Source: Sphingomonadales bacterium (GTDB lineage Bacteria; Pseudomonadota; Alphaproteobacteria; Sphingomonadales; Sphingomonadaceae). Taken from it: a stretch of 64,000 nt of DNA. The notes beneath the pieces were generated by a model that was not told where the DNA came from, searched no databases, and saw nothing but the letters and a program-made list of their open reading frames with translations. This document shows, piece after piece, positions 1 to 64,000 of this stretch (position 1 is the first letter of the stretch; each line of letters begins with the position of its first letter). The translations under genes were made by a program, and so were the position numbers. The stretch spans positions 1 through 64,000 of the forward strand of contig JAGWUH010000009.1 in assembly GCA_028868535.1 (NCBI GenBank). The letters run 5' to 3'.

Positions 1-887
1 GGCAGCAGCAGGTCGAGCTGGGGCAGCGCCCAGTCGGTGAAGTAGCGGACCGAGTTCTGCGCGGCCTCGGGCGCGATGCGGACGGCATCGAGTTTCGCGG
101 CGGCGCGCTGGTCGGCGGTGATGGCGCCGGCATCCTCCATCACCGAGAGCACGACGCTGGCGCGGTCGACCGCGGCTTTCGCATCGGCGGTGGGCGAATA
201 GTGCGACGGCGCCTTGACCAGGCCGGCGATGATCGCCGCCTCGGGCAACGAGAGCTGGGTGCCGGGGTGGTTGAAGAACTTGCGAGCGGCGGCATCGACG
301 CCGTAGGCGCCGCCGCCGAAATAGACCTTGTTCAGGTAGAGTTCGAGAATCTGGTCCTTGCTGAAGCGCCATTCCAGCGCCAGCGCCAGCAAGGCCTCGC
401 GCGCCTTGCGGCCGAAGGTGCGGTTGTTGTTGAGGAACACGGTGCGCGCAAGCTGCTGGGTCAGCGTCGAGCCGCCCTGGCGCCACTTGCCCGATTGCGC
501 GCGGACGAACACCGAGCGGACGATGCCGATCGGATCGAGGCCGATGTGGCTGCGGAAGCGGCGGTCCTCGGTGGCGACGATCGCGTCCTTCATCACCGGC
601 GGGATCTCGTCGTAGGAGAGCCAGTGGCCGTAGCTGGGGCCGAGCGCGACGAGCTGGGTGCCGTCCCGCGCGCGCACGACGATGGTCTGGCCGTTCTGGC
701 TCGACTTCATCTCGTGGAAGCTGGGCAGCGAATTGGCCTCGAGCATGACCGCGGTGGCGAGGCCGCCGGTCAGCAGCAGGCCGAGCGCGAGCATCCAGAC
801 CAGCAGCTTGCGCAGCCAGCGGCGCCGGGGCTTGCCCGCGCCACCCGCCGTTCCACCACCCCTTCGCCGATCGGCGTTACCTGCCAT
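1..887 (-). CDS. PBP1A-family peptidoglycan transglycosylase, N-terminal part (runs off the left edge)
   Basis: Bifunctional penicillin-binding proteins polymerise lipid II and cross-link peptidoglycan in the periplasm. The reverse strand starts at an ATG preceded by GAGGG and gives about 295 residues: a basic tail, one membrane anchor (about residues 29-48, LLVWMLALGLLLTGG), then a GT51 domain with the hallmark ATEDRRF and GGSTLTQQLAR motifs and the later ELYLNKVYFGGGAYG block. The transpeptidase domain would lie beyond position 1. The ORF track shows only shadow frames here because the gene is open at the edge. The family is secure; PBP1A rather than another class A type is inferred. Confidence 0.93.
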   Translation of the reverse strand, partial: MAGNADRRRGGGTAGGAGKPRRRWLRKLLVWMLALGLLLTGGLATAVMLEANSLPSFHEMKSSQNGQTIVVRARDGTQLVALGPSYGHWLSYDEIPPVMKDAIVATEDRRFRSHIGLDPIGIVRSVFVRAQSGKWRQGGSTLTQQLARTVFLNNNRTFGRKAREALLALALEWRFSKDQILELYLNKVYFGGGAYGVDAAARKFFNHPGTQLSLPEAAIIAGLVKAPSHYSPTADAKAAVDRASVVLSVMEDAGAITADQRAAAKLDAVRIAPEAAQNSVRYFTDWALPQLDLLL

Positions 888-968
888 GTCCCTCGCCCAT
901 GTCCCTCGCCTTGCCCCCTCGATCAGCCCGGAAGCCCGGGCCTAGCACGGATCGGCGTTAGGGGAATC

Positions 969-976
969 ATGGTTAA
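969..976 (-). promoter_or_regulatory. Possible CtrA half-site upstream of the PBP gene
   Basis: TTAACCAT reads on the minus strand about 80 bp upstream of the PBP start, overlapping the palindrome GGTTAACC. This 8-mer matches a known CtrA half-site in alphaproteobacteria. A single octamer is weak evidence. Confidence 0.25.
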
Positions 977-1013
977 CCGAATATTTCTGGAATGCGGCGC
1001 CGCGCCCCGCCCT

Positions 1014-1412
1014 TCAGTCCTTGGGCCGGAAATCGAGGCTGGCGCTGTTGATGCAGTAGCGCAGGCCTTGCGGGCCAGGGCCATCGGGGAAGACGTGGCC
1101 GAGGTGGCCTTCGCACCTGGCGCAGCGGACTTCGGTGCGGACCATGCCGTGCGAGGTGTCGCGGATCTCGGTGACGGCGTCGTCCTCGACCGGGGCGGTG
1201 TAGCTGGGCCAGCCGGAGCCGGAGTTGTACTTGGTGGCGGCGTCGAACAGCGGTTCGCCGCAGCCGGCGCAGACGTAGAGGCCGGGGGCCTTGTTGCCCT
1301 CGTACTTGCCGGTGAAGGCGCGCTCGGTGCCGTGTTCGCGCAGGATGTGGTATTGCTCCGGCGTCAGGCGTTCACGCCATTCGGCCTCGGTCAGGTTGAG
1401 CTTGTCGGTCAT
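1014..1412 (-). CDS. msrB: Peptide-methionine (R)-S-oxide reductase MsrB
   Basis: Reduces methionine-R-sulfoxide in proteins with thioredoxin. The product is 132 residues, the usual size. It shows the two zinc CxxC pairs (CAGCGEP and CARCEGH), the GWPSY block and the catalytic RYCIN motif near the C terminus. I start at the internal ATG (MTDKLNL), which has AGGAG about ten bases upstream; the longer ORF adds 46 unrelated Arg/Ser-rich residues. It diverges from the Gfa-like gene on its right. Confidence 0.97.
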
Positions 1413-1489
1413 GCGGGGAGGCTCCTGTCTGTGCGGGGAATATGGCGCCTGCCGGCACGAATGGAAGGGCAAAGCGCGAGGAGATGGCG

Positions 1490-1927
1490 ATGGCGTTGCA
1501 AGGTGGCTGTGCCTGCGGAGCGATCCGCTACGAGATCGCCGGCGAAACATTGCCGCGCGTGGTCTGCTGCCACTGCCGCGATTGCCAAACGCACACCGGC
1601 AGCGCCTTCGACCTGACCGCGTTCGTCGCGCCGGACGACATGCGAATCCTCGGCAGGCCGGTGGCTGCTCCGCGCCTTTCGCCGCGCGGCATGCGCACCA
1701 CGCTGCACGCCTGCGAGGTTTGCTTCACGCCGCTCTACGTCGTCCACGAGGCCAGCCCCGGCTGGTTGTTGCTGCGTTGCGGCACGCTGGATGACAGCGA
1801 GGCGATCGTGCCGGCGGTACATATGTTCACGCGCAGCAAGCAGCCGTGGATCACGTTGCCCGAGGGTGTGCCGGCCTATCCCGAATTCCCGCCGGCCGAT
1901 GACTTTCGCGCATTGACGGGGCGCTGA
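1490..1927 (+). CDS. GFA-family (glutathione-dependent formaldehyde-activating-like) zinc protein
   Basis: A 145-residue protein with the Gfa/CENP-V zinc fold: GGCACG near the N terminus, CCHCRDCQ at about residues 27-34, and a later CEVC pair. Proteins of this superfamily bind zinc and are often annotated as formaldehyde-glutathione condensing enzymes, but the activity is rarely shown. GAGGAG six bases before the second ATG (1490) favours it over the ATG at 1484. No formaldehyde-oxidation genes lie nearby, so the substrate is unknown. Confidence 0.85.
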
Positions 1928-1949
1928 ACGGGCGCGGGGGAGCGGGCGA

Positions 1950-2408
1950 TCAGTGGAGGTGTTCGACCTGCAGCACGGTGCCGTCGTGGCCGGCAACGCG
2001 CATCCGGGTGCCGATCACCGCGTCGGGGCCGGTGGCGAGCCATTCGCTGTCGCCGTGGCGGACGCGGCCTTCGCCGCCGGCGATCTCCTCGGTGACGATG
2101 ACCATCTGGCCGGCCATGCGGCCGCCGCGATCGTTGAGGCCGGGATCGTCCGATGCCACCGGGTGGCGGCGGACCCATTCGCGCCCCGCCAGCACCGAGC
2201 CGACGGCGAGCAGCGCGAACAGGATCACCTGTTCCGCCCCGGCCAGCGGGAACGCGAAAGTGACGATGCCGGTGATCAGCGCGGCGCCGGCCATCCAGAT
2301 CAGGAACACGCCGGGGATCGCCATTTCCGCCGCCGCCAGCAGCAGGCCGATGGCGAGCCAGGCGTAGCGCGGATCGAGGGCGTTGAGCCAGCCGAAGAAG
2401 CCGGTCAT
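1950..2408 (-). CDS. NfeD family membrane protein
   Basis: A 152-residue protein with an N-terminal membrane region (about residues 15-75, two to three helices including LAIGLLLAAAEMAIPGVFL) and a C-terminal OB-fold domain. This is the short NfeD type that partners SPFH proteins in membrane microdomains. Its ATG overlaps the TGA of the upstream SPFH gene (ATGA), so the two are probably translationally coupled. Confidence 0.9.
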   Translation of the reverse strand: MTGFFGWLNALDPRYAWLAIGLLLAAAEMAIPGVFLIWMAGAALITGIVTFAFPLAGAEQVILFALLAVGSVLAGREWVRRHPVASDDPGLNDRGGRMAGQMVIVTEEIAGGEGRVRHGDSEWLATGPDAVIGTRMRVAGHDGTVLQVEHLH

Positions 2409-3325
2409 TTCGGCTGGGCTCCCTTGCCGAAGGCGTCGCGGACGAGTTCGCCGATGCCGCCGACCGAGCCGATCAGCTGGGTCGCCTCGACCGGGAACAG
2501 GATGGTCTTGGCGTTGGGCGACTGCGCGAACTGGGCGACTGCGTCGGTGTATTTCTGGGCGATGAAGTAGTTGAGCGCCTGGGTGCCGGAGGTAGCGATC
2601 GCCTCGGAGACGACTTTCGTGGCCTGCGCCTCGGCGGCGGCGGCGCGTTCGCGCGCCTCGGCATCGCGGAAGGCGGCTTCGCGGCGGCCCTCGGCCTCGA
2701 GGATCTGGGCCTGCTTTTGCCCTTCCGCGCGCAGGATCTCGGCCGACTTGAGGCCTTCGGCTTCGAGGATCTGGGCGCGCTTCTCGCGCTCGGCCTTCAT
2801 CTGGCGGGCCATGGCGTTGGAGATGTCCGCGGGCGGGCGGATGTCCTTGATCTCGACACGGGTGACCTTGAGGCCCCAGGGCGCGGTGGCGTGGTCGATC
2901 ACCGCAAGCAGCTTGGCGTTGATCTCGTCGCGCTTCGACAGGGTCTCGTCGAGGTCCATCGAGCCCATCACCGTGCGCAGGTTGGTGGTGGTGAGCTGCA
3001 TGACCGCGAGGAACAGGTTCGACACCTCGTAGGCGGCCTTGGCGGGATCGAGCACCTGGAAGAACACCACCGCGTCGACCCCGACCATCGCGTTGTCGCG
3101 GGTGATGATTTCCTGCCCCGGCACGTCGAGCACCTGTTCCATCATGTTGACCTTCTGGCCGACGCGATCGACGAACGGGATGATGATGTGCAGCCCGGGG
3201 GTGGCGGCGAAGGTGAAGCGGCCGAGCCGCTCGATCGTGTAGACATAGCCCTGGCGGACGACGCGGACGCCGAGCAGCAGGAAGATGAAGACGAGCCCGA
3301 CCAGGGCAATCAGGAATCCGGTCAC
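2405..3325 (-). CDS. SPFH/band-7 (stomatin, QmcA-like) membrane protein
   Basis: About 306 residues: one N-terminal membrane helix (FLIALVGLVFIFLLLG), the band-7 domain (VRQGYVYTIERLGRF, then PGLHIIIPFVDRV), and a long Ala/Glu/Arg coiled coil (about residues 175-245) with repeats of the type QILEAEG. Such proteins oligomerise in membrane rafts and pair with NfeD. No ATG is in frame near the helix; I use a GTG with GGGGGG six bases upstream. An upstream TTG is possible. Confidence 0.92.
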   Translation of the reverse strand: MTGFLIALVGLVFIFLLLGVRVVRQGYVYTIERLGRFTFAATPGLHIIIPFVDRVGQKVNMMEQVLDVPGQEIITRDNAMVGVDAVVFFQVLDPAKAAYEVSNLFLAVMQLTTTNLRTVMGSMDLDETLSKRDEINAKLLAVIDHATAPWGLKVTRVEIKDIRPPADISNAMARQMKAEREKRAQILEAEGLKSAEILRAEGQKQAQILEAEGRREAAFRDAEARERAAAAEAQATKVVSEAIATSGTQALNYFIAQKYTDAVAQFAQSPNAKTILFPVEATQLIGSVGGIGELVRDAFGKGAQPK

Positions 3326-3405
3326 CGCATACCCCCCGACAATGGCGGCCAAGGCTTCCGGCGGACCGGCTTGGCCTTTGATGAAGGTATAGGGTTTTCG
3401 GCGCT

Positions 3406-4290
3406 TTACAACTTCGCGAACAGCGCGAGCATCCGGGCCCAGGCGCGCTCTGCCTCGGCCTTGTCGTAGACCGGCGCGTCGAGCGTGGTCCAGCCGTGAT
3501 CGGCGGCGTAGACCTCGATCTCGGCCGGGCGGTGGGCGGCGGCGGCGGCGGCCCTGAGCGCGTCCTTGTCGCCGGGGGCGCGGGCATCGTCGTTGCGGCC
3601 GATCGCGAACAGGAAGGCGGCGCGGGTCTTGCCGAGCAGCTTGCTGGGGCTGTCCGGGGCATCGCCGACGAGGCCGGCGCCGTGCATCGAGGCGGCGGCG
3701 CCGACGCGCGCCGGGACGGCGGCGGCGGTGCGCACGGTGTAGGGGCCGCCCATGCAGTAGCCGACGCTGCCGATGCGGCGGCGCCTGGACACCGCCGGCT
3801 GGGCATCGAGCCAGCGGACGAACGTGGCGGCGTCGGCGGTGATGCCGGCCGGGGTGATCGCGGCGATCATCGGCTTGAGCTTCGCCTGCCCTTCGGGCGT
3901 GCGCCATTCGGCGAAGCTGGCCAGCACCGGGGCGTGGGCGGAACGGTAGTAGTGGTTGACCGCGAGCACGGCATAGCCGGCCCGGGCGAGGCGGCGGGCC
4001 TGGACCCGGTAGGCCTCGCGCAGGCCGCCGATGTCGGGCCACATCAGGATCGCGGCGTGGGCGCCCTGCGCCGGGTGGACGAAGAAGGCGTCGGCCTTGC
4101 CGTCGGCGGTGGGGATGGTGACGTCGGTTTCGACCAGCGCGGCGCCGGCGGCGCGCGCGGTGGCACCGGCCGTGGCCGCGGTGGCGGCCCAGAGCGCGGT
4201 GGCGCCGCCGGCCCGCGCGAAGCCGCGCCGGCTGAGGGCGGCGGACGCGAGGGCGAGATCGTCGTCGGCGGCGGTCAGTTCATCACACAT
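3406..4290 (-). CDS. Dienelactone hydrolase family protein with Tat signal
   Basis: A 294-residue alpha/beta hydrolase. The N terminus carries a twin-arginine motif (SRRGFARAG) followed by a hydrophobic, Ala-rich h-region, so export by Tat is likely. The core has the dienelactone-hydrolase nucleophile elbow GYCMGG (Cys nucleophile), a likely Asp in GRNDDAR and a His in ADHGW. The family cleaves enol-lactones; an exported copy away from catechol genes probably has another ester or lactone substrate. Confidence 0.88.
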   Translation of the reverse strand: MCDELTAADDDLALASAALSRRGFARAGGATALWAATAATAGATARAAGAALVETDVTIPTADGKADAFFVHPAQGAHAAILMWPDIGGLREAYRVQARRLARAGYAVLAVNHYYRSAHAPVLASFAEWRTPEGQAKLKPMIAAITPAGITADAATFVRWLDAQPAVSRRRRIGSVGYCMGGPYTVRTAAAVPARVGAAASMHGAGLVGDAPDSPSKLLGKTRAAFLFAIGRNDDARAPGDKDALRAAAAAAHRPAEIEVYAADHGWTTLDAPVYDKAEAERAWARMLALFAKL

Positions 4291-4321
4291 CGGCGGGGCC
4301 TTCCAGCGGTGGGGAGCAGGA

Positions 4322-4726
4322 TCAGTCGGCGAAGAAGTTGAGTTCGAGCGTGATCCGGTCGGGATCGGTGACGAAGATCTGGCGCAGGTCGCCGAATGTG
4401 CGGTCGTTCACGCGGTGCGCAACGCCGAGCGCGGCGAGGTGATCGATCATGGCCGCGAAGCCGGTGCATTTCAGCGCGACATGGTCGATCGCGCCGGTGG
4501 GGGTGACGTCACCGGCGGCGTTGGCCTGGTGGTGGGCGGGATCGAAGCCCTGGATGTGCATGATCGGATAGCCGCTCTCGTCGCGCATCCAGGCGCCGCG
4601 GCGGCCCATCTTCTCCAGCACCGAATGGGGATCGCGGGTCAGCCCCAGCACCGCGCCGTAGAAGGCGACGCTGGCTTCGAGATCGGAGGCGATGATGTTG
4701 ACGTGATCGAGACCGGCGACGGCCAT
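4322..4726 (-). CDS. VOC/glyoxalase-fold metalloprotein
   Basis: A 134-residue vicinal-oxygen-chelate protein. It has paired beta-alpha-beta-beta-beta modules starting GLDHVNIIASD and GAIDHVALKC, and ends with a metal-ligand Glu in DRITLELNFF. The family includes dioxygenases, glyoxalase I and resistance proteins; nothing here fixes the substrate. It lies just downstream of the nitronate monooxygenase-like gene on the same strand. Confidence 0.85.
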   Translation of the reverse strand: MAVAGLDHVNIIASDLEASVAFYGAVLGLTRDPHSVLEKMGRRGAWMRDESGYPIMHIQGFDPAHHQANAAGDVTPTGAIDHVALKCTGFAAMIDHLAALGVAHRVNDRTFGDLRQIFVTDPDRITLELNFFAD

Positions 4727-4793
4727 GGCGTTCTCCCTTTGGCGGGAGAATGAACCGTGGCGCCGCCCGGGGCAAGCGCTCAGCAGCGGGGGA

Positions 4794-5798
4794 TCAGCGA
4801 CGCGTCAGCGCGGCCTCGCTTTCGGCCATGAGTTCGGCGATGATGGCGGCGACCGGCTCTTCCTTGGTGACCATGCCGACCGACTGGCCGGCCATGACCG
4901 AGCCGTATTCGACGTCGCCCTCGATCACCGCGCGGCGCAGCGCGCCGGCCCAGAAGTGCTCGATCTCGAGCTGGGCGGCGGCCATGTCGACGGTACCGGC
5001 GTCGAGCTGGCGGGCGACCTCGATCTGCTTGGCGGTGAATTCCTCGCTGCCCTTGTTCTTCAGCGCGCGGACGGGAATCACCGGCAGGCGCGGATCGACC
5101 TGGACCGAGGTGACGGCATCGCGGGCGTTGGCGCGGAAGAACGCCTTCTTGAAATCGGGGTGGGCGATCGATTCGCTGGCGCAGGCGAAGCGGGTGCCGA
5201 GCTGGACGCCCGACGCGCCCATTTCGAGGTAGCTGGCGATCATCTCGCCCCGGCCGATGCCGCCGGCGACGAAGACGATGAACTCCTCCGCCAGCGCGGG
5301 GAGGAATTCCTGCGCGAGCACGCTGGTGCTGACCGGGCCGATGTGGCCGCCGGCCTCGCTGCCCTCGATCACCAGCGCATCGGCGCCGGAGCGGAGCAAT
5401 TTTTTCGCCAGCGCGAGCGTGGGCGCGAAGACGAGGACCTTGGCGCCGAATGCCTTGATCGCCTCGACGCTGCCTTTGGGCGGGATGCCACCGGCGAGCA
5501 CGACGTGGCCGACGCCGTGGCGGGCGCAGACCGCGATCAGGTCGAACAGGCCGGGGTGCATGGTGATCAGGTTGACGCCGAACGGCTTGTCGGTCAGCGC
5601 CTTCGTCGCGGCGATCTCGCGGTCGAGCAGTTCGGGGGTCATCGCGCCGCAGGCGATCACGCCGAAGCCGCCGGCGTTGCTGATCGCGGCGACGAGGTTG
5701 CGTTCCGACACCCACGACATCGCGCCGCAGAGGATGGCGACCTCGCTGCCGAGAAATTCAGCGCCGCGCGCCATCAAAGCCTTGGTACGATTGGTCAC
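4794..5798 (-). CDS. Nitronate monooxygenase-like FMN oxidoreductase
   Basis: A 334-residue TIM-barrel flavoprotein of the 2-nitropropane dioxygenase family. Visible signatures are the N-terminal GAMSWVSERNLVAAISNAGG, the FMN-binding EGSEAGGHIG and VAGGIGRG segments, and GVQLGTRF. Members oxidise nitronates or act as NAD(P)H:quinone or enoyl reductases; the substrate cannot be told from sequence. It starts with ATG (MTNRTKALM), 91 bases after the stop of lysC on the same strand. Confidence 0.92.
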   Translation of the reverse strand: MTNRTKALMARGAEFLGSEVAILCGAMSWVSERNLVAAISNAGGFGVIACGAMTPELLDREIAATKALTDKPFGVNLITMHPGLFDLIAVCARHGVGHVVLAGGIPPKGSVEAIKAFGAKVLVFAPTLALAKKLLRSGADALVIEGSEAGGHIGPVSTSVLAQEFLPALAEEFIVFVAGGIGRGEMIASYLEMGASGVQLGTRFACASESIAHPDFKKAFFRANARDAVTSVQVDPRLPVIPVRALKNKGSEEFTAKQIEVARQLDAGTVDMAAAQLEIEHFWAGALRRAVIEGDVEYGSVMAGQSVGMVTKEEPVAAIIAELMAESEAALTRR

Positions 5799-5889
5799 CT
5801 TGCCCCCTGACAGCGATCCCGTGATGGTTCCGCTAGAAAACTGATGTGGCGAAGAAAAATGGAGGCCTCACAGGTACCTCTCGCTCTGC

Positions 5890-7146
5890 CTATTCCCCGT
5901 CCAGCCCGTAAGCCGTGTGCAGGACGCGGACGGCGAGTTCGGTCTCGTCCTCGTCGATCAGCACCGAGACCTTGATCTCGCTGGTCGAGATCGCCTGGAT
6001 GTTGATGCCGCGATCGGCCAGCGCGCGGAACATCGTGCTGGCGACGCCGGCGTGGCTGCGCATGCCGACGCCGACCACCGAGACCTTGGCGACCTTGGAA
6101 TCGCAGATCAGCCGGGTGTAGCCGATCGCCTCCTGCCGCGCCTCCAGCAGCGCCTGCGTGCGGGCGAGATCGGCGCCGGGAACGGTGAAGGTGACGTCGG
6201 TCTCACCTTTGTCCTTGGCGACGTTCTGGATGATCATGTCGACGTTGATGTTGGCGTTGGCGAGCGGGCTGAAGATCGCCGCGACCGCGCCGGGACGATC
6301 GGCGATGCGGGTCAGCGTGACCTTGGCTTCGTTCTTGTCGGCGGCGATGCCGGTGATCAGCTGGCGTTCCATCTCAAGTCCTTCAAGTTCTGCATCGCTG
6401 ACGATCATGGTTCCCGGCAGGCTGTCGGCCGGGGGTGCGGTCTCGTCGATGAACGAGGACAGCACCTGCACGCGCACGCCTTCCTTCATGGCGAGGCTGA
6501 CCGAGCGGGTCTGCAGCACCTTCGAGCCGACCGAGGCAAGCTCCAGCATTTCCTCGTAGGTGACGTTCTTGAGCTTGCGCGCCTTGGCGACGATGCGCGG
6601 GTCGGTGGTGTAGACGCCATCGACGTCGGTGTAGATGTCGCAGCGATCGGCCAGGATGGCCGCCGCCACCGCCACCGCCGAGGTGTCCGAGCCGCCGCGG
6701 CCGAGGGTGGTGACGCGGTTGTCCGCGGTCAGCCCCTGGAAGCCGGGGATCACCGCGATCTCGCCCGCCGCCATGCTGGCGAGCAGTTCGGGCGAATCGA
6801 TGCTCTCGATCCGGGCCTTGGAGAAGGCGTCGTCGGTGCGCACCGGCAACTGCCAGCCGAGCCACGAGCGGGCCTTGCAGCCGAGCGCCTGGAGATGCAT
6901 CGCCAGCAGCCCGGAGGTGACCTGTTCCCCCGAGGCGACGACGACGTCGTATTCGGCGGGATCGTAGAGCGCGTCGGCCTCGCGGCAGAAGTTGACCAGG
7001 CGGTCGGTCTCGCCCGACATCGCCGAGACGACGACCGCGACCTCGTGCCCGGCCTCCTGCTGGCGCTTGACGATGCCGGCGACGCGACGGATGCGCTCCG
7101 TCCCGGCCATCGAGGTGCCACCGAACTTCATGACAATGCGGGCCAA
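5890..7146 (-). CDS. lysC: Aspartate kinase
   Basis: Phosphorylates aspartate, the first step to lysine, threonine and methionine. Starting at a TTG gives MARIVMKFGGTSMAG, the canonical start, with GGGAG about eight bases upstream; the track's ATG adds nine unlikely residues. The 418-residue product has the kinase domain (KFGGTS, then GRGGSDTSAVA, then TDVDGVYTTDPR) and two C-terminal ACT domains typical of feedback-regulated enzymes. It diverges from ubiG, with about 80 bp between the starts. Confidence 0.97.
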   Translation of the reverse strand: MARIVMKFGGTSMAGTERIRRVAGIVKRQQEAGHEVAVVVSAMSGETDRLVNFCREADALYDPAEYDVVVASGEQVTSGLLAMHLQALGCKARSWLGWQLPVRTDDAFSKARIESIDSPELLASMAAGEIAVIPGFQGLTADNRVTTLGRGGSDTSAVAVAAAILADRCDIYTDVDGVYTTDPRIVAKARKLKNVTYEEMLELASVGSKVLQTRSVSLAMKEGVRVQVLSSFIDETAPPADSLPGTMIVSDAELEGLEMERQLITGIAADKNEAKVTLTRIADRPGAVAAIFSPLANANINVDMIIQNVAKDKGETDVTFTVPGADLARTQALLEARQEAIGYTRLICDSKVAKVSVVGVGMRSHAGVASTMFRALADRGINIQAISTSEIKVSVLIDEDETELAVRVLHTAYGLDGE

Positions 7147-7228
7147 CTGCTCGCTCCCGAAATCACAGCACAAAACCCCGAAAGCAGTGCTTCCGGGGAA
7201 ACGGCTGCGCTGTTAGGGGTGGCGCATC

Positions 7229-7963
7229 ATGAATGCAACACCGATGAATCGCACGATCAGGGCCGAGGAGGCCGCGCATTTCGGCAGGCTGGCGGCGGAG
7301 TGGTGGGACCCGAAGGGTTCCTCGGCGATGCTGCACAAGCTGAACCCGGTGCGGCTGGCGTTTCTGCGCGCGGCGGTCGACGCGCACTGGGACGGCGATG
7401 CGGCGGCGCTGCGACCCCTGGCGGGGCGGCGCGCGCTCGACGTCGGCTGCGGCGCCGGGCTGCTGTGCGAGCCGCTGGCGCGGCTCGGCGCGGCGGTGAC
7501 CGGGGTCGACGCGGCGGAGGAGAACGTCGCCGCCGCGCGCGCGCATGCCGAGGGCAGCGGGCTGGCGATCGCCTACCTGTGCGGCGATGTGGCCGGGCTG
7601 GGTCTGGCGAGCTTCGACCTGGTCACGGCGATGGAGGTGATCGAGCATGTCGCCGACAAGGCGGCGTTCGTGGCGGCGCTGGCGGCGGCGCTCGACCCGG
7701 GCGGGCTGATGGTGCTGTCCACCCCCAACCGCACCGCGCGGTCGCGGCTGCTGATGGTCGAGGGGGCGGAACGGCTGGGAATGATCCCGCGCGGCACCCA
7801 CCACTGGGACGATTTCGTCACGCCGGACGTGCTGCGCGAGCTGCTGGGGGCGGCCGGGCTGGCGATGGGCGCGCCGCAGGGCATCGCCTGGTCGCCCGGC
7901 AAGGGCCTGCACCTCTCGGACGACCTGTCGCTGAACTACCTCGTCACCGCGGTGCGGGCATGA
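7229..7963 (+). CDS. ubiG: Bifunctional 2-polyprenyl-6-hydroxyphenol methylase / 3-demethylubiquinol 3-O-methyltransferase
   Basis: Both O-methylations of ubiquinone synthesis. The 244-residue class I SAM methyltransferase shows the UbiG N terminus (HFGRLAAEWWDPKG...LNPVR), motif I DVGCGAGLLCEPLA, acidic VTGVDAAEENV and the typical STPNRTARS block followed by GTHHWDDFV. An internal ATG six codons in is possible. Its stop overlaps the next start (ATGA). Confidence 0.97.
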   Translation: MNATPMNRTIRAEEAAHFGRLAAEWWDPKGSSAMLHKLNPVRLAFLRAAVDAHWDGDAAALRPLAGRRALDVGCGAGLLCEPLARLGAAVTGVDAAEENVAAARAHAEGSGLAIAYLCGDVAGLGLASFDLVTAMEVIEHVADKAAFVAALAAALDPGGLMVLSTPNRTARSRLLMVEGAERLGMIPRGTHHWDDFVTPDVLRELLGAAGLAMGAPQGIAWSPGKGLHLSDDLSLNYLVTAVRA

Positions 7964-8358
7964 GCGGGGACCTGAAGGCGAAGGCGGTGGCGTTCCTGGA
8001 GGCCAGCGCGAAGCATCACCCCGAAACCATCGACGCGCTGATGGCGCCCGACGCGACCTACTGGACCGCGGGAACGCCGCGCCTGTTCGACTATGCCGGC
8101 AGCCGCGACAAGCCGGGCATCGTCGCCTACATGGCGACGCCGTCGATCTTCGTCGGCGGGGCCGAGGTGACCTTCGGGGCGATCACCGCCGAGGGCGACC
8201 GGGTGGCGGTGGAATGCGTGACCGGCGGCACCACGCACGCTGGCCGGACCTATGCCAACGCCTATCACTACCTGTTCACGTTCCGCGACGGGCTGATCGT
8301 GTCGGTGAAGGAATACCTCGACACCGCACTGGCAGCGGAATTCTTCCGCAAGGGGTGA
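7960..8358 (+). CDS. NTF2-like / SnoaL-like protein
   Basis: A 132-residue cone-fold protein: helical start (KAKAVAFLEASAKHH), a DALMAPDATYW segment and a strand-rich end with YHYLFTFRDGLI and a YLDTALA helix. The ATG overlaps the ubiG stop by four bases, so it is co-translated. The family covers isomerases, dehydratases and simple ligand-binding proteins; no specific role can be read. Confidence 0.8.
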   Translation: MSGDLKAKAVAFLEASAKHHPETIDALMAPDATYWTAGTPRLFDYAGSRDKPGIVAYMATPSIFVGGAEVTFGAITAEGDRVAVECVTGGTTHAGRTYANAYHYLFTFRDGLIVSVKEYLDTALAAEFFRKG

Positions 8359-8425
8359 GGCGGGTTCGCGCGCCGTCGGCGGCGTGCTTCTGCCATCGGA
8401 GAATCTGAATTTTCGCGCACGGCCA

Positions 8426-8566
8426 GGGATTGTGCTGATTTGGCTCAGGCCGGAGCGAGAGCAGGTGACTGCGAGAACCGGCGCGCAGCGTACTTCAGTA
8501 CGTGAGCACCGGAAGCGCAGCAGGCGCCTGTTCGCAGCCCGGCATGGGGCAAATCGGCGCAATCCC
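8426..8566. repeat. 141-bp palindromic intergenic element, copy 1
   Basis: The gap between two converging genes is nearly filled by a long imperfect palindrome. The outer arms (8426-8443 and 8549-8566) pair over 18 positions with G-T wobbles; the core has CGTAC-TTCA-GTACG followed by GTGAGCACCGGAAGCGCAGC. The core recurs at 17494-17554 in a second element with different outer arms. The right arm touches the stop codon of the ATPase gene. Confidence 0.75.
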
Positions 8567-10251
8567 TAGCGGCCTTGGGCGCGCCAGCGTTGTACGGTGC
8601 GCATGACCGTCTCTTCCTCGCCGCCGGTCTGGCGCCAGAGGCTGACGAACGACGGGTCGGCCGAAGCGGGGCGCTTCTCCTCCTCGAGGTTGTCGAACGC
8701 GGCGCGCACCGGGATCGAGACGCCCTCGCCGCAGATCACGCATTCGCGGTTGCGCAGCGCCGGCAGCGCATCGAGGAAGCCGCGCGCGCCCTCGGGCATC
8801 GCCGAGCGGACGAAGGCCTGGTCGCGTTCGTTGTTGAGGCGCATCGAGATGATCGTGCCGACCTGCGACAGCACGCCTTCGGCGAGGTCCGACGGGCGTT
8901 GCGTGACGAGGCCGAGCGAGACGCCGTACTTGCGGCCTTCCTTGGCGATGCGGCTGACGATCTTGCCGACCGACGAGCCATCGGCATTCTTTTCGCTGGG
9001 GACGTAGCGGTGCGCTTCCTCGCAGACCAGCAGGATCGGCTGGGTGCGCTCGTCGCGCGACCAGATCGCATAGTCGAACACCAGGCGGGCGAGCACCGCG
9101 ACGACGGTCGAGGTGATTTCCGAAGGCACGCCGGAGACGTCGACGATGGTGATCGGCTGGCCGCGCGCGGGCAGGCGGAACAGGCGCATGATCAGTTCGG
9201 CCATGGTGTCGCCGACCAGCATGCCGGAGAACAGGAACTGGTAGCGCGGATCGCCCTTGAGCTCGTCGAGACGGACCTTGAGGCGGACGAACGGGGCGGT
9301 GCTGGTCGATTTCTCGAGCTTGCCCATCTCGTTCTGCAGGATCGCGGTGAGATCGGAGAGCAGGTAGGGGATCGGCGAATCGACGGTGATCTTGCCCATC
9401 TGCTCGGCCAGGCGGTTCTTGGCGCGGGCCTGGAGCAGGCACTTGGCGAGGATCTCGGCATCCATCTGGCGATCGTCGCCGGTGGAGCGCAGCATGATCT
9501 CGCAGTGCTCCTCGAAGTTCATCATCCAGTAGGGGAGCTGGAGGTTGGAGACGTCGAGGATCAGGCCGTTGCTGCGGAACGCCGCCGAATATTCGCCGTG
9601 CGGGTCGATCATCACGACGTGGCCCTGCGGCGCCGCCTCGCAGATGCGGTGGAGGATCAGCGACAGCGTCGTCGACTTGCCGGTACCGGTCGAGCCGAGC
9701 AGCGCGAAGTGCTTGCCGAGGAACGGGTCGATCGCGATCGAGGCGCGGACGTCGCGCGTCGGGTAGACGGTCCCGACCTCGATCGAGTTGCGGCGATCTC
9801 CGGCGAAAACCTCGCGCAGGTCGCTGTCGACGCACGGAAACACGAACGTGCCGGGCATCGGGTAGTTGGTGACGCCGCGGCGGAACTTGTGGACGCGGCC
9901 GGTCAGCCGCTCGATGTCGCCCTCGCCGAGGAAGTCGATGTTGGCGAGGATCACGTCGGGGCTGCGCGGGTCCTGCCGCTGGTTGCGGACGCTGGCGATC
10001 AGCCAGGAATGGCCGATGCGCAGCTTGACGAGGCTGCCGACCTGGCCGGCGAGGCGGACCTGCTGGTTGTCGCTGTTCGCGCATTCCTCGAGACGCTGGC
10101 GATCGAAGGCGACGCGGCTGTCCGAGCCGCCGATCTCGAGGATCACGCCGAGCGGTTCGCCGGTGTGGCCTTCGGCTGCGGGCAGGTGCGGCGCCAGACC
10201 GGGCGGTGCGGGCTCGGTGCTGTCGAAGCCGTTCGTGCTCATGTCGCTCAT
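8566..10251 (-). CDS. HerA/DUF87-type ATPase
   Basis: A 561-residue FtsK/HerA-superfamily ATPase. A beta-rich N-terminal domain (to about residue 150) precedes Walker A GSTGTGKST and a DPHGEYSAAF segment. Walker B is ILLVCEEAHRY, followed by sensor-like GLVTQRPSDL. Bacterial HerA-like proteins act as hexameric DNA translocases, often with NurA-like nucleases; no nuclease partner is adjacent. I start at MSDMSTNG; a start three codons later is equally possible. Confidence 0.9.
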   Translation of the reverse strand: MSDMSTNGFDSTEPAPPGLAPHLPAAEGHTGEPLGVILEIGGSDSRVAFDRQRLEECANSDNQQVRLAGQVGSLVKLRIGHSWLIASVRNQRQDPRSPDVILANIDFLGEGDIERLTGRVHKFRRGVTNYPMPGTFVFPCVDSDLREVFAGDRRNSIEVGTVYPTRDVRASIAIDPFLGKHFALLGSTGTGKSTTLSLILHRICEAAPQGHVVMIDPHGEYSAAFRSNGLILDVSNLQLPYWMMNFEEHCEIMLRSTGDDRQMDAEILAKCLLQARAKNRLAEQMGKITVDSPIPYLLSDLTAILQNEMGKLEKSTSTAPFVRLKVRLDELKGDPRYQFLFSGMLVGDTMAELIMRLFRLPARGQPITIVDVSGVPSEITSTVVAVLARLVFDYAIWSRDERTQPILLVCEEAHRYVPSEKNADGSSVGKIVSRIAKEGRKYGVSLGLVTQRPSDLAEGVLSQVGTIISMRLNNERDQAFVRSAMPEGARGFLDALPALRNRECVICGEGVSIPVRAAFDNLEEEKRPASADPSFVSLWRQTGGEEETVMRTVQRWRAQGR

Positions 10252-10342
10252 GCGGTGATGCCGTCCCCTTCGCCTCGCGCAGGATTGCGAGACGGAAGCG
10301 GACACTACGTGCCGAGGGTTAAGTTCGGCCTAATCCCGCGTT

Positions 10343-11107
10343 CTAGACCAGCGCGAACAGGCGGCCCGCGATCCACCCCATCGCCACCGAGATCGCCACT
10401 GCCACCAGGCCGTAGAAGAACGCGTAGTGCCGGGCGAAGCGGGCGATCGCACGCTCGATGCCGAGCTTGCGGACCTCGACATGGGCGATCGCCGAGGCGA
10501 CGACGCGGCCGTGGCGGACGGCGAAGGTTTCTGCGGTGTACGTGCCGGTCTGGACGCTGGAGGGCAGGAAGATGCGGGCACGATAAAGCACCTGGCCGGT
10601 CAGCGTCACCCCGGCCTCGTCCTGGCTGTAGAGCTGGTGGCGGCGCATGAGATCGACGAGGCCGCCGGCGAAGCGAGTCTGCGCCGCGGGATCGATCGTG
10701 CCCGAGGGCGAGAGCTGGAGCGAATCGAGCCCGAACTCGTAGATCGCGGCGGTGCGCGGATCGACGATCTGCGCGAGCGGGCGCGAGGAGGCGACCGCGT
10801 AGTAGCTGGGGACCGAGCGGTAGGTGGTGCTGTCGGCGTTGATCCACACCCCGGCGACGCGGCGCTTTTCGCGCAGCACCACCGGCTGGGTCGGCCCCTC
10901 GACGACGACGACGATATCGTAATCGCCGCCGGCGCGGGTGCCGGCGGGATCGAGGATCGCGCCGAACAGCAGCAGCTCGGTGCCGGTGAAGCCCTGCCGC
11001 ACCTCGATCTGGTGCTGCGAGACATCGGGCACCAGGATCGGATCGCGCGCGGCGGTCAGCAGCACCAGCCCCGCGGCCAGCAGCAACAGGCGCGCCAGTG
11101 CCTTCAC
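10343..11107 (-). CDS. TIGR02186 family membrane protein
   Basis: A 254-residue protein with an N-terminal signal or anchor (ARLLLLAAGLVLLTAA), a beta-rich periplasmic domain (about residues 25-215) and a C-terminal membrane helix (FFYGLVAVAISVAMGWIAG). This family is typically encoded beside TSUP permeases in alphaproteobacteria. The start is GTG, overlapping the TSUP stop as GTGA, so the two are coupled. Its biochemical role is not known; an accessory to anion export is inferred from the pairing. Confidence 0.87.
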   Translation of the reverse strand: MKALARLLLLAAGLVLLTAARDPILVPDVSQHQIEVRQGFTGTELLLFGAILDPAGTRAGGDYDIVVVVEGPTQPVVLREKRRVAGVWINADSTTYRSVPSYYAVASSRPLAQIVDPRTAAIYEFGLDSLQLSPSGTIDPAAQTRFAGGLVDLMRRHQLYSQDEAGVTLTGQVLYRARIFLPSSVQTGTYTAETFAVRHGRVVASAIAHVEVRKLGIERAIARFARHYAFFYGLVAVAISVAMGWIAGRLFALV

Positions 11108-12018
11108 AGCAACGTCACCGTGAAGATCTCGTCCGGGCGGTACGTCAGCCCGATCGCCATGCGCAGCGCCACCAGCAGCACGATCACCGCCAGCACCAGC
11201 CGCAGCCGCACCGGGCTGGCGGCCTGTGCGAACTGCGCGCCGATCTGCGCGCCGGAGACCGAGCCGAGCAGCAGCAGCAGCGCGAGCACGATGTCGACCG
11301 CATGCGTGGTCAGCGCGTGCATCATCGTCGTTGCCATCGTCACGAACAGGATCTGGAACAGCGAGGTGCCGACGACGACGTTCGCGCTCATCCCCAGGAT
11401 GTAGAGCATCGCCGGGACCAGCACGAAGCCGCCGCCGATGCCCATCAGCATCGTCAGGATGCCGGTGGCCATGCCCAGCAGCAGCGGCGCCAGCGGCGAG
11501 ATGTAGAGCCCGGAACGGTAGAACCGCCAGCGCAGCGGCAGGTTGGCGACCAGCGGGTGGTGGCGGCGCTTGCGCGGCGGCAGCGGGGCGCCGCCGCGCA
11601 TCGCCCGCAAGGTCCGGATTGATTCGTGCGCCATCAGCCCGCCGATGCCGCCGAGCAGGATCACGTAGAGGAAGTTGATCACCGTATCGATCTGGCCGAG
11701 ATGTTCGAGCAGGCGGAACAGCAGCGAGCCGATGCCGGTGCCGAGCACGCCGCCGGCGACGAGCACGCCGCCCATCTGGTAGTCCACCCCGCCGCGCCGC
11801 GAGTGCGCGAACACGCCGGAAACGCTGGCGCCGGTGACCTGGCTGGCGGCCGAGGCGGCGGCGACGGTGGGCGGGACGCCGTAGAAGATCAGCAGCGGCG
11901 TCGTCAGGAAGCCGCCGCCGACGCCGAACATGCCCGAGAGCAGCCCGGTCAGGCCGCCGAGCAGGACGATGACGAGGCCGTTGACCGAAAGGTTGGCGAT
12001 CGGGAGATAGACGTCCAT
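11104..12018 (-). CDS. TSUP family (TauE/SafE) anion permease
   Basis: A 304-residue inner-membrane permease of about eight helices in two repeats: GGLTGLLSGMFGVGGGFLTTPLL near residues 21-43 and GMATGILTMLMGIGGGFVLVPAML near 177-200. The GxGGG signature in each half defines the family. TSUP proteins move sulfite, sulfoacetate or related organosulfur anions. The TIGR02186 partner follows with overlapping codons. The substrate is not determined. Confidence 0.92.
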   Translation of the reverse strand: MDVYLPIANLSVNGLVIVLLGGLTGLLSGMFGVGGGFLTTPLLIFYGVPPTVAAASAASQVTGASVSGVFAHSRRGGVDYQMGGVLVAGGVLGTGIGSLLFRLLEHLGQIDTVINFLYVILLGGIGGLMAHESIRTLRAMRGGAPLPPRKRRHHPLVANLPLRWRFYRSGLYISPLAPLLLGMATGILTMLMGIGGGFVLVPAMLYILGMSANVVVGTSLFQILFVTMATTMMHALTTHAVDIVLALLLLLGSVSGAQIGAQFAQAASPVRLRLVLAVIVLLVALRMAIGLTYRPDEIFTVTLL

Positions 12019-12117
12019 GCGGATGGAAGCCTAGGCATTTTCCGGCGCGGTGGGAACACCCGGGACGGCGCCGCGCGGAGGCAAGCGGGGGGTTTTCCAC
12101 CCCGCGGCGGGCATCGA

Positions 12118-13290
12118 TCAGAATCCGGCGGAAATCGTCAGGGCCGGACCGGATGCGGGGGCGGCATTCCCGGCGACGCGGAAGCGCCAATCGATCGCCA
12201 CGCGTGCGGCGGCGGTGCCGGTGGCAACGGCGATCGTGGCGCTGGGGCCGAGATCGAGCCGGGCCGAACCGCGTTGCACCCCGCCCCACGCCCCTGCCCC
12301 GGCCCGCAGCTCACCCCGCGCGGGGGCGCCGGCGACCGCGCGATCGAGCCGCAGCTGGCCATCGGCAAAGCCGGTGGCGGCCGGCCCCGCGACATAGCCG
12401 CCCTGGGCGTAGAATTCCGCCCGGACGCCGGCAGGCAGGGTGACCGGCGCGATCTCGGTGACGGCGAAGGCCGCGGCGCGGGCGCGGGCCGCGCCGCCGG
12501 CAAGGCGATCGACGCGGGCTTCGGCCATCACCCGCAGCGGCAGCGCCGGCAGCGGGCGCAGCGAGAGGCCGGCGGCGACCCCGCGCTCCCCCGAGGCGAG
12601 CGCGGCCGTGGCGCGCAAGTAGGCAGCGGGACGCAGGCGGCCCGCGGCGAGGCGATAGCGCAGCACCGCACCGGCCTGGCTGGCGCCATAGACCGGCAGG
12701 CTGCCGGCGAACCGGGCATCGCCGCCGCTGTCCTGCCGCAGCAACAGCCAACCGTCGGCCGACCAGCGGCGGGTGCGGGCGGCGGTGGCGGGCAGCGGCC
12801 CGTCCCCTGCGGGGACCGGCGGAGCGAGCACCGCCGGCGGCAGCGGCAGATCGGCCACCGCCGCCATCCACAGCAGCGCGTGGGCGACGCGGCGGAGCGG
12901 CGGGAATGCGGCGGGCGGGGAGGTGGCTGGCGTGGCCGGCATGGCGCTGGCGAGCGGCACCGGTGGCGCGATCGCCACCGGCGGCGGCGGCGGCGCGACG
13001 CTGACGACGGGCGATGCCGGTGCGACGCCTGCGGCCGGCAGGCGGATGCCCGGGGCCGGCCGCGCCTTCGGGTGCGATGGCGGGACGGCTGGGGCGCCAG
13101 CCAGCCCCGGTATCGGCTCGACCGCCGAGGCGGCCGGGCCGGCCGCGATGCGGGCCGGCGCCGCCCGCGCGAGCAGCGGCCGCGCCAGCGGTTCCCAGGT
13201 GGCAACGCGCAGGCCGACCCAGCCGCCGAGCATCAGCGCCAGTGCCAGCAGCGGCTGGCCACGGCGGCGGGTGGCGGGTGGCGCGGTCAT
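12118..13290 (-). CDS. NfrA C-terminal-like protein with Pro/Ala-rich linker
   Basis: A 390-residue protein: basic N terminus, one hydrophobic segment (LLALALMLGGWVGL), a Pro/Ala-rich linker (about residues 45-140), then a region I recognise as like the C-terminal domain of NfrA, the N4 adsorption protein (RRWSADGWLLLRQ, YGASQAGAVLRYRL, EFYAQGGYV). Its ATG overlaps the stop of the NfrB-like gene. E. coli NfrA has a long repeat region that is absent here. The assignment rests on recalled family patterns and the NfrB neighbour. Confidence 0.65.
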   Translation of the reverse strand: MTAPPATRRRGQPLLALALMLGGWVGLRVATWEPLARPLLARAAPARIAAGPAASAVEPIPGLAGAPAVPPSHPKARPAPGIRLPAAGVAPASPVVSVAPPPPPVAIAPPVPLASAMPATPATSPPAAFPPLRRVAHALLWMAAVADLPLPPAVLAPPVPAGDGPLPATAARTRRWSADGWLLLRQDSGGDARFAGSLPVYGASQAGAVLRYRLAAGRLRPAAYLRATAALASGERGVAAGLSLRPLPALPLRVMAEARVDRLAGGAARARAAAFAVTEIAPVTLPAGVRAEFYAQGGYVAGPAATGFADGQLRLDRAVAGAPARGELRAGAGAWGGVQRGSARLDLGPSATIAVATGTAAARVAIDWRFRVAGNAAPASGPALTISAGF

Positions 13291-14726
13291 GCGGTCGCCG
13301 CGGCGGGGACGGCGGCGGGCGCGCCATCCGGGACGATCCCATCACGGGCCAGCCCCGCGACGTGCTGCCGGTGGGCGGTCTTGTCCCAGCGCACCGGCAC
13401 GCCGGCCAGCGACAGCAGGTAGGCCGACAGCGCCCGGCGGCCCGACAGGATCAGGATCACGTTGCCGACGGGGATGCGCAGCAGCGCGCGCAAACCTTCA
13501 TCCCAGCCGTATTCACGGGCGGTGAAGGCGGCGCGCAGGGTGCCGCGCCAGACCAGGTTGGCCATGCCGAACGCCAGCATCCCCGCCAGCACGCCGGCCT
13601 GCGGCGGCGCCGGCAGGTCGATCGCGGCATGGAGCAGCAGGCGAACGAGGTTCACCACCAGCAGCAGATAGCCGCCCGCGATCACCAGCGCCGCCATCGG
13701 TCCGCGCCGGTCCCGCAGCGCCATCCACACGTCGACGGCACGCGGCGCCCAGCCGAGCCGGTCCCAGCCCTGCAGCGCAATGCCGTGGATCCAGCGCGAC
13801 TTCTGGCGGACCGCCGGGCCGAGTTCGTCCGGGAACAGCGAGCGGGTGGCGACGAGCGTGCCGTCGCGATCCCGCAGGCGGAGGAACCGGCCGCGGCCGC
13901 CGAGCCGGGCGACCAGCAAGCCGAGCTCGTAATCCTCGGTCAGGGCCTCGGCCGCGAAGGGGCCGCCGGACTTGCCCCGCGCGCGGCGTCGCGCGGCCAG
14001 CCGGTCGAGCATGTCGCGGGCCAGGCCGCAGCCGACGCCGGCCACGGGCAGCGCCGCGCCCAGCGCATCGCGCACGACCATGACCTCGGCGTGTGATTCG
14101 GCGAATTCGTCGCAGTAGTGGCCCGAGACCCAGTGCGCGCCGGGCGCCGGCTCAGGACGCACCGGCAACTGGACGAAATCGCAACCGGCGAGTGCCCGGT
14201 CGATCGCCGGGAGCGCCTGGGGGTGAACCATGTCCTCGGCATCGTGGAACACCACGGCGCGGAAGCGTTCGCCCAAGCGGGCCTCGTCCGCGCGCAGCGC
14301 TTCGTCCAGCCGGTTGAGGCAATCGGCCTTGGTGGTGGGGCCGGCGCGATCGGTGACGACCAGGCGCACCCGCGGATCGGCGCCGGCAGCGGCCATCGCC
14401 GTGGCCAGGGTGGGGCTATCGTTGCGGTAGCAGCCGATATAGAGCCGCATTTCCGGCTGCGGCCAGGCGCGGAGCAGATAGGCGATGGTGGTGCCGAGGA
14501 CGTCCGATTCGCACCAGGCGGGGATGAACACCGCGATGCGGCCCGAGAGGCGCGATGCCGGCGGCTCCCGCAGGCGCGGGGTGCGGGCGCGGCCGGCGAG
14601 GCGCAAGCCGGCCCAGACCAGATCGATCCAAAGTTCATCCAGCGCGGCGAGGATGAACCAGAACAGCGTGAACAGCAGCAGTTCGCGCGAGAGCACGTCC
14701 GCGCCCCAGGCGATGCTTGCCAGCAT
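13287..14726 (-). CDS. NfrB-like membrane glycosyltransferase (GT2 family)
   Basis: A 479-residue inner-membrane glycosyltransferase. An N-terminal helix (LLLFTLFWFILAAL) precedes the catalytic domain with FHDAEDMVHPQ (DxD-type), TEDYELG and QKSRWIHG (the QxxRW equivalent), followed by C-terminal helices (AALVIAGGYLLLVVNLV). E. coli NfrB is a cyclic-di-GMP-binding synthase of a surface polysaccharide used by phage N4; this protein lacks the extra C-terminal regulatory domain found there. The ATG has GGGTGGA seven bases upstream. The next gene overlaps. Confidence 0.85.
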   Translation of the reverse strand: MLASIAWGADVLSRELLLFTLFWFILAALDELWIDLVWAGLRLAGRARTPRLREPPASRLSGRIAVFIPAWCESDVLGTTIAYLLRAWPQPEMRLYIGCYRNDSPTLATAMAAAGADPRVRLVVTDRAGPTTKADCLNRLDEALRADEARLGERFRAVVFHDAEDMVHPQALPAIDRALAGCDFVQLPVRPEPAPGAHWVSGHYCDEFAESHAEVMVVRDALGAALPVAGVGCGLARDMLDRLAARRRARGKSGGPFAAEALTEDYELGLLVARLGGRGRFLRLRDRDGTLVATRSLFPDELGPAVRQKSRWIHGIALQGWDRLGWAPRAVDVWMALRDRRGPMAALVIAGGYLLLVVNLVRLLLHAAIDLPAPPQAGVLAGMLAFGMANLVWRGTLRAAFTAREYGWDEGLRALLRIPVGNVILILSGRRALSAYLLSLAGVPVRWDKTAHRQHVAGLARDGIVPDGAPAAVPAAATA

Positions 14727-14837
14727 GGACTGGTCCACCCGAATCAAGGCCGCCCCCGATTGCCGATCCCCGGACAAATACGTAACCGGCGGCCGGGCGG
14801 GCAGCAATTGTTTTCCGCGGCTTAGGAGGAAGTTCGG

Positions 14838-16037
14838 GTGAATCGCGGGAAGTCGGGGCGGGATGGCGGGCACAGGGCCTGGGCGGCGTCGCTGGTGGCC
14901 GGGTTCGCCCGGTCCATGCGGGGCGACGCCGGCGCCGGGCTGCTGCTGGTCGCGGTGGCGGCGGTGGCGATGGCCGCCGCGAATTCACCCTGGGCGCATG
15001 GCTGGCACGCGCTGTGGCACGATCCGCTGCCGTGGACGCCGGTCGCCGCGCTGCCGACCGCGGCGCACTGGATCGAGGACGCGCTGATGGCGGTGTTCTT
15101 CCTGGCCGTGGGACTGGAGATCAAGCGCGAGGCCCTGGCCGGGGAGCTTGCCGATCCCCGCCGGCGGCGGCTGCCGGTGCTGGCGGCGGCGCTGGGCATG
15201 GCCATGCCGGCGCTCGTCTACCTGGCGCTGGCCGGGTCCACGCCGGGACTGGCGCGCGGTTGGGCGATCCCTGCCGCGACCGACATCGCCTTCGCGCTGG
15301 GGGTGCTGGGGCTGGTGGGCCGGCGACTGCCGCCGTCGCTGCGGCTGTTCCTGCTGGGGGTGGCGGTGGTCGACGATCTCGGCGCGGTGGCGATCATCGC
15401 GCTGTTCTACGGGGGGCCGCCGCAGGCGCCGTGGCTGGTGGCGGCCGCGCTGGTGCTGGCGGGGCTGGTCTGGCTGAACCGGCGGGGCTGCCTGCGCCCC
15501 TGGCCCTACCTGCTGGGCGCGGGCGCGCTGTGGCTGTGCGTGCTGCATTCGGGCATTCACGCCACCGTCGCCGGCGTGCTCGCCGCGCTGACCGTGCCGC
15601 TGCGGACCGGCGGCGGCGAGGCACCGTTGCTGCGGATCGAGCACGCGCTGGTGCCGTGGTGCAGCTACCTGATCGTGCCGCTGTTCGGGCTGGCAAGTGC
15701 CGGGGTGCCGCTGGCGGCGGCAAGCGGCGGGATCCTGCCCTGGGCGGTGGCGGCCGGGCTGGTGCTGGGCAAGCCCGCGGGCGTGCTCGGCGCGGTGTGG
15801 CTGGCCGGGCGCACCGGGCTGGCGCCGCGCCCGGCGGGCGCGGGCTGGGCGGCGCTGTGGGGCGTGAGCCTGCTGGCGGGGATCGGCTTCACGATGAGCC
15901 TGTTCATCGCCGCGCTGGCGTTCCCCGATGCGCCCGCGCAGGCCGAGGCGGCGCGGCTGGGCATTCTCGGCGGCTCGCTGGTTTCGGCGCTGGCGGGGTT
16001 CGTGGTGCTCAGGCTGGCGGCGCGGCGCTCACCATGA
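14838..16037 (+). CDS. nhaA: Na+/H+ antiporter NhaA
   Basis: Electrogenic Na+/H+ antiport at the inner membrane for pH and sodium homeostasis. The 399-residue product has the NhaA signatures: FFLAVGLEIKREAL, AIPAATDIAFALGVLGL and VVDDLGAVAIIALFY with the two transport aspartates. The GTG start is set by a perfect AGGAGG seven bases upstream. It ends nine bases inside the converging gloA gene. Confidence 0.97.
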   Translation: MNRGKSGRDGGHRAWAASLVAGFARSMRGDAGAGLLLVAVAAVAMAAANSPWAHGWHALWHDPLPWTPVAALPTAAHWIEDALMAVFFLAVGLEIKREALAGELADPRRRRLPVLAAALGMAMPALVYLALAGSTPGLARGWAIPAATDIAFALGVLGLVGRRLPPSLRLFLLGVAVVDDLGAVAIIALFYGGPPQAPWLVAAALVLAGLVWLNRRGCLRPWPYLLGAGALWLCVLHSGIHATVAGVLAALTVPLRTGGGEAPLLRIEHALVPWCSYLIVPLFGLASAGVPLAAASGGILPWAVAAGLVLGKPAGVLGAVWLAGRTGLAPRPAGAGWAALWGVSLLAGIGFTMSLFIAALAFPDAPAQAEAARLGILGGSLVSALAGFVVLRLAARRSP

Positions 16038-16460
16038 GCCGGTGTTGGGCATCGACAGCCAGGGTTCCGCCGGTTCGAGCGCGCCGTCCTGGAGCAACTC
16101 GACCGAGATGCCGTCGGGCGTCTTGACGAAGGCCATGTGGCCATCGCGCGGCGGGCGGTGGATCGTGTGCCCGGCCGCCATCAGCGCCGCGCAGGTCTCG
16201 TAGATGTTGTCGACCCGGTAGGCGAGGTGGCCGAAATTGCGGCCGCCGTCATAACGTTCGCCGGGCTCGCCCTCGGGCGGCCAGTTGTAGGTCAGCTCGA
16301 CCTGGGCGTCCTCCTGCCCCGGCGGGGCGAGGAAGATCAGCGTGAAGCGGCCCTGCGCGCTGTCGAGGCGGCGCACTTCGCGCAGGCCGATCAGCGCGAA
16401 GAACGCGATCGTCGCATCCGGGTCGGTGACGCGGATCATGGTGTGGAGGTATCGGGTCAC
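16029..16460 (-). CDS. gloA: Lactoylglutathione lyase (glyoxalase I)
   Basis: Isomerises the methylglyoxal-glutathione hemithioacetal. The 143-residue product starts at a GTG giving MTRYLHTMIRVTDPDATIAF, the standard GloA opening, and carries the ELTYNWP and FGHLAYRVDNI segments and the terminal metal-ligand Glu in DGISVELLQ. The longer upstream frame is a shadow over the neighbouring phosphatase. Its 3' end overlaps nhaA convergently. Confidence 0.94.
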   Translation of the reverse strand: MTRYLHTMIRVTDPDATIAFFALIGLREVRRLDSAQGRFTLIFLAPPGQEDAQVELTYNWPPEGEPGERYDGGRNFGHLAYRVDNIYETCAALMAAGHTIHRPPRDGHMAFVKTPDGISVELLQDGALEPAEPWLSMPNTGSW

Positions 16461-16613
16461 GGCAGGGGGGCTCCGGCAGGGGGAAGCGCGAGCTTGGCCG
16501 GGCGCGGCGGCCCGCGCAAGCGGGAAACGGACCGGAAACGGGACAGTCGCGCCGGTTCGCAGCCGCAGCATCGCCTTGACCGCGCGGCGGTCGAAACGTA
16601 CCTTTGCGGCCCC

Positions 16614-17411
16614 ATGCTGTCCGCGATCCGCAAGCTGCTGAGGCCCCCCGGCCCTGCGCCAGAGGCGCGGGTGCCCGATGGCGAGCGCGTCTATGCGATC
16701 GGCGACATCCACGGCCGCAGCGACCTGCTCGAGGCGCTGGTCGAGGCGATCGAGCGCGATCATGCGGCGCGGGGACCGGCGAAATCGACGGTGGTGCTGC
16801 TGGGCGACCTGATCGATCGCGGGCCGGACAGCTTCGGCGTGCTGCTGTGGGCGCGCGAGTGGCAGAAGCTGCGGCCGGTGCGCATCCTGATGGGCAACCA
16901 CGAGGAGATGCTGCTCGGCGCGATGGAGAAGCTCGACGTGCTCAAGCAGTTCGTGCGCTTCGGCGGGCGCGAGACGCTGCTCAGCTTCGGGCTGGACGAG
17001 GAACTCTACGAGACCGCGGAATGGGAAGTGCTGCACGCGATGGCGATCGCCGCCACGCCGCAATCGCTGCTCGAGTTCATCCGCACGTTCGAGGACCGGG
17101 TGCAGATCGGCGACTACCTGTTCGTCCACGCCGGCATCGCCCCGGGGGTGCCGATCGACGAGCAGAAGCGCAGCGACCTGCGCTGGATCCGCGAGCCGTT
17201 CCTGAGCGACGAGAACTGGCACGGGGCAATGGTGGTCCACGGCCACAGCATCACCGGCCACGCCGACGTCCGCGCCAACCGCATCGGCATCGACACCGGC
17301 GCCTATGCCTCGGACGTGCTGACCGCGATCGGGCTGGAAGGGACCGAGCGCTGGCTGATCGAGGCGCGCGGCACCCGGCAGGCGGTGGTGACCGAGACGC
17401 TGGCGGCCTGA
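16614..17411 (+). CDS. PrpA/ApaH-like metallophosphoesterase (serine/threonine phosphatase type)
   Basis: A 265-residue calcineurin-like phosphoesterase. All the metal and catalytic blocks are present: GDIHGRSD, GDLIDRGPDS, GNHEEM, then FVHAGI and VHGHSI. The layout is that of bacterial PPP phosphatases such as PrpA or symmetric Ap4A hydrolases; which cannot be told. I start at MLSAIRKLL, since the upstream part of the ORF overlaps gloA on the other strand. It converges on rnpB. Confidence 0.92.
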   Translation: MLSAIRKLLRPPGPAPEARVPDGERVYAIGDIHGRSDLLEALVEAIERDHAARGPAKSTVVLLGDLIDRGPDSFGVLLWAREWQKLRPVRILMGNHEEMLLGAMEKLDVLKQFVRFGGRETLLSFGLDEELYETAEWEVLHAMAIAATPQSLLEFIRTFEDRVQIGDYLFVHAGIAPGVPIDEQKRSDLRWIREPFLSDENWHGAMVVHGHSITGHADVRANRIGIDTGAYASDVLTAIGLEGTERWLIEARGTRQAVVTETLAA

Positions 17412-17449
17412 AGACGGCGCGGCGGGCAGTGTCCGGATTTGAGCACCGG

Positions 17450-17595
17450 CCTTGGTGCGCGCTGGTGCGTCCGGGTGAAGCCGGGGGGCGTGACTTGCGA
17501 GCACCGGAGCGGAGCGTACTGATCGTACGTGAGCACCGGAGCGCAGCAAGGCGCGTCCCGCAGGCCCGCATTGGGTGCATCAGCGCGCATCAAGG
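17450..17595. repeat. 146-bp palindromic intergenic element, copy 2
   Basis: Same architecture as 8426-8566. The outer arms 17450-17468 and 17577-17595 pair over 19 positions with two G-T wobbles. The core (CGTAC-TGATC-GTACG then GTGAGCACCGGAGCGCAGC) is nearly identical to copy 1, while the arm sequences differ. It fills the gap between a plus-strand gene and the 3' end of the RNase P RNA and touches the last bases of that RNA. Confidence 0.75.
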
Positions 17596-18001
17596 TGCCA
17601 GGGGGCCTGTAAGCCGGGTTCTGTGATCCGGACGGTATCCCACGAGAGACCGTATCCGGAACGGCAGCCATTCCTCTCGGCGGCATGTTGCCATGCCGCT
17701 CCAGCGACCAACCCGGGCGACTGGGCTGAAACGGCCCTGCTGTTGCCAGCGTGTCCCCCCTATTCGGTCTTGCTCCGGGTGGGGTTTGCCATGCCGCTTC
17801 CGTTGCCGGTCGCGCGGTGCGCTCTTGCCGCACCCTTTCACCCTTGCCTGCCCCGAAAGGCGTCGGCGGTCTGCTCTCTGTGGCACTTTCCCTATGCCCG
17901 CTTGCGCGGACACGGCGGGCGTTACCCGCCACCCTCGTTTCATGGAGCCCGGACTTTCCTCGACGTGCAAGCACGGCGCGGCTGCCCGGCCCCCTGGCAG
18001 G
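17594..18001 (-). ncRNA. rnpB: RNase P RNA (bacterial class A)
   Basis: The catalytic RNA that matures tRNA 5' ends. The minus strand carries the universal GAGGAAAGTCCGGGCTCC near the 5' end, GCGGGTAACGCCCG, GGGTGAAAGGGTGCGG in the middle, and ACAGAACCCGGCTTA near the 3' end. Terminal helix P1 is a 12-bp pairing of TGCCAGGGGGCC with its complement. About 408 nt, the expected size. Protein ORFs called here are spurious. Confidence 0.97.
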
Positions 18002-18052
18002 GCCGCGTTAGCAGCGGGTCAGCGCCGGGGCAATGCCGTTGCCGGTCGCCCC

Positions 18053-18796
18053 CTACCAGTCTCCCTCATCGGCCCGGTCGCCTTCGTCGGCAAGGCCGTT
18101 GCGGCTGGCCATGTCGCGCGCCAGCAGCAGCTCGAACAGCAGCGCGCCGAGCTCGCCGTCGACCTCGCCGCGGATGCGGCGCGGGCGCCAGCGGCGTTCG
18201 AACGCGGTGACGGCGGCGCGGCCATCGGTGATGTCGTAGCCGAAGCGTTCGAGCGCCAGGTAGAACTGGCCGGGGTTCTCGTGCAGCAGGCGGATGCGCG
18301 GGCGCGGCGTCTTCAGCGCCAGGCCGATCTGCGCCAGCATGTCCCAGTCGAACAGCTCGCCCGGGTCCTGCTTGCGCGCCGGGGCGATGTCGGAATGGCC
18401 GACGACGTTGGCGGGATCGATGCCGTGGCGGCGGACGATGCTGGCGAGCAGCGGGCACAGCGACGACATCTGCGCGTCGGTGAACGGGCGATAGCCGAAT
18501 TCGTGGCCGGGGTTGACCAGCTCGATGCCGATGCTGGCCGAGTTCACGTCGGTGATCCCGCGCCAGTACGACCTGCCGGCGTGCCAGGCGCGCTTGTCCT
18601 CGGGGACGAGGCGGGTGACGGTGCCGTCCTCGTCGATCAGGTAGTGCGCCGAGACTTCGGCGGCGGGATCGGTGAGCCGGGCGAGCGCGGCTGCGGCGCT
18701 CTCCATGCCGGTGTAGTGGAGCACCGCCATCGACACCGGCAGCGCGCGTTCGTTCCAGTTGGGAGATGGCACCTCGCGGTGGACCAGTTCCTGCAT
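18053..18796 (-). CDS. N-acetylmuramoyl-L-alanine amidase (AmpD/amidase_2 type)
   Basis: Cleaves the lactyl-amide bond between MurNAc and the stem peptide. The 247-residue product has the zinc-amidase core: VLHYTGM, AHYLIDEDGTV, AWHAGRSYWRG, SIGIELVNPG and VVGHSDIAPARKQDPGE (zinc His and catalytic Lys). No signal peptide is evident, so cytoplasmic muropeptide recycling as by AmpD is likely. The extra C-terminal part (about residues 175-247) resembles a peptidoglycan-binding-1 domain. The start has GGAGGG upstream. Confidence 0.93.
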   Translation of the reverse strand: MQELVHREVPSPNWNERALPVSMAVLHYTGMESAAAALARLTDPAAEVSAHYLIDEDGTVTRLVPEDKRAWHAGRSYWRGITDVNSASIGIELVNPGHEFGYRPFTDAQMSSLCPLLASIVRRHGIDPANVVGHSDIAPARKQDPGELFDWDMLAQIGLALKTPRPRIRLLHENPGQFYLALERFGYDITDGRAAVTAFERRWRPRRIRGEVDGELGALLFELLLARDMASRNGLADEGDRADEGDW

Positions 18797-18825
18797 CGGC
18801 CCTGTCCCTCCGGCGGTGACGCGAC

Positions 18826-19524
18826 TCAGCCGACCGGCAGCATGGCGCCGAGGACCAGCGCGTCCTCGGAGCGGGCGAACTGGACCTGGCCGCCGAGCGC
18901 GGCGGCGAGCTGGCAGAGCATCGCCGCCGGGGCGGTGCGGCTGGCGAGTTCGCTGGCGGGCAGCTCCCCCGCGAGGGCCCGGCCGATCGCCTCGTCGAAG
19001 GCGATGCGCGGGCCGTGCGCGCGGACGACCAGTTCGCTGTGACCGGCGCGCGATTCGCAGGCAACGTCGATGGTGCCGCCGCGCACCAGGGCCTCGATCG
19101 CGATCAGCGAGAAATTGAGCAGGATCTTGACCATCGGCTTGGGCAGCGTCTCGCTGGTGAACTGCCAGTTGACGGTGGTGCGCCCCTGCGGGCCGACCAG
19201 TGCCTCGACCAGCGTGCGCGGTTCCGCCACCGGCACCGCATCCCCGAAGCCGCCGGCCGCGCCGAACGCGAGGCGGAAGAACTTGAGCTTGTCGGCCGAG
19301 GCGCGGGCGCTGGCTTCGAGCAGCTCGAAGCAGCGCTGGCGCATCTCCGGGTCCTTCTCGTCGGCCAGCAGCTCGAGGCCGTTGGACAGCGCGCCGACCG
19401 GCGAGAGCATGTCGTGGCACAGACGCGAGCACAGCTGCGCGGCGATGTCGAGCGCGGCCAGGGACGAAGGGGACGGCTGGCGATTCGGGGTCTCGGCTTT
19501 CGCGGTGCTGGACAAGCTGGGCAT
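18826..19524 (-). CDS. chpT: ChpT-type histidine phosphotransferase
   Basis: Relays phosphate from the CckA kinase to CtrA and CpdR in alphaproteobacterial cell-cycle control. The 232-residue product has the dimerising helical hairpin with the phosphorylatable histidine in LCSRLCHDMLSPVGAL (about residue 37), followed by a degenerate kinase-like domain without ATP-binding motifs. This fits ChpT rather than a kinase. No cckA, cpdR or ctrA lies in the window. Confidence 0.9.
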   Translation of the reverse strand: MPSLSSTAKAETPNRQPSPSSLAALDIAAQLCSRLCHDMLSPVGALSNGLELLADEKDPEMRQRCFELLEASARASADKLKFFRLAFGAAGGFGDAVPVAEPRTLVEALVGPQGRTTVNWQFTSETLPKPMVKILLNFSLIAIEALVRGGTIDVACESRAGHSELVVRAHGPRIAFDEAIGRALAGELPASELASRTAPAAMLCQLAAALGGQVQFARSEDALVLGAMLPVG

Positions 19525-19572
19525 CCTGTAATGGGCGGGCGTCTGGCGGCGGCGCGGTGTCGCGCTTCCCCC

Positions 19573-19995
19573 TTAACCTTCAACGAGTCGCGTGGGAAGC
19601 ACGGTAAAGCCCTCAGGCGTGTCGCGGAACCAGCCGATCGCGTTTTCGGTGACGATCGCCCAGACGCGGCCGTCGCCGCCGGCATGTTCGCAATCGGTGG
19701 CCGATGGCAGCGGGTGGCCGGTGGGGTGCGAGTGCCAGTAGCCAAGCACCGAAGGGCCACCGGCGCGCGCGGCGCGGTGCGCGGCGATGAGCGCGGCGGG
19801 ATCGAGCTCGAAGTGGCGCAAGGGGTCGGGGGCGACGTTGGCGCAGGGGATGGCGGCAACGATCGCCTCGCCGGCGCCGCTCCCCTCCCCCGCCCGACCA
19901 AGCAGCAGCCCGCAAGCCTCCGCCGGTTGCGCGCGTGCGGCTTCGCGGTGGAGTGTGGCAATCGTGCCACTTGTCACGGTGAGAACGGTTCCCAT
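19573..19995 (-). CDS. JAB1/MPN (JAMM) metalloprotease-like protein
   Basis: A 140-residue Mov34/MPN protein. It has the JAMM elements: an early Glu in PAEACGLLLG and the zinc motif YWHSHPTGHPLPSATD (HxH...S..D). Bacterial members cleave C-terminal extensions from ubiquitin-like or ThiS/MoaD-like sulfur carriers, or act in cysteine synthesis. No sulfur carrier gene is adjacent. Divergent from rluD, with nine bases between the starts. Confidence 0.88.
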   Translation of the reverse strand: MGTVLTVTSGTIATLHREAARAQPAEACGLLLGRAGEGSGAGEAIVAAIPCANVAPDPLRHFELDPAALIAAHRAARAGGPSVLGYWHSHPTGHPLPSATDCEHAGGDGRVWAIVTENAIGWFRDTPEGFTVLPTRLVEG

Positions 19996-20004
19996 CTGCC
20001 ATGC

Positions 20005-20988
20005 ATGGACAGGGGGGAAAGCATCGTCAACGGCGTGATCGCCGCGCCCGGACGGCTCGACAAGGGGCTGGCCGAGGCGCTGGCCGGCCACGCCGGGCTT
20101 TCGCGCGAGCGGATCAAGGCGCTGCTGGGCGAAGGCCGGGTCAGCATCGGCGGCCGCGTCGTCACCCAGCCGTCGCTGAAGGTCGAGGCGGGCGCGGCGT
20201 TCGCGGTGCGGGTGCCCGAGGCGGCGCCCGCGGAAGCGCAGGCGCAGGACATCCCGCTGGTCATCGTCCACGAGGACCCGCACCTGATCGTCGTCGACAA
20301 GCCCGCGGGTCTCGTCGTCCACCCGGCGGCGGGCAATCTCGACGGCACGCTGGTCAACGCGCTGCTGCACCATTGCGCCGGGCAGCTTTCCGGCATCGGC
20401 GGCGTGGCGCGGCCGGGCATCGTCCACCGCATCGACAAGGACACCTCGGGGCTGCTGGTGGTTGCCAAGACCGACGCCGCGCACGAAGGGCTGGCGCGGC
20501 AGTTCGCCGACCATTCGCTGGAGCGGGCCTATCTCGCGGTGACGGCGGGCCAGCCGGTGCCCGCCGCGGGGACGGTGCGCGGCAACCTTGGCCGGTCCGA
20601 CGCCGACCGCAAGAAGATGGCGATCGTCGGCGAAGGGCGCGGCAAGCACGCGGTCACGCACTATCGCACGCTGGCGCCGCTCGACGGTGCGGCGCTGGTG
20701 GAATGCCGGCTGGAAACAGGGCGCACGCACCAGGTGCGCGTTCACATGGCGTCAATCGGCCATGCGCTATTGGGGGACCCGATCTATGGACGCACCCCGA
20801 AGGCCCTCCGGCCGGCGCTCGACAGTCTCGGTTTCAAGCGGCAGGCGTTGCACGCGGCCGTTCTCGGGTTTATTCATCCCGTCACGACGCAGGCCCTGCG
20901 GTTCGAAAGCGGGGTTCCCGGCGACATGCGGGAACTTCTCGGCGCGCTTGGCGCTGAACAACAGGGGGGCCGGTTCGGGCCCGCGTGA
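20005..20988 (+). CDS. rluD: RluD-type 23S rRNA pseudouridine synthase
   Basis: Makes pseudouridines in helix 69 of 23S rRNA. The 327-residue protein has an N-terminal S4 RNA-binding domain (LSRERIKALLGEGRVSIGG) and the catalytic domain with HRIDKDTSGLLVVAKT (catalytic Asp) plus LETGRTHQVRVHM. The start is uncertain: MDRGESIVNG at 20005 is used, and the promoter must overlap the divergent JAMM gene. RluD rather than RluA or RluC is inferred from the S4 domain and length. Confidence 0.92.
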   Translation: MDRGESIVNGVIAAPGRLDKGLAEALAGHAGLSRERIKALLGEGRVSIGGRVVTQPSLKVEAGAAFAVRVPEAAPAEAQAQDIPLVIVHEDPHLIVVDKPAGLVVHPAAGNLDGTLVNALLHHCAGQLSGIGGVARPGIVHRIDKDTSGLLVVAKTDAAHEGLARQFADHSLERAYLAVTAGQPVPAAGTVRGNLGRSDADRKKMAIVGEGRGKHAVTHYRTLAPLDGAALVECRLETGRTHQVRVHMASIGHALLGDPIYGRTPKALRPALDSLGFKRQALHAAVLGFIHPVTTQALRFESGVPGDMRELLGALGAEQQGGRFGPA

Positions 20989-21051
20989 CGTGGCCGCAAG
21001 CGGCGGATGCCTGAGCAGGGTCCGCCAAGCGACGGTCGACAGGACAAGGAA

Positions 21052-21981
21052 ATGCGCATCGTGACCAGCCAGAACAAGACGACCGGGGATACCAACCTGC
21101 CCGTGATGCCGTCCGCCGCCAGCGGCGAGGCCGGGCTGAACCGCTATCTCGCCGAGATCAAGAAGTTCCCGGTGCTCAAGCCCGAGCAGGAATACATGCT
21201 CGCCAAGCGCTATCAGGAGCACCAGGACCCGGAAGCCGCGCGCCAGCTGGTCACCAGCCACCTGCGGCTCGTCGCCAAGATCGCGATGGGCTATCGCGGC
21301 TATGGCCTGCCGGTCAGCGAGCTGATCTCCGAGGGCAACATCGGGCTGATGCAGGGCGTCAAGAAGTTCGAGCCGGATCGCGGCTTCCGCCTCGCCACCT
21401 ATGCGATGTGGTGGATCAAGGCGAGCATCCAGGAATTCATCCTGCGCTCGTGGAGCCTCGTCAAGATGGGCACCACGGCGGCGCAGAAGAAGCTGTTCTT
21501 CAACCTGCGGCGGATGAAGAAGAACCTCGACGCCTACGAGGACGGCGACCTGCACCCCGACGACGTGGCGAAGATCGCCAAGGACCTTGGCGTTTCGGAG
21601 ACCGAGGTCGTCAACATGAACCGGCGGATGATGCTGGGCGGCGACTCCAGCCTCAACATCAGCCTCAACGAAGAGGGCGAAGGCCAGTGGCAGGACCTGC
21701 TGGCCGACGAGGGCCCGTTGCAGGACGAGACCGTGGCCCAGGCCGAGGAGGCGCGCTGGCGCCATGCCCTGCTGGCCGAGGCGATGGGCACGCTGAACGA
21801 GCGCGAGCAGGCGATCCTGACGCGGCGGCGGCTGATCGACGATCCCGAGACGCTGGAGGAACTGAGCCAGGAATACGGCGTCAGCCGCGAGCGCGTGCGC
21901 CAGATCGAGGTGCGCGCCTTCGACAAATTGCAGAAGGCGATGCAGAAGATCGCCGGCGAGCGGCGACTGCTGGCGCACTGA
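21052..21981 (+). CDS. rpoH: RNA polymerase sigma-32 (heat-shock) factor
   Basis: Directs RNA polymerase to heat-shock promoters. The 309-residue sigma70-family protein has region 2 (SHLRLVAKIAMGYRGYGLPVSELISEGNIGLM, then FEPDRGFRLATYAMWWIKASIQEFILRSW), the RpoH-box-like QKKLFFNLRR and region 4 with the helix-turn-helix GVSRERVRQIEVRA. The start is either ATG 21052 (AGGA seven bases upstream) or GTG 21061 (AAGGA ten bases upstream). Confidence 0.96.
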   Translation: MRIVTSQNKTTGDTNLPVMPSAASGEAGLNRYLAEIKKFPVLKPEQEYMLAKRYQEHQDPEAARQLVTSHLRLVAKIAMGYRGYGLPVSELISEGNIGLMQGVKKFEPDRGFRLATYAMWWIKASIQEFILRSWSLVKMGTTAAQKKLFFNLRRMKKNLDAYEDGDLHPDDVAKIAKDLGVSETEVVNMNRRMMLGGDSSLNISLNEEGEGQWQDLLADEGPLQDETVAQAEEARWRHALLAEAMGTLNEREQAILTRRRLIDDPETLEELSQEYGVSRERVRQIEVRAFDKLQKAMQKIAGERRLLAH

Positions 21982-22092
21982 GGTGGCGAGGCGCGCCCGC
22001 GCCGCGGTTCGCGGCGATGTGGGCGAATCCGGCCGTTCATCGCCGGAACGCGATGCGGCCAAGCCGCTGATTTTATTTTTATAGTTGGCATG

Positions 22093-22121
22093 TCGACAGT
22101 CTGGCTCGCAAGTGTTATAAC
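22093..22121 (+). promoter_or_regulatory. Promoter of the AbrB-Doc pair with an operator-like palindrome
   Basis: TCGACA, a 17-bp spacer and TATAAC form a good sigma70-type promoter in a locally AT-rich stretch. The -10 lies within the perfect palindrome GTTATAAC (22114-22121), a plausible autoregulatory operator. The +1 expected about seven bases downstream coincides with the A of the antitoxin ATG. Confidence 0.55.
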
Positions 22122-22127
22122 TGGCGT

Positions 22128-22355
22128 ATGAACAACCCCTTGAAGATCACGAAGATCGGCAATTCCGCCGGCGTCATCCTGCCCAGGGAGGTGCTTGCGC
22201 ACCTGAATGCGCAAGTCGGAGAGACCCTGTCCGTCGTGCTGACGCCGCGCGGGATCGAGCTTTCAGCCGCGGAGCCGGATTTCGACGCGCAGATGGCCGC
22301 CGCGCGTGAAGTCATGGCACGACGCAAGCGGGCGCTGCGCGAACTGGCGAAGTAA
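22128..22355 (+). CDS. AbrB/MazE-type antitoxin
   Basis: A 75-residue protein with a swapped-hairpin AbrB DNA-binding domain (KITKIGNSAGVILPREVLAHL) and a charged C-terminal tail (AAREVMARRKRALRELAK) likely to wrap the toxin. It stands two bases before the Doc toxin gene, the usual antitoxin-first order. No Shine-Dalgarno is visible and the promoter suggests a leaderless transcript. It would neutralise Doc and repress the operon. Confidence 0.9.
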   Translation: MNNPLKITKIGNSAGVILPREVLAHLNAQVGETLSVVLTPRGIELSAAEPDFDAQMAAAREVMARRKRALRELAK

Positions 22356-22357
22356 TC

Positions 22358-22741
22358 ATGGCCCGCGACTGGGTGTGGGTACTGCCGCAGGTGGCAGAGG
22401 CCGCGCACGCGGAACAACTGGCGGAACACGGCGGTGGCGAGGGCGTGCGCGACCCCGGCTTGCTGGCGAGCGCGCTGGCCCGGCCGCAGAATCTGGCCGT
22501 CTATGGCGAACCGGATGCCCCGGCGCTGGCGGCGGCCTATGCCTTCGGCATCGCGCGCAACCACCCGTTCGTGGACGGTAACAAGCGGACGGCGGCAGTC
22601 GTTAGCGAAACGTTCCTGGCGCTCAATGGACATGTCCTCGATGCAACCGACGCCGAAGTCGTGGTCGCGTTTCTCGCGCTCGCGGCGGGGGAACTGGGCG
22701 AGGATGAGCTGGCCGACTGGTTTCGCACCCACCTGGCGTGA
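22358..22741 (+). CDS. doc: Death-on-curing (Doc/Fic) family toxin
   Basis: Doc phosphorylates EF-Tu and stops translation. The 127-residue product has the Fic-fold core with HPFVDGNKRTA, matching the Doc-type HxFx(D/N)xNKR motif in which residues differ from AMPylating Fic enzymes. Every catalytic residue appears intact. It pairs with an AbrB antitoxin rather than Phd, a common variant. The gene pair sits between rpoH and der and may be an acquired module. Confidence 0.93.
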   Translation: MARDWVWVLPQVAEAAHAEQLAEHGGGEGVRDPGLLASALARPQNLAVYGEPDAPALAAAYAFGIARNHPFVDGNKRTAAVVSETFLALNGHVLDATDAEVVVAFLALAAGELGEDELADWFRTHLA

Positions 22742-22756
22742 GCGGGCGCCCCTGCC

Positions 22757-24139
<1,383 letters not shown>

Positions 24140-24265
24140 GGCTCCCGATGGCGCAGCGCGCGGCAAACGGCAAGAGATTCCGGGTTTTCGGCGGCATCGC
24201 CGGAGAGCGGACGGCGCGGCTCGGGCAGCGCGCGGCCGGTGCCGGGCAAAAACTTGCCGGCCTGT

Positions 24266-24298
24266 TAACCATATATTGCAATCTGTCCCTAACCATAT
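24266..24298 (+). promoter_or_regulatory. Paired CtrA-like half-sites upstream of the CHAP gene
   Basis: TAACCATAT occurs twice, 24 bp apart start to start; the first copy reads TTAACCAT, a known CtrA half-site. The second copy begins CTAACCAT. They lie about 25-57 bases before the CHAP start. CtrA control is inferred. Confidence 0.35.
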
Positions 24299-24322
24299 GT
24301 CGCCATGTCCTGGGGAATGAAT

Positions 24323-24922
24323 ATGCGGACATTGACGCCCTTGCTGGCCGTGGCGCTCGGCCTGGCTGCGCTCGCCATGGGCGGGACGGCGCACGCGCGT
24401 TCGCTCGACTACGACAGCATCGACGATGCCGATCCGGCGCGCCTGCCCGGCTATCTCCAGTGCGTGCCTTATGCGCGGCAGGTCTCGGGCGTGCAGATTC
24501 GCGGCGATGCCTGGACTTGGTGGAGCCAGGCCGAAGGCCGCTATGCCCGTGGCTCGACGCCGAAAGTCGGCGCGGTGATGGCGTTCCGTCCTTACGGCAA
24601 GATGCAGCTCGGCCACGTCGCCGCGGTCAGCCGCATCATCGATTCGCGCACGGTGCTGCTGCGCCACGCCAACTGGAGCCCGATCAACGGCCGTCGCGGC
24701 CAGATCGAGGATGACGTCGTGGCCGTCGATTCCTCGCCCGGCAACGACTGGAGCGAGGTGCGCGTCTGGTTCGACCCGATCAAGGGCCTGGGCGCGACGC
24801 GCTGGCCGCTGGCAGGGTTCATCTACAACCGCAAGCCGGGCAAGGCGGGGCACATGCTGCCGCGCAAGGGCTTCGGCAGCGACCCGATCGGCGAGATCAT
24901 CGCCGCGTACGGCACGCGCTGA
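24323..24922 (+). CDS. Secreted CHAP-domain amidase/endopeptidase
   Basis: A 199-residue exported protein: signal peptide of about 25 residues ending AHA, then a CHAP domain with the catalytic Cys in LQCVPYARQVSG, the His in LGHVAAVSRI and a downstream Asn-containing RHANWSP. Such enzymes hydrolyse peptidoglycan cross-bridges. I start at the third ATG because GGGGA sits six bases upstream. Upstream CtrA-like half-sites suggest cell-cycle timing. Confidence 0.88.
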   Translation: MRTLTPLLAVALGLAALAMGGTAHARSLDYDSIDDADPARLPGYLQCVPYARQVSGVQIRGDAWTWWSQAEGRYARGSTPKVGAVMAFRPYGKMQLGHVAAVSRIIDSRTVLLRHANWSPINGRRGQIEDDVVAVDSSPGNDWSEVRVWFDPIKGLGATRWPLAGFIYNRKPGKAGHMLPRKGFGSDPIGEIIAAYGTR

Positions 24923-24937
24923 GCCGGCGGCCCCGGC

Positions 24938-25246
24938 TCAGGCCTTCGCCACCGGGGGATTGTCGCCGAGGTCCTCATACCAGGCTTCGACCGGGCCGTT
25001 GAGCTTGATCGTCAGCGGCTGGCCCTTGCGGTCCATGCTTTTGCCGGCCTGGACGCGGACCCAGCCTTCCGAAATGCAGTATTCCTCGACATTGGTGCGC
25101 ACCACGCCCTTGAAGCGGATGCCGATGCCGCGCCGCAGCTTGTCGGCATCGAAATGCGGGCTGCGCGGATTGATCGCGAGGTGATCGGGCGGCGCGTCGG
25201 CTCCTGAGGGGGCGGCGGCGGCGGGCGTTTCGGTTTCGTCGGTCAT
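24938..25246 (-). CDS. DUF3297 family protein
   Basis: A 102-residue acidic protein. It has a low-complexity N terminus (ETPAAAAPSGADAP) and the family core NPRSPHFDADKLRRGIGIRFKGV, then EEYCISEGWVRVQAGK and a GPVEAWYEDL ending. I recognise it as DUF3297, which is sometimes mislabelled glutathione peroxidase. No function is established. The start is the internal ATG before TDETE. Confidence 0.85.
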   Translation of the reverse strand: MTDETETPAAAAPSGADAPPDHLAINPRSPHFDADKLRRGIGIRFKGVVRTNVEEYCISEGWVRVQAGKSMDRKGQPLTIKLNGPVEAWYEDLGDNPPVAKA

Positions 25247-25324
25247 GGCCGGTCCGTTTAGGTGCGCGAGGGCACTTGTCAACGCCCGCATGCTGCTCTA
25301 GGGGCGCGGCTCCGCAACTGGTGC

Positions 25325-25399
25325 GGGCGCGTAGCTCAGCGGTAGAGCACACCCTTCACACGGGTGGGGTCACAGGTTCAATCCCTGTCGCGCCCACCA
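25325..25399 (+). tRNA. tRNA-Val (anticodon CAC)
   Basis: A complete cloverleaf: acceptor GGGCGCG pairs with CGCGCCC, D arm GCTC...GAGC, anticodon stem ACCC-TTCACAC-GGGT with anticodon CAC, and T arm CAGGTTCAATCCCTG. The 3' CCA is encoded. A stem-loop begins within the terminal ACCA. Confidence 0.96.
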
Positions 25400-25433
25400 C
25401 TCCGACCGGTCGCAACGATGGGTCGGGAGTGGT
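25396..25433 (+). terminator. Stem-loop at the 3' end of tRNA-Val
   Basis: ACCACTCCGACC pairs with GGTC-GG-GAGTGGT downstream (8 bp plus 4 bp with a small bulge). There is no clear T run after it, so it is a weak terminator or a processing hairpin that includes the CCA end. Confidence 0.4.
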
Positions 25434-25486
25434 TCGCCCCTTGGGCCTTGGGCCGCGCGGCCCGCTCACCCGGCGCGATCTTGGCC

Positions 25487-27022
25487 TCAGGACTGCAGCG
25501 CGTTGCACAGCGGCAGGCGGATCGTCACCATCGTGCCCTTGCCGTCGCGCAGCGGCGAGCGCAGCGCGATCGAGCCGCCGAAGGCTTCCGCGAACGTCTT
25601 GGCGATGGCCAGGCCGAGGCCCGTGCCGCCGGGAGCCTGGTCCTCGCGCCGCACCCGGTAGAAGCGGTGGAACACCCAGCTCTGCTCGTGCGCGGGAATG
25701 CCGCAGCCGGCGTCGCTGATCTCGACCACGCAGTCCTCGTCGTCGCTGCGGCAGACCACCGCGACGGGGGTATCGGCATCGCTGTAGAGCAGCGCGTTCT
25801 CCAGCACGTTGGTCAACGCCAGGTCGAACAGCCCGGCATCGGCGAGCACCCACGGCTCCGCCTCGCCCTGGGTCAGCGTGATCTCGCGGCCGGGCCAGCG
25901 GGCACACTTGCGCGCGATCACCGTGCGCAGCAACGCGCCCACCGCCAGCTCCTGCCCGGCCACGCCCTCGACGCCGGTCTCGAGGCGGCTGAGTTCCAGC
26001 AGGTTGGCGCTGAACTGCTCGATGCGATCGCATTCCGAGGCAATGTCGCGCAGCGCGCGGGCCGTCCCCCGCGCGTCGCGCGGGGCGCCCGGCGCGCGCA
26101 GGCGCTCCACCGTCTCGCCGATCGCCGCCACCGGCTTGCGCACGTTGATGCTGACCGACGCCAGCAGCGCGCTGCGCAGTTCCTCGGTCTTGGCCATGGC
26201 CTGGGCATAGGCGAGCTCGGAGCCGAGCTGGGCGCGTTCCAGCGCCAGGCCCACCATCAGCGCCAGCGCCTCGAGGATCTCGCGGTGGCGGCCCGCTGCG
26301 GCGCCACAATCGGCGACGAGTGCGCCGGCGCCCGACCGGCTGTCCTCGATGCGATAGGCGAGATATCGGCCGTCCTGGGCGAAGGCCGGCCCGGTCACCA
26401 CCCGGCGGGCGAGATCGAACGGCTGCCCCGGGGTGTCGCCCGCCAGCGCGACGACCGTGCCTTCGTGCTGGCCGAACAGGTACAGGCGCAGGCCGAGTTT
26501 CGCCGCCAGCGCCTCGATCACCACCTTGCGCACCGCGGACACGTCGGGCGCGGCCTGCAGCAGCCGGCTCATTTCCAGCAGGCTTTCCAGTTGCCGGTTG
26601 GACTGCGCCAGCCGCGCCGACTTTTCCTTGAGCCGCCCGCCGACCGTCCCCGAAACCAGCGCGCTCAGCATGAACAGCGCCGGCGGCAGCAGGTCACGGG
26701 CGCTGTCGATCTCGATGGCGTAGAGCGGAGCAACGAAGAAGAACTCGAAGATAAGCGTCGCCAGCAGCGCGCAGAACACCGCCGTCGCCAGCCCCGACGT
26801 CGCGCCGATGATGGCGATGCCCAGTACGAACACCGGCCCCGCCGACATCCGCTCGACGTGGAGGGGCTCGAAATTCGTGCCCAGCATCACCGTGAACGCG
26901 AGCAGCAGCGCGGGGAGCGCCCAAGCGAGCGCGCCGGCCAGCACCGGCGTCAGCGCATCGGGGCGCGGTGGCCATCGCAGGCCGGTGGTCCGGTTCGTTC
27001 GCATCACCCACGGCCTCATCAA
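25487..27022 (-). CDS. KdpD-like membrane sensor kinase lacking the phosphoacceptor histidine
   Basis: A 511-residue protein laid out like the C-terminal half of KdpD: DUF4118 membrane domain (about residues 25-130, with FEFFFVAPLYAIEI), a GAF-like domain (about 150-270), a dimerisation helix, and an ATPase domain with N-box NVLENALLYS, DAGCGIP and GGTGLGLAIAK. In the H-box the usual SHDLRTPL reads SINVRKPV, so the histidine is replaced by Ile. No response regulator or kdp genes are adjacent. It is either a pseudokinase or phosphorylated elsewhere. Confidence 0.88.
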   Translation of the reverse strand: MMRPWVMRTNRTTGLRWPPRPDALTPVLAGALAWALPALLLAFTVMLGTNFEPLHVERMSAGPVFVLGIAIIGATSGLATAVFCALLATLIFEFFFVAPLYAIEIDSARDLLPPALFMLSALVSGTVGGRLKEKSARLAQSNRQLESLLEMSRLLQAAPDVSAVRKVVIEALAAKLGLRLYLFGQHEGTVVALAGDTPGQPFDLARRVVTGPAFAQDGRYLAYRIEDSRSGAGALVADCGAAAGRHREILEALALMVGLALERAQLGSELAYAQAMAKTEELRSALLASVSINVRKPVAAIGETVERLRAPGAPRDARGTARALRDIASECDRIEQFSANLLELSRLETGVEGVAGQELAVGALLRTVIARKCARWPGREITLTQGEAEPWVLADAGLFDLALTNVLENALLYSDADTPVAVVCRSDDEDCVVEISDAGCGIPAHEQSWVFHRFYRVRREDQAPGGTGLGLAIAKTFAEAFGGSIALRSPLRDGKGTMVTIRLPLCNALQS

Positions 27023-27103
27023 TGGTGTTCCCTGACGTCGGCCCCCACGATCACCCTACACCGCGATCACACGATTGTGGAGGGCGGATTTGCCGATCGT
27101 CGA

Positions 27104-28336
27104 TCACCGCGGGCGCTTCATCGCCATGACCGACGCGGCATTGCCGCCCTCGCCCAGCAGCGCCGCGATCGTTTCCAGCCAGGGCCGCGCGTGGTCGAGG
27201 TAGTGCAGGTAGCCCTCGCACAGCCAGTTGAGCCCGGGTTCGCCGTCGCGCGTCGCCAGGAAGCGGTGCTTCGGGCAGCCGCCCCAGCATAGATCGAGTT
27301 GCGGGCAGGCGCGGCACTGGGCCGGCAGCGTGTCGCGCTTGGCCGTGCCGAACGCCTGCTGCCGGCTCGATTCGACCATCGCCGCCAACGGCGTTTCCGC
27401 GAGATTGCCGAGACGGTATTCGGGATAGACGAAGTGGTCGCAGGAATAGACCGCGCCGTCGTGCTCCACTACCAGCGCGCGCCCGCAGGTGGGTTGGTGG
27501 ACGCAGACCACGCCGGGCGCGCCGACCAGCGCCGCCAGCGTCCATTCGAAGTTCATCACGAAGACCTTGCCGACGTCCTTGCGCCGCCACTCGTCGAACA
27601 CCGTCGCCAGGAACCGGCCCCAGGCACGCGGCTGCACCGCGAACGGGGCGATACCGCCGCCCTCCCCGCCCGAGGGTCCTTCGAGATCGAACCCGGCGTC
27701 GCGATAGGCGGGGCCGGCCAGCCGCTCCACAACGGGCGTGAATTGGATGTATTCCACCCCCTGCGCCTTCAACCAGCGGTAGACCGTCTGCGGCTGGCGC
27801 GAGGAATTGCGATCGACGCAGGCGAGCACGTTGAACGCGACGCCGTGGCGCTGCAACCGCTCCAGCGCCGCCATGACGAGGTGGTGCGACGGCGCGCCGG
27901 AGCGATAGCGACGGTGATGATCGTGGATTTCCTGCGGCCCGTCGAGGCTGAGGCCGACGAGGAACCGGTTCTCCGCCAGAAACCGCGCCCAGTCCTCGTC
28001 GATCAGCGTGCCGTTGGTCTGGAAGCTGTTCTCGATCGCGCGGCCGGCGCCATAGGCCTGCTGCAGCGCGACGGCCCGCTCGTAGAACGCGATCCCCAGC
28101 AACGTCGGCTCGCCGCCCTGCCAGGCGAACAGCACCGGCTGGTCGGCCGGCGTCGCGGCGATGGTCTCGCGGACATAGGCGTCGAGCACCGCCTCGGACA
28201 TGCGGCGGGTGGCGCGCGCATCGTGCAGAGCCTCCTTCTCGAGGTAGAAGCAGTACGTGCAGTCGAGGTTGCAAGCCGGGCCGCTGGGCTTGGCCATCAG
28301 GTGGAATCCGGTGGATGCGGCCGTGGCCATCGTCAT
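27104..28336 (-). CDS. Anaerobic sulfatase-maturase-type radical SAM/SPASM enzyme
   Basis: About 410 residues. The radical SAM cluster motif CNLDCTYCFY is near residue 24. The C-terminal SPASM region carries many cysteines (CVHQPTCGRALV, YSCDHFVYP, CRACPQLDLCWGGCPKH) for two more Fe-S clusters. anSMEs convert a sulfatase Cys or Ser to formylglycine. No sulfatase gene lies in this window, so the partner is elsewhere or the substrate differs. The start could be the ATG two codons later, which has better GGAG spacing. Confidence 0.9.
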   Translation of the reverse strand: MTMATAASTGFHLMAKPSGPACNLDCTYCFYLEKEALHDARATRRMSEAVLDAYVRETIAATPADQPVLFAWQGGEPTLLGIAFYERAVALQQAYGAGRAIENSFQTNGTLIDEDWARFLAENRFLVGLSLDGPQEIHDHHRRYRSGAPSHHLVMAALERLQRHGVAFNVLACVDRNSSRQPQTVYRWLKAQGVEYIQFTPVVERLAGPAYRDAGFDLEGPSGGEGGGIAPFAVQPRAWGRFLATVFDEWRRKDVGKVFVMNFEWTLAALVGAPGVVCVHQPTCGRALVVEHDGAVYSCDHFVYPEYRLGNLAETPLAAMVESSRQQAFGTAKRDTLPAQCRACPQLDLCWGGCPKHRFLATRDGEPGLNWLCEGYLHYLDHARPWLETIAALLGEGGNAASVMAMKRPR

Positions 28337-28565
28337 GTTCTCCGATCGACCGCCGGAATAGCCGCGACCGGGCCGCGAAGGCGAGACAAAACGGCCGGGT
28401 GATGGCGCGAGGCTCGCAATCCGCGGTGAGTCGACGCAGTCTGGCGCAAACAGGGGACAGGGTGCCGGCCGATGATGCGCATGCTGCTGTCGATGACGAT
28501 TCTCGCAAGGACGGTGGCATCGAGACACCGGTCCGGAGCAACTCGCGGGCCGCCCATCCCCAGCT

Positions 28566-28593
28566 CAAGTAGCGGGGCGCAAGTAGCCGGGCG
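28566..28593. repeat. 14-bp tandem duplication in the gene-free stretch 28337-28695
   Basis: CAAGTAGCGGGGCG is followed directly by CAAGTAGCCGGGCG (13 of 14 identical). It lies between the divergent maturase and SDR genes and could be a direct-repeat regulator site. The rest of this roughly 360-base gap shows no gene or clear promoter. Confidence 0.4.
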
Positions 28594-28695
28594 GCGCCAC
28601 GCGATCATCGCAGGGGCGCGCTTGCCAAGCGCGGATGGATAGTGTTCGCTCTCTGGAAACTAGGCCCCCGTCGCGGGCCGGACAGGAGGGACGTC

Positions 28696-29490
28696 GTGCA
28701 GGATATTCTCGATCTCGGCGGGCAGGTCGCGCTGGTCACCGGGGGCGGCCAGGGCGCGGGGCGCGGCATCGCGCGCATGCTGGCGGGGCATAACGCCCGC
28801 GTCGTCGTCAATGATTTCGTGCTCGACCGGGCCGAGGCCGTGGCGCAGGAGATCCGCGACGCCGGGGGCGAGGCGGTGGCGGTCCAGGCCGATGTCGGCG
28901 ATCTCGAATCGGTGCGCGCCGCCGTGGCGAAGGCCGAGGCCGCGGTCGGCACGGTGACGCTGCTCGTCAACAACGCCGGCATGGCCGGTCCCAACGCGCA
29001 GATGGGCTATGCCAAGCCGTTCTGGGAGTCGGACCCGGCGGAGTGGGACCGCTACTTCCACACCAACACCTTCGGCGTGCTCAACTGCTGCCATGCGGTG
29101 CTGCCCGGCATGGTCGCGGGCGGCAAGGGCCGCATCGTCACGATCGTTTCCGATTCGGGCCGCATCGGCGAACCGCGGCTGTCGGTCTATGCCGCGGCCA
29201 AGGCAGCGGCCGGGGGCTTCGTGCGTTCGATCGCCAAGGAGGCCGGCCGCTATGGCGTGACCTGCAACGCGATCTCGCTGTCGACGCTGGCACCACCGCT
29301 GGAGGGTGATGCGCTCGCCGAATTCATGGCCAGCGACCGCGTCAAGGCGCAGCTGTCGCATTACGTGATCCGTCGCTTCGGCCAGCCTGACGACGTCGCG
29401 GCGATGGCGCTTTTCCTGTGCTCGGACGCGGCCGGATGGATCACCGGGCAGACTTATCCGGTCAACGGCGGCTATACCTTCGCCGTCTGA
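28696..29490 (+). CDS. Short-chain dehydrogenase/reductase
   Basis: A 264-residue classical SDR. It has the Rossmann motif TGGGQGAGRG, NNAGMAG, a catalytic Ser (SDSGRIG), YAAAK and a conserved C-terminal FLCSDAAGWITGQTYPVNGGYTF typical of FabG-like proteins. The GTG start has AGGAGG six bases upstream; the longer ATG frame adds 18 unrelated residues. The substrate is unknown. Confidence 0.9.
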   Translation: MQDILDLGGQVALVTGGGQGAGRGIARMLAGHNARVVVNDFVLDRAEAVAQEIRDAGGEAVAVQADVGDLESVRAAVAKAEAAVGTVTLLVNNAGMAGPNAQMGYAKPFWESDPAEWDRYFHTNTFGVLNCCHAVLPGMVAGGKGRIVTIVSDSGRIGEPRLSVYAAAKAAAGGFVRSIAKEAGRYGVTCNAISLSTLAPPLEGDALAEFMASDRVKAQLSHYVIRRFGQPDDVAAMALFLCSDAAGWITGQTYPVNGGYTFAV

Positions 29491-29534
29491 ACCCGGCCGC
29501 CACGGCGCAATGGCCTGGTCCCGCCGAGCCCGGC

Positions 29535-30365
29535 TCAGGGCCGGCTTGACGCTCCCTTGGCCAGTTCCGCCTGCTCCGCCGCAGCCACGGCGGTCTGGTC
29601 GCGCGGCACGATGGCGTGGGCCAGAACCGTCTCCGCGCGATTGTCCACGCCGTTGATCATCCGCGCCCGCTCGAGGTTGCCGGGGGTACTGACGATCCAC
29701 ACCGGCCCGTTGGCGATGTTCTCCAGCCCCTCGCGCGCCACCGTCTCCGGCGGCTCGGCAAGATCGACCGGCATTCCCAGCCGCGCCATTGCCGGCGTGG
29801 CGGTGAAACCGATGTTGAGGTGCAGCACGTCCACCCCCAGCGGTTTCATCTCGCCCCACAGGGCTTCGGAGAAGATGCGGCTGAACGCCTTGGCGCCGGT
29901 ATAGGCGGCGAGCGTGGGGGAACCGAGATAGCTCGACAGCGAGCCGCCGAGAATGATGCCGCCACGCCCGCGCTTCGCCATCAGCGCGCCGTAGTGGCGG
30001 GTAAAGTTGGCTTGCCCCATCACCGTGATCTGCAGCACGCCGTTGGTGACCGCCTCGGGCAGTTCGACGAACCGCCCACGGGTGTCGTTGGCGCCGGCGT
30101 TGTAGACCAGCAACCCGACCTCGATGTCGTCGGTCACCTCGCGCACCTGGTCCAGCACCGCGGGGTCGGCCAGGTTGGCCGAAATCGTGCGGACCTCGGC
30201 GCCACCCGCGCGCAGTTCCGCCGCCAGTTCCTCCAGCGGCCCCGGTTTGCGCGCCAGCAAGACCAGCTTGAACCCGTCCGCCGCCAGCATCCGCGCGAAC
30301 GCCGCGCCCACGCCTTCCGAGCCGCCCACGATCAAGGCCCAGGGGCCGTATTTCTGCACGTCCAT
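29535..30365 (-). CDS. SDR family oxidoreductase (IclR-linked)
   Basis: A 276-residue SDR with GGSEGVGAAFA for cofactor binding, YNAGAND, a GGSLSSYLGSP catalytic Ser region and YTGAKAF. The start MDVQKYGPW has GGGAGA six bases upstream. It is transcribed away from the IclR gene across a 299-bp region with inverted repeats, so it is a likely target of that regulator. The substrate is unknown; related proteins act on steroids or acyl chains. Confidence 0.88.
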   Translation of the reverse strand: MDVQKYGPWALIVGGSEGVGAAFARMLAADGFKLVLLARKPGPLEELAAELRAGGAEVRTISANLADPAVLDQVREVTDDIEVGLLVYNAGANDTRGRFVELPEAVTNGVLQITVMGQANFTRHYGALMAKRGRGGIILGGSLSSYLGSPTLAAYTGAKAFSRIFSEALWGEMKPLGVDVLHLNIGFTATPAMARLGMPVDLAEPPETVAREGLENIANGPVWIVSTPGNLERARMINGVDNRAETVLAHAIVPRDQTAVAAAEQAELAKGASSRP

Positions 30366-30586
30366 CGTCTTCTCCCTTCGTCTCGCGCTACGGCTGTGGT
30401 GCGCGCTCAAGCTCTCGTGCTTCCAGCGCGCGCCCGGCCCGGAACAGCCGCCCGGCACACTCTCACGGGTCCTCGCGGGCGGCGAAGGTGGCGATCACCA
30501 CTTTGTCCTGCGGCGGAGCCTCGCGGTGGCGCATACGCCGGCGCACGCGATGTCTTCTGCCGCCGTATCCACGAATCGCCCTCCAT

Positions 30587-30627
30587 TCATTCCAATAATG
30601 GAATAAAACTTGTCATTTCTGGAATGA
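30587..30627. promoter_or_regulatory. IclR-type operator candidates in the divergent SDR-iclR region
   Basis: ATTCCA-ATAA-TGGAAT (30589-30604) is a perfect palindrome. TCATTCCA (30587-30594) is also the exact inverse of TGGAATGA (30620-30627). TGGAA-type half-sites resemble those bound by IclR proteins. The stretch is AT-rich compared with its surroundings. Confidence 0.5.
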
Positions 30628-30664
30628 TGGGCAAATTGCAGCCGACCTGTCAACCGGAGTTCCC

Positions 30665-31558
30665 GTGCCCGATCCCTCCAACCCGACCAACCGCGTCATG
30701 GACGTGCTCAACTTCCTCGCCGCGCATCCAACGGAACGGTTCTCGCTGGCAGAGATCGCGCGCCATGTCGGCCTGTCGAACGGCTCGGCGCATCGCCTGC
30801 TGACGACGATGGCCGCACGCCGCTTCCTCGCCCGGCACGAGCGCCACCGCACCTATTCGCTCGGACTCGCGCTGGTCGCCATCGGCCAGGCTGCGATCGA
30901 GCAGCATCGCGGCATCGACATCGCGCGGCGCGAACTGGCCCGGCTCGCGCTCGAACTCGGGGTCCAGTGCAGCGCCAACGCGCTGGTCGACGGAGAGATC
31001 GTGGTGCTCGCGCGGGAAGGCACGGCGCGCTCGCAACTCGGCCTGACCCGCGTCGGCGAACGCCGGCCGCTACTGCCTCCCGTCGGCCTGTGCCACGTCG
31101 CCTGGAGCGGACCGGCGGCGATCGACACCTATCTCGCCGCGGCCCGCCCGCACCTCGACGATGCACTGTTCGGACGTCTCGCCGAGGCGATCGCGCTGGT
31201 GCGCCGCCGGGGCTTCGCGATCGCCGCCAAGGGGCTGCGCGCAGCGCTCGGCCACGACGCCACCTGGCTGCCCGTCGACCAGGTCCGCGACGCCGCGTAC
31301 TGGAACGCGGTCTTTGCGATGATCGGTCAGCTCAGCCCGGGCGAGATCCAGGCGTTCGACCTTGCCGAAGCGGCGGCGGCCGGTGTCAGCCACATATCGG
31401 CGCCGGTGTTCGCGCCGTCCGGGTCGGTCGCGTTCCAGCTGGTGATGAGCGGACTTCCGAGCGACCTCACCGCGGGCCAGATCGCCGGCCATGTCGAGCG
31501 TCTCTGCGCCACCGCCGCCCAGATAACCTCGGAAACCCACGGCCGCGCACCGGACTGA
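30665..31558 (+). CDS. IclR family transcriptional regulator
   Basis: A 297-residue regulator: winged helix-turn-helix (about residues 8-65, SLAEIARHVGLSNGSAHRLL) and an IclR effector domain (about 80-290). The GTG start has GGAG six bases upstream. Divergent from an SDR gene, the usual autoregulatory layout; the ligand is unknown. A 17-base copy of its start recurs 963 bases downstream. Confidence 0.93.
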   Translation: MPDPSNPTNRVMDVLNFLAAHPTERFSLAEIARHVGLSNGSAHRLLTTMAARRFLARHERHRTYSLGLALVAIGQAAIEQHRGIDIARRELARLALELGVQCSANALVDGEIVVLAREGTARSQLGLTRVGERRPLLPPVGLCHVAWSGPAAIDTYLAAARPHLDDALFGRLAEAIALVRRRGFAIAAKGLRAALGHDATWLPVDQVRDAAYWNAVFAMIGQLSPGEIQAFDLAEAAAAGVSHISAPVFAPSGSVAFQLVMSGLPSDLTAGQIAGHVERLCATAAQITSETHGRAPD

Positions 31559-31669
31559 CCGGCCGCCAAACGGAACGAAACGAGGCCAAGGCCGTTGTTC
31601 CGGCATAGACCCTGGCTAAACTGGGCCGTGCCCGATCCCTCCGCAGGCAGGCTCCGCGGGAGATGATCG

Positions 31670-33163
<1,494 letters not shown>

Positions 33164-33164
<1 letters not shown>

Positions 33165-33928
33165 TGCGCATCCTCCTCACCAACGACGACGGCATCCATG
33201 CCCCGGGTCTCGACGTCCTCGAAGCCATCGCCCGCCCCCTGTCGGACGACATCTGGATCTGCGCCCCGTCGGAGGAACAGTCCGGTGCCGGCCATTCGCT
33301 GACGCTGACCCGCCCGGTCCGCCTGCGCGAACACGGGCCGCGCCGCTTTTCGGTCAGCGGCACGCCGACCGATGCGGTGACGATGGCGCTCAAGCGCCTG
33401 CTCCCCGCGGCGCCCGACCTGATCCTTTCCGGCGTCAACCGTGGCGCCAACCTCGGCGATGACGTCACCTATTCGGGCACCGTTTCCGCCGCACTCGAAG
33501 GCGCGCTCGCCGGAATCCGCTCGATCGCGCTCAGCCAAGTCTATGCCAAGGAGGGCATGGCCGATACCGTGCCTTTCGACGCCGCGGCGCACTGGGGCGA
33601 ACAGGTGCTGCGGCCGCTGCTCGATGCACCGTTCGCGCCGCGCACGCTGGTCAACGTCAATTTTCCCCCTATAAGCGCGGAAGCGGTGAAGGGAATTCGC
33701 GTGGTTCGCCAAGGGTTTCACGACTATGCGCGCGGCTCCGTGGTCGAGGGGACGGACCCGCGCGGCTACCGCTATTTCTGGTTCGGCCTGCACGGGATCG
33801 AGCATACCCCGGGCCATGCCTCGGACCTCGAGGCGATCGCCGATGGCTATGTCAGCGTCACCCCGCTCCACCTCGACCTGACGCACGAGGCCTCGCTTGC
33901 CGCGCTTGCGGCCCGGTTCGACGGGTGA
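33164..33928 (+). CDS. surE: 5'/3'-nucleotidase SurE
   Basis: Metal-dependent survival phosphatase acting on nucleoside monophosphates. The 254-residue product starts MRILLTNDDGIHAPG with the metal-binding Asp pair, then APSEEQSGAGHSLT and SGVNRGANLGDDVTYSGTVSAALEG, all diagnostic. The start overlaps the serS stop, and its own stop overlaps the next GTG (GTGA), giving a coupled serS-surE-nlpD-like operon. Confidence 0.97.
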
Positions 33929-34863
33929 AGGCCGGTCTCGCCGCACTGGCGCTGGCGCTGCTCGCCGCGCCTCCCGGTCCGGCAGGCGCGCGCGAAAAGC
34001 CTGCTGCCGCAAAGCCCGCCGCATCGGCGAAGAAGCTGTCCCGCACCGCCCCTAAGCCCGCGCCCACGGTCGATGACGATGTCCCCGCCCCGGACGCGGA
34101 AACGATCCACATCGTCAAGCCGGGCGAAACCCTGGGCGGCATTGCCCAGCGCGCGAAAGTGCCGCGCGTGCTGATTGCCGAGGCGAACCACCTGGCCAAG
34201 CCGTGGAAGGTCCATGCCGGCCAGAAGCTGCGGCTGCCGCGGACCCGCCACCACATCGTCAAGGCGGGCGAGACCGGGTTCGACATCGCCTATCGCTATG
34301 GCGTTCCGTTCAATGCGATCGCCGTCGCCAACGGCCTGGCACCGCGCGCGGTGCTCAAGCCCGGGCAGGACCTGCTGATCCCGACGATCCTGGCTCCTGC
34401 CACGCCTGCGCCCGCTGCGGCTTCCGCTGCCACGGCCACCATCGATGCCGCTGACGAAGCCCCGGCGGCAAAACCTGCGGCCCGCGCAGGATTCGTCTGG
34501 CCGCTCGACGGCAAGGTCCGCCGCGGCTTCACCCCGCGCACCAGCGCCGGCTACCACGACGGCATCGACATCGTCGCCGATCCCGGTTCGCCGGTGCGCG
34601 CCGCCGCCGCCGGCACGGTGATCTTCGCAGGCCGCGAACCGAAGAGCTTCGGCAACCTCGTCGTCATCCAGCACGACAACGGCTGGCAATCCGCCTACGG
34701 TTTCCTTGGCCGGATCACCGTCGCCAAGGGCGATGCGATCCGCAAGCGCGAGCGGCTCGGCCTCGTCGGCCGCACCGGCAAGGCGACCCGCGACGAGCTC
34801 CACTTCGAACTGCGCAAGGCCAACCAGCCGCTCGACCCGCTGGCCCAGTTGCCGTCGCGCTGA
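33925..34863 (+). CDS. NlpD-like LysM/LytM (M23) protein
   Basis: A 312-residue envelope protein: signal peptide (AALALALLAAPPGPAGA), Ala/Lys/Pro linker, two LysM-type segments (HIVKPGETLGGIAQRAKV and HHIVKAGETGFDIAYRYGV), and a LytM domain (about residues 185-312) ending LHFELRK...DPLAQLPSR, close to E. coli NlpD. The first metal His/Asp is kept (YHDGID), but the HxH motif reads ELHF, so one ligand is lost. It may activate amidases rather than cut. surE-nlpD linkage matches enterobacteria. Confidence 0.9.
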   Translation: MKAGLAALALALLAAPPGPAGAREKPAAAKPAASAKKLSRTAPKPAPTVDDDVPAPDAETIHIVKPGETLGGIAQRAKVPRVLIAEANHLAKPWKVHAGQKLRLPRTRHHIVKAGETGFDIAYRYGVPFNAIAVANGLAPRAVLKPGQDLLIPTILAPATPAPAAASAATATIDAADEAPAAKPAARAGFVWPLDGKVRRGFTPRTSAGYHDGIDIVADPGSPVRAAAAGTVIFAGREPKSFGNLVVIQHDNGWQSAYGFLGRITVAKGDAIRKRERLGLVGRTGKATRDELHFELRKANQPLDPLAQLPSR

Positions 34864-35131
34864 TCCTCCCCCGATCCGGGGATGGCGCCACGATGCGCCC
34901 CGCCGCATCCCATCGCTGCGACCCACCAGGCCGCCCCGCCTCGCGCGGGGGGACCTGCCCTGCGGCCCGGATGACCTTTCCCGCAAGGGGCCGCTCGTCC
35001 GGGCCGGCTTTTCCCCGGCCGCTCCGCCGTGCAATCGGATGCGTTTCACAATGTTGCATTAACTCCATTTTTTGCAGGTCCAGCAAGGGCTTGGGCGTAC
35101 ATCGGCAACACCATCCATCCGGAGAATGCCG

Positions 35132-35707
35132 ATGCGCCTTACCACGATGACCAATCCTGGCCCTGCGGCCGCCGCCGTTCTCGCCCTCCTGGCGATCCCC
35201 GCCCAGGCCCAGCAGCCGGCTGCCGCAGCCGCGCCGGCCAGTGCCACGGCGCTCCGCACGATCATTCTGCCGGCCGGGATGGACATCGCGATCACGCCCG
35301 ACGAGGCACTGTCGAGCAAGTGGCTGAAGACAGGGGACAGCATCACCTTCACCACGCTGAACCCCGTGATCGCCGAAGGCGCGGTGTTGATCCCGCGCGG
35401 CACGCACGGCGTCGGCACCGTCGTCTATGCCAGGAAGACCGGGGCGTTCGGCCGCAGCGGCAAGCTCGACGTCAGTTTCCAGGCGCTGACGCTCAAGGGC
35501 TTTCGGATCCCGCTCGAAGGACGCTACTCGACCAAGGGGGAAGGCAACGCCGGCGCCGTGATCGGCGCCTGGGCCGCGATCGGCGTACTCGGTGGGGCGG
35601 TGGTGCACGGTCACAGCGCGCGGGTCGAAGATGGCGAGGCGCTCCACGCCCGCACCGTGCAGAGCCAGGCCTTCGTGGTGCGCGCGCCCGTCGTCGCAGC
35701 GCGCTGA
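35132..35707 (+). CDS. Exported protein of unknown function
   Basis: A 191-residue protein with a signal peptide (PAAAAVLALLAIPAQAQ). The mature part has LPAGMDIAITPDEALSSKWLKTGD and GAVLIPRGTHGVGTVVYARKTGAFGRSGKLDVSF, a pattern of beta-rich envelope proteins that resembles the TrbI/VirB10 fold only loosely. A later Gly-rich helix (GAVIGAWAAIGVLGGAVVHG) could enter a membrane. GGAG seven bases before ATG 35132 sets the start. The upstream gap (34864-35131) holds no gene. Confidence 0.7.
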   Translation: MRLTTMTNPGPAAAAVLALLAIPAQAQQPAAAAAPASATALRTIILPAGMDIAITPDEALSSKWLKTGDSITFTTLNPVIAEGAVLIPRGTHGVGTVVYARKTGAFGRSGKLDVSFQALTLKGFRIPLEGRYSTKGEGNAGAVIGAWAAIGVLGGAVVHGHSARVEDGEALHARTVQSQAFVVRAPVVAAR

Positions 35708-35775
35708 ACCGGCATGCCCGCCGGAGGTAACGGCAGGTAGTTGCGGTCGCGCGGCGAACGTGCGCGTCCGCCGGC

Positions 35776-36180
35776 TCACTCATCGAATGATGCGAGGATC
35801 GGACAAGGGCCGGAGGTGCCCTTGCCGCACTCCGCCGCCAGCCGCTTCAACGAGTCGCGCGCGCGCTGAAGTTGAGCGATCTTCTCGTCCAGTGCGGTCA
35901 CCCTGGCGCTGGCGAGTTCGCGCGCCCGGCGGCGGTCTTCGCCGGCGTCGAGGTCAAGGAGTTCCCTGATTTCCTCGAGCGTGAAGCCGGCGGCCTGGGC
36001 CTGCCTGATGAAATGCAGGCGCCTGAGATCGTGGGCGCCATAGCGGCGCACCTCGCGATCGCGCGCCGGAGTCTGCAGCAGGCCGCGGCGCTGGTAGTAC
36101 CGGATCGTTTCCACCCCGACGCCGGCGGCGGCGGCAAGCTTCCCGATCGTGAGCGATTGCGCGGCTTGACTCTGTACCAT
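35776..36180 (-). CDS. MerR family metal-type regulator
   Basis: A 134-residue MerR protein: winged helix (LTIGKLAAAAGVGVETIRYYQRRGLL), a long coiled coil, and a C-terminal pair of cysteines (AECGKGTSGPCPILASF) at the metal-loop position of MerR, CueR and ZntR. The residue matching MerR Cys82 is Arg, so classic three-cysteine Hg binding is unlikely; Cu/Ag-type or another metal is possible. Its ATG lies inside the operator palindrome and has no Shine-Dalgarno, so an upstream start (36219) is an alternative. It diverges from a Cys-rich peptide gene. Confidence 0.9.
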   Translation of the reverse strand: MVQSQAAQSLTIGKLAAAAGVGVETIRYYQRRGLLQTPARDREVRRYGAHDLRRLHFIRQAQAAGFTLEEIRELLDLDAGEDRRRARELASARVTALDEKIAQLQRARDSLKRLAAECGKGTSGPCPILASFDE

Positions 36181-36196
36181 GGTACGGAGGTTATAC
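36166..36196 (+). promoter_or_regulatory. MerR-type promoter with 19-bp spacer
   Basis: TTGACT, a 19-bp spacer and TTATAC point toward the Cys-rich peptide. The spacer holds the dyad CTGTACCATGGTACGGAG, matching the CTCCGTAC-N4-GTACGGAG pattern of mercury-type MerR operators except at one base. The over-long spacer is the hallmark of promoters that MerR proteins activate by DNA distortion. The dyad also contains the ATG assigned to the MerR gene. Confidence 0.85.
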
Positions 36197-36238
36197 GGTG
36201 ATTCGCTCACCCAGAGCAACGAAAGATGGAGACGTCAC

Positions 36239-36343
36239 ATGAGCGAAATGAAGACCACGGACGAGCGGACCTGCAAGTGCGGCTGCGCCACCGGAACCGG
36301 CTGCCGCTGCAACCCGTGCACCTGCAAGAACTGCAACTGCTGA
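36239..36343 (+). CDS. 34-residue metallothionein-like cysteine-rich peptide
   Basis: Too short for the ORF track. ATG 36239 follows AAAGATGGAGACGTC, where GGAG gives a ribosome site. The peptide has nine cysteines in 34 residues, in CxC and CxxC spacing: TCKCGC, then GCRCNPCTCKNCNC at the end, with no aromatic residues. That is a metal-thiolate composition. It is shorter than known bacterial SmtA or MymT metallothioneins and I do not recognise the family. The MerR promoter directly upstream predicts metal-induced expression. Confidence 0.8.
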   Translation: MSEMKTTDERTCKCGCATGTGCRCNPCTCKNCNC

Positions 36344-36437
36344 GGACGACGCACCCCCGCCCCGTGGGCGGGGGTGCTGGTCCGATGGCCGCACCCGGCT
36401 GCAGGCAGCCCGGTCCGGCATCTCAGCGGCGCCTCGA

Positions 36438-36842
36438 CTAGCGCAGCGCCCAGAACACGGTGCCCATCGCCAGGTAGGCGACGAGCCAATAGCCGCAATC
36501 GACGGCGATGAAGCGACGGTCCGCGCCGGTGCGCAGGTAGCCCAGCGCCACCGCCGGCACCACGAACGCGATCGCCAGACCGCCCGATTGCATCCAGTAC
36601 AGCCACGGCTTCAGCGCCAGCTTGTCCGCTCCCAGCCGCGCGTAATTGTGGCCCAGCATCGCCGCCGCCAGCAGCATCACCACCAGCGAGATCGCATAGC
36701 TCTGGGGCGGCCGCCGGCCGGCCGGGTCAGCGCCCGCCAGCAGCGGCTTGCCGGTGCCGAAGATCACCCCGTGCCAGACGATGCCGATCGCCACCGCGAG
36801 GTTCGCCGCCAGGAACACCGCCAGCCAGTTCACCGGACCCAT
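36438..36842 (-). CDS. DUF1761-like four-helix membrane protein
   Basis: A 134-residue integral membrane protein with four predicted helices: WLAVFLAANLAVAIGIVWHG, SLVVMLLAAAMLG, SGGLAIAFVVPAVALGYL and YWLVAYLAMGTVFWAL. The opening VNWLAVF...VWHGVIFG fits DUF1761. No function is known. It diverges from rimO, with 71 bases between starts. Confidence 0.75.
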   Translation of the reverse strand: MGPVNWLAVFLAANLAVAIGIVWHGVIFGTGKPLLAGADPAGRRPPQSYAISLVVMLLAAAMLGHNYARLGADKLALKPWLYWMQSGGLAIAFVVPAVALGYLRTGADRRFIAVDCGYWLVAYLAMGTVFWALR

Positions 36843-36900
36843 TGCCGTCTCCCGTCATGCCTTCGCGCGCGGGAGTAGCGCGAAACCCGCGCAAGGTGTA

Positions 36901-36913
36901 GGGGCGCAGCCCC
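36901..36913 (+). promoter_or_regulatory. Hairpin covering the rimO ribosome-binding site
   Basis: GGGGC-GCA-GCCCC ends on the base before the rimO ATG. The only purine-rich ribosome-site candidate (AGGGG) is in its 5' arm, so a folded hairpin would hide it. Confidence 0.35.
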
Positions 36914-38344
36914 ATGACAGTCGCGAAATCCCCCACCCCCGTCGAACCGCTGCAGATCGCAGGCGCGCCCAAAGTCGGCATGGTCAGCCTGGGCTGCCCC
37001 AAGGCGCTCGTCGATTCCGAGCGCATCCTGACGAAGCTGCGTGCCGACGGCTATGCGATGAGCGGCGATTATGCCGGCGCCGACGTGGTGCTGGTCAACA
37101 CCTGCGGCTTCCTCGATTCCGCCAAGGAGGAAAGCCTGGCCGCGATCGGCGAGGCCATCGCCGAGAACGGCCGCGTCATCGTCACCGGCTGCATGGGCAA
37201 CGAGGCGGAAGCGATCCGGGCACGCTTCCCCGACGTTCTCGCCGTCACGGGCGCGCACCAGTACGAGGCCGTGGTCGAGGCCGTGCACGAGGCCGCCCCG
37301 GCCGCGCGGGGGCCTTTCGTCGACCTCGTTCCGCCCCGGAATCCTGACGCCATCGAGGATGGCGGCATCAAGCTGACCCCGCGGCACTACAGCTACCTGA
37401 AGATTTCCGAAGGCTGCAACCACGCCTGCAGCTTCTGCATCATCCCCCAACTGCGCGGGCCCTTGAGCAGCCGCCGCATCGACGCGGTGCTGCGCGAGGC
37501 GGAAAAGCTGGTCGCCGCGGGCACCCGCGAACTGCTGGTGATCAGCCAGGACACCTCGGCTTACGGCCTCGATCTCGGCCATGCCGAATACCCGTGGAAG
37601 GGCCGCCAGGTCCGCACCCACATGACCGACCTGGCGCGGGAGCTCGGCGCGCTGCGCACGCCCGAAGGCATCCCGCCGTGGGTGCGTCTCCACTACGTCT
37701 ATCCCTATCCCCACGTCGAGGCGGTGATCCCGCTGATGGCCGAAGGGCTGGTCACGCCCTACCTCGACATCCCTTTCCAGCATGCCGCGCCCAATGTGCT
37801 GCGGGCGATGAAGCGCCCGGCCAACGAGGCCAGGGTGCTCGAACGGCTCAAGGCCTGGCGCGCGATCTGCCCGGATCTCGCGATCCGTTCCAGCTTCGTC
37901 GTCGGCTTCCCCGGCGAGACCGAGGCCGATTTCCAGTACCTGCTCGACTGGCTCGACGAGGCGCAGCTCGATCGCGTCGGCGCGTTCCGCTTCGAGCCGG
38001 TTGCGGGCGCGGCGGCCAACACCCTGCCCGATGCCGTCCCCGAGGCGGTCAAGGAGGAACGCTACGCCCGGCTGATGGATAAGACCGAGGCGATCAGCGC
38101 CGCACGGCTTGCCGCCAAGCTGGGCCGCACGCTCCCCGTCATCATCGACGAGGTCGGCGAACCGGACGAGGACGGCGATATCGGCGCCACCGGCCGCAGC
38201 CAGGCGGACGCGCCCGAGATCGACGGCGCCGTCTTCCTCCGCGACGTGCCCGCCTCGCTGCAGCCCGGCGCGATCGTCCCGGTGCTGATCGAGGACGCGG
38301 ATGCGCATGACCTGTTTGGCGTGATTGCATCGCACGCACGCTGA
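36914..38344 (+). CDS. rimO: Ribosomal protein S12 methylthiotransferase RimO
   Basis: Adds a methylthio group to Asp89 of S12. The 476-residue product has the N-terminal UPF0004 domain with three cluster cysteines ([31 protein letters not shown]), the radical SAM motif CNHACSFC and a C-terminal TRAM domain (about residues 405-476). [12 protein letters not shown] identifies RimO rather than MiaB. It ends about 120 bases before a strong terminator. Confidence 0.97.
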
Positions 38345-38461
38345 AACGGCGTTCCCGGTTGCAATCCACGCAACAGCCGAGGCACTTTTCGCACTTGCAG
38401 CAATGTCAGTATTCGCGTCTAAGGAACGGGCCTTTCAGGCATCCTCTCCCAAACTTTAATG

Positions 38462-38492
38462 GGGCCGGTCGCAAGATCGGCCCTTTCTTTTT
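38462..38492 (+). terminator. Rho-independent terminator downstream of rimO
   Basis: GGGCCGGTC-GCAA-GATCGGCCC forms a 9-bp stem (one G-T pair) with a GCAA loop, followed by TTTCTTTTT. It reads in the rimO direction and lies before the converging corA gene. Confidence 0.9.
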
Positions 38493-38556
38493 GCGAAGGC
38501 GAAGCGTCGCCCATACTGACGGGCGCGGCCGCCCCGCCGTAACGCCGCCACTTCTT

Positions 38557-39531
38557 TCAGAGCCAGCCGATCCGCCGGAACCGCCAGTAAAGACCGCCGC
38601 AGATCGCCGCCATCGCCCCTACGACCGCGAAGTAGCCAAACCGCCAGTGCAGCTCGGGCATGAACTCGAAGTTCATGCCATAGACCCCGGCGATCGCCGT
38701 CGGCACCGCCAGGATCGCCGCCCACGCCGCCAGCTGCCGGGTCATGTCGCCCTGCCGATGCTGCTCGAGCAGCGACGCGGTCTCGACCACGCTCGCCAGC
38801 GTTTCCTTCAGCCCGCCCAGCCGGATCATAGTCCGCCGGACATGGTCGAGCACGTCGCGGAACCACACCCGCGCCGCCGGATCGACCACTGGCAGGTCCA
38901 CCGTCGACAGCCGCTCGCAGACTTCCTCCATCGGGCCGATGATCCGCTCGAACCGCCGCAGCCGCCGCCGCAGGCGGAAGATACGCCGGATCGTCGAAGG
39001 CTGCGGGAACGCCTCGATCGCCGCCTCCTCGATCTGCTGCACCGAATCCTCCATCCGGTCGAGGATCGGCTGGTAGCCATCGACGATGAAGTCGAGGATC
39101 GCATGCGCGACATAATCGATCCCCTCGGCCAGCCGCAGCGGATCGGCCTCCAGCCGGCGCCGCAGCGTGGCATGGTCCCGCACCGACCCGAACCGCACCG
39201 TCACCAGGAAATCCGCCCCCAGGAACAACGCGGTCTGGCCGTAGCCGATGTTGTCCCCCTCCTCGACCGCCGCCGTCCTGGCGGCGATGAACAACTGCGC
39301 GCCGTAGATGTCCACCTTGGGCATCTGCTGTGGATTCAGCGCATCCTCCACGGCCAGCGGGTGCAGCCCGAACTGGCTGGCGACCAGCGCCATCTCGTCC
39401 GCGTCGGGCTCGGCCAGGCCGATCCAGTCGAACGAACCGGCGGGCAGCGGCGGCCGCGCCACGCCATCGACGCGGACTGCGTGTTCGGACGGCTTTCCAG
39501 CGGCATAGCGGCGGGCGGCGATGATCGTCAT
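38557..39531 (-). CDS. corA: CorA-family magnesium/divalent-cation channel
   Basis: A 324-residue protein: cytoplasmic alpha/beta funnel, long stalk helices (about residues 150-270) and two C-terminal membrane helices (WAAILAVPTAIAGVYGMNFEFMPEL and FGYFAVVGAMAAICGGLYW). The GMN signature is intact. CorA channels import Mg2+, sometimes Co2+ or Ni2+; the loop here (FEFMPEL) is typical. The start MTIIAARRY is chosen over the longer frame, which covers the divergent monooxygenase start. Confidence 0.93.
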   Translation of the reverse strand: MTIIAARRYAAGKPSEHAVRVDGVARPPLPAGSFDWIGLAEPDADEMALVASQFGLHPLAVEDALNPQQMPKVDIYGAQLFIAARTAAVEEGDNIGYGQTALFLGADFLVTVRFGSVRDHATLRRRLEADPLRLAEGIDYVAHAILDFIVDGYQPILDRMEDSVQQIEEAAIEAFPQPSTIRRIFRLRRRLRRFERIIGPMEEVCERLSTVDLPVVDPAARVWFRDVLDHVRRTMIRLGGLKETLASVVETASLLEQHRQGDMTRQLAAWAAILAVPTAIAGVYGMNFEFMPELHWRFGYFAVVGAMAAICGGLYWRFRRIGWL

Positions 39532-39614
39532 GGCGGCGGCTTGTGGCATTCGCCGCCGCCACTGGCAACTCGCCGACCGCCGTGGCATGGCGGGCACGCA
39601 GCGGGAGGCCCGGG

Positions 39615-41090
39615 ATGAGCCAGGATACGATTCTCGACGTAGCCATTGTCGGCGCCGGCATCTCCGGCATCGGTTTCGCCGCCAGGCTCGGCCGCGAGCT
39701 GCCGCACAAGCGCTTCGTCGTGCTGGAGCGGCGCAGCCGCGTCGGCGGCACCTGGGACCTGTTCCGCTATCCCGGTATCCGCTCCGACAGCGACATGTAC
39801 ACGCTGGGCTTCAGCTTCGCGCCGTGGCGCAGCGACAACGCGGTGGGCAGCGGCGCGGCGATCCGAGACTATCTGGAGCAGGTCGCGCACGATTTCGGCG
39901 TCGCCCCGCACATCCGCTTCGACACGCGGATCACCGGGGCCGACTGGAATTCCAGCGCGCAATGCTGGGAGCTGGCGATCGCCGATGCCCCGCCGGTGCG
40001 GGCGCGCTTCCTCTACCTCGGCGCCGGCTACTACGATCACGACCGGCCCCACGACGCGGCCATACCGGGCCTTGCCGCGTTTGGTGGTGAGGTAATCCAT
40101 CCCCAGTTCTGGCCGGCGGATCGCGACCTGGCGGGCAAGCGCGTCGTGGTGATCGGCTCGGGCGCCACGGCAGTGTCGCTGGTGCCGGCCCTGGCGGCAG
40201 CGGGCGCGGCGGTGACGATGCTTCAGCGCACGCCGACCTGGTACCTGATCCTGCCCAGCAAGGACCGCATGGCCCGGCTGGCGCGACGGCTGCTGCCGGC
40301 GGGCTGGGCGCACCGGCTGATCCGTGCCCGCAACGCGCGCTTGCAGGACATGGTCTACAAGCGCAGCCGCAGCGATCCGGAGGGGCTTGCCGCCTGGCTC
40401 AAGGGCAATGTCCGCCGCGCGCTTGGCGATGCGTGGAACGAGGCGGATTTCACGCCCCCCTACGCGCCGTGGGACCAGCGCCTGTGCCTGGTTCCCGATG
40501 CCGACCTGTTCCGCACGATCCGCAAGGGGCGCGCCAGGGTCGTCACCGGCGCGATCGCGCAGGTGGAATCCGACAGCATCGTCCTGGACGATGGCCGGCG
40601 GATCGCGGCCGACGTCATCGTTACCGCCACCGGACTGGCGCTGGCGCCGCTGGGGGGCATTGCCGTCCGGGTCGACGGGACGCCGGTGAACCTGGGTGAG
40701 CGCTGGTGGTATCGCGACTGCATGTTCTCCAACCTGCCGAACTTCGCCGCGCTGTTCGGCTACCTCAACGCCGGGTGGACGCTGCGGGTGGAGATCGTTG
40801 CCGATTACCTGTGCCGCCTGCTGCTCCAGATGGATGCCTGGGGCGCCCGCGTGGTGACGCCGGTCCTGCCCCCCGACCGCGAGCCCGAGGCCGCGGACCT
40901 GTTCGCCGGGTTCTCGTCGGGTTATCTGCAGCGCGGCGCGCACCTGCTGCCGCGCAATGCGGCGAAAGGCCCCTGGCGGCTGGAGATGGACCACTTCACC
41001 GATCGCGCGATGCTGGCCGATGCCCCGTTGGACGATGAATGGCTGCGCTACGAGCGTGCGCCGCTTGTCGAATCCGGCGCAAGCACCTAA
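39615..41090 (+). CDS. Flavin-containing (Baeyer-Villiger-type) monooxygenase
   Basis: A 491-residue class B flavoprotein monooxygenase. FAD site VAIVGAGISGIGFAARL, then LERRSRVGGTWDLFRYPGIRSDSDMYTLGFSF, which holds the conserved GGTW...YPG...D segment of BVMOs and FMOs, and a second Rossmann motif VVVIGSGATAVSLVPAL for NADPH. It oxidises ketones or N/S atoms; the substrate is unknown. GGGAGG precedes ATG 39615. Confidence 0.92.
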   Translation: MSQDTILDVAIVGAGISGIGFAARLGRELPHKRFVVLERRSRVGGTWDLFRYPGIRSDSDMYTLGFSFAPWRSDNAVGSGAAIRDYLEQVAHDFGVAPHIRFDTRITGADWNSSAQCWELAIADAPPVRARFLYLGAGYYDHDRPHDAAIPGLAAFGGEVIHPQFWPADRDLAGKRVVVIGSGATAVSLVPALAAAGAAVTMLQRTPTWYLILPSKDRMARLARRLLPAGWAHRLIRARNARLQDMVYKRSRSDPEGLAAWLKGNVRRALGDAWNEADFTPPYAPWDQRLCLVPDADLFRTIRKGRARVVTGAIAQVESDSIVLDDGRRIAADVIVTATGLALAPLGGIAVRVDGTPVNLGERWWYRDCMFSNLPNFAALFGYLNAGWTLRVEIVADYLCRLLLQMDAWGARVVTPVLPPDREPEAADLFAGFSSGYLQRGAHLLPRNAAKGPWRLEMDHFTDRAMLADAPLDDEWLRYERAPLVESGAST

Positions 41091-41099
41091 CCCGCGCGC

Positions 41100-41867
41100 A
41101 TGGCCGATTCCGCTTCCAACCGCATCTGGACCGCCGCGCTGATCGTGATCGGCGACGAGATTCTCTCGGGCCGAACGCACGACAAGAACATCGCCCAGGT
41201 CGCGACCTGGCTCGGCGTGCAGGGCATCCGCCTGAAGGAGGTGCGCGTGGTCGCCGATGACACCGCCGCCATCGTCGAGGCGGTCAACACGCTGCGGGCG
41301 CGCAATGACTACCTGTTCACCACCGGCGGCATCGGCCCGACCCACGACGACATCACCGTCGACGCGATCGCAGAGGCCCTGGGCGTGGGCGTCGTCGTCC
41401 ATCCGGAGGCACGGGCGATCCTCAGCGGCTATTACGAAACGCGCGGCGGCCTCAACGAGGCGCGGCTGCGCATGGCGCGGGTGCCCGCCGGCGCGGAGCT
41501 GATCCCCAACCGCTATACCGGCGCGCCCGGCATCCGTTTCGGCAACGTCTTCATCATGGCCGGCGTGCCGTCGATCACCGCCGGCATGCTCGATGCGCTG
41601 TCGGGCACGTTGGAAGGCGGCGCGGTGCTGCTGTCGGAAACGGTCGGCTGCTGGGTGGGGGAGAGTGAAGTCGCCGACCTGCTGCGGCAGACCGAGAAGG
41701 ACCACGCGACGTGCCAGATCGGTTCCTACCCGTTCTGGAAGGATGGCCGCACCGGTGCCAATTTCGTGATCCGCTCGGTCGATGCGGAAGATCTCGCCGC
41801 TTGCAGCCGCGCACTGATGGCGGGACTCGCGGCCCTGGGCCGCCCCGGCGAGCCCGGCGGCATTTGA
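41100..41867 (+). CDS. Molybdopterin-binding/CinA N-terminal domain protein
   Basis: A 255-residue single-domain protein with the MoaB/Mog fold: ALIVIGDEILSGRTHDKN, FTTGGIGPTHDDITVDAIAEALG and IMAGVPSITAGML. Related CinA proteins hydrolyse ADP-ribose or NMN using an extra C-terminal domain that is absent here. It starts nine bases after the monooxygenase stop, and the following TTG overlaps its stop. Confidence 0.9.
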   Translation: MADSASNRIWTAALIVIGDEILSGRTHDKNIAQVATWLGVQGIRLKEVRVVADDTAAIVEAVNTLRARNDYLFTTGGIGPTHDDITVDAIAEALGVGVVVHPEARAILSGYYETRGGLNEARLRMARVPAGAELIPNRYTGAPGIRFGNVFIMAGVPSITAGMLDALSGTLEGGAVLLSETVGCWVGESEVADLLRQTEKDHATCQIGSYPFWKDGRTGANFVIRSVDAEDLAACSRALMAGLAALGRPGEPGGI

Positions 41868-42415
41868 GCCTCGCCGCCGTCCTGCCAGTGCTCGTGGCGG
41901 GCATGCCGGGCCCCTCCCCGGTCCTGGCCGATCTCGAACGCAAGCTCGATTCGGAGCCGAGCGCGACGCGTGCGTTGACCGCATGGTGCGGCGAACGCGG
42001 CATGGCCGGTGGCGACGCGCCGCGCATCACGGCGGCACGGCAGCGCGACCGCCTGCCCTTGCCGCCCGATGGCCGGGCGCTGCTGGCACTTGGCCCGGAC
42101 GAGGCGCATGGCTTCCGGCACGTGCGGCTGGCCTGCAACGGCATCGTCCTGTCCGAGGCCTACAACTGGTACGTGCCTGCCCGGCTGTCGGAGGGCATGA
42201 AAGCGGAGCTTGCGGCGACGGGTACCCCTTTCGGCACGGTGGTGGCGCCGCTGCGGTTCAGCCGCACCGCGCTGGCCAGCGCGCGGGGGCGTGGCGCGGG
42301 CTGCCCGCGTGGCACCGTGCTCAGCCGGCGGGCGTTGCTGCGACTGCCCGACGGCCGCGCGCTGGCGCTGCTGGTCGAGTGCTACACCGCCGCGACGATC
42401 GCGCGTGGAGCGTGA
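41864..42415 (+). CDS. Exported protein with possible chorismate-lyase-like fold
   Basis: A 183-residue product if started at the TTG that overlaps the upstream stop (TTGA); the N terminus is then signal-like (LAAVLPVLVAGMPGPSPVLA). The core HGFRHVRLACNGIVLSEAYNWYVPARLS, then GTPFGTVVAPL, resembles UbiC/chorismate-lyase-like proteins in order and composition, from memory. Its stop overlaps the yqgE ATG. An ATG 13 codons in is an alternative start. Confidence 0.6.
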   Translation: MSLAAVLPVLVAGMPGPSPVLADLERKLDSEPSATRALTAWCGERGMAGGDAPRITAARQRDRLPLPPDGRALLALGPDEAHGFRHVRLACNGIVLSEAYNWYVPARLSEGMKAELAATGTPFGTVVAPLRFSRTALASARGRGAGCPRGTVLSRRALLRLPDGRALALLVECYTAATIARGA

Positions 42416-43017
42416 TGCCCCTTTCCGCGCGGCCCGGCGCTTCCTACATTCAGCCGATGACCGAAGCAGAGTACCTGAACGGGCGGCTGCTGCTGGCCCT
42501 GCCCGGGATGCCCGATCCGCGTTTCGCGCGGTCGGCGATCGCCATGGTCGCGCACGACGCCAACGGGGCGCTGGGCATCGGCGTCGGCATGCTGGCTGGC
42601 GATATCCGCCTGCACCGCCTGCTCGAGGACCTGGAGATCGAACCGGGGCTTGCCCCCGATGTGCCGGTGCTGCTGGGCGGTCCGGTCGAAACGCAGCGCG
42701 GCTTCGTGCTGCACAGTGCCGACTGGACCAGCCCGGCCACCATCGACGCCGGGCCGATCGGGGCGCTGACCACCTCGATCGACGTGCTCCGCGCTATTGC
42801 CGAAGGCCAGGGGCCGGCCAAGTGGCTGGTCGCGCTGGGTTATGCCGGTTGGGGCGCCGGGCAGCTCGACGGCGAGATGGCCCGCCACGGCTGGCACGCC
42901 GCCACCGGCCGGCCGGAGATCATCTTCGACACGCCGGTGGAAAAGCGCTGGGAAGCGGCCTGGCGCGCCGAGGGCATCGATCCGGCGCTGCTGTCGGAAA
43001 CTTCGGGACACGCCTGA
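42415..43017 (+). CDS. yqgE: YqgE/AlgH family protein
   Basis: A 200-residue UPF0301 protein: LNGRLLLALPGMPDPRFARSAIAMVAHDANGALGIGVG is the family opening, followed by VLLGGPVETQRGFVLHS and ALGYAGWGAGQLDGEM. The fold is known but the function is not settled. The start at 42415 has GGAG four bases upstream; MTEAEYLNG (42457) is the shorter form usual in the family. Confidence 0.93.
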   Translation: MPLSARPGASYIQPMTEAEYLNGRLLLALPGMPDPRFARSAIAMVAHDANGALGIGVGMLAGDIRLHRLLEDLEIEPGLAPDVPVLLGGPVETQRGFVLHSADWTSPATIDAGPIGALTTSIDVLRAIAEGQGPAKWLVALGYAGWGAGQLDGEMARHGWHAATGRPEIIFDTPVEKRWEAAWRAEGIDPALLSETSGHA

Positions 43018-43045
43018 AACCGGAACCGTCGGGGGGAAAGAAGCC

Positions 43046-43516
43046 ATGCCGTCGCGCCGCGAACTGATCGCGATGACGCCCGAGGAAGTGCGCGAATACC
43101 TGCTCGCGCAGCAGCGCATCATCCTGATCTCCAACGGGGCGAGCGGGTTTCCGCATCCGGCGCCGATGAACTATGGCCTCGACGGGCAGGGCCGGGTGCT
43201 GATACTGACGTTCGCCAAGAGCCAGAAGGTGCGCAATCTCGAGCGGGACCCGCGGGCGACGTTGCTGGTCGAATCGGGGCGGGTCTACCAGGAACTGAAG
43301 TCGGTGATCCTTTACTGCCGGACCGAGATCATCCACCCCGGACCGGACTTCGATGCGGCGCGCGATTCGTTCACCACGAAGGCGCAGACGCGGACGGCGC
43401 AGACGCCGGAAATGCTGGAGCAGATCGCGGAATCGATGAAGAAGCGCGTGTGCCTGCGTTTCACCCCGGAGCGCGTGATTTCCTGGGATCATGCCAAGCT
43501 GGCAGGCAAGTACTGA
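43046..43516 (+). CDS. Pyridoxamine 5'-phosphate oxidase-like flavoprotein
   Basis: A 156-residue split-barrel protein. LLAQQRIILISNGASGFPHPAPMNYGLDGQGRVLILTFAKSQKVRNLERDPRATLLVE fits the PPOX/F420-or-FMN family N-terminal half. It binds FMN, F420 or heme in known relatives; which is unclear. GGGGGG lies nine bases before the ATG. It converges on the porin-like gene. Confidence 0.85.
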   Translation: MPSRRELIAMTPEEVREYLLAQQRIILISNGASGFPHPAPMNYGLDGQGRVLILTFAKSQKVRNLERDPRATLLVESGRVYQELKSVILYCRTEIIHPGPDFDAARDSFTTKAQTRTAQTPEMLEQIAESMKKRVCLRFTPERVISWDHAKLAGKY

Positions 43517-43519
43517 CCG

Positions 43520-44722
43520 TCACGGCACGCCCTTGGTGAGGATCACGCGGAGTCCCAGCACGAGCGCGTTGGGGATTCCGCCGAAGCCGCCGGGATTGAC
43601 CACCCATTGCAGGTCGGGCTGAACGGTCAGCCAACCGGCGACACGGTGCTGCACCGTCCATTCGAAGGTGGTCTCCGCCCCAGCCGCGCTGCCGGCCCGG
43701 TCGTTCATGCGGGCATGGGCGATCGCGAAGCCCAGCGCATCGTCGGGGCAGGCCGCCCAGAATCCCGAAGCGACCAGGCCACCGCCGAGATAGGCCCGGA
43801 CCGCGTCGGTGGCCGCATCGCCGATCGCGGCGCGGGTCCAGCCTTTCAGCTGCAGGCCGTCCTTGTGATCGACCAGGTTGGCTTCGACGGTGGCGAAGCC
43901 GCCGCTGGCGCCGCGGCGGTCGGCGCTGCCGTCGAGCGCGGGGAGCCGGGAGGTGAAGTGCCATCCGCCGACGGCGATGCGGCCCCAGGCGCGGGTCAGG
44001 TCGGCTTCGGCGATGGCAAGCACGCCGTTGTCGCGGCTGAAGCTGAAGTTGGGTTCGCCGGCGCGCGCGGGATCTCCCGGTCGGCCGTTGAACACGCCGG
44101 CGCGGACCTTCCAGCCGGCGGCGGCGTCGAACAGCGAGACGATCGCGCCGAGGGTGGTATCGGGCGACGAGCCGGCACCGTCGAGCCCGGCGCCGGACAG
44201 TTCCGGGCCCATGCCGTGCGAGGCGTGGACGAACAGCGCGCCGACGTTCTGTTCATCGAAATCGAGGTTGCTGTCGATGATGCCGACCTTGAGCGCGGCG
44301 TGGGCAGAGCTGGCCTGGACCCAGGCGTTGACGACGCGGAGGGTGCGATCGAATTCGATGTTCGACACGCCCTGGACGTCGCCGGCGAGCGCGGAGATCG
44401 ACTGGCCATTGATCGCGGCGATATCGAGCTGGGCGGAAAGCCAGGGCAACGCGCCGGCGCTGCCGTCGTACTGCGCGCGCAAGTCGGCGCGGGCCAGCAC
44501 GCGGGTGCCACGCGCGGCGCCGCCGCTGGCGACGCCCATCGTGTCGACCAGCGCCGCGGCGTCGACAGTGAGCGGGGGGGCGGCGTCCTCGGCACGGACG
44601 TTGCCCGGGGACAGCGCCAGCAGGCTGCCGGCCAGGGCCGCCGCCACGCGTCCCGTCCCGGCACAGGCCGGCGGGGCGTCACCCTTGCCGGCTTGCCGGC
44701 GGAACGGTAGTTTCCAAGCCAT
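43520..44722 (-). CDS. OprB-type carbohydrate-porin-like outer membrane protein
   Basis: A 400-residue protein: a signal peptide after a basic start (VAAALAGSLLALSPGNVRA), then alternating strands rich in Gly/Ala/Asp without long helices. Segments such as FNGRPGDPARAGEPNFSFSRDNGVLAIAEADL and the terminal GLRVILTKG resemble OprB/SphB-type porins. It probably passes sugars or small solutes. GGGAG stands ten bases before ATG 44722, which shares the CCATGG with the divergent gene. Confidence 0.75.
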   Translation of the reverse strand: MAWKLPFRRQAGKGDAPPACAGTGRVAAALAGSLLALSPGNVRAEDAAPPLTVDAAALVDTMGVASGGAARGTRVLARADLRAQYDGSAGALPWLSAQLDIAAINGQSISALAGDVQGVSNIEFDRTLRVVNAWVQASSAHAALKVGIIDSNLDFDEQNVGALFVHASHGMGPELSGAGLDGAGSSPDTTLGAIVSLFDAAAGWKVRAGVFNGRPGDPARAGEPNFSFSRDNGVLAIAEADLTRAWGRIAVGGWHFTSRLPALDGSADRRGASGGFATVEANLVDHKDGLQLKGWTRAAIGDAATDAVRAYLGGGLVASGFWAACPDDALGFAIAHARMNDRAGSAAGAETTFEWTVQHRVAGWLTVQPDLQWVVNPGGFGGIPNALVLGLRVILTKGVP

Positions 44723-45035
44723 GGTCCGCAAGCTCCCGATCATCGCCCTGTCTGCCCTCTCCCTTTCGGCGCTGGCGATCAGCACCGCTGCCGGCGCCAC
44801 CGCGGCGCCGACGGGCGATCCGTGGCGGCAGACCGCGATCGTCGCGGCCGACCTTCACGCTCGCCTTGCCGCGCAACCCGTCCCGGCCGCGAATGTGCGG
44901 CTGGAACTGGCCCGGCTGGCGGCGCTGCGCGGCACGCTGGCCGCGGAGCGCCGCGTCCAGGGCGGCGTGCTTTCCGCCGAGCAGCGGGCGCGCGCATTCG
45001 GCCGGCTGGAGGCCATCGAACGCGCGGCACGCTGA
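44721..45035 (+). CDS. Small exported protein of unknown function
   Basis: A 104-residue product with a signal peptide (LPIIALSALSLSALAISTAAGA). The mature part is helical, Ala/Arg/Leu-rich (VRLELARLAALRGTLAAERR), with no Cys. Its ATG overlaps the divergent porin ATG by two bases inside CCATGG, and no good Shine-Dalgarno precedes it. It is unlike any family I know. Confidence 0.6.
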   Translation: MVRKLPIIALSALSLSALAISTAAGATAAPTGDPWRQTAIVAADLHARLAAQPVPAANVRLELARLAALRGTLAAERRVQGGVLSAEQRARAFGRLEAIERAAR

Positions 45036-45198
45036 GCGGCGGGCGGTTTCCCGCTGTGCCAATTTGTATCAGGAAGTGGTCGACCGGCGCTTTCGCCGGG
45101 TGATCGCATTCGTCCCTAGGGGACGTTCGCGGATGTTTTCATCCCGTCAACAATGATGGTGCTCCGGTTAACCATGCCGCGCAACCCTCTGAACCGTC

Positions 45199-45236
45199 AA
45201 AGAGAAAGGCCGGGAGGGTTTCCCCTCCCGGCCTTT
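45199..45236 (-). terminator. Rho-independent terminator of rplK-rplA
   Basis: On the minus strand AAAGGCCGGGAGGG-GAAA-CCCTCCCGGCCTTT gives a perfect 14-bp stem with a GAAA loop, followed by CTCTTT. It lies 26 bases after the rplA stop and so separates rplKA from any rplJL. Confidence 0.93.
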
Positions 45237-45261
45237 CGCGTGTCCGGAGCGGCGGGCTGGA

Positions 45262-45963
45262 TCAGCCGCCGTGAACCTGGGCAACATCGATCTTGAGGCC
45301 GGGGCCCATCGACGAGGACAGGCCGACCTTGCGGACGTACTTGCCCTTGGCGCCGGCCGGCTTGGCCTTGACGATGGCGTCGACGAAAGCGTCGAAGTTG
45401 GCGCGCAGCGCCTCGTTCGAGAACGAGAGCTTGCCGATGCCGCCGTGGATGATGCCCGCCTTCTCGACGCGGAACTCGATCTGGCCGCTCTTGGCAGCCT
45501 TGACCGCGTCCGCGACGTTCGGGGTGACGGTGCCGAGCTTGGGGTTCGGCATCAGGCCCTTCGGACCCAGCACCTTGCCGAGGCGGCCGACGATGCCCAT
45601 CATGTCCGGCGTGGCGATGACGCGGCCATAATCGAGGTTGCCGGCCTGCATGTCTTCGAGCAGGTCCTCGGCACCGACCTTGTCGGCGCCGGCGGCGAGC
45701 GCGGCCTCGGCCTTGTCGCCACGGGCGAACACGGCGACCTTGACGTCCTTGCCGGTGCCCGAGGGCAGCACGACCATGCCGCGGACCATCTGGTCCGCAT
45801 GGCGCGGATCGACGCCGAGGTTCAGCGAGACTTCGAGGCTCTCGTCGAACTTGGCGCTCTTGAGGTCCTTGAGGAGCTGGATGGCTTCATCGACGCCGTG
45901 CAGCGCCTGGTTGTCACCCAGCTTTTCGACGAGCGACTTCTGCTTCTTGGTCAGCTTGGCCAT
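45262..45963 (-). CDS. rplA: 50S ribosomal protein L1
   Basis: Forms the L1 stalk of the 50S subunit and represses its own operon by binding the leader mRNA. The 233-residue protein starts MAKLTKKQK and carries [25 protein letters not shown] and the L1 signature [22 protein letters not shown]. It follows rplK by four bases and ends before a strong terminator. Confidence 0.98.
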
Positions 45964-45967
45964 CGGA

Positions 45968-46399
45968 TCAGCCCTCCACCACGGTGAGGCCCATCGCGCG
46001 GGCGGAGCCTTCGATGATCTTCGTCGCCGATTCGAGATCGTTGGCGTTGAGATCCTTCATCTTGATCGTCGCGACTTCGGCGAGCTGGGCGCGCGTGATC
46101 GTTCCGGCGGACACCTTGCCCGGCTCCTTCGAGCCCGACTTCAGCTTGATCGCCTGCTTGATCAGGTAGGTCGCCGGCGGCGTCTTGGTGACGAAGCTGA
46201 ACGAACGATCGGCATAGACGGTGATGATGGTGGGCAGCGGCGTGCCCTTCTCGATCTCCTGCGTGGCGGCATTGAACGCCTTGCAGAATTCCATGATGTT
46301 GACGCCGCGCTGACCCAGCGCCGGGCCGATCGGCGGCGACGGGTTGGCGGCGCCGGCGGCCACCTGCAGCTTGATGTAGCCTACTTCCTTCTTGGCCAT
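45968..46399 (-). CDS. rplK: 50S ribosomal protein L11
   Basis: Builds the GTPase-associated centre with 23S rRNA. The 143-residue protein starts [43 protein letters not shown], all canonical, and has AAAGGAGG six bases upstream. It is first in a two-gene unit; secE and nusG, usually just before it, are not here. Confidence 0.98.
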
Positions 46400-46512
46400 G
46401 ACGGCCTCCTTTCATCCTGTCGGGCCGGGGAAACCCCGCCCTCAGATCAAGCGGTCAAGCAGGGCGCGAACGCCCCTCCCGCACGGATTCCCGAGTTGCC
46501 CGGGAGCGCGCG

Positions 46513-46540
46513 CGTCTAGCGGAACGGGCGCGGAATGCAA
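46513..46540 (-). promoter_or_regulatory. Promoter of rplK-rplA
   Basis: On the minus strand TTGCAT, a 16-bp spacer and TAGACG in the context GCTAGACG. GCTAGA-type -10 boxes seem common at strong sphingomonad promoters from memory. The leader of about 110 bases could hold the L1 autoregulation site, which I could not fold with confidence. Confidence 0.5.
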
Positions 46541-46570
46541 GGGGAATCGCAGCCTTGGAGTTGGCACCTG

Positions 46571-46607
46571 TTGACACAGGTTGACAGGGTTCAGGGGCGG
46601 ATTGACG
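46571..46607 (+). repeat. TTGACA-type intergenic repeat, copy 1
   Basis: TTGACAC followed by AGGTTGACAGGG and TTCAGGGGCGGATTG. About 35 of 37 bases match copy 2 at 58231-58267. It is upstream of rplK, in the gene-free stretch 46400-46771. Confidence 0.65.
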
Positions 46608-46771
46608 GGAGCGGTGGCGGTTTTGCGGTAACGATCAGGATCGCGAGCCGGATTGAACATATCAAGAACATCCTAACGTGGCATGGCGCTGTAGGAAAGT
46701 GATTTTTCAGCGGGGCTTGCCCGATCGCCACGGCCGGGCGAGGCTGGTGCCCTGCAACGGGAGAAAACGCG

Positions 46772-47284
46772 ATGGGCAGCGAGATCGTCGAAGCGGTGCG
46801 CGACCTGCACGCGCGCTACAGCGATGCGGTGTGGCGGCACGATTACGCGAGCTTCGGCGAATGCTTCGCCGCCGATGGCGAGTGGCGGATCGGCGGGCTG
46901 GAACTGCGCGGGCGAGCGCGGATCGTCGAGGCGATCACGGCGATCCTCGGCAACAACATGCGGCGGGTGCTGATCACCTGGCAGGCACCGATCGTGCATG
47001 TCGATGGCGGCGGGCGGGTGACGGCGCGGACGATGATGCAGGAGCAGGTGGCGCGGCTGGACGGCACCGGCTACCTGGCGATCGGCCGCTATTACGAGGA
47101 ATTCGCGCACGACGACGGGCGCTGGCGCTTCGCCTGGCGGCTGTTCGAGCGGCACTATTCGGGACCGGCGGACCTTTCGGGCGAGTTTTTCGAATGGCCC
47201 GACTACGGTCCGCCACCGGCGATGCCGCCGCGCGACGCGGCATCGGGGGACTATGCGATGGCGCGGTGGGGGGTTGGGGGATAA
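46772..47284 (+). CDS. SnoaL-like domain protein
   Basis: A 170-residue NTF2-like protein: HARYSDAVWRHDYASFGECFAADGEWRIG is the usual helix-strand start of SnoaL-4-type proteins, followed by RARIVEAI and YEEFAHDDGRWRFAWRLFERHY. Gly/Pro-rich tail. Gene-free flanks on both sides suggest it is transcribed alone. The substrate is unknown. Confidence 0.82.
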   Translation: MGSEIVEAVRDLHARYSDAVWRHDYASFGECFAADGEWRIGGLELRGRARIVEAITAILGNNMRRVLITWQAPIVHVDGGGRVTARTMMQEQVARLDGTGYLAIGRYYEEFAHDDGRWRFAWRLFERHYSGPADLSGEFFEWPDYGPPPAMPPRDAASGDYAMARWGVGG

Positions 47285-47382
47285 GGGTTGCAAAGGCCTT
47301 CGGGGCAATCTTGCCTCTGTCTGCCGGCGATTCGAGCCATTTTTGGGACACGACGACGCAAGGCCCAATCAGCCGTTGCGTC

Positions 47383-47399
47383 AATTGGCCTAACCAATT
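47383..47399. promoter_or_regulatory. Palindrome upstream of the glycoside hydrolase gene
   Basis: AATTGG-CCTAA-CCAATT, a perfect 6-bp inverted repeat 29 bases before the ATG at 47428, in a locally AT-rich stretch. Dyads of this type are bound by GntR- or LacI-type regulators; no regulator gene is adjacent. Confidence 0.4.
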
Positions 47400-47427
47400 A
47401 AGCCATGCCCCCTGTCAAGGGATCGTC

Positions 47428-48993
47428 ATGACGCGCGCGTTGATTTGCGGCTGCTTGCTGCTCTGGTCCATCCAACCGGCCCATGCATCGACGGCGGGGC
47501 CTCTTGTCCTTTCGGCCGGTCGCATGCCGGCCGTGGCGAGAGTCGATCCGCGGTTTCAATCCTACAATGTCGAGATGGCGGAGATCGTCGGCGGACGCTT
47601 CTGGGCCCCGTACCCGAAACCGGGCGCCGCCGAGGACATGACAAGCGCGGGATCGGCCGGAACCCTGGGGTTCGATGCCGGCCTGTTCCGCCAGCGCCCC
47701 CCTGTCGACCTGGCGAACCCGCGCCTGCGAAACCTCGCCAGGGCGCTGGGACAGGTCTACATCCGGGTAAGCGGTTCCTGGGCGAACAAGACCTTCTTCC
47801 AGGACGACGACCTGCCCCGGATCGCCGCGCCGCCCAAGGGCTTCGAAAACGTGCTGACGCGCGCTCAATGGCGCGGTGTCCTGGATTTCGCGAAAGCGGT
47901 GGACGGCCGGATCACGACATCGTTTGCGGTGAGCGCAGGCGCGCGGGACAGCAGTGGCGTGTGGACACCCGTCGAGGCTCGCAAGCTCCTGCGCTTTACC
48001 CGCTCGGTTGGCGGCAGGATCCATAGCGCCGAGCTGATCAACGAACCCAATCTGGGCGCAACATCGGGATTGCCCGCGGGCTACGACGCCAGCAGCTTCG
48101 CCCGCGACATCGCGGCATTCCGCAACTTCGTCAGACGCGAGGCGCCGGACCTCAGGACCGTCGGCCCCGGATCGACCGGCGAGACGGGGGTGGCCCTGTT
48201 CAACAGCCGCGGATTGGCGACGGAGGCGATGCTGAGCGCCGAGCCACGCGCCAGGTTCGACTTCTTCTCGTATCACTTCTACGGCGGGCGCTCCCAACGA
48301 TGCGCGTGCATGGCCCCGGCCAGCGCCATCCTCCCGGAAAACGCGCTGAGCGAAGAATGGCTCGGCCGCACCGACAAGGCCTTCGCCTTCTACAGGGACT
48401 TGCGCGATCGCTACATGCCGGGCGCGCCGATCTGGCTCAACGAGACGGCGCAAGCCTCGTGCGGCGGCGACAGGTGGGCGGCCAGCTTCCTCGACACGTT
48501 CCGCTACGTCGACCAGATGGGCCGTCTCGCCCGGCAGGGTGTCGCCGTCATCATGCACAACACCCTGGCGGCGAGCGACTATGGGCTGATCGACGAGCAG
48601 GGCCTGAAGCCGCGCCCGAATTACTGGGCAGCCGTGTTGTGGCGCCGCCTGATGGGCGAGGTCGTGCTCGACGCGGGGCCTTCTCGGCCGGGACTCCACA
48701 TCTACGCGCATTGCCTTCGCGGCCGCAGCGGCGGGGTCGCCATCGTGGCGATCAATCTCGATCGAACGCAACCGGCCCGCGTGGCGCTGGCCGGGGCGGC
48801 CGAGCGCTACATGCTTACCGCGGACCAGCTTTCAAGCGAAACGGTGATGGTGAATGGCAGGCCGTTGATGCTCGCCGGCGACGACCTCCCTGCGATCCGC
48901 AGCGAGACAGTCGAAGCCGGTCACATCGCATTGCCCCCCGCCAGCATCAGCTTCCTGTCGGCACCCAGGGCTGCAAACAGGGCCTGTCGATAG
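47428..48993 (+). CDS. GH79-like (heparanase/glucuronidase-type) exported glycoside hydrolase
   Basis: A 521-residue protein: signal peptide (LICGCLLLWSIQPAHAS), a TIM-barrel with the clan GH-A acid/base in AELINEPNL (about residue 208) and a probable nucleophile Glu in IWLNETAQASCGG (about 337), then a beta domain from about residue 425. The family cleaves uronic-acid or glucuronide linkages. The longer ORF starts 750 bases upstream inside a different gene; ATG 47428 with AAGGGA upstream is used. No transporter or regulator is next to it. Confidence 0.8.
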   Translation: MTRALICGCLLLWSIQPAHASTAGPLVLSAGRMPAVARVDPRFQSYNVEMAEIVGGRFWAPYPKPGAAEDMTSAGSAGTLGFDAGLFRQRPPVDLANPRLRNLARALGQVYIRVSGSWANKTFFQDDDLPRIAAPPKGFENVLTRAQWRGVLDFAKAVDGRITTSFAVSAGARDSSGVWTPVEARKLLRFTRSVGGRIHSAELINEPNLGATSGLPAGYDASSFARDIAAFRNFVRREAPDLRTVGPGSTGETGVALFNSRGLATEAMLSAEPRARFDFFSYHFYGGRSQRCACMAPASAILPENALSEEWLGRTDKAFAFYRDLRDRYMPGAPIWLNETAQASCGGDRWAASFLDTFRYVDQMGRLARQGVAVIMHNTLAASDYGLIDEQGLKPRPNYWAAVLWRRLMGEVVLDAGPSRPGLHIYAHCLRGRSGGVAIVAINLDRTQPARVALAGAAERYMLTADQLSSETVMVNGRPLMLAGDDLPAIRSETVEAGHIALPPASISFLSAPRAANRACR

Positions 48994-49082
48994 GCGCCGA
49001 GACCACGGCTGATCGCCCTGGCACGACATTCCGGGGCATCGCCGGTCGCGCGGATCGAGGTGACGATGGACGTCCGGCCCGG

Positions 49083-49535
49083 TCAGAGCGGCAGATTGCC
49101 GGTCTGGCGCAGCGCCTCGCCCAGGGCCAGCGCCGCCGACGAGGCGAGGTTCATCGAGCGCACTTCGGGCCGCATCGGGATGCGCACCCACGCTTCGCAG
49201 GCGGCGGCGATTTCGGGCGGGACGCCGGCGCTTTCCTTGCCGAACAGCAGGATGTCATCGGATTCGAATGCGAAGTCGTAGACCGATTGCGTGGCCTTGG
49301 TCGTCAGCAGCACCAGCCGTCGTGGGCCTGCACATGCGCGGAACGCGGCGAAGCCGGCGTGGCGGGCGATGGTGACGTGGTCGATGTAGTCCATCGCCGC
49401 GCGGCGGACGCGGCGATCGTTCCAGACGAAGCCCATCGGCTCGATCAGGTCCACCGCGACACCGAGGCAGGCGCCGAGCCGGAGCACGGCGCCGACGTTG
49501 CCGGCGATCTCGGGTTCGTAGAGGGCGATGCGCAT
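49083..49535 (-). CDS. trmL: tRNA (cytidine/uridine-34-2'-O)-methyltransferase TrmL
   Basis: Methylates the wobble base of tRNA-Leu. The 150-residue SPOUT enzyme has ALYEPEIAGNVGAVLRLGA, the trefoil-knot segment DDILLFGKESAGVP and IPMRPEVRSMNLASSAALALGEALRQ, all typical. It starts MRIALYEPE, a family standard. Confidence 0.95.
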   Translation of the reverse strand: MRIALYEPEIAGNVGAVLRLGACLGVAVDLIEPMGFVWNDRRVRRAAMDYIDHVTIARHAGFAAFRACAGPRRLVLLTTKATQSVYDFAFESDDILLFGKESAGVPPEIAAACEAWVRIPMRPEVRSMNLASSAALALGEALRQTGNLPL

Positions 49536-49608
49536 CGCCGCTGCATGGCGGCGACGATGCGCGGTGGCAAGCCTGTCAGGACCGTCTCAGGCCTGTGTCA
49601 GGCCACCC

Positions 49609-51153
49609 TCAGCCGCGGCGGGGGCCGCCGTCCTGACGGCGGCGCTGCGGCTGGCCGCCGCCGCTGCGGTTGCGCTGGCCCTGGCCCTGACCGTTGCCCT
49701 GGCCCTGACGCTGGCCGCCGCCCTGCCCGGCCGGGCGCGCGGGGCGCTGGTCCGACCGGCGCTGTTCACGCGGGGCGTCGGCGCGCTGGCCGTCGCGGCG
49801 CTGGCCGTCGCGGGCCGGCTGGGCGCGGGGGGCGTCGCGGGAGACATCGCGGGGGGCGCCTTCAGGGCGGTCACGGCGGGGGGATTCGTCGCGGCGGGGG
49901 GCGTTGCGATCGCGGCGCGGCTCATCGCGGCGGGCGCGGTGCTGGCGTTGCGGCTGCTCGTCCCCGGCGGGCTTGCGCGACGGCGCGGGCAGGCGCGCAG
50001 CCTCGACCGTGAAGTTGGCCGGGAGCGCCTGCTGGACGAGGCGCACGCCGGTGAGCTTCTCGATGTCCTTGAGGTAGGGCCGCTCGTCCGGGGCGACGAA
50101 GCTTTCGGCGATGCCATCGGCGCCGGCGCGCGCGGTGCGGCCGATGCGGTGGACGTACTGTTCGGGCACGTTCGGCATCTCGAAGTTGAAGACGTGGCTG
50201 ACGCCGGGGATGTCGATGCCGCGTGCGGCGATATCCGTGGCGACGAGCACGCGGATCGCGCCCGAGCGGAAGCCCTTGATCGCGGCGGTGCGCTGCGCCT
50301 GCGACTTGTTGCCGTGGATCGCCGCGCAGGAGATGCCGGCGGCGGCGAGGTGGCGGGTGACGCGATCGGCGCCGTGCTTGGTGCGGGTGAACACCAGCGC
50401 GAGTTCGATGCTGTTGTCGGCGAGGCCCTCGCGCAGCTTCAGCGTCAGCAGCGCCTGCTTTTCGGCCTGGTTGAGGAAGGTGACGTTCTGGACGACACGC
50501 TCGGCCGTGGTCGCCTGCGGGGTGACCTCGACGCGGACCGGGTTCTTGATGAACTGCATGCCGAGCTCGGCGATCGCCTTGGGCATGGTGGCCGAGAAGA
50601 ACAGGCTCTGGCGCTTTTCGGGGAGCAGGCGGGCGACGCGCTTGAGCGCGTGGATGAAGCCGAGGTCCATCATCTGGTCGGCCTCGTCGAGCACGAAGAT
50701 CTCGACATGGCGGAGCGTGAGCGCGCGCTGGTCGATCAGGTCGAGCAGGCGGCCGGGGGTGGCGACGAGGATGTCGGTGCCGTGGACCAGCGCGCGCGCC
50801 TGCTTGCCGACGGGGACGCCGCCGAACACGCACTGGACCTCGAGGTTCAGGTACTTGCCGTAACCGCGCATCGATTCGGCGATCTGCGCCGCCAGTTCGC
50901 GCGTCGGGGCCAGCACCAGCATGCGGCAGCCGGCGTTCTTGCGCGGCTGCGGATTGTTGGTGAGGTGGTGCAGCGAGGGCAGCGAGAACGCCGCGGTCTT
51001 GCCGGTGCCGGTCTGGGCGATGCCGAGCAGGTCGCGCCCGTCGAGCAGCGGCGGGATCGCCTTCTGCTGGATCGGCGTGGGATCGTCGTAGCCCTTGGCG
51101 GCGAGCGCGCGGGCGATGGGCTCGATCAGCCCGAGTTCGGAAAAGAAGGACAT
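49609..51153 (-). CDS. RhlE-like DEAD-box RNA helicase
   Basis: A 514-residue helicase. Motifs: Q motif [42 protein letters not shown], then domain 2 with [10 protein letters not shown]. After about residue 380 it has a long disordered tail of Arg/Asp/Gly/Gln repeats ([16 protein letters not shown]), probably for RNA binding. Such helicases act in rRNA maturation or mRNA decay in the cold. The start MSFFSELGL is standard; the longer ORF upstream is not coding. Confidence 0.94.
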
Positions 51154-51505
51154 GGATGTGCTTTCGTTGGGCGCGCGCGAACAGGAGGCGCGACGCCGAG
51201 GGGGCTTGTTGATGCCGCCCCGCGTGAAGAAGGAAGCTTCGGGTTCGGATGCGACGCCTGCCATGGCGGCCCGATCGGGCCTCACGCTGCATGGCGGAAT
51301 GCGCACCGGGATGGGCGCACGGGGTCGCTGCTGGGGCCAGTTAATGCAAATTGCGCCGGAAAGCAAGAAAATTCCACGCAGCGGCATTTCGTCGCGGGAC
51401 GGGACCGCCCTGGCCGGGGCGAAGGCCGTTCATCGGGGGTTGTGGATCGCGGCTCCAGCAGGGACATTGGTGCGAGGACATCCCTTGCAACGACAGGAGT
51501 TCGAC

Positions 51506-51952
51506 ATGCGCAAGACCCTTCTCGCCGCCGCGCTGGTGGCGCTGACCCTGCCGGCGGCGGCGCCGGCACTGGCCGATCCGCCGCCGTGGGCCCCGGCCCA
51601 TGGCCATCGGGACCATGATCGTGGCGACTGGGATCGTGGCGATCGCGATCGTGGGGATTGGCGCGGTGACGATCGGCGCGACTGGCGTGGCCAGTATCGC
51701 CAAGATCGCCGCGACTGGGGCCGGCGCGACCGGGTGATGACCCGCAACGACCGCATCTGGTATGCCAACGGCGGCTATCACTGCCGGCGCAGCGACGGCA
51801 CCACCGGCACGATCGTCGGCGCGGCGCTGGGCGGGCTGCTGGGCAATTCGCTGGCGGGGCGCGGCGATCGCACGCTGGGGACGCTGCTCGGCGTGGCCGG
51901 CGGCGCGGTGCTCGGCCGGTCGATCGATCGCGGCGACGTGGTTTGCCGCTGA
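51506..51952 (+). CDS. Exported glycine-zipper protein with DRGDW repeats
   Basis: A 148-residue protein: signal peptide (LLAAALVALTLPAAAPALA), a His/Asp/Arg/Gly/Trp repeat region (about residues 30-75, DRGDWDRGDRDRGDW), then a glycine-zipper 2TM segment (GTIVGAALGGLLGNSLAG and GTLLGVAGGAVLG) with two Cys (YHC and a C-terminal VVC). It resembles RcnB or 17-kDa surface antigen-like envelope proteins. AGGAG six bases before ATG. I see no promoter in the roughly 350-base gap upstream (51154-51505). Confidence 0.8.
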   Translation: MRKTLLAAALVALTLPAAAPALADPPPWAPAHGHRDHDRGDWDRGDRDRGDWRGDDRRDWRGQYRQDRRDWGRRDRVMTRNDRIWYANGGYHCRRSDGTTGTIVGAALGGLLGNSLAGRGDRTLGTLLGVAGGAVLGRSIDRGDVVCR

Positions 51953-51961
51953 TCCGGGAAC

Positions 51962-51977
51962 GGGGGCGCGAGCCCCC
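51962..51977 (+). terminator. Possible weak terminator
   Basis: GGGGGC-GCGA-GCCCCC, a 6-bp stem with GCGA loop, followed by TTCCCTT, ten bases after the glycine-zipper gene. Confidence 0.45.
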
Positions 51978-52013
51978 TTCCCTTGCCCCTGCCACTGTGC
52001 TTTGCCGGGCGGG

Positions 52014-52775
52014 ATGGAAAAGCCCGCAGTCCTGATTACCGGTGGCGCCAAGCGCATCGGCTCGCGCATCGCCCGCAAGCTCGGCGCGGCGGGCTGGCAC
52101 GTGGTGATCCATTACGGCCGGTCGCGGGCCGATGCCGAGGCGCTGGCCGCGCAACTGCCATCCGCCGAATGCGTATCCTGCGACCTGGCCGACAGCGCCG
52201 CGGCGGTGGCGATGGTGCGGGCGCTGGCGGTGCGGCTGGGCGACTGGCGGATGTTGGTCAACTCGGCGGCGGTGTTCCGGTTCGACGACGGCACGGCGAT
52301 CGACGACGGGGTCCACGACGAGGCGATGGTGGTGAACGCGCGCACGCCGGCGATGCTGACGCAGGCCTTCCTGGCCCACGCCCGCGCGGCCGGCGGGCGG
52401 CGCGTCATCAGCCTGACCGACATGAAGCTGGCAAATCCCAACCCGGACTTCTTCTCCTATTCGATGGCCAAGGCGGCGCTGGCGATGGCGGTGCGGATGC
52501 AGGCGATGGCCGGTGGCGCCGCGGGCAATGGCGGCGACCGAATCTATGCGCTGGCGCCCGGGGCGATGCTGCCGAGCCACGACCAGCGCCCCGAGGAGCA
52601 TGAGACCAGCGGCCGGATGAACCTGCTGTCGCGGCTGACCGACCCGGACGAGCTGGCCGACGCGGCGCTGTGGCTGAGCGAGGGCTGGCTGGCCAGCGGC
52701 GAGACGCTTTTCGTCGATTCGGGGCAGCACCTGCTGGCGCAGCCGCGCGACGTGCTTTACCTGGCGCGGGCATGA
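52014..52775 (+). CDS. SDR family oxidoreductase (FolM/pteridine-reductase-like)
   Basis: A 253-residue SDR: VLITGGAKRIGSRIARKL binds NAD(P), followed by HYGRSRADAEAL (a Tyr/Arg-rich pteridine-reductase-like loop), NSAAVFR, the catalytic Ser (ISLTDMK) and YSMAKAAL. The resemblance to dihydromonapterin/pteridine reductases is tentative. Its stop overlaps the next ATG (ATGA). Confidence 0.85.
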   Translation: MEKPAVLITGGAKRIGSRIARKLGAAGWHVVIHYGRSRADAEALAAQLPSAECVSCDLADSAAAVAMVRALAVRLGDWRMLVNSAAVFRFDDGTAIDDGVHDEAMVVNARTPAMLTQAFLAHARAAGGRRVISLTDMKLANPNPDFFSYSMAKAALAMAVRMQAMAGGAAGNGGDRIYALAPGAMLPSHDQRPEEHETSGRMNLLSRLTDPDELADAALWLSEGWLASGETLFVDSGQHLLAQPRDVLYLARA

Positions 52776-53353
52776 TGGAAGCCTTTTTCGTATCGCTGTC
52801 GGTCGTCGCGCTCGCCGAGATCGGCGACAAGACCATGCTGCTGGCGATCGTGCTGGCGACGCGGCTGCGCGCGCCGGCGCAGATCGTCGCCGGCATCCTC
52901 GCGGCGACCATCGCCAACCACCTGCTGGCGGCATTCGTCGGCGTCGAGCTGGCGGGGGTGCTGGAAGCGCGCTGGTTCCGGATCGCGGTGGCGCTGGGGT
53001 TCATCGCGATGGCGCTGTGGACGCTGGTGCCGGACAAGCTCGACGACGACGAGGACGGGCTGGTCAAGCGGCGCGGCAGCGCGTTCCTGACGACGCTGGT
53101 GTCGTTCTTCATCGTCGAGATGGGCGACAAGACGCAGGTCGCGACGATCGCGCTGGGCGCGCACTATCACAGCGTGATGGTGGTGGCGGCGGGGACGACG
53201 GTGGGGATGCTGCTGGTCAACGGCCCGTCGGTCTATCTCGGCGACCGGCTGATGCGGAAGGTGTCGATGCGGGCGGCGCACCTGGCGGCGGCTGCGCTGT
53301 TCGCGGTCCTGGGGGTCTGGCAACTCGTCTCGGTGCTGCAAGGGCAAGCGTAA
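52772..53353 (+). CDS. TMEM165/GDT1 family cation exporter
   Basis: A 193-residue membrane protein of six helices in two repeats, each with the family signature ExGDKT: AEIGDKTMLLAI near residue 15 and VEMGDKTQVATIA near residue 114. Relatives move Mn2+ or Ca2+ against H+ (MneA/MntX in bacteria). Its ATG overlaps the SDR stop; it ends about 67 bases before argG. Confidence 0.94.
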   Translation: MMEAFFVSLSVVALAEIGDKTMLLAIVLATRLRAPAQIVAGILAATIANHLLAAFVGVELAGVLEARWFRIAVALGFIAMALWTLVPDKLDDDEDGLVKRRGSAFLTTLVSFFIVEMGDKTQVATIALGAHYHSVMVVAAGTTVGMLLVNGPSVYLGDRLMRKVSMRAAHLAAAALFAVLGVWQLVSVLQGQA

Positions 53354-53419
53354 CGGTTGCGGGGGGCGGGCTGGCCTGATAGGCGCCCCGCGAAATTTCC
53401 CATTCCCCGGAGCTGCGCC

Positions 53420-54655
53420 ATGTCGGACATCAAGAACGTCGTACCCAAGAAGGTCGTTCTGGCCTATTCGGGCGGCCTCGACACCTCGGTCATCCTCAAG
53501 TGGCTGCAGGTGACGTACAACTGCGAGGTGGTGACCTTCACCGCCGACCTCGGCCAGGGCGAGGAGCTGGAGCCGGCGCGCGCCAAGGCGCGGCTGATGG
53601 GCGTGCCCGACGCGAACATCTACATTGATGACCTGCGCGAGGAGTTCGTGCGCGATTTCGTCTTTCCGATGATGCGCGCCAATGCCCGCTACGAGGGCGA
53701 CTACCTGCTGGGCACGTCGATCGCGCGGCCGCTGATTTCCAAGCGGCTGATCGAGATCGCGCGGGAAACCGGCGCCGATGCCGTGGCGCATGGCGCGACC
53801 GGCAAGGGCAACGACCAGGTTCGCTTCGAGCTTTCCGCCTATGCGCTGGAGCCGGGCATCAAGGTGATCGCGCCGTGGCGCGAGTGGGACCTGACCAGCC
53901 GTACCGCGCTGATCGCGTGGGCCGAGCAGCACCAGATCCCGGTGCCCAAGGACAAGCGCGGGGAAAGCCCGTTCTCCACCGACGCGAACCTGCTGCACAC
54001 CTCGTCCGAGGGCAAGGTGCTGGAGAACCCGTGGGAGGAGACTCCGGACTATGTCTATTCGCGCACGGTCAATCCCGAGGACGCGCCCGACCAGCCGGAA
54101 TACGTGACGATCGATTTCGCGCGCGGTGACGGCGTGGCCCTCAACGGCGAGGCGATGAGCCCGGCGACGTTGCTGACCGCGCTGAACGAGCTGGGGCGAA
54201 AGCATGGCATCGGGCGGCTCGATCTCGTCGAGAACCGGTTCGTCGGCATGAAGTCGCGCGGGATGTACGAGACGCCGGGCGGCACGATCTATGCGATCGC
54301 GCACCGCGGCATCGAGAGCATCACGCTCGATCGCGGGGCGGCACACCTCAAGGACGAGCTGATGCCGAAGTATGCCGAGCTGATCTACAACGGCTTCTGG
54401 TTCGCGCCGGAGCGCGAGATGCTGCAGGCGGCGATCGACCACAGCCAGGCGCGGGTGAACGGCACGGTGCGGCTGAAGCTGTACAAGGGCGGCTGCTATG
54501 TCGTCGGCCGCAAGTCGCCCGACAGCCTTTATTCGGAGCGGCACGTGACGTTCGAGGATGATGCCGGCGCCTATGACCAGAAGGACGCAGCCGGGTTCAT
54601 CAAGCTGAACGCGCTGCGGTTGCGGTTGCTGGCACAGCGCGATTCGCGCGGCTGA
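53420..54655 (+). CDS. argG: Argininosuccinate synthase
   Basis: Condenses citrulline and aspartate in arginine synthesis. The 411-residue protein has the ATP PP-loop [19 protein letters not shown], the substrate block [19 protein letters not shown] and [15 protein letters not shown]-like signature ([15 protein letters not shown]). The start [11 protein letters not shown] is standard. The region downstream lacks protein genes for 1.5 kb. Confidence 0.98.
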
Positions 54656-54716
54656 TCGACCCGGCGGCGACACGGCAAGCGGCGGCGCGGTGGTTGTCCA
54701 CCGCTGCGTCGGCGGC

Positions 54717-54725
54717 TGTGGATAA
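54717..54725 (-). promoter_or_regulatory. Perfect DnaA-box sequence
   Basis: TGTGGATAA is the reverse complement of TTATCCACA. A second, degenerate inverse copy, TTGTCCACC, lies about 24 bases upstream. Two boxes alone do not make an origin. Confidence 0.3.
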
Positions 54726-54877
54726 GTCATGCAGATTCTGCTTGCGCGACTCGGGGACGAGGCGCAGCATTCTCCCTGTCGAGAGCAGGAAACGCTGCGG
54801 AAAGCGGGCTTCAAACCCCTGATTTTCCGAAACGATCCTTGCTCGAGAAGCTGAGCATTCGCACTGGATTTCGATCA

Positions 54878-55604
54878 ACCGAAGCGCGCGCGAGCGCGGT
54901 TTCGGTGGCGGTGGAGATGTGGGGCGAATGGGCAGATCCGGTGGCTCAGGCTGCCGGGAATGCAGGAATGCGAAGGAGCCATGCCGGACCGTGGACGCGC
55001 AAGCGTCGGGCGGAAAGGCGCCGGATGGCATGCGCCGCAAGGCGATGGTGCCGGAAGGAACGGCCGGGACTTGCAGGGCCGAAGGGCGCTGCGGGGAACG
55101 GTGCGGCCGCAGGGCCGAAGCCGCGAGGCTTCCGACTGCGAGCGCGCGAAAGGCGGCGCCGCGAGGCAAGCCGTCCAACGTCGGTGGCAAGGCGCAGGCA
55201 GGTGTTTCCGGCTTGAGCGACCGGGAGGCTTTTCCCTGGCGGAGGGCCGTCCGGAGCGAGTGCCAGCAGGCACTGTCAGCTGCGGCAGCCGTGCCGGCAT
55301 GGGAAAGGTCCGCGTCCACCCCAGGCCGCAAGGCCGGCGGCGGGAGCGAGGACTTCGCCGGGCCCCGGCCCGGCAGCGCGACGATCAAGGCCGCGGTGGC
55401 CGCGATCCGGATGCGGGAACCGTCCTTTCGGGGATCGGGGACGACTCCTTCGGGAGCCGATGCGGAAGGAGCCGCGGCAAGGGCTGGCAGACCGCAAGGA
55501 AGCCGGCCATTCGCCGGACGCCGGGTCGAAGCGTGACGAAGGACAAGCACCGACGCCAGTGGTGGGACGAGAGTGGGGGCCGGCAGCGATGTCGGCCCCC
55601 ATTT
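54878..55604 (+). ncRNA. Candidate large structured non-coding RNA downstream of argG
   Basis: About 730 bases with no credible protein gene but many perfect hairpins. On the plus strand: TCCGGTGGCTC (54937-54947) pairs with 54976-54988; GACGC-GCAA-GCGTC (54994-55007); CGCC-GCAA-GGCG (55033-55044); GAAGCC-GCGA-GGCTTC (55117-55132); AGTGCC-AGCA-GGCACT (55259-55274); GGCC-GCAA-GGCC (55324-55335); ATCGG and CTCC-TTCG-GGAG nested (55434-55461); CCGGC-CATTC-GCCGG (55503-55517); and a 12-bp closing hairpin with GCGA loop (55574-55601) before TTTGCG. GNRA and UUCG loops on this strand only fix the direction. No known RNA recognised; promoter not identified. Confidence 0.5.
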
Positions 55605-55617
55605 GCGTCTGGTGGAC

Positions 55618-55657
55618 GCGAGCGGGCCATGGGCGCGAGCGGGCCATGGGCGAGCGG
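55618..55657. repeat. 17-bp tandem repeat
   Basis: GCGAGCGGGCCATGGGC occurs twice in exact tandem (55618-55634 and 55635-55651), followed by a partial unit (GAGCGG). It lies just after the candidate RNA terminator. Confidence 0.85.
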
Positions 55658-55790
55658 TTGGCGCCGGACAGCGGGATATCCGGCGTGAGGCCGGGCGGGG
55701 CATGGCTGCGTGCTGTCGGCGGGGCGGCGGGGCGAGCGGCGGGGCGGCAAGGCGCAGGTCATAGTGGCGACAGCGTCGCGCGTGATGCCC

Positions 55791-55839
55791 GGGCGATAAA
55801 GCATGGCTGGGCGGGCGATAAAGCATGGCTGGGCGGGCG
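55791..55839. repeat. 22-bp tandem repeat
   Basis: GGGCGATAAAGCATGGCTGGGC occurs twice in exact tandem (55791-55812 and 55813-55834), with a partial third unit GGGCG. It contains no gene. Confidence 0.88.
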
Positions 55840-55872
55840 TGGCGGAGCGCGGCGCGGGCGCGGCGGATCTGA

Positions 55873-56207
55873 GCCCGGGCACGCGGTGGCGGGTTCGCCG
55901 GGCGAGTGAGCGATGGGGCAGCGGCGGGTTGTGCGGCGGCGGCGTGGCGCGAGGCATAGCGGCGTGGGAGCGCCTCCGGGCACGCGGTGGCGGCAGGTTC
56001 GCCGGGCGGGGCTGCGAATGGGGAAGCCAGGCGACCGGGCTTGTGGCGGCGGCGTGGCGGTGAAGCGGGTCCGGCGGAGCAGCCGGGCCAAGCTTCGGTT
56101 GGCGGGATCGCGTGGCGCGGTGCCGGAGCAGCGCCGCCGGGCACACGGGGGCGGGTTCGTTGGGCGGTGCGGCGACGCATGGGCCGCCGTGGGACGGCGC
56201 GGGTGGG
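55873..56207. repeat. Imperfect direct repeats, no gene
   Basis: A CCGGGCACGCGGTGGCGG-like block followed by GGTTCGCCGGGCG occurs three times with drift, starting near 55875, 55977 and 56138. This fills the gap up to the next gene. The long minus-strand ORFs here are Arg/Pro/Ala-rich artefacts of high GC. Confidence 0.5.
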
Positions 56208-56666
56208 TCAGGCGGGGCGAACGAGGCTTTGCGGGCTGTACCAGAGGGTGCGGGGACGGCGGTGGGCGATCAGCCAGTCGCCGGCGAGCTGTTCCAGCCT
56301 GTCGTCGTAGTAGCCGCTGTGATCGGGGCCGTGGGCGGTGATCACGAACCAGTAGGTGCGCGCGGTGGCGGTGGCTTCGTCCAGGAGATCGATGCGCATC
56401 GTCGTCAGGTGGTGGCTGACGTAGGCAGGGGTGGCGGTGGACGCGGCGGGCGCGGGGATGACCGAGGGCGCGCGCATCCACTGGCGGATCGCCTCGCGGC
56501 CCGACAGGACCTGGCCATCGAGCTGGAGGACGCCGGCCGGGGTGAAGCAATCGGCGTAGGCATCGGCCTTGCGGGCATCGCCCGACTGGGTGGCGATGGC
56601 GAGGCGGTTGGCGATCAGGGCGCGGGCGGCGGCGTAGACATCAGGCATTCGGGGGGAAGCAGGCAT
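56208..56666 (-). CDS. SnoaL-like protein, last of a three-gene unit
   Basis: A 152-residue NTF2-like protein: ARALIANRLAIATQSGDARKADAYADCFTPAGVLQLDGQVLSGREAIRQWM is a SnoaL-4-type start, then YVSHHLTTMRIDLLDEATATARTYWFVI. Residue 7 (56648) is an alternative start; neither has a ribosome site. It follows the unknown protein at 56689 by 22 bases and the pseudo-receiver regulator before that, suggesting one operon. Confidence 0.78.
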   Translation of the reverse strand: MPASPRMPDVYAAARALIANRLAIATQSGDARKADAYADCFTPAGVLQLDGQVLSGREAIRQWMRAPSVIPAPAASTATPAYVSHHLTTMRIDLLDEATATARTYWFVITAHGPDHSGYYDDRLEQLAGDWLIAHRRPRTLWYSPQSLVRPA

Positions 56667-56688
56667 TCGGCAAGCGCCGCCGCGGGGA

Positions 56689-57102
56689 TCAGCCGGCGGG
56701 GTGGACCTGCAGCAGGGCCATGATCGCGAGGACGACGGCCTTGCAGCAGGCGCGGGCGAACGTGCCGCCCTCGGCGCTGACTTCGACGTCGTGATCGGGG
56801 ATGGCGATGGTGACGTAGTGCAGGCCCTGGACGCCGCGCGAGATCATGAAGCCGGTGCGATCGCCGATCACGCGGAGCATGACGGTTTCCAGCGAATCCG
56901 GGCCGACCGCGGCGCGCAGGGCGGCGGCGTTGCCGTGGACGCCGAACGGCATGGCGAGATCGATCGGCGCGGTATCGATGACGGTGATCAGGCGGGCGAC
57001 GAAGCCTTCGTCCTCCGACGGGTCCTCCGCCACGAGGTTTTCGGCCAGGACCTGGAGGGCGATGAGCCAATCGGCAAAGCCGCGCTCAGCCGAATCGGAC
57101 AT
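56689..57102 (-). CDS. Protein of unknown function downstream of the LuxR-type regulator
   Basis: A 137-residue protein with no family recognised. It is acidic in the first third (LAENLVAEDPSEDEGF), has PFGVHGNAAALRAAVGPDSLETVML in the middle and two adjacent cysteines near the end (ARACCKAVVLAIMALLQ). The ATG seven codons into the ORF is used. It starts 28 bases after the regulator stop, on the same strand. Confidence 0.65.
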   Translation of the reverse strand: MSDSAERGFADWLIALQVLAENLVAEDPSEDEGFVARLITVIDTAPIDLAMPFGVHGNAAALRAAVGPDSLETVMLRVIGDRTGFMISRGVQGLHYVTIAIPDHDVEVSAEGGTFARACCKAVVLAIMALLQVHPAG

Positions 57103-57130
57103 GGCTTCATCTTTTAACCACATCCATTGT

Positions 57131-57736
57131 CTATACGTTCAGTGTCGATTCGATTGCAATACGGATTGCGCCGCTGGTGCCGTTGACGGCGAGCTTGCTG
57201 ATCATGTTGGCGCGGTGGATTTCGACCGTGCGCGGGCTGATGCCGAGGTTGTCGGCGATCGAGCGGTTGGACAGGCCTTCGGCCAGGCTGAACAGCACTT
57301 CCTTTTCCCGCCGGCTCAGCTGTTCCACCTTGCAGCGGGCGCGGACGGTGGTGAGGAAGACCTTTTCGGCGCGGTGCGCGGCGCTGCTGAGCTGGGCGAC
57401 GCGGGCCGGCACGGTGGCCGGATCGAGCGGCAGCTCGCAGTAATCGAGCGCGCCCTCGTTCATCGCGGCGACGACGGTGGCGGCGGCGGGCCGCTCCGAA
57501 AACGCGACGAACGGGAGCCAGCGGCGGGTCAGTTCCATCTGCTGCTTGAGGCTGGCGATGTTGCCCGCGGTGTCCTCGACGAAGATCAGCGCGCGATCGG
57601 GCCAGCGGCCGGCGATCTCCGCCATGTCGTCGCAGGGGATGACGTAGATGCCGAGATTGGTGAGACCGTAGGAGAATTCGGCGCGCCGCCGGCTGTCACT
57701 ATCGATGACGACGACCTGAAAGGATTCCTGAAACAT
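57131..57736 (-). CDS. LuxR/FixJ-type regulator with degenerate receiver domain
   Basis: A 201-residue protein. The receiver domain (about residues 1-120) keeps the acidic pocket (IDSDSRRR), but the phosphorylation strand reads LIFVEDTAGN and the conserved Lys of the EKP motif is Leu (CELPLDP), so normal phosphorylation is doubtful. The C-terminal GerE/LuxR helix-turn-helix is intact (LSRREKEVLFSLAEGLSNRSIADNLGISPRTVEIHRANMISKL). It heads a likely three-gene operon. A TATAAT on the minus strand (57861-57866) may be its -10. Confidence 0.9.
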   Translation of the reverse strand: MFQESFQVVVIDSDSRRRAEFSYGLTNLGIYVIPCDDMAEIAGRWPDRALIFVEDTAGNIASLKQQMELTRRWLPFVAFSERPAAATVVAAMNEGALDYCELPLDPATVPARVAQLSSAAHRAEKVFLTTVRARCKVEQLSRREKEVLFSLAEGLSNRSIADNLGISPRTVEIHRANMISKLAVNGTSGAIRIAIESTLNV

Positions 57737-58230
57737 CGCAACCCGCCCGTTTTGTTGACCCCGCCCCGTCGGCCATCGTCATGCGGCGCGATCGGGACAA
57801 TCACCCAAGTAGACCACCCGTCCGTGATCCTCGGTTAATCCGCAACCAGGTATTTCCCCTATTATACGGAATAGTCCATGCATGTTTCTCAGACGATTGA
57901 ATGCGGTGGGCCGGGGTCGCGACGTTGTTGGCTGAAACGCCGTGATATTTTGGGGGACAAATTTATTTCTGGTTGGAGACACGCGATGGTGGACAAGGGG
58001 CAATGACTTTCGATTGCATGATTTTTTCGGAGCTGCGCCGAGGGAGTGGCGATGCCCGAATCGGTGCGGGGACGGTGGACCCGCCCGGTCCGCGTGGAGC
58101 GAATCGGCTGGCGGCGGGCGCGGCGCGGCGGGGGTGGACGAGCCGCCTGGCGGCGACTTCGGCGGCGGGGTCGGTCGGGGGCTGGAGGGGGTGAAAGGTT
58201 ACCGCCGGGGTGCGTCCGGCGGCGGCGGGG
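57737..58230. other. Gene-free stretch between the regulator and the terminase-like gene
   Basis: About 500 bases without a convincing gene. It includes an AT-rich island (57840-58030) with a perfect minus-strand TATAAT at 57861-57866 but no matching -35. The plus-strand ORF at 57942 is Gly/Arg-rich and lacks a ribosome site, so it is not annotated. Confidence 0.4.
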
Positions 58231-58267
58231 TTGACACGGGTTGACAGGGTTCAGGGGGCGGATTGCG
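58231..58267 (+). repeat. TTGACA-type intergenic repeat, copy 2
   Basis: TTGACACGGG, TTGACAGGGT, TCAGGGGGCGGATTG. It matches copy 1 at 46571 except for one substitution and one inserted G over the shared core. It covers the stop codon of the terminase-small-subunit-like gene. Confidence 0.65.
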
Positions 58268-58856
58268 GGGCGCCGGCGAGGAGGCCGTCGACGGTGGCGT
58301 GAGCGGCGGCCTGCCACGCGTCCCACTCCGCCCGGGCGCGCTCCGCCTGGCGGCGATCGCGGGTGACGTGGATGGCGCGCGGCTCCGGCAGATGCGGCGA
58401 AGCGCTGCCGGAAAGCTCGCGGGCGGCGTTTTCCTCGGCGATGGAATCGAAGAACATCGGGATGGCCGGGACGGCGCCGCCGAGGAGGGCGAGAAGCTCG
58501 TCGAAGCGGGCGGCGTGGTGGACGGCGAGCGGGGCATCGGCGCGCTCGTCGAGGCGGGCGAGATGGGCGAGGAGCAGGCGGGAATCGTGGCGGAGGCGGG
58601 TGCCGACCTGCTCGCCGCGGTGGAAGACGGCCTCCTCGACGCCGTTGAGCGCGCGATCGGCGAGCTCTGCCTCGGCAACCTCACGCGAGAGCACGAGCGC
58701 GCCATCCCAGGCGGCGGCGAAGGCGGGGAGGCGGCGGCGGAGCCGATAGGCGGTTTCGGCAGAGACGCCGGTGCGGGCGCAGGTGAGGCGGACATTGCCG
58801 GTGGCGGCGAGCGCCTCGCAGAACAGGACCTGGCGGGCGGGGGTGAATTCGGACAT
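58251..58856 (-). CDS. Phage terminase-small-subunit-like HTH protein
   Basis: A 201-residue protein opening SEFTPARQVLFCEALAATGNVRLTCARTGVSAETAYRLRRRLPAFAAAWDGAL, a helix-turn-helix of the type seen in terminase small subunits and in a protein family I recall from many sphingomonad genomes. No phage genes are nearby. The rest is Ala/Arg/Leu-rich with HDSRLLLAHLARLDERAD. The function is unknown. Confidence 0.7.
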   Translation of the reverse strand: MSEFTPARQVLFCEALAATGNVRLTCARTGVSAETAYRLRRRLPAFAAAWDGALVLSREVAEAELADRALNGVEEAVFHRGEQVGTRLRHDSRLLLAHLARLDERADAPLAVHHAARFDELLALLGGAVPAIPMFFDSIAEENAARELSGSASPHLPEPRAIHVTRDRRQAERARAEWDAWQAAAHATVDGLLAGAPQSAP

Positions 58857-58962
58857 GGGGCGCGACTCCGTTTTGGTGAAATGTATCGCACCTATGTACC
58901 ATATTGGAACTTTGTAGGAAAGCTTTTCCTTTCACGCCGATGCAGGCGAGCGCGACCAGCCC

Positions 58963-59033
58963 GCAAATATCGATTGTCGATATTTGCCACTGTCAGACTC
59001 CGTGAGTTCAACGTCGCCGCGCCCAGCGGCGAC
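58963..59033 (+). repeat. Two-hairpin structured repeat, copy A
   Basis: Hairpin 1: GCAAATATCG-ATTGT-CGATATTTGC (58963-58987). After exactly 25 bases, hairpin 2: GTCGCCGC-GCCCA-GCGGCGAC (59013-59033). The linker ends CCGTGAGTTCAAC, as in copy B at 59612. Confidence 0.8.
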
Positions 59034-59115
59034 ACCGCTTGGAGCGCGGGTGTGGCGCGAGGCAGGCCGGCATGATACCGTATCGCCGCGAATATAGATT
59101 AGCACGGAGGCGAAG

Positions 59116-59610
59116 ATGCGGTGGGCGATGGTGCTGGCGGCGATGACGGCGACGCCGGCGGGAGCGCAGGAGGCCCCTGCCCCGGCGTGCACGGCGACGG
59201 TGAAGGCGGAGGGGGCGCTGGCGGCCTGGGGCGTGGAGACGGCGATGACAGCGAACGGGGCGGCGACACTGAAGGTGGGCCAGGCGGCGCGGCTGACGCT
59301 GGCGCCGGTGGCGGCGGTTCACTGGGCGGCGGCTCCGGCGAAGGCCCCGGCGGCGGGGACGTTCGGCGGGGTGGTGAACGTGTATGTCGCGAAGGCGGGG
59401 ACCTATCGCGTGGCGCTGGGCGCGGGGGCCTGGCTGGACGTGATCAGGACGGGGGAGACGGCGGCGACGCCATCAACGGCGCACGCGCATGGGCCGGCGT
59501 GCACGGGGGTACGCAAGCTGGTGGACTTCACGTTGGTGACGGGGCGGTATGCCGTGCAGGTTTCCGGCGCGCCCGAGGCGACGATCGGGATGTTGGTGGT
59601 GGCGGGGTGA
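59116..59610 (+). CDS. Small exported protein, often mislabelled homogentisate dioxygenase
   Basis: A 164-residue protein: signal peptide (VLAAMTATPAGAQ), Ala/Thr/Val-rich beta domain and a conserved C-terminal half AGTYRVALGAGAWLDVIRTG then HAHGPACTGVRKLVDFTLVTGRYAVQVSGAP. From memory this family is common in sphingomonads and carries an unsupported dioxygenase label. GGAGG precedes ATG by about five bases. It is flanked by the two copies of the structured repeat. Confidence 0.75.
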   Translation: MRWAMVLAAMTATPAGAQEAPAPACTATVKAEGALAAWGVETAMTANGAATLKVGQAARLTLAPVAAVHWAAAPAKAPAAGTFGGVVNVYVAKAGTYRVALGAGAWLDVIRTGETAATPSTAHAHGPACTGVRKLVDFTLVTGRYAVQVSGAPEATIGMLVVAG

Positions 59611-59611
59611 C

Positions 59612-59682
59612 GTCCAGATCGCTTGTCGATCTGGACCATCATTGGCTTCCGTGAGTTCAACGTCGTTGCGACCAGCGGCGAC
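59612..59682 (+). repeat. Two-hairpin structured repeat, copy B
   Basis: Hairpin 1: GTCCAGATCG-CTTGT-CGATCTGGAC (59612-59636). After exactly 25 bases, hairpin 2: GTCGTTGC-GACCA-GCGGCGAC (59662-59682), with two G-T pairs. Four stem pairs of hairpin 1 differ from copy A and all remain paired. Confidence 0.8.
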
Positions 59683-59925
59683 ACTGCTGGAAGTTTGAGG
59701 GTGGAGAAAAGAATGCGCTGGCTTCTGGCAGTGCGCCAACTTGCAGCCTCCCTCACCCCCATCCAACTCCGGCCAGGCGCTGCACGACGAAGCCTTCGTA
59801 TCCTTCCTCCATCGATGAGGAAGCTTTGCTTCAGCCCAAACCGTAACCGAGCCTGCGGCTCGAAGCCACCCATCCCCTCCCCAAGCGGATCATCGCATTC
59901 CGCACCATGCGGGGGAATACGCCCC
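59683..59925. other. Gene-free stretch
   Basis: About 240 bases between repeat copy B and the small converging ORF. I see no credible gene, promoter or terminator. Confidence 0.4.
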
Positions 59926-60111
59926 TTACCACTCCCCCCCGGCATCCTTGATCGCCTGGAGCAGTGCCTGCTTGCTGGCGGTGCGGCGTTTGCCGGTGTT
60001 GCGGGGGAGCTCCGGCTGCCCCAGCGTAGCGCGGCGGGCTGCGAGGCGCTGGCCGAGTTCGGCCATGTCCAGCACGGGCGGCTGCTTATCGGAGGAGGTC
60101 TTCGACGCCAT
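59926..60111 (-). CDS. 61-residue basic protein coupled to the nucleotidyltransferase gene
   Basis: [27 protein letters not shown]...ASKQALLQAIKDAGGEW: charged, helical, no Cys. The ATG lies 26 bases inside the 3' end of the nucleotidyltransferase gene in another frame, so translation is probably coupled. It may be an antitoxin or partner; the family is not recognised. Confidence 0.55.
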   Translation of the reverse strand: MASKTSSDKQPPVLDMAELGQRLAARRATLGQPELPRNTGKRRTASKQALLQAIKDAGGEW

Positions 60112-60652
60112 AATCGCCCATGCTTTCTTCGCGGATGCGCCTGTCCAGATAATCCATTTCAGCATCGGGGTGAAGCTGCAGCAAAATGCGGGCCTGTTCG
60201 AACCGGTCCGGCGCGGTGCCGGAGGCGAATTGGCCCATGCGGTCGGCAATCAGGTCCTCGACCGAGATCACGCGGAACAGGGCCGTCTCCCCGATCGGGC
60301 GGACAAGCCGAATGTGCGCGGCATCGACGCCGCCATCCATCGGCACTTCGGCAACGACTTCGAAGCCGAGACCAAGTTCGGGGTGCACCCATCCCTTGAG
60401 CATCGCGCCGGGACCGCTGGGCCGGACAAAGCCCTGCCGCCGCATTTCCTCTTCAAGCTCGGACTGGCGTGTGGTGCAGATATCGAAGTCGCCCGTCGTC
60501 ACCGCGCTGGTGGAATAGAATTCGGCCGCAGCGCCGCCGACAAGGATGGGGCGCGGGAAGCCCTGTTGGTGCATGGCTTCGCTGATGCGGGCGAACAGGC
60601 GCAGGGCGTCGATGAACTCGGGCCGCCACGGGGTGTCCGCCAACGGGTTCAC
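60086..60652 (-). CDS. Nucleotidyltransferase-fold protein (AbiEii/DUF6036-like)
   Basis: A 188-residue protein with [25 protein letters not shown], the GG...TxDxD nucleotidyltransferase active-site pattern, and EVVAEVP then [18 protein letters not shown] typical of AbiEii-like and DUF6036 proteins. Such proteins are often toxins of TA or phage-defence modules. The GTG overlaps the uvrA stop (GTGA), so it is co-transcribed with uvrA; a 61-residue partner follows. Confidence 0.78.
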
Positions 60653-63600
60653 CCCCCTGCCCCGCGTGCCAGCAGCGGCCTCAGGTAGGCACCGGTGAAG
60701 CTGGCGGGATTCCCCGCCACGTCCTCCGGCGTTCCCTCCGCCACCAGCTCCCCGCCCCGCACCCCGCCCTCGGGCCCCAGGTCCAGGATCCAGTCCGCGG
60801 TCTTGATGACATCGAGGTTGTGCTCGATCACCACCACCGAGTTGCCCTGATCGACCAGGCGGTGGAGGACTTCGAGGAGTTTGCGGACATCCTCGAAGTG
60901 GAGGCCGGTGGTCGGCTCGTCGAGGATGTAGAGCGTCTGGCCGGTGGAGCGGCGAGAGAGTTCCTTGGCCAGTTTGACCCGCTGCGCCTCGCCGCCCGAC
61001 AGCGTCGTCGCCTGCTGGCCGACCTTGACGTAGCCGAGGCCGACCTCGTTGAGCATGTGCATCTTGTCGCGGATCGGCGGGACGGCCTTGAAGAATTCCT
61101 CGGCATCCTCGATCGTCATGTCGAGGACGTCGGCGATGGAGTGGCCCTTGAACTTCACCTCGAGCGTCTCGCGGTTGTAGCGCTTGCCGTTGCATTCCTC
61201 GCAGGTGACGTAGACGTCGGGCAGGAAGTGCATCTCGATCTTGAGCAGGCCGTCGCCCTGGCAGCGTTCGCAGCGGCCGCCCTTGACGTTGAAGCTGAAG
61301 CGGCCGGGCTTGTAGCCGCGCGCCTCGCTTTCCGGGAGGCCGGCGAACCAGTCGCGGATCTGGGTGAAGGCGCCGGTGTAGGTGGCGGGGTTCGACCGCG
61401 GGGTGCGGCCGATCGGGGACTGGTCGATCTCGATCACCTTGTCGCAGGCTTCGAGGCCGGTGATCCTGTCGTGCGGGCCGGCGATGACGCGGGCGCCGTT
61501 GAGCGTGCGGGCGGCGCCGGCGTGGAGGGTGTCGAGCGTCAGCGACGACTTGCCCGAGCCGGAGACGCCGGTGACGCAGCAGAAGGTGCCGAGCGGGAAG
61601 CGGGCGGTGACGCCTTGCAGGTTGTTGGCGCGGGCGTTGTGGACGGTGATGGCGAGGCCGTTGCCGGGGCGGCGACGGGCGGGGACCTCGATGCGGCGTT
61701 CGCCGGTCAGGTATTGGCCGGTGAGGCTGTCCGGGGAGGCGAGGATGTCCGCCAGCGTGCCCTGGGCGACGATCTCGCCGCCGTGGACGCCGGCGCCGGG
61801 ACCGAGGTCGACGATGTGGTCGGCGGTGCGGATCGCGTCCTCGTCATGCTCGACGACGATGACGGTGTTGCCGAGGTCGCGCAGGCGCTTGAGGGTTTCA
61901 AGCAGGCGGTCGTTGTCGCGCTGGTGGAGGCCGATGCTCGGCTCGTCGAGGACGTAGAGCACGCCCGACAGCCCCGAGCCGATCTGGCTGGCGAGGCGGA
62001 TGCGCTGGCTCTCGCCGCCGGACAGGGTGCCTGACGTGCGGTCGAGGTTCAGGTAGTCCAGCCCGACGTTGTTGAGGAAGCCGAGGCGCTCGACGATTTC
62101 CTTGAGGATGGCGCGGGCGATCTGGTTCTGCTGGTCGGTGAGCCGGGGCGGGAGGCCTTCGAACCAGGCGAGCGCCTCGGCGACCGGGCGGCGGGTGGAC
62201 ATCGAGATGTCCTCGCCGGCGACCTTGACGGAGAGCGCCTCGGGCTTGAGGCGGGCGCCGTGGCAGGTCTCGCACGGCTGGGCGGTCTGGAACTTGCCGA
62301 GTTCCTCGCGCATCCAGGCGCTCTCGGTCTGCAACATGCGGCGGTTGAGGTTGCCGATCACGCCTTCGAAGGCCTTGTCGACGGTGTAGCTCTTGCGGCC
62401 GTCGATGAAGGTGAGCGGGACTTTCTTGCCGGCAGTGCCGTGGAGGATGACGATGCGCGCCTCGACCGGGAGCTGCTCCCACGGGGTTTCGAGGCTGAAG
62501 CCGAAGTGCTTCGCCAGGCTGGCGAGGACCTGCATGTAGTAAGGGCTGGGCGGGTTCGAGCGGGCCCAGGGGACGACGGCGCCCTGCTTGAGGCTGAGCG
62601 TCTCGTTGGGGACGACGAGCTGGGGGTCGAACAGCAGCTTTTCGCCGAGGCCGTCGCAGGCCGGGCAGGCACCCTGCGGGGCGTTGAACGAGAACAGGCG
62701 GGGCTCGACCGCCTCGAGCGTGAAGCCCGAGACCGGGCAGGCGAACTTTTCGCTGAAGACGATGCGGTTGGGCGGGAGGCCGGTGTTCTTCATCGCGCCG
62801 GTCTTGGTGCCGGCGGTGGCGGGCTGGTTCCCCTCGGCGGCTGCTTGCCCGGCGACAGGCCCACCCCCGGCCCCTCCCGCAGGCGGGAGGGGAGTGTGGG
62901 CGTGCAATTCGGCCAGGGTGGTGTCTGCCAGGTCGATGTAGGCGAGGCCTTCGGCGAGTTTCAGGGCCTGTTCGAAGCTGTCCGCCAGGCGGGTCTGGAT
63001 GCCGTCGCGGACGGCGATGCGGTCCACCACCACCTCGATGTCGTGCTTGTACTTCTTGTCGAGCGCGGGGGCGTCCTCGATCGCGTAGAGCTCACCGTCG
63101 ATGCGGACGCGGGTGTAGCCGGCCTTCTGCCACTCCGCCAGCTCCTTGCGGTATTCGCCCTTGCGGCCGCGGACCACCGGGGCGAGCAGGTAGGCGCGCG
63201 TGCCCTCGGGCAGGGCCATGACGCGGTCGACCATCTGGCTGACGGTCTGCGCGGTGATCGGCAGGCCGGTGGCGGGGCTGTAGGGCACGCCTACGCGCGC
63301 CCAGAGCAGGCGCATGTAGTCGTAGATTTCCGTCACCGTGGCGACGGTGGAGCGCGGGTTGCGGCTGGTGGTCTTCTGCTCGATGCTGATCGCGGGGGAG
63401 AGGCCGTCGATGTGCTCGACATCGGGCTTCTGCATCATTTCGAGGAACTGGCGGGCGTAGGCGCTGAGGCTCTCGACGTAGCGACGCTGGCCCTCCGCGT
63501 AGATCGTGTCGAATGCGAGGCTGGACTTGCCCGAGCCGGAGAGACCGGTGATGACGATCAGCTGGTCACGCGGCAGCTCGACGTCGAAACCCTTGAGGTT

Positions 63601-63657
63601 GTGCTCGCGGGCGCCCCGAATCGTAATCTTGGGCCCGGTAATGTGGGTGAGACTCAT
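60649..63657 (-). CDS. uvrA: UvrABC excinuclease subunit A
   Basis: DNA damage-recognition ATPase of nucleotide excision repair. The 1002-residue protein has both ABC modules ([50 protein letters not shown]), zinc modules ([16 protein letters not shown]...CEECNGKRY) and signature LSGGE loops. It is longer than the usual 940-970 because of a low-complexity insert at about residues 250-300. The start [22 protein letters not shown] is standard. Two small genes follow with overlapping codons. Confidence 0.97.
62871..62892. repeat. GC-rich palindrome inside uvrA
   Basis: CCCCTCCCGC-AG-GCGGGAGGGG, a perfect 10-bp inverted repeat within the coding insert of uvrA. It has the form of intergenic palindromes common in GC-rich proteobacteria. 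Confidence 0.75.
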
Positions 63658-63763
63658 GGCGAGAGTCTGTTCCAGATTTGTTCGTCGGGAGCAAGCCCGG
63701 ATCGCTGCGCCGCCCTCGCCGTGGATCCGGCGGGCCCTCCCGGCGACGGCCCGGGTCGGAGGC

Positions 63764-63973
63764 CTATTGCAGCGCCGGGCAACCGTGGCAGCCGGGGCCG
63801 TGGACATGGCCGCCGCCGCCGCCGTCGCAGCCGTGGAGCGCGGGGGCGGCGAGGCATTTCTCGACCGCGGGGGCGCCGCAGGCGGGGCAGGCGGAGGGAG
63901 CCGGATCGCTGATTTTCGCGAGGACTTCGAAGCGGTGGTCGCAGGTGGGGCAGCGATAGTCGTAGAAGGGCAT
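63764..63973 (-). CDS. FmdB-type zinc-ribbon protein
   Basis: A 69-residue protein starting [24 protein letters not shown] with a second pair [11 protein letters not shown], the FmdB/regulatory zinc ribbon. The C-terminal tail is Gly/His/Cys-rich ([19 protein letters not shown]), another likely metal site. It reads toward uvrA from upstream. Confidence 0.9.
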
Positions 63974-64000
63974 CGAGCGTTCCTGGAGGTTCGAGCGGGC

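Follow-up and report, generated by a model that had tools for sequence, protein, structure and literature searches.

A MerR switch of probable copper type with a mini-metallothionein-like peptide as output in a member of the Sphingomonadales

The MerR gene, its operator and the cysteine-rich peptide gene

The window, i.e. the whole stretch of 64,000 nucleotides that was analyzed, carries on the reverse strand (35776-36180) a gene for a MerR-family regulator of 134 amino acids, which was identified by Pfam, NCBIfam and alignments and starts with the ATG at 36180; an alternative TTG start would extend the open reading frame to 36219. The N-terminal MerR HTH domain and the MerR-DNA-bind dimerisation domain (PF13411 and PF09278) both score above the cut-offs; the protein clearly has the MerR fold. 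A C-x7-C metal loop and an Arg for Cys82 had been predicted, and by alignment the loop is C118-x7-C126 and Arg83 occupies the position of Cys82 in MerR and Ser77 in CueR. The best NCBIfam model is TIGR02051 MerR, but with 109.9 bits versus a cut-off of 150.85 and with Arg83 in place of the first residue of the Cys82/117/126 set, the regulator lies outside the Hg-MerR family. It also lies outside the CueR family TIGR02044 (86.8 versus 147.4 bits), and has the CueR-like C-x7-C loop, to which the partner subunit adds no third Cys, Ser77 being replaced by Arg. The closest solved structure is that of a mercuric MerR (5crl).

As predicted, a MerR-type promoter with a divergent MerR gene reads into a cysteine-rich open reading frame on the forward strand. 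The -35 element TTGACT (36166-36171, read from the sequence) is followed by a 20-bp spacer (36172-36191), which holds the operator dyad CTGTAC-CATG-GTACGG (36172-36187), and by the -10 element TATACG (36192-36197). The dyad is of the GTAC-N4-GTAC type with arms that we take to be those of the mercury mer operator; the CueR operator differs from this mer type. The evidence for the operator in the spacer comes from pattern matches, shuffles and relatives: a 30-base operator pattern gave one match in the window at up to three mismatches and none in 100 shuffles, this match is the only one across the whole assembly, and the same element precedes the targets of most related MerR genes that were read. 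An alignment of 161 related operators confirmed a conserved TATA as -10 element (positions 27-30: T.86, A.99, T.87, A.81) and, with TTGA itself being part of the searched pattern, a C in 88% and a T in 94% of the sequences at positions 5 and 6 of the -35 element. The original prediction had a 19-bp spacer in front of TTATAC; the over-long spacer holds, but the conserved TATA shifts the -10 element and puts the spacer at 20 bp (19 bp with TTATAC). Both are MerR-type lengths (PMC9909328), in line with the expectation that MerR proteins act on such over-long spacers.

The start codon of the MerR gene (36178-36180), the last ATG ahead of the HTH, lies inside the operator centre, and a TATA element on the opposite side is spaced as for a leaderless mRNA. 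The regulator's binding site thereby codes for its first residues, MVQSQ, as it does in many peptide-linked relatives. It is possible that the merR mRNA is leaderless and a self-covered transcript.

The peptide gene (36239-36343, forward strand) is the predicted 35-codon open reading frame with nine cysteines and encodes 34 amino acids plus stop (MSEMKTTDERTCKCGCATGTGCRCNPCTCKNCNC; nine Cys, no His); it is supported by a conserved core, codon changes and the stop. A Shine-Dalgarno sequence GGAG (36228-36231, forward strand) is located 7 nt upstream of the ATG. Among 86,617 open 34-codon stretches of the window, this one alone contains nine Cys. Downstream of the stop, a terminator-like GC hairpin of 12 bp without a T run (36352-36378, forward strand) has a folding energy of -40.3 kcal/mol (z -5.3), and a scan for consensus terminators found none at the peptide gene because of the missing T tract. 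Together with its homologues (6-10 Cys in 25-40 amino acids), the peptide has the short length, the richness in Cys and the CxC/CxxC spacing of metallothioneins in the functional sense, and in the absence of metal it presumably has no fold. Pfam and NCBIfam gave no match for any of 17 homologues at E<=10, HMMER being weak on such short peptides, and a PDB search with the peptide gave no match at the same threshold.

Conservation of the peptide and other outputs of the operator

Protein-level searches are nearly blind for this peptide: tblastn with the 34 amino acids found two of 61 relatives, a plasmid search nothing and a class-wide profile search the window only. The homologues were found by Cys-codon and operator patterns. 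The Cys-codon pattern CxC-x2-CxC-x2-CxC was screened over 396 Sphingomonadales genomes and the matches were then read; most of them were chance repeats and were dropped unless they stood behind the operator, so that true homologues are recognized by the shared operator and not by the peptide alone. Including loci from a named genome collection, the operator and a Cys-rich mini-ORF were found in 17 genomes (the window's and 16 others, among them Sphingomonas alba, S. segetis and S. caeni), with the operator beginning about 35-85 nt upstream of the peptide start codon. Short open reading frames of this kind had been expected behind MerR-type promoters in Sphingomonadales, and the coupling to MerR, which a lack of conservation in relatives would have contradicted, is kept as well: the MerR gene is directly divergent in 13 of the 17 genomes. 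At one locus (L066) it lies about 0.8 kb away and at three others (L069, L078, L079) no MerR was found near operator and peptide, the operator of L069 being more degenerate than the others. The peptides of L066, L078 and L079 have the operator in front of them but no MerR next to them; what is shared is therefore the operator, and the peptide belongs to a regulon as one of its members.

Six cysteines (CxCx2CxCx2CxC) are invariant in the 17 homologues and the N-terminus varies freely, while the core CxC(N/K)PCTC(K/R)NCxC is kept in 14 genomes. The Pro and Asn codons of these 14 core sequences show synonymous changes only and the stop alternates between TGA and TAA. Taken together, the invariant cysteines, the synonymous changes and the maintained stop indicate that the peptide is under coding constraint. 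A strong hairpin follows nearly all of the 17 peptide genes with a different sequence each time.

The window MerR falls within a large proteobacterial clade with a mer-like operator, a C-x7-C loop and Arg or sometimes His at the place of Cys82. R83 in combination with the loop occurs in about 226 relatives, and Arg83 is invariant in 19 aligned relatives. The operator scan revealed a site in 109 of 396 Sphingomonadales genomes versus a handful for the reversed pattern. A Grx3-MauE fusion lies behind 105 of the 134 distinct sites that were read, the Cys peptide behind 14 and copper-type or mer genes behind a few. This glutaredoxin-like target consists of Glutaredoxin and MauE according to Pfam, which is the arrangement of SmGrx3 (SMa0280) in S. 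meliloti, listed there solely as heat-shock induced (PMC6315971); on pSymA of S. meliloti a MerR of the same clade adjoins the Grx3-MauE gene. Operator and clade also drive a Cu-ATPase above the TIGR01511 cut-off in Halovibrio (L117) and Methylophaga (L126), and another ATPase of the copper P-type kind (L179) and a multicopper oxidase (L050) were found behind the operator. Mixed outputs exist as well: at L073 and L134 the Cys peptide and Grx3-MauE are both located behind one operator (at L073 in the order operator, peptide, Grx3), and at L070 the peptide is directly followed by a Met/His-rich secreted protein. The original prediction of a minimal two-gene system is supported for the coupling of MerR and peptide but not for a self-contained system, since the identical operator drives Grx3-MauE, Cu-ATPases and a multicopper oxidase elsewhere. 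Close MerR orthologues of the same genus have an identical operator without the peptide, most of them driving the glutaredoxin-like gene; with this target and the identical operator, the missing peptide was discarded as a refutation.

Several other loci with this operator or MerR were recorded. Met/His-rich (MDHSxMxGM) secreted proteins of about 460 residues are frequent operator partners (L035, L051, L070, L089, L245 and contig C59 of G000); those scanned had no Pfam or NCBIfam match, and an initial identification as CopB was withdrawn for this reason. In two genomes (L218, 1027-1494, and L220), the gene behind the operator, which has no MerR here, encodes a small membrane protein with His in its N-terminus and a weak DUF6010 match. 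The 804-base circular 'plasmid' LR606147.1 of Rhizobium sp. Q54 (L082) contains solely this MerR together with its partial Grx3 and DUF411 neighbours and is probably an assembly fragment.

Sensed metal and alternative explanations

In MerR proteins for divalent ions the partner subunit contributes a third Cys, at the position of Ser77 in CueR, and the lack of this Cys separates sensors of +1 from those of +2 ions (PMC9909328; PMC11591864). At position 83 known monovalent sensors have Ser and divalent ones Cys (PMC11591864); Arg83 is neither, and an assignment of the metal by this residue is therefore weak. Nevertheless, we consider it likely from the comparison of sequences that the window contains a copper-type MerR switch with a mini copper-metallothionein as output, because operator, MerR and Cys peptide recur together and because the same operator and clade drive Cu-ATPases, a multicopper oxidase and Met/His-rich secreted proteins. 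The combination of R83 and C-x7-C also contrasts with the Cys82 and C-x8-C loop of mer-type regulators at operator-matching sites (L186, L209, L170), and the CxC spacing, the absence of His and the 6-10 Cys in 25-40 amino acids resemble fungal Cu-thioneins. Furthermore, none of the three E1-E2 ATPases in the assembly has the CPx motif of copper pumps. This absence, like that of Grx3, which was not found either, is provisional in a genome that is 82.8% complete. Against copper, the GTAC-N4-GTAC operator belongs to the mercury mer type and not to the CueR type, and no metal is known to induce the commonest target, Grx3-MauE. Whereas the original prediction did not decide between Cu, Ag, Hg, Cd, Zn and Au, the copper genes behind the same operator and the comparison of loop and position 83 make Cu(I) our best guess for the sensed metal, and the peptide probably soaks up copper.

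According to the mechanism of the family, apo-MerR on the dyad between the -35 and -10 elements, 20 bp apart, would keep the promoter off. Cu(I), and perhaps Ag(I) or Au(I) as well, would bind to the C118-x7-C126 loop, and the metal-loaded regulator would distort the DNA and activate transcription of the peptide gene. The predicted transcript is a short monocistronic mRNA consisting of the peptide gene and the hairpin, and the 34-residue peptide may fold round the metal with its nine Cys and buffer it in the cytoplasm.

A sensor for Hg(II), or for thiophilic metals broadly, in which the peptide sequesters mercury as part of a mer-like switch without MerA and MerT, would fit the operator arms, which presumably equal those of the mer operator, and the closest NCBIfam model and structure, both of MerR of the mercury type. 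We regard this explanation as unlikely, as the third Hg ligand Cys82 is replaced by Arg, the score remains below the MerR cut-off and the mer-type regulators with a near-identical operator have Cys82 and the C-x8-C loop; moreover, none of the R83-type sites examined was seen driving mer genes and several drive copper genes. Very unlikely is a zinc-metallothionein under a Zn(II)/Cd(II) sensor, given that position 83 offers no third Cys, copper-type genes are located behind the same operator elsewhere and the peptide is without His, unlike SmtA, which contains His. It would agree with the fact that zinc and cadmium are the metals of several bacterial metallothioneins, e.g. of SmtA, which SmtB controls in cyanobacteria (PMC12193353).

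The usual target of the operator, a glutaredoxin fusion at 105 of 134 sites, could also be explained by a switch for thiol or redox stress, in which the Cys pair of MerR senses disulfide or electrophile stress and the peptide acts as thiol buffer. This seems quite unlikely to us: the regulators retain the metal loop, the switch directly drives Cu-ATPases and a multicopper oxidase elsewhere, and glutaredoxin-type genes are also part of CueR-controlled copper operons such as copZ-prxgrx-gorB of Bordetella (PMC7794356). That the very short open reading frame, for which no family model exists, arose by chance and that the promoter has another target is hardly credible in view of cysteines, stop and operator conserved in 17 genomes with synonymous changes.

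Relation to known systems and evolution

The copper-type switch proposed here shares the MerR fold, the over-long spacer and the C-x7-C loop with CueR and its copper regulon, and copper ATPases and oxidases are targets in relatives of the window MerR. It differs from CueR by Arg for Ser77, the mer-type GTAC operator, scores below the CueR model cut-offs and a mini-metallothionein as output. MerR of mer operons is closest by sequence (TIGR02051; PDB 5crl) and has the same operator arms and divergent layout, but the window system is without Cys82 and mer genes and has C-x7-C instead of C-x8-C. The SMa0280/SmGrx3 locus of S. meliloti represents the commonest arrangement of the switch with the same MerR clade and operator; its output is a membrane glutaredoxin-MauE fusion and not a Cys peptide. 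In the cyanobacterial SmtB-SmtA and BxmR systems a metal sensor also controls a metallothionein gene, but these sensors are ArsR-type repressors and not MerR activators, and the peptides are larger with other Cys patterns (PMC12193353). Fungal Cu-thioneins of Neurospora and Agaricus, with 26 amino acids and seven Cys (PMC4755600), are likewise very short peptides of CxC motifs with a different spacing (CxC-x5-CxC-x3-CxC-x2-C), and the likeness is one in kind, without a claim of common descent. The nearest functional parallel is found in Bordetella, where a small copper binder and a glutaredoxin are both under CueR (PMC7794356).

The known bacterial metallothionein genes described in the literature consulted are under the control of SmtB/ArsR-type or other repressors (PMC12193353), and we found no published case of a MerR-controlled one in the literature, which was covered mostly without subscription papers and is no proof of priority. 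Through such a system, bacterial metal defence would gain a sequestration route activated by MerR, in addition to the pumps, oxidases and reductases that MerR sensors otherwise serve. One conserved switch is seen here with interchangeable outputs: glutaredoxin, pump, oxidase or mini-thionein. Furthermore, a peptide family missed by the family libraries is now exposed, the operator pattern is specific enough to locate such genes in other genomes, and the role of Arg at the +1/+2 selectivity position becomes directly testable.

A single clade of peptide-linked MerRs was rejected in a tree of 83 MerRs (AU p 0.0002), which indicates that outputs were swapped more than once. As the peptides nevertheless share one core, either repeated movement of the peptide cassette or of the switch, or repeated loss of the peptide, must be assumed. 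Tentatively, and with somewhat less than even confidence, we propose an unannotated family of copper-metallothioneins of 25-40 residues, among the smallest known, which one copper-type MerR switch has recruited repeatedly and which in some species, including that of the window, replaces Grx3 or an efflux pump as sole output, so that copper tolerance would depend on sequestration alone. If a complete genome agrees, sequestration would be the only output of the switch in the window's species.

Two further cysteine-rich peptides were observed beside regulator genes. In a genome of the same order (G052; L077, 4983-5553), a Cys82-type MerR is divergent from the Cys-rich peptide MTEEQTCECKCGSGCECTNCDCKARDAAQCCCSSSD with a dyad of its own, apparently an independent pair of MerR and mini-thionein. 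At L076 (4955-5074, G054), a peptide of 39 amino acids with 14 Cys directly follows the gene of an ArsR-like regulator.
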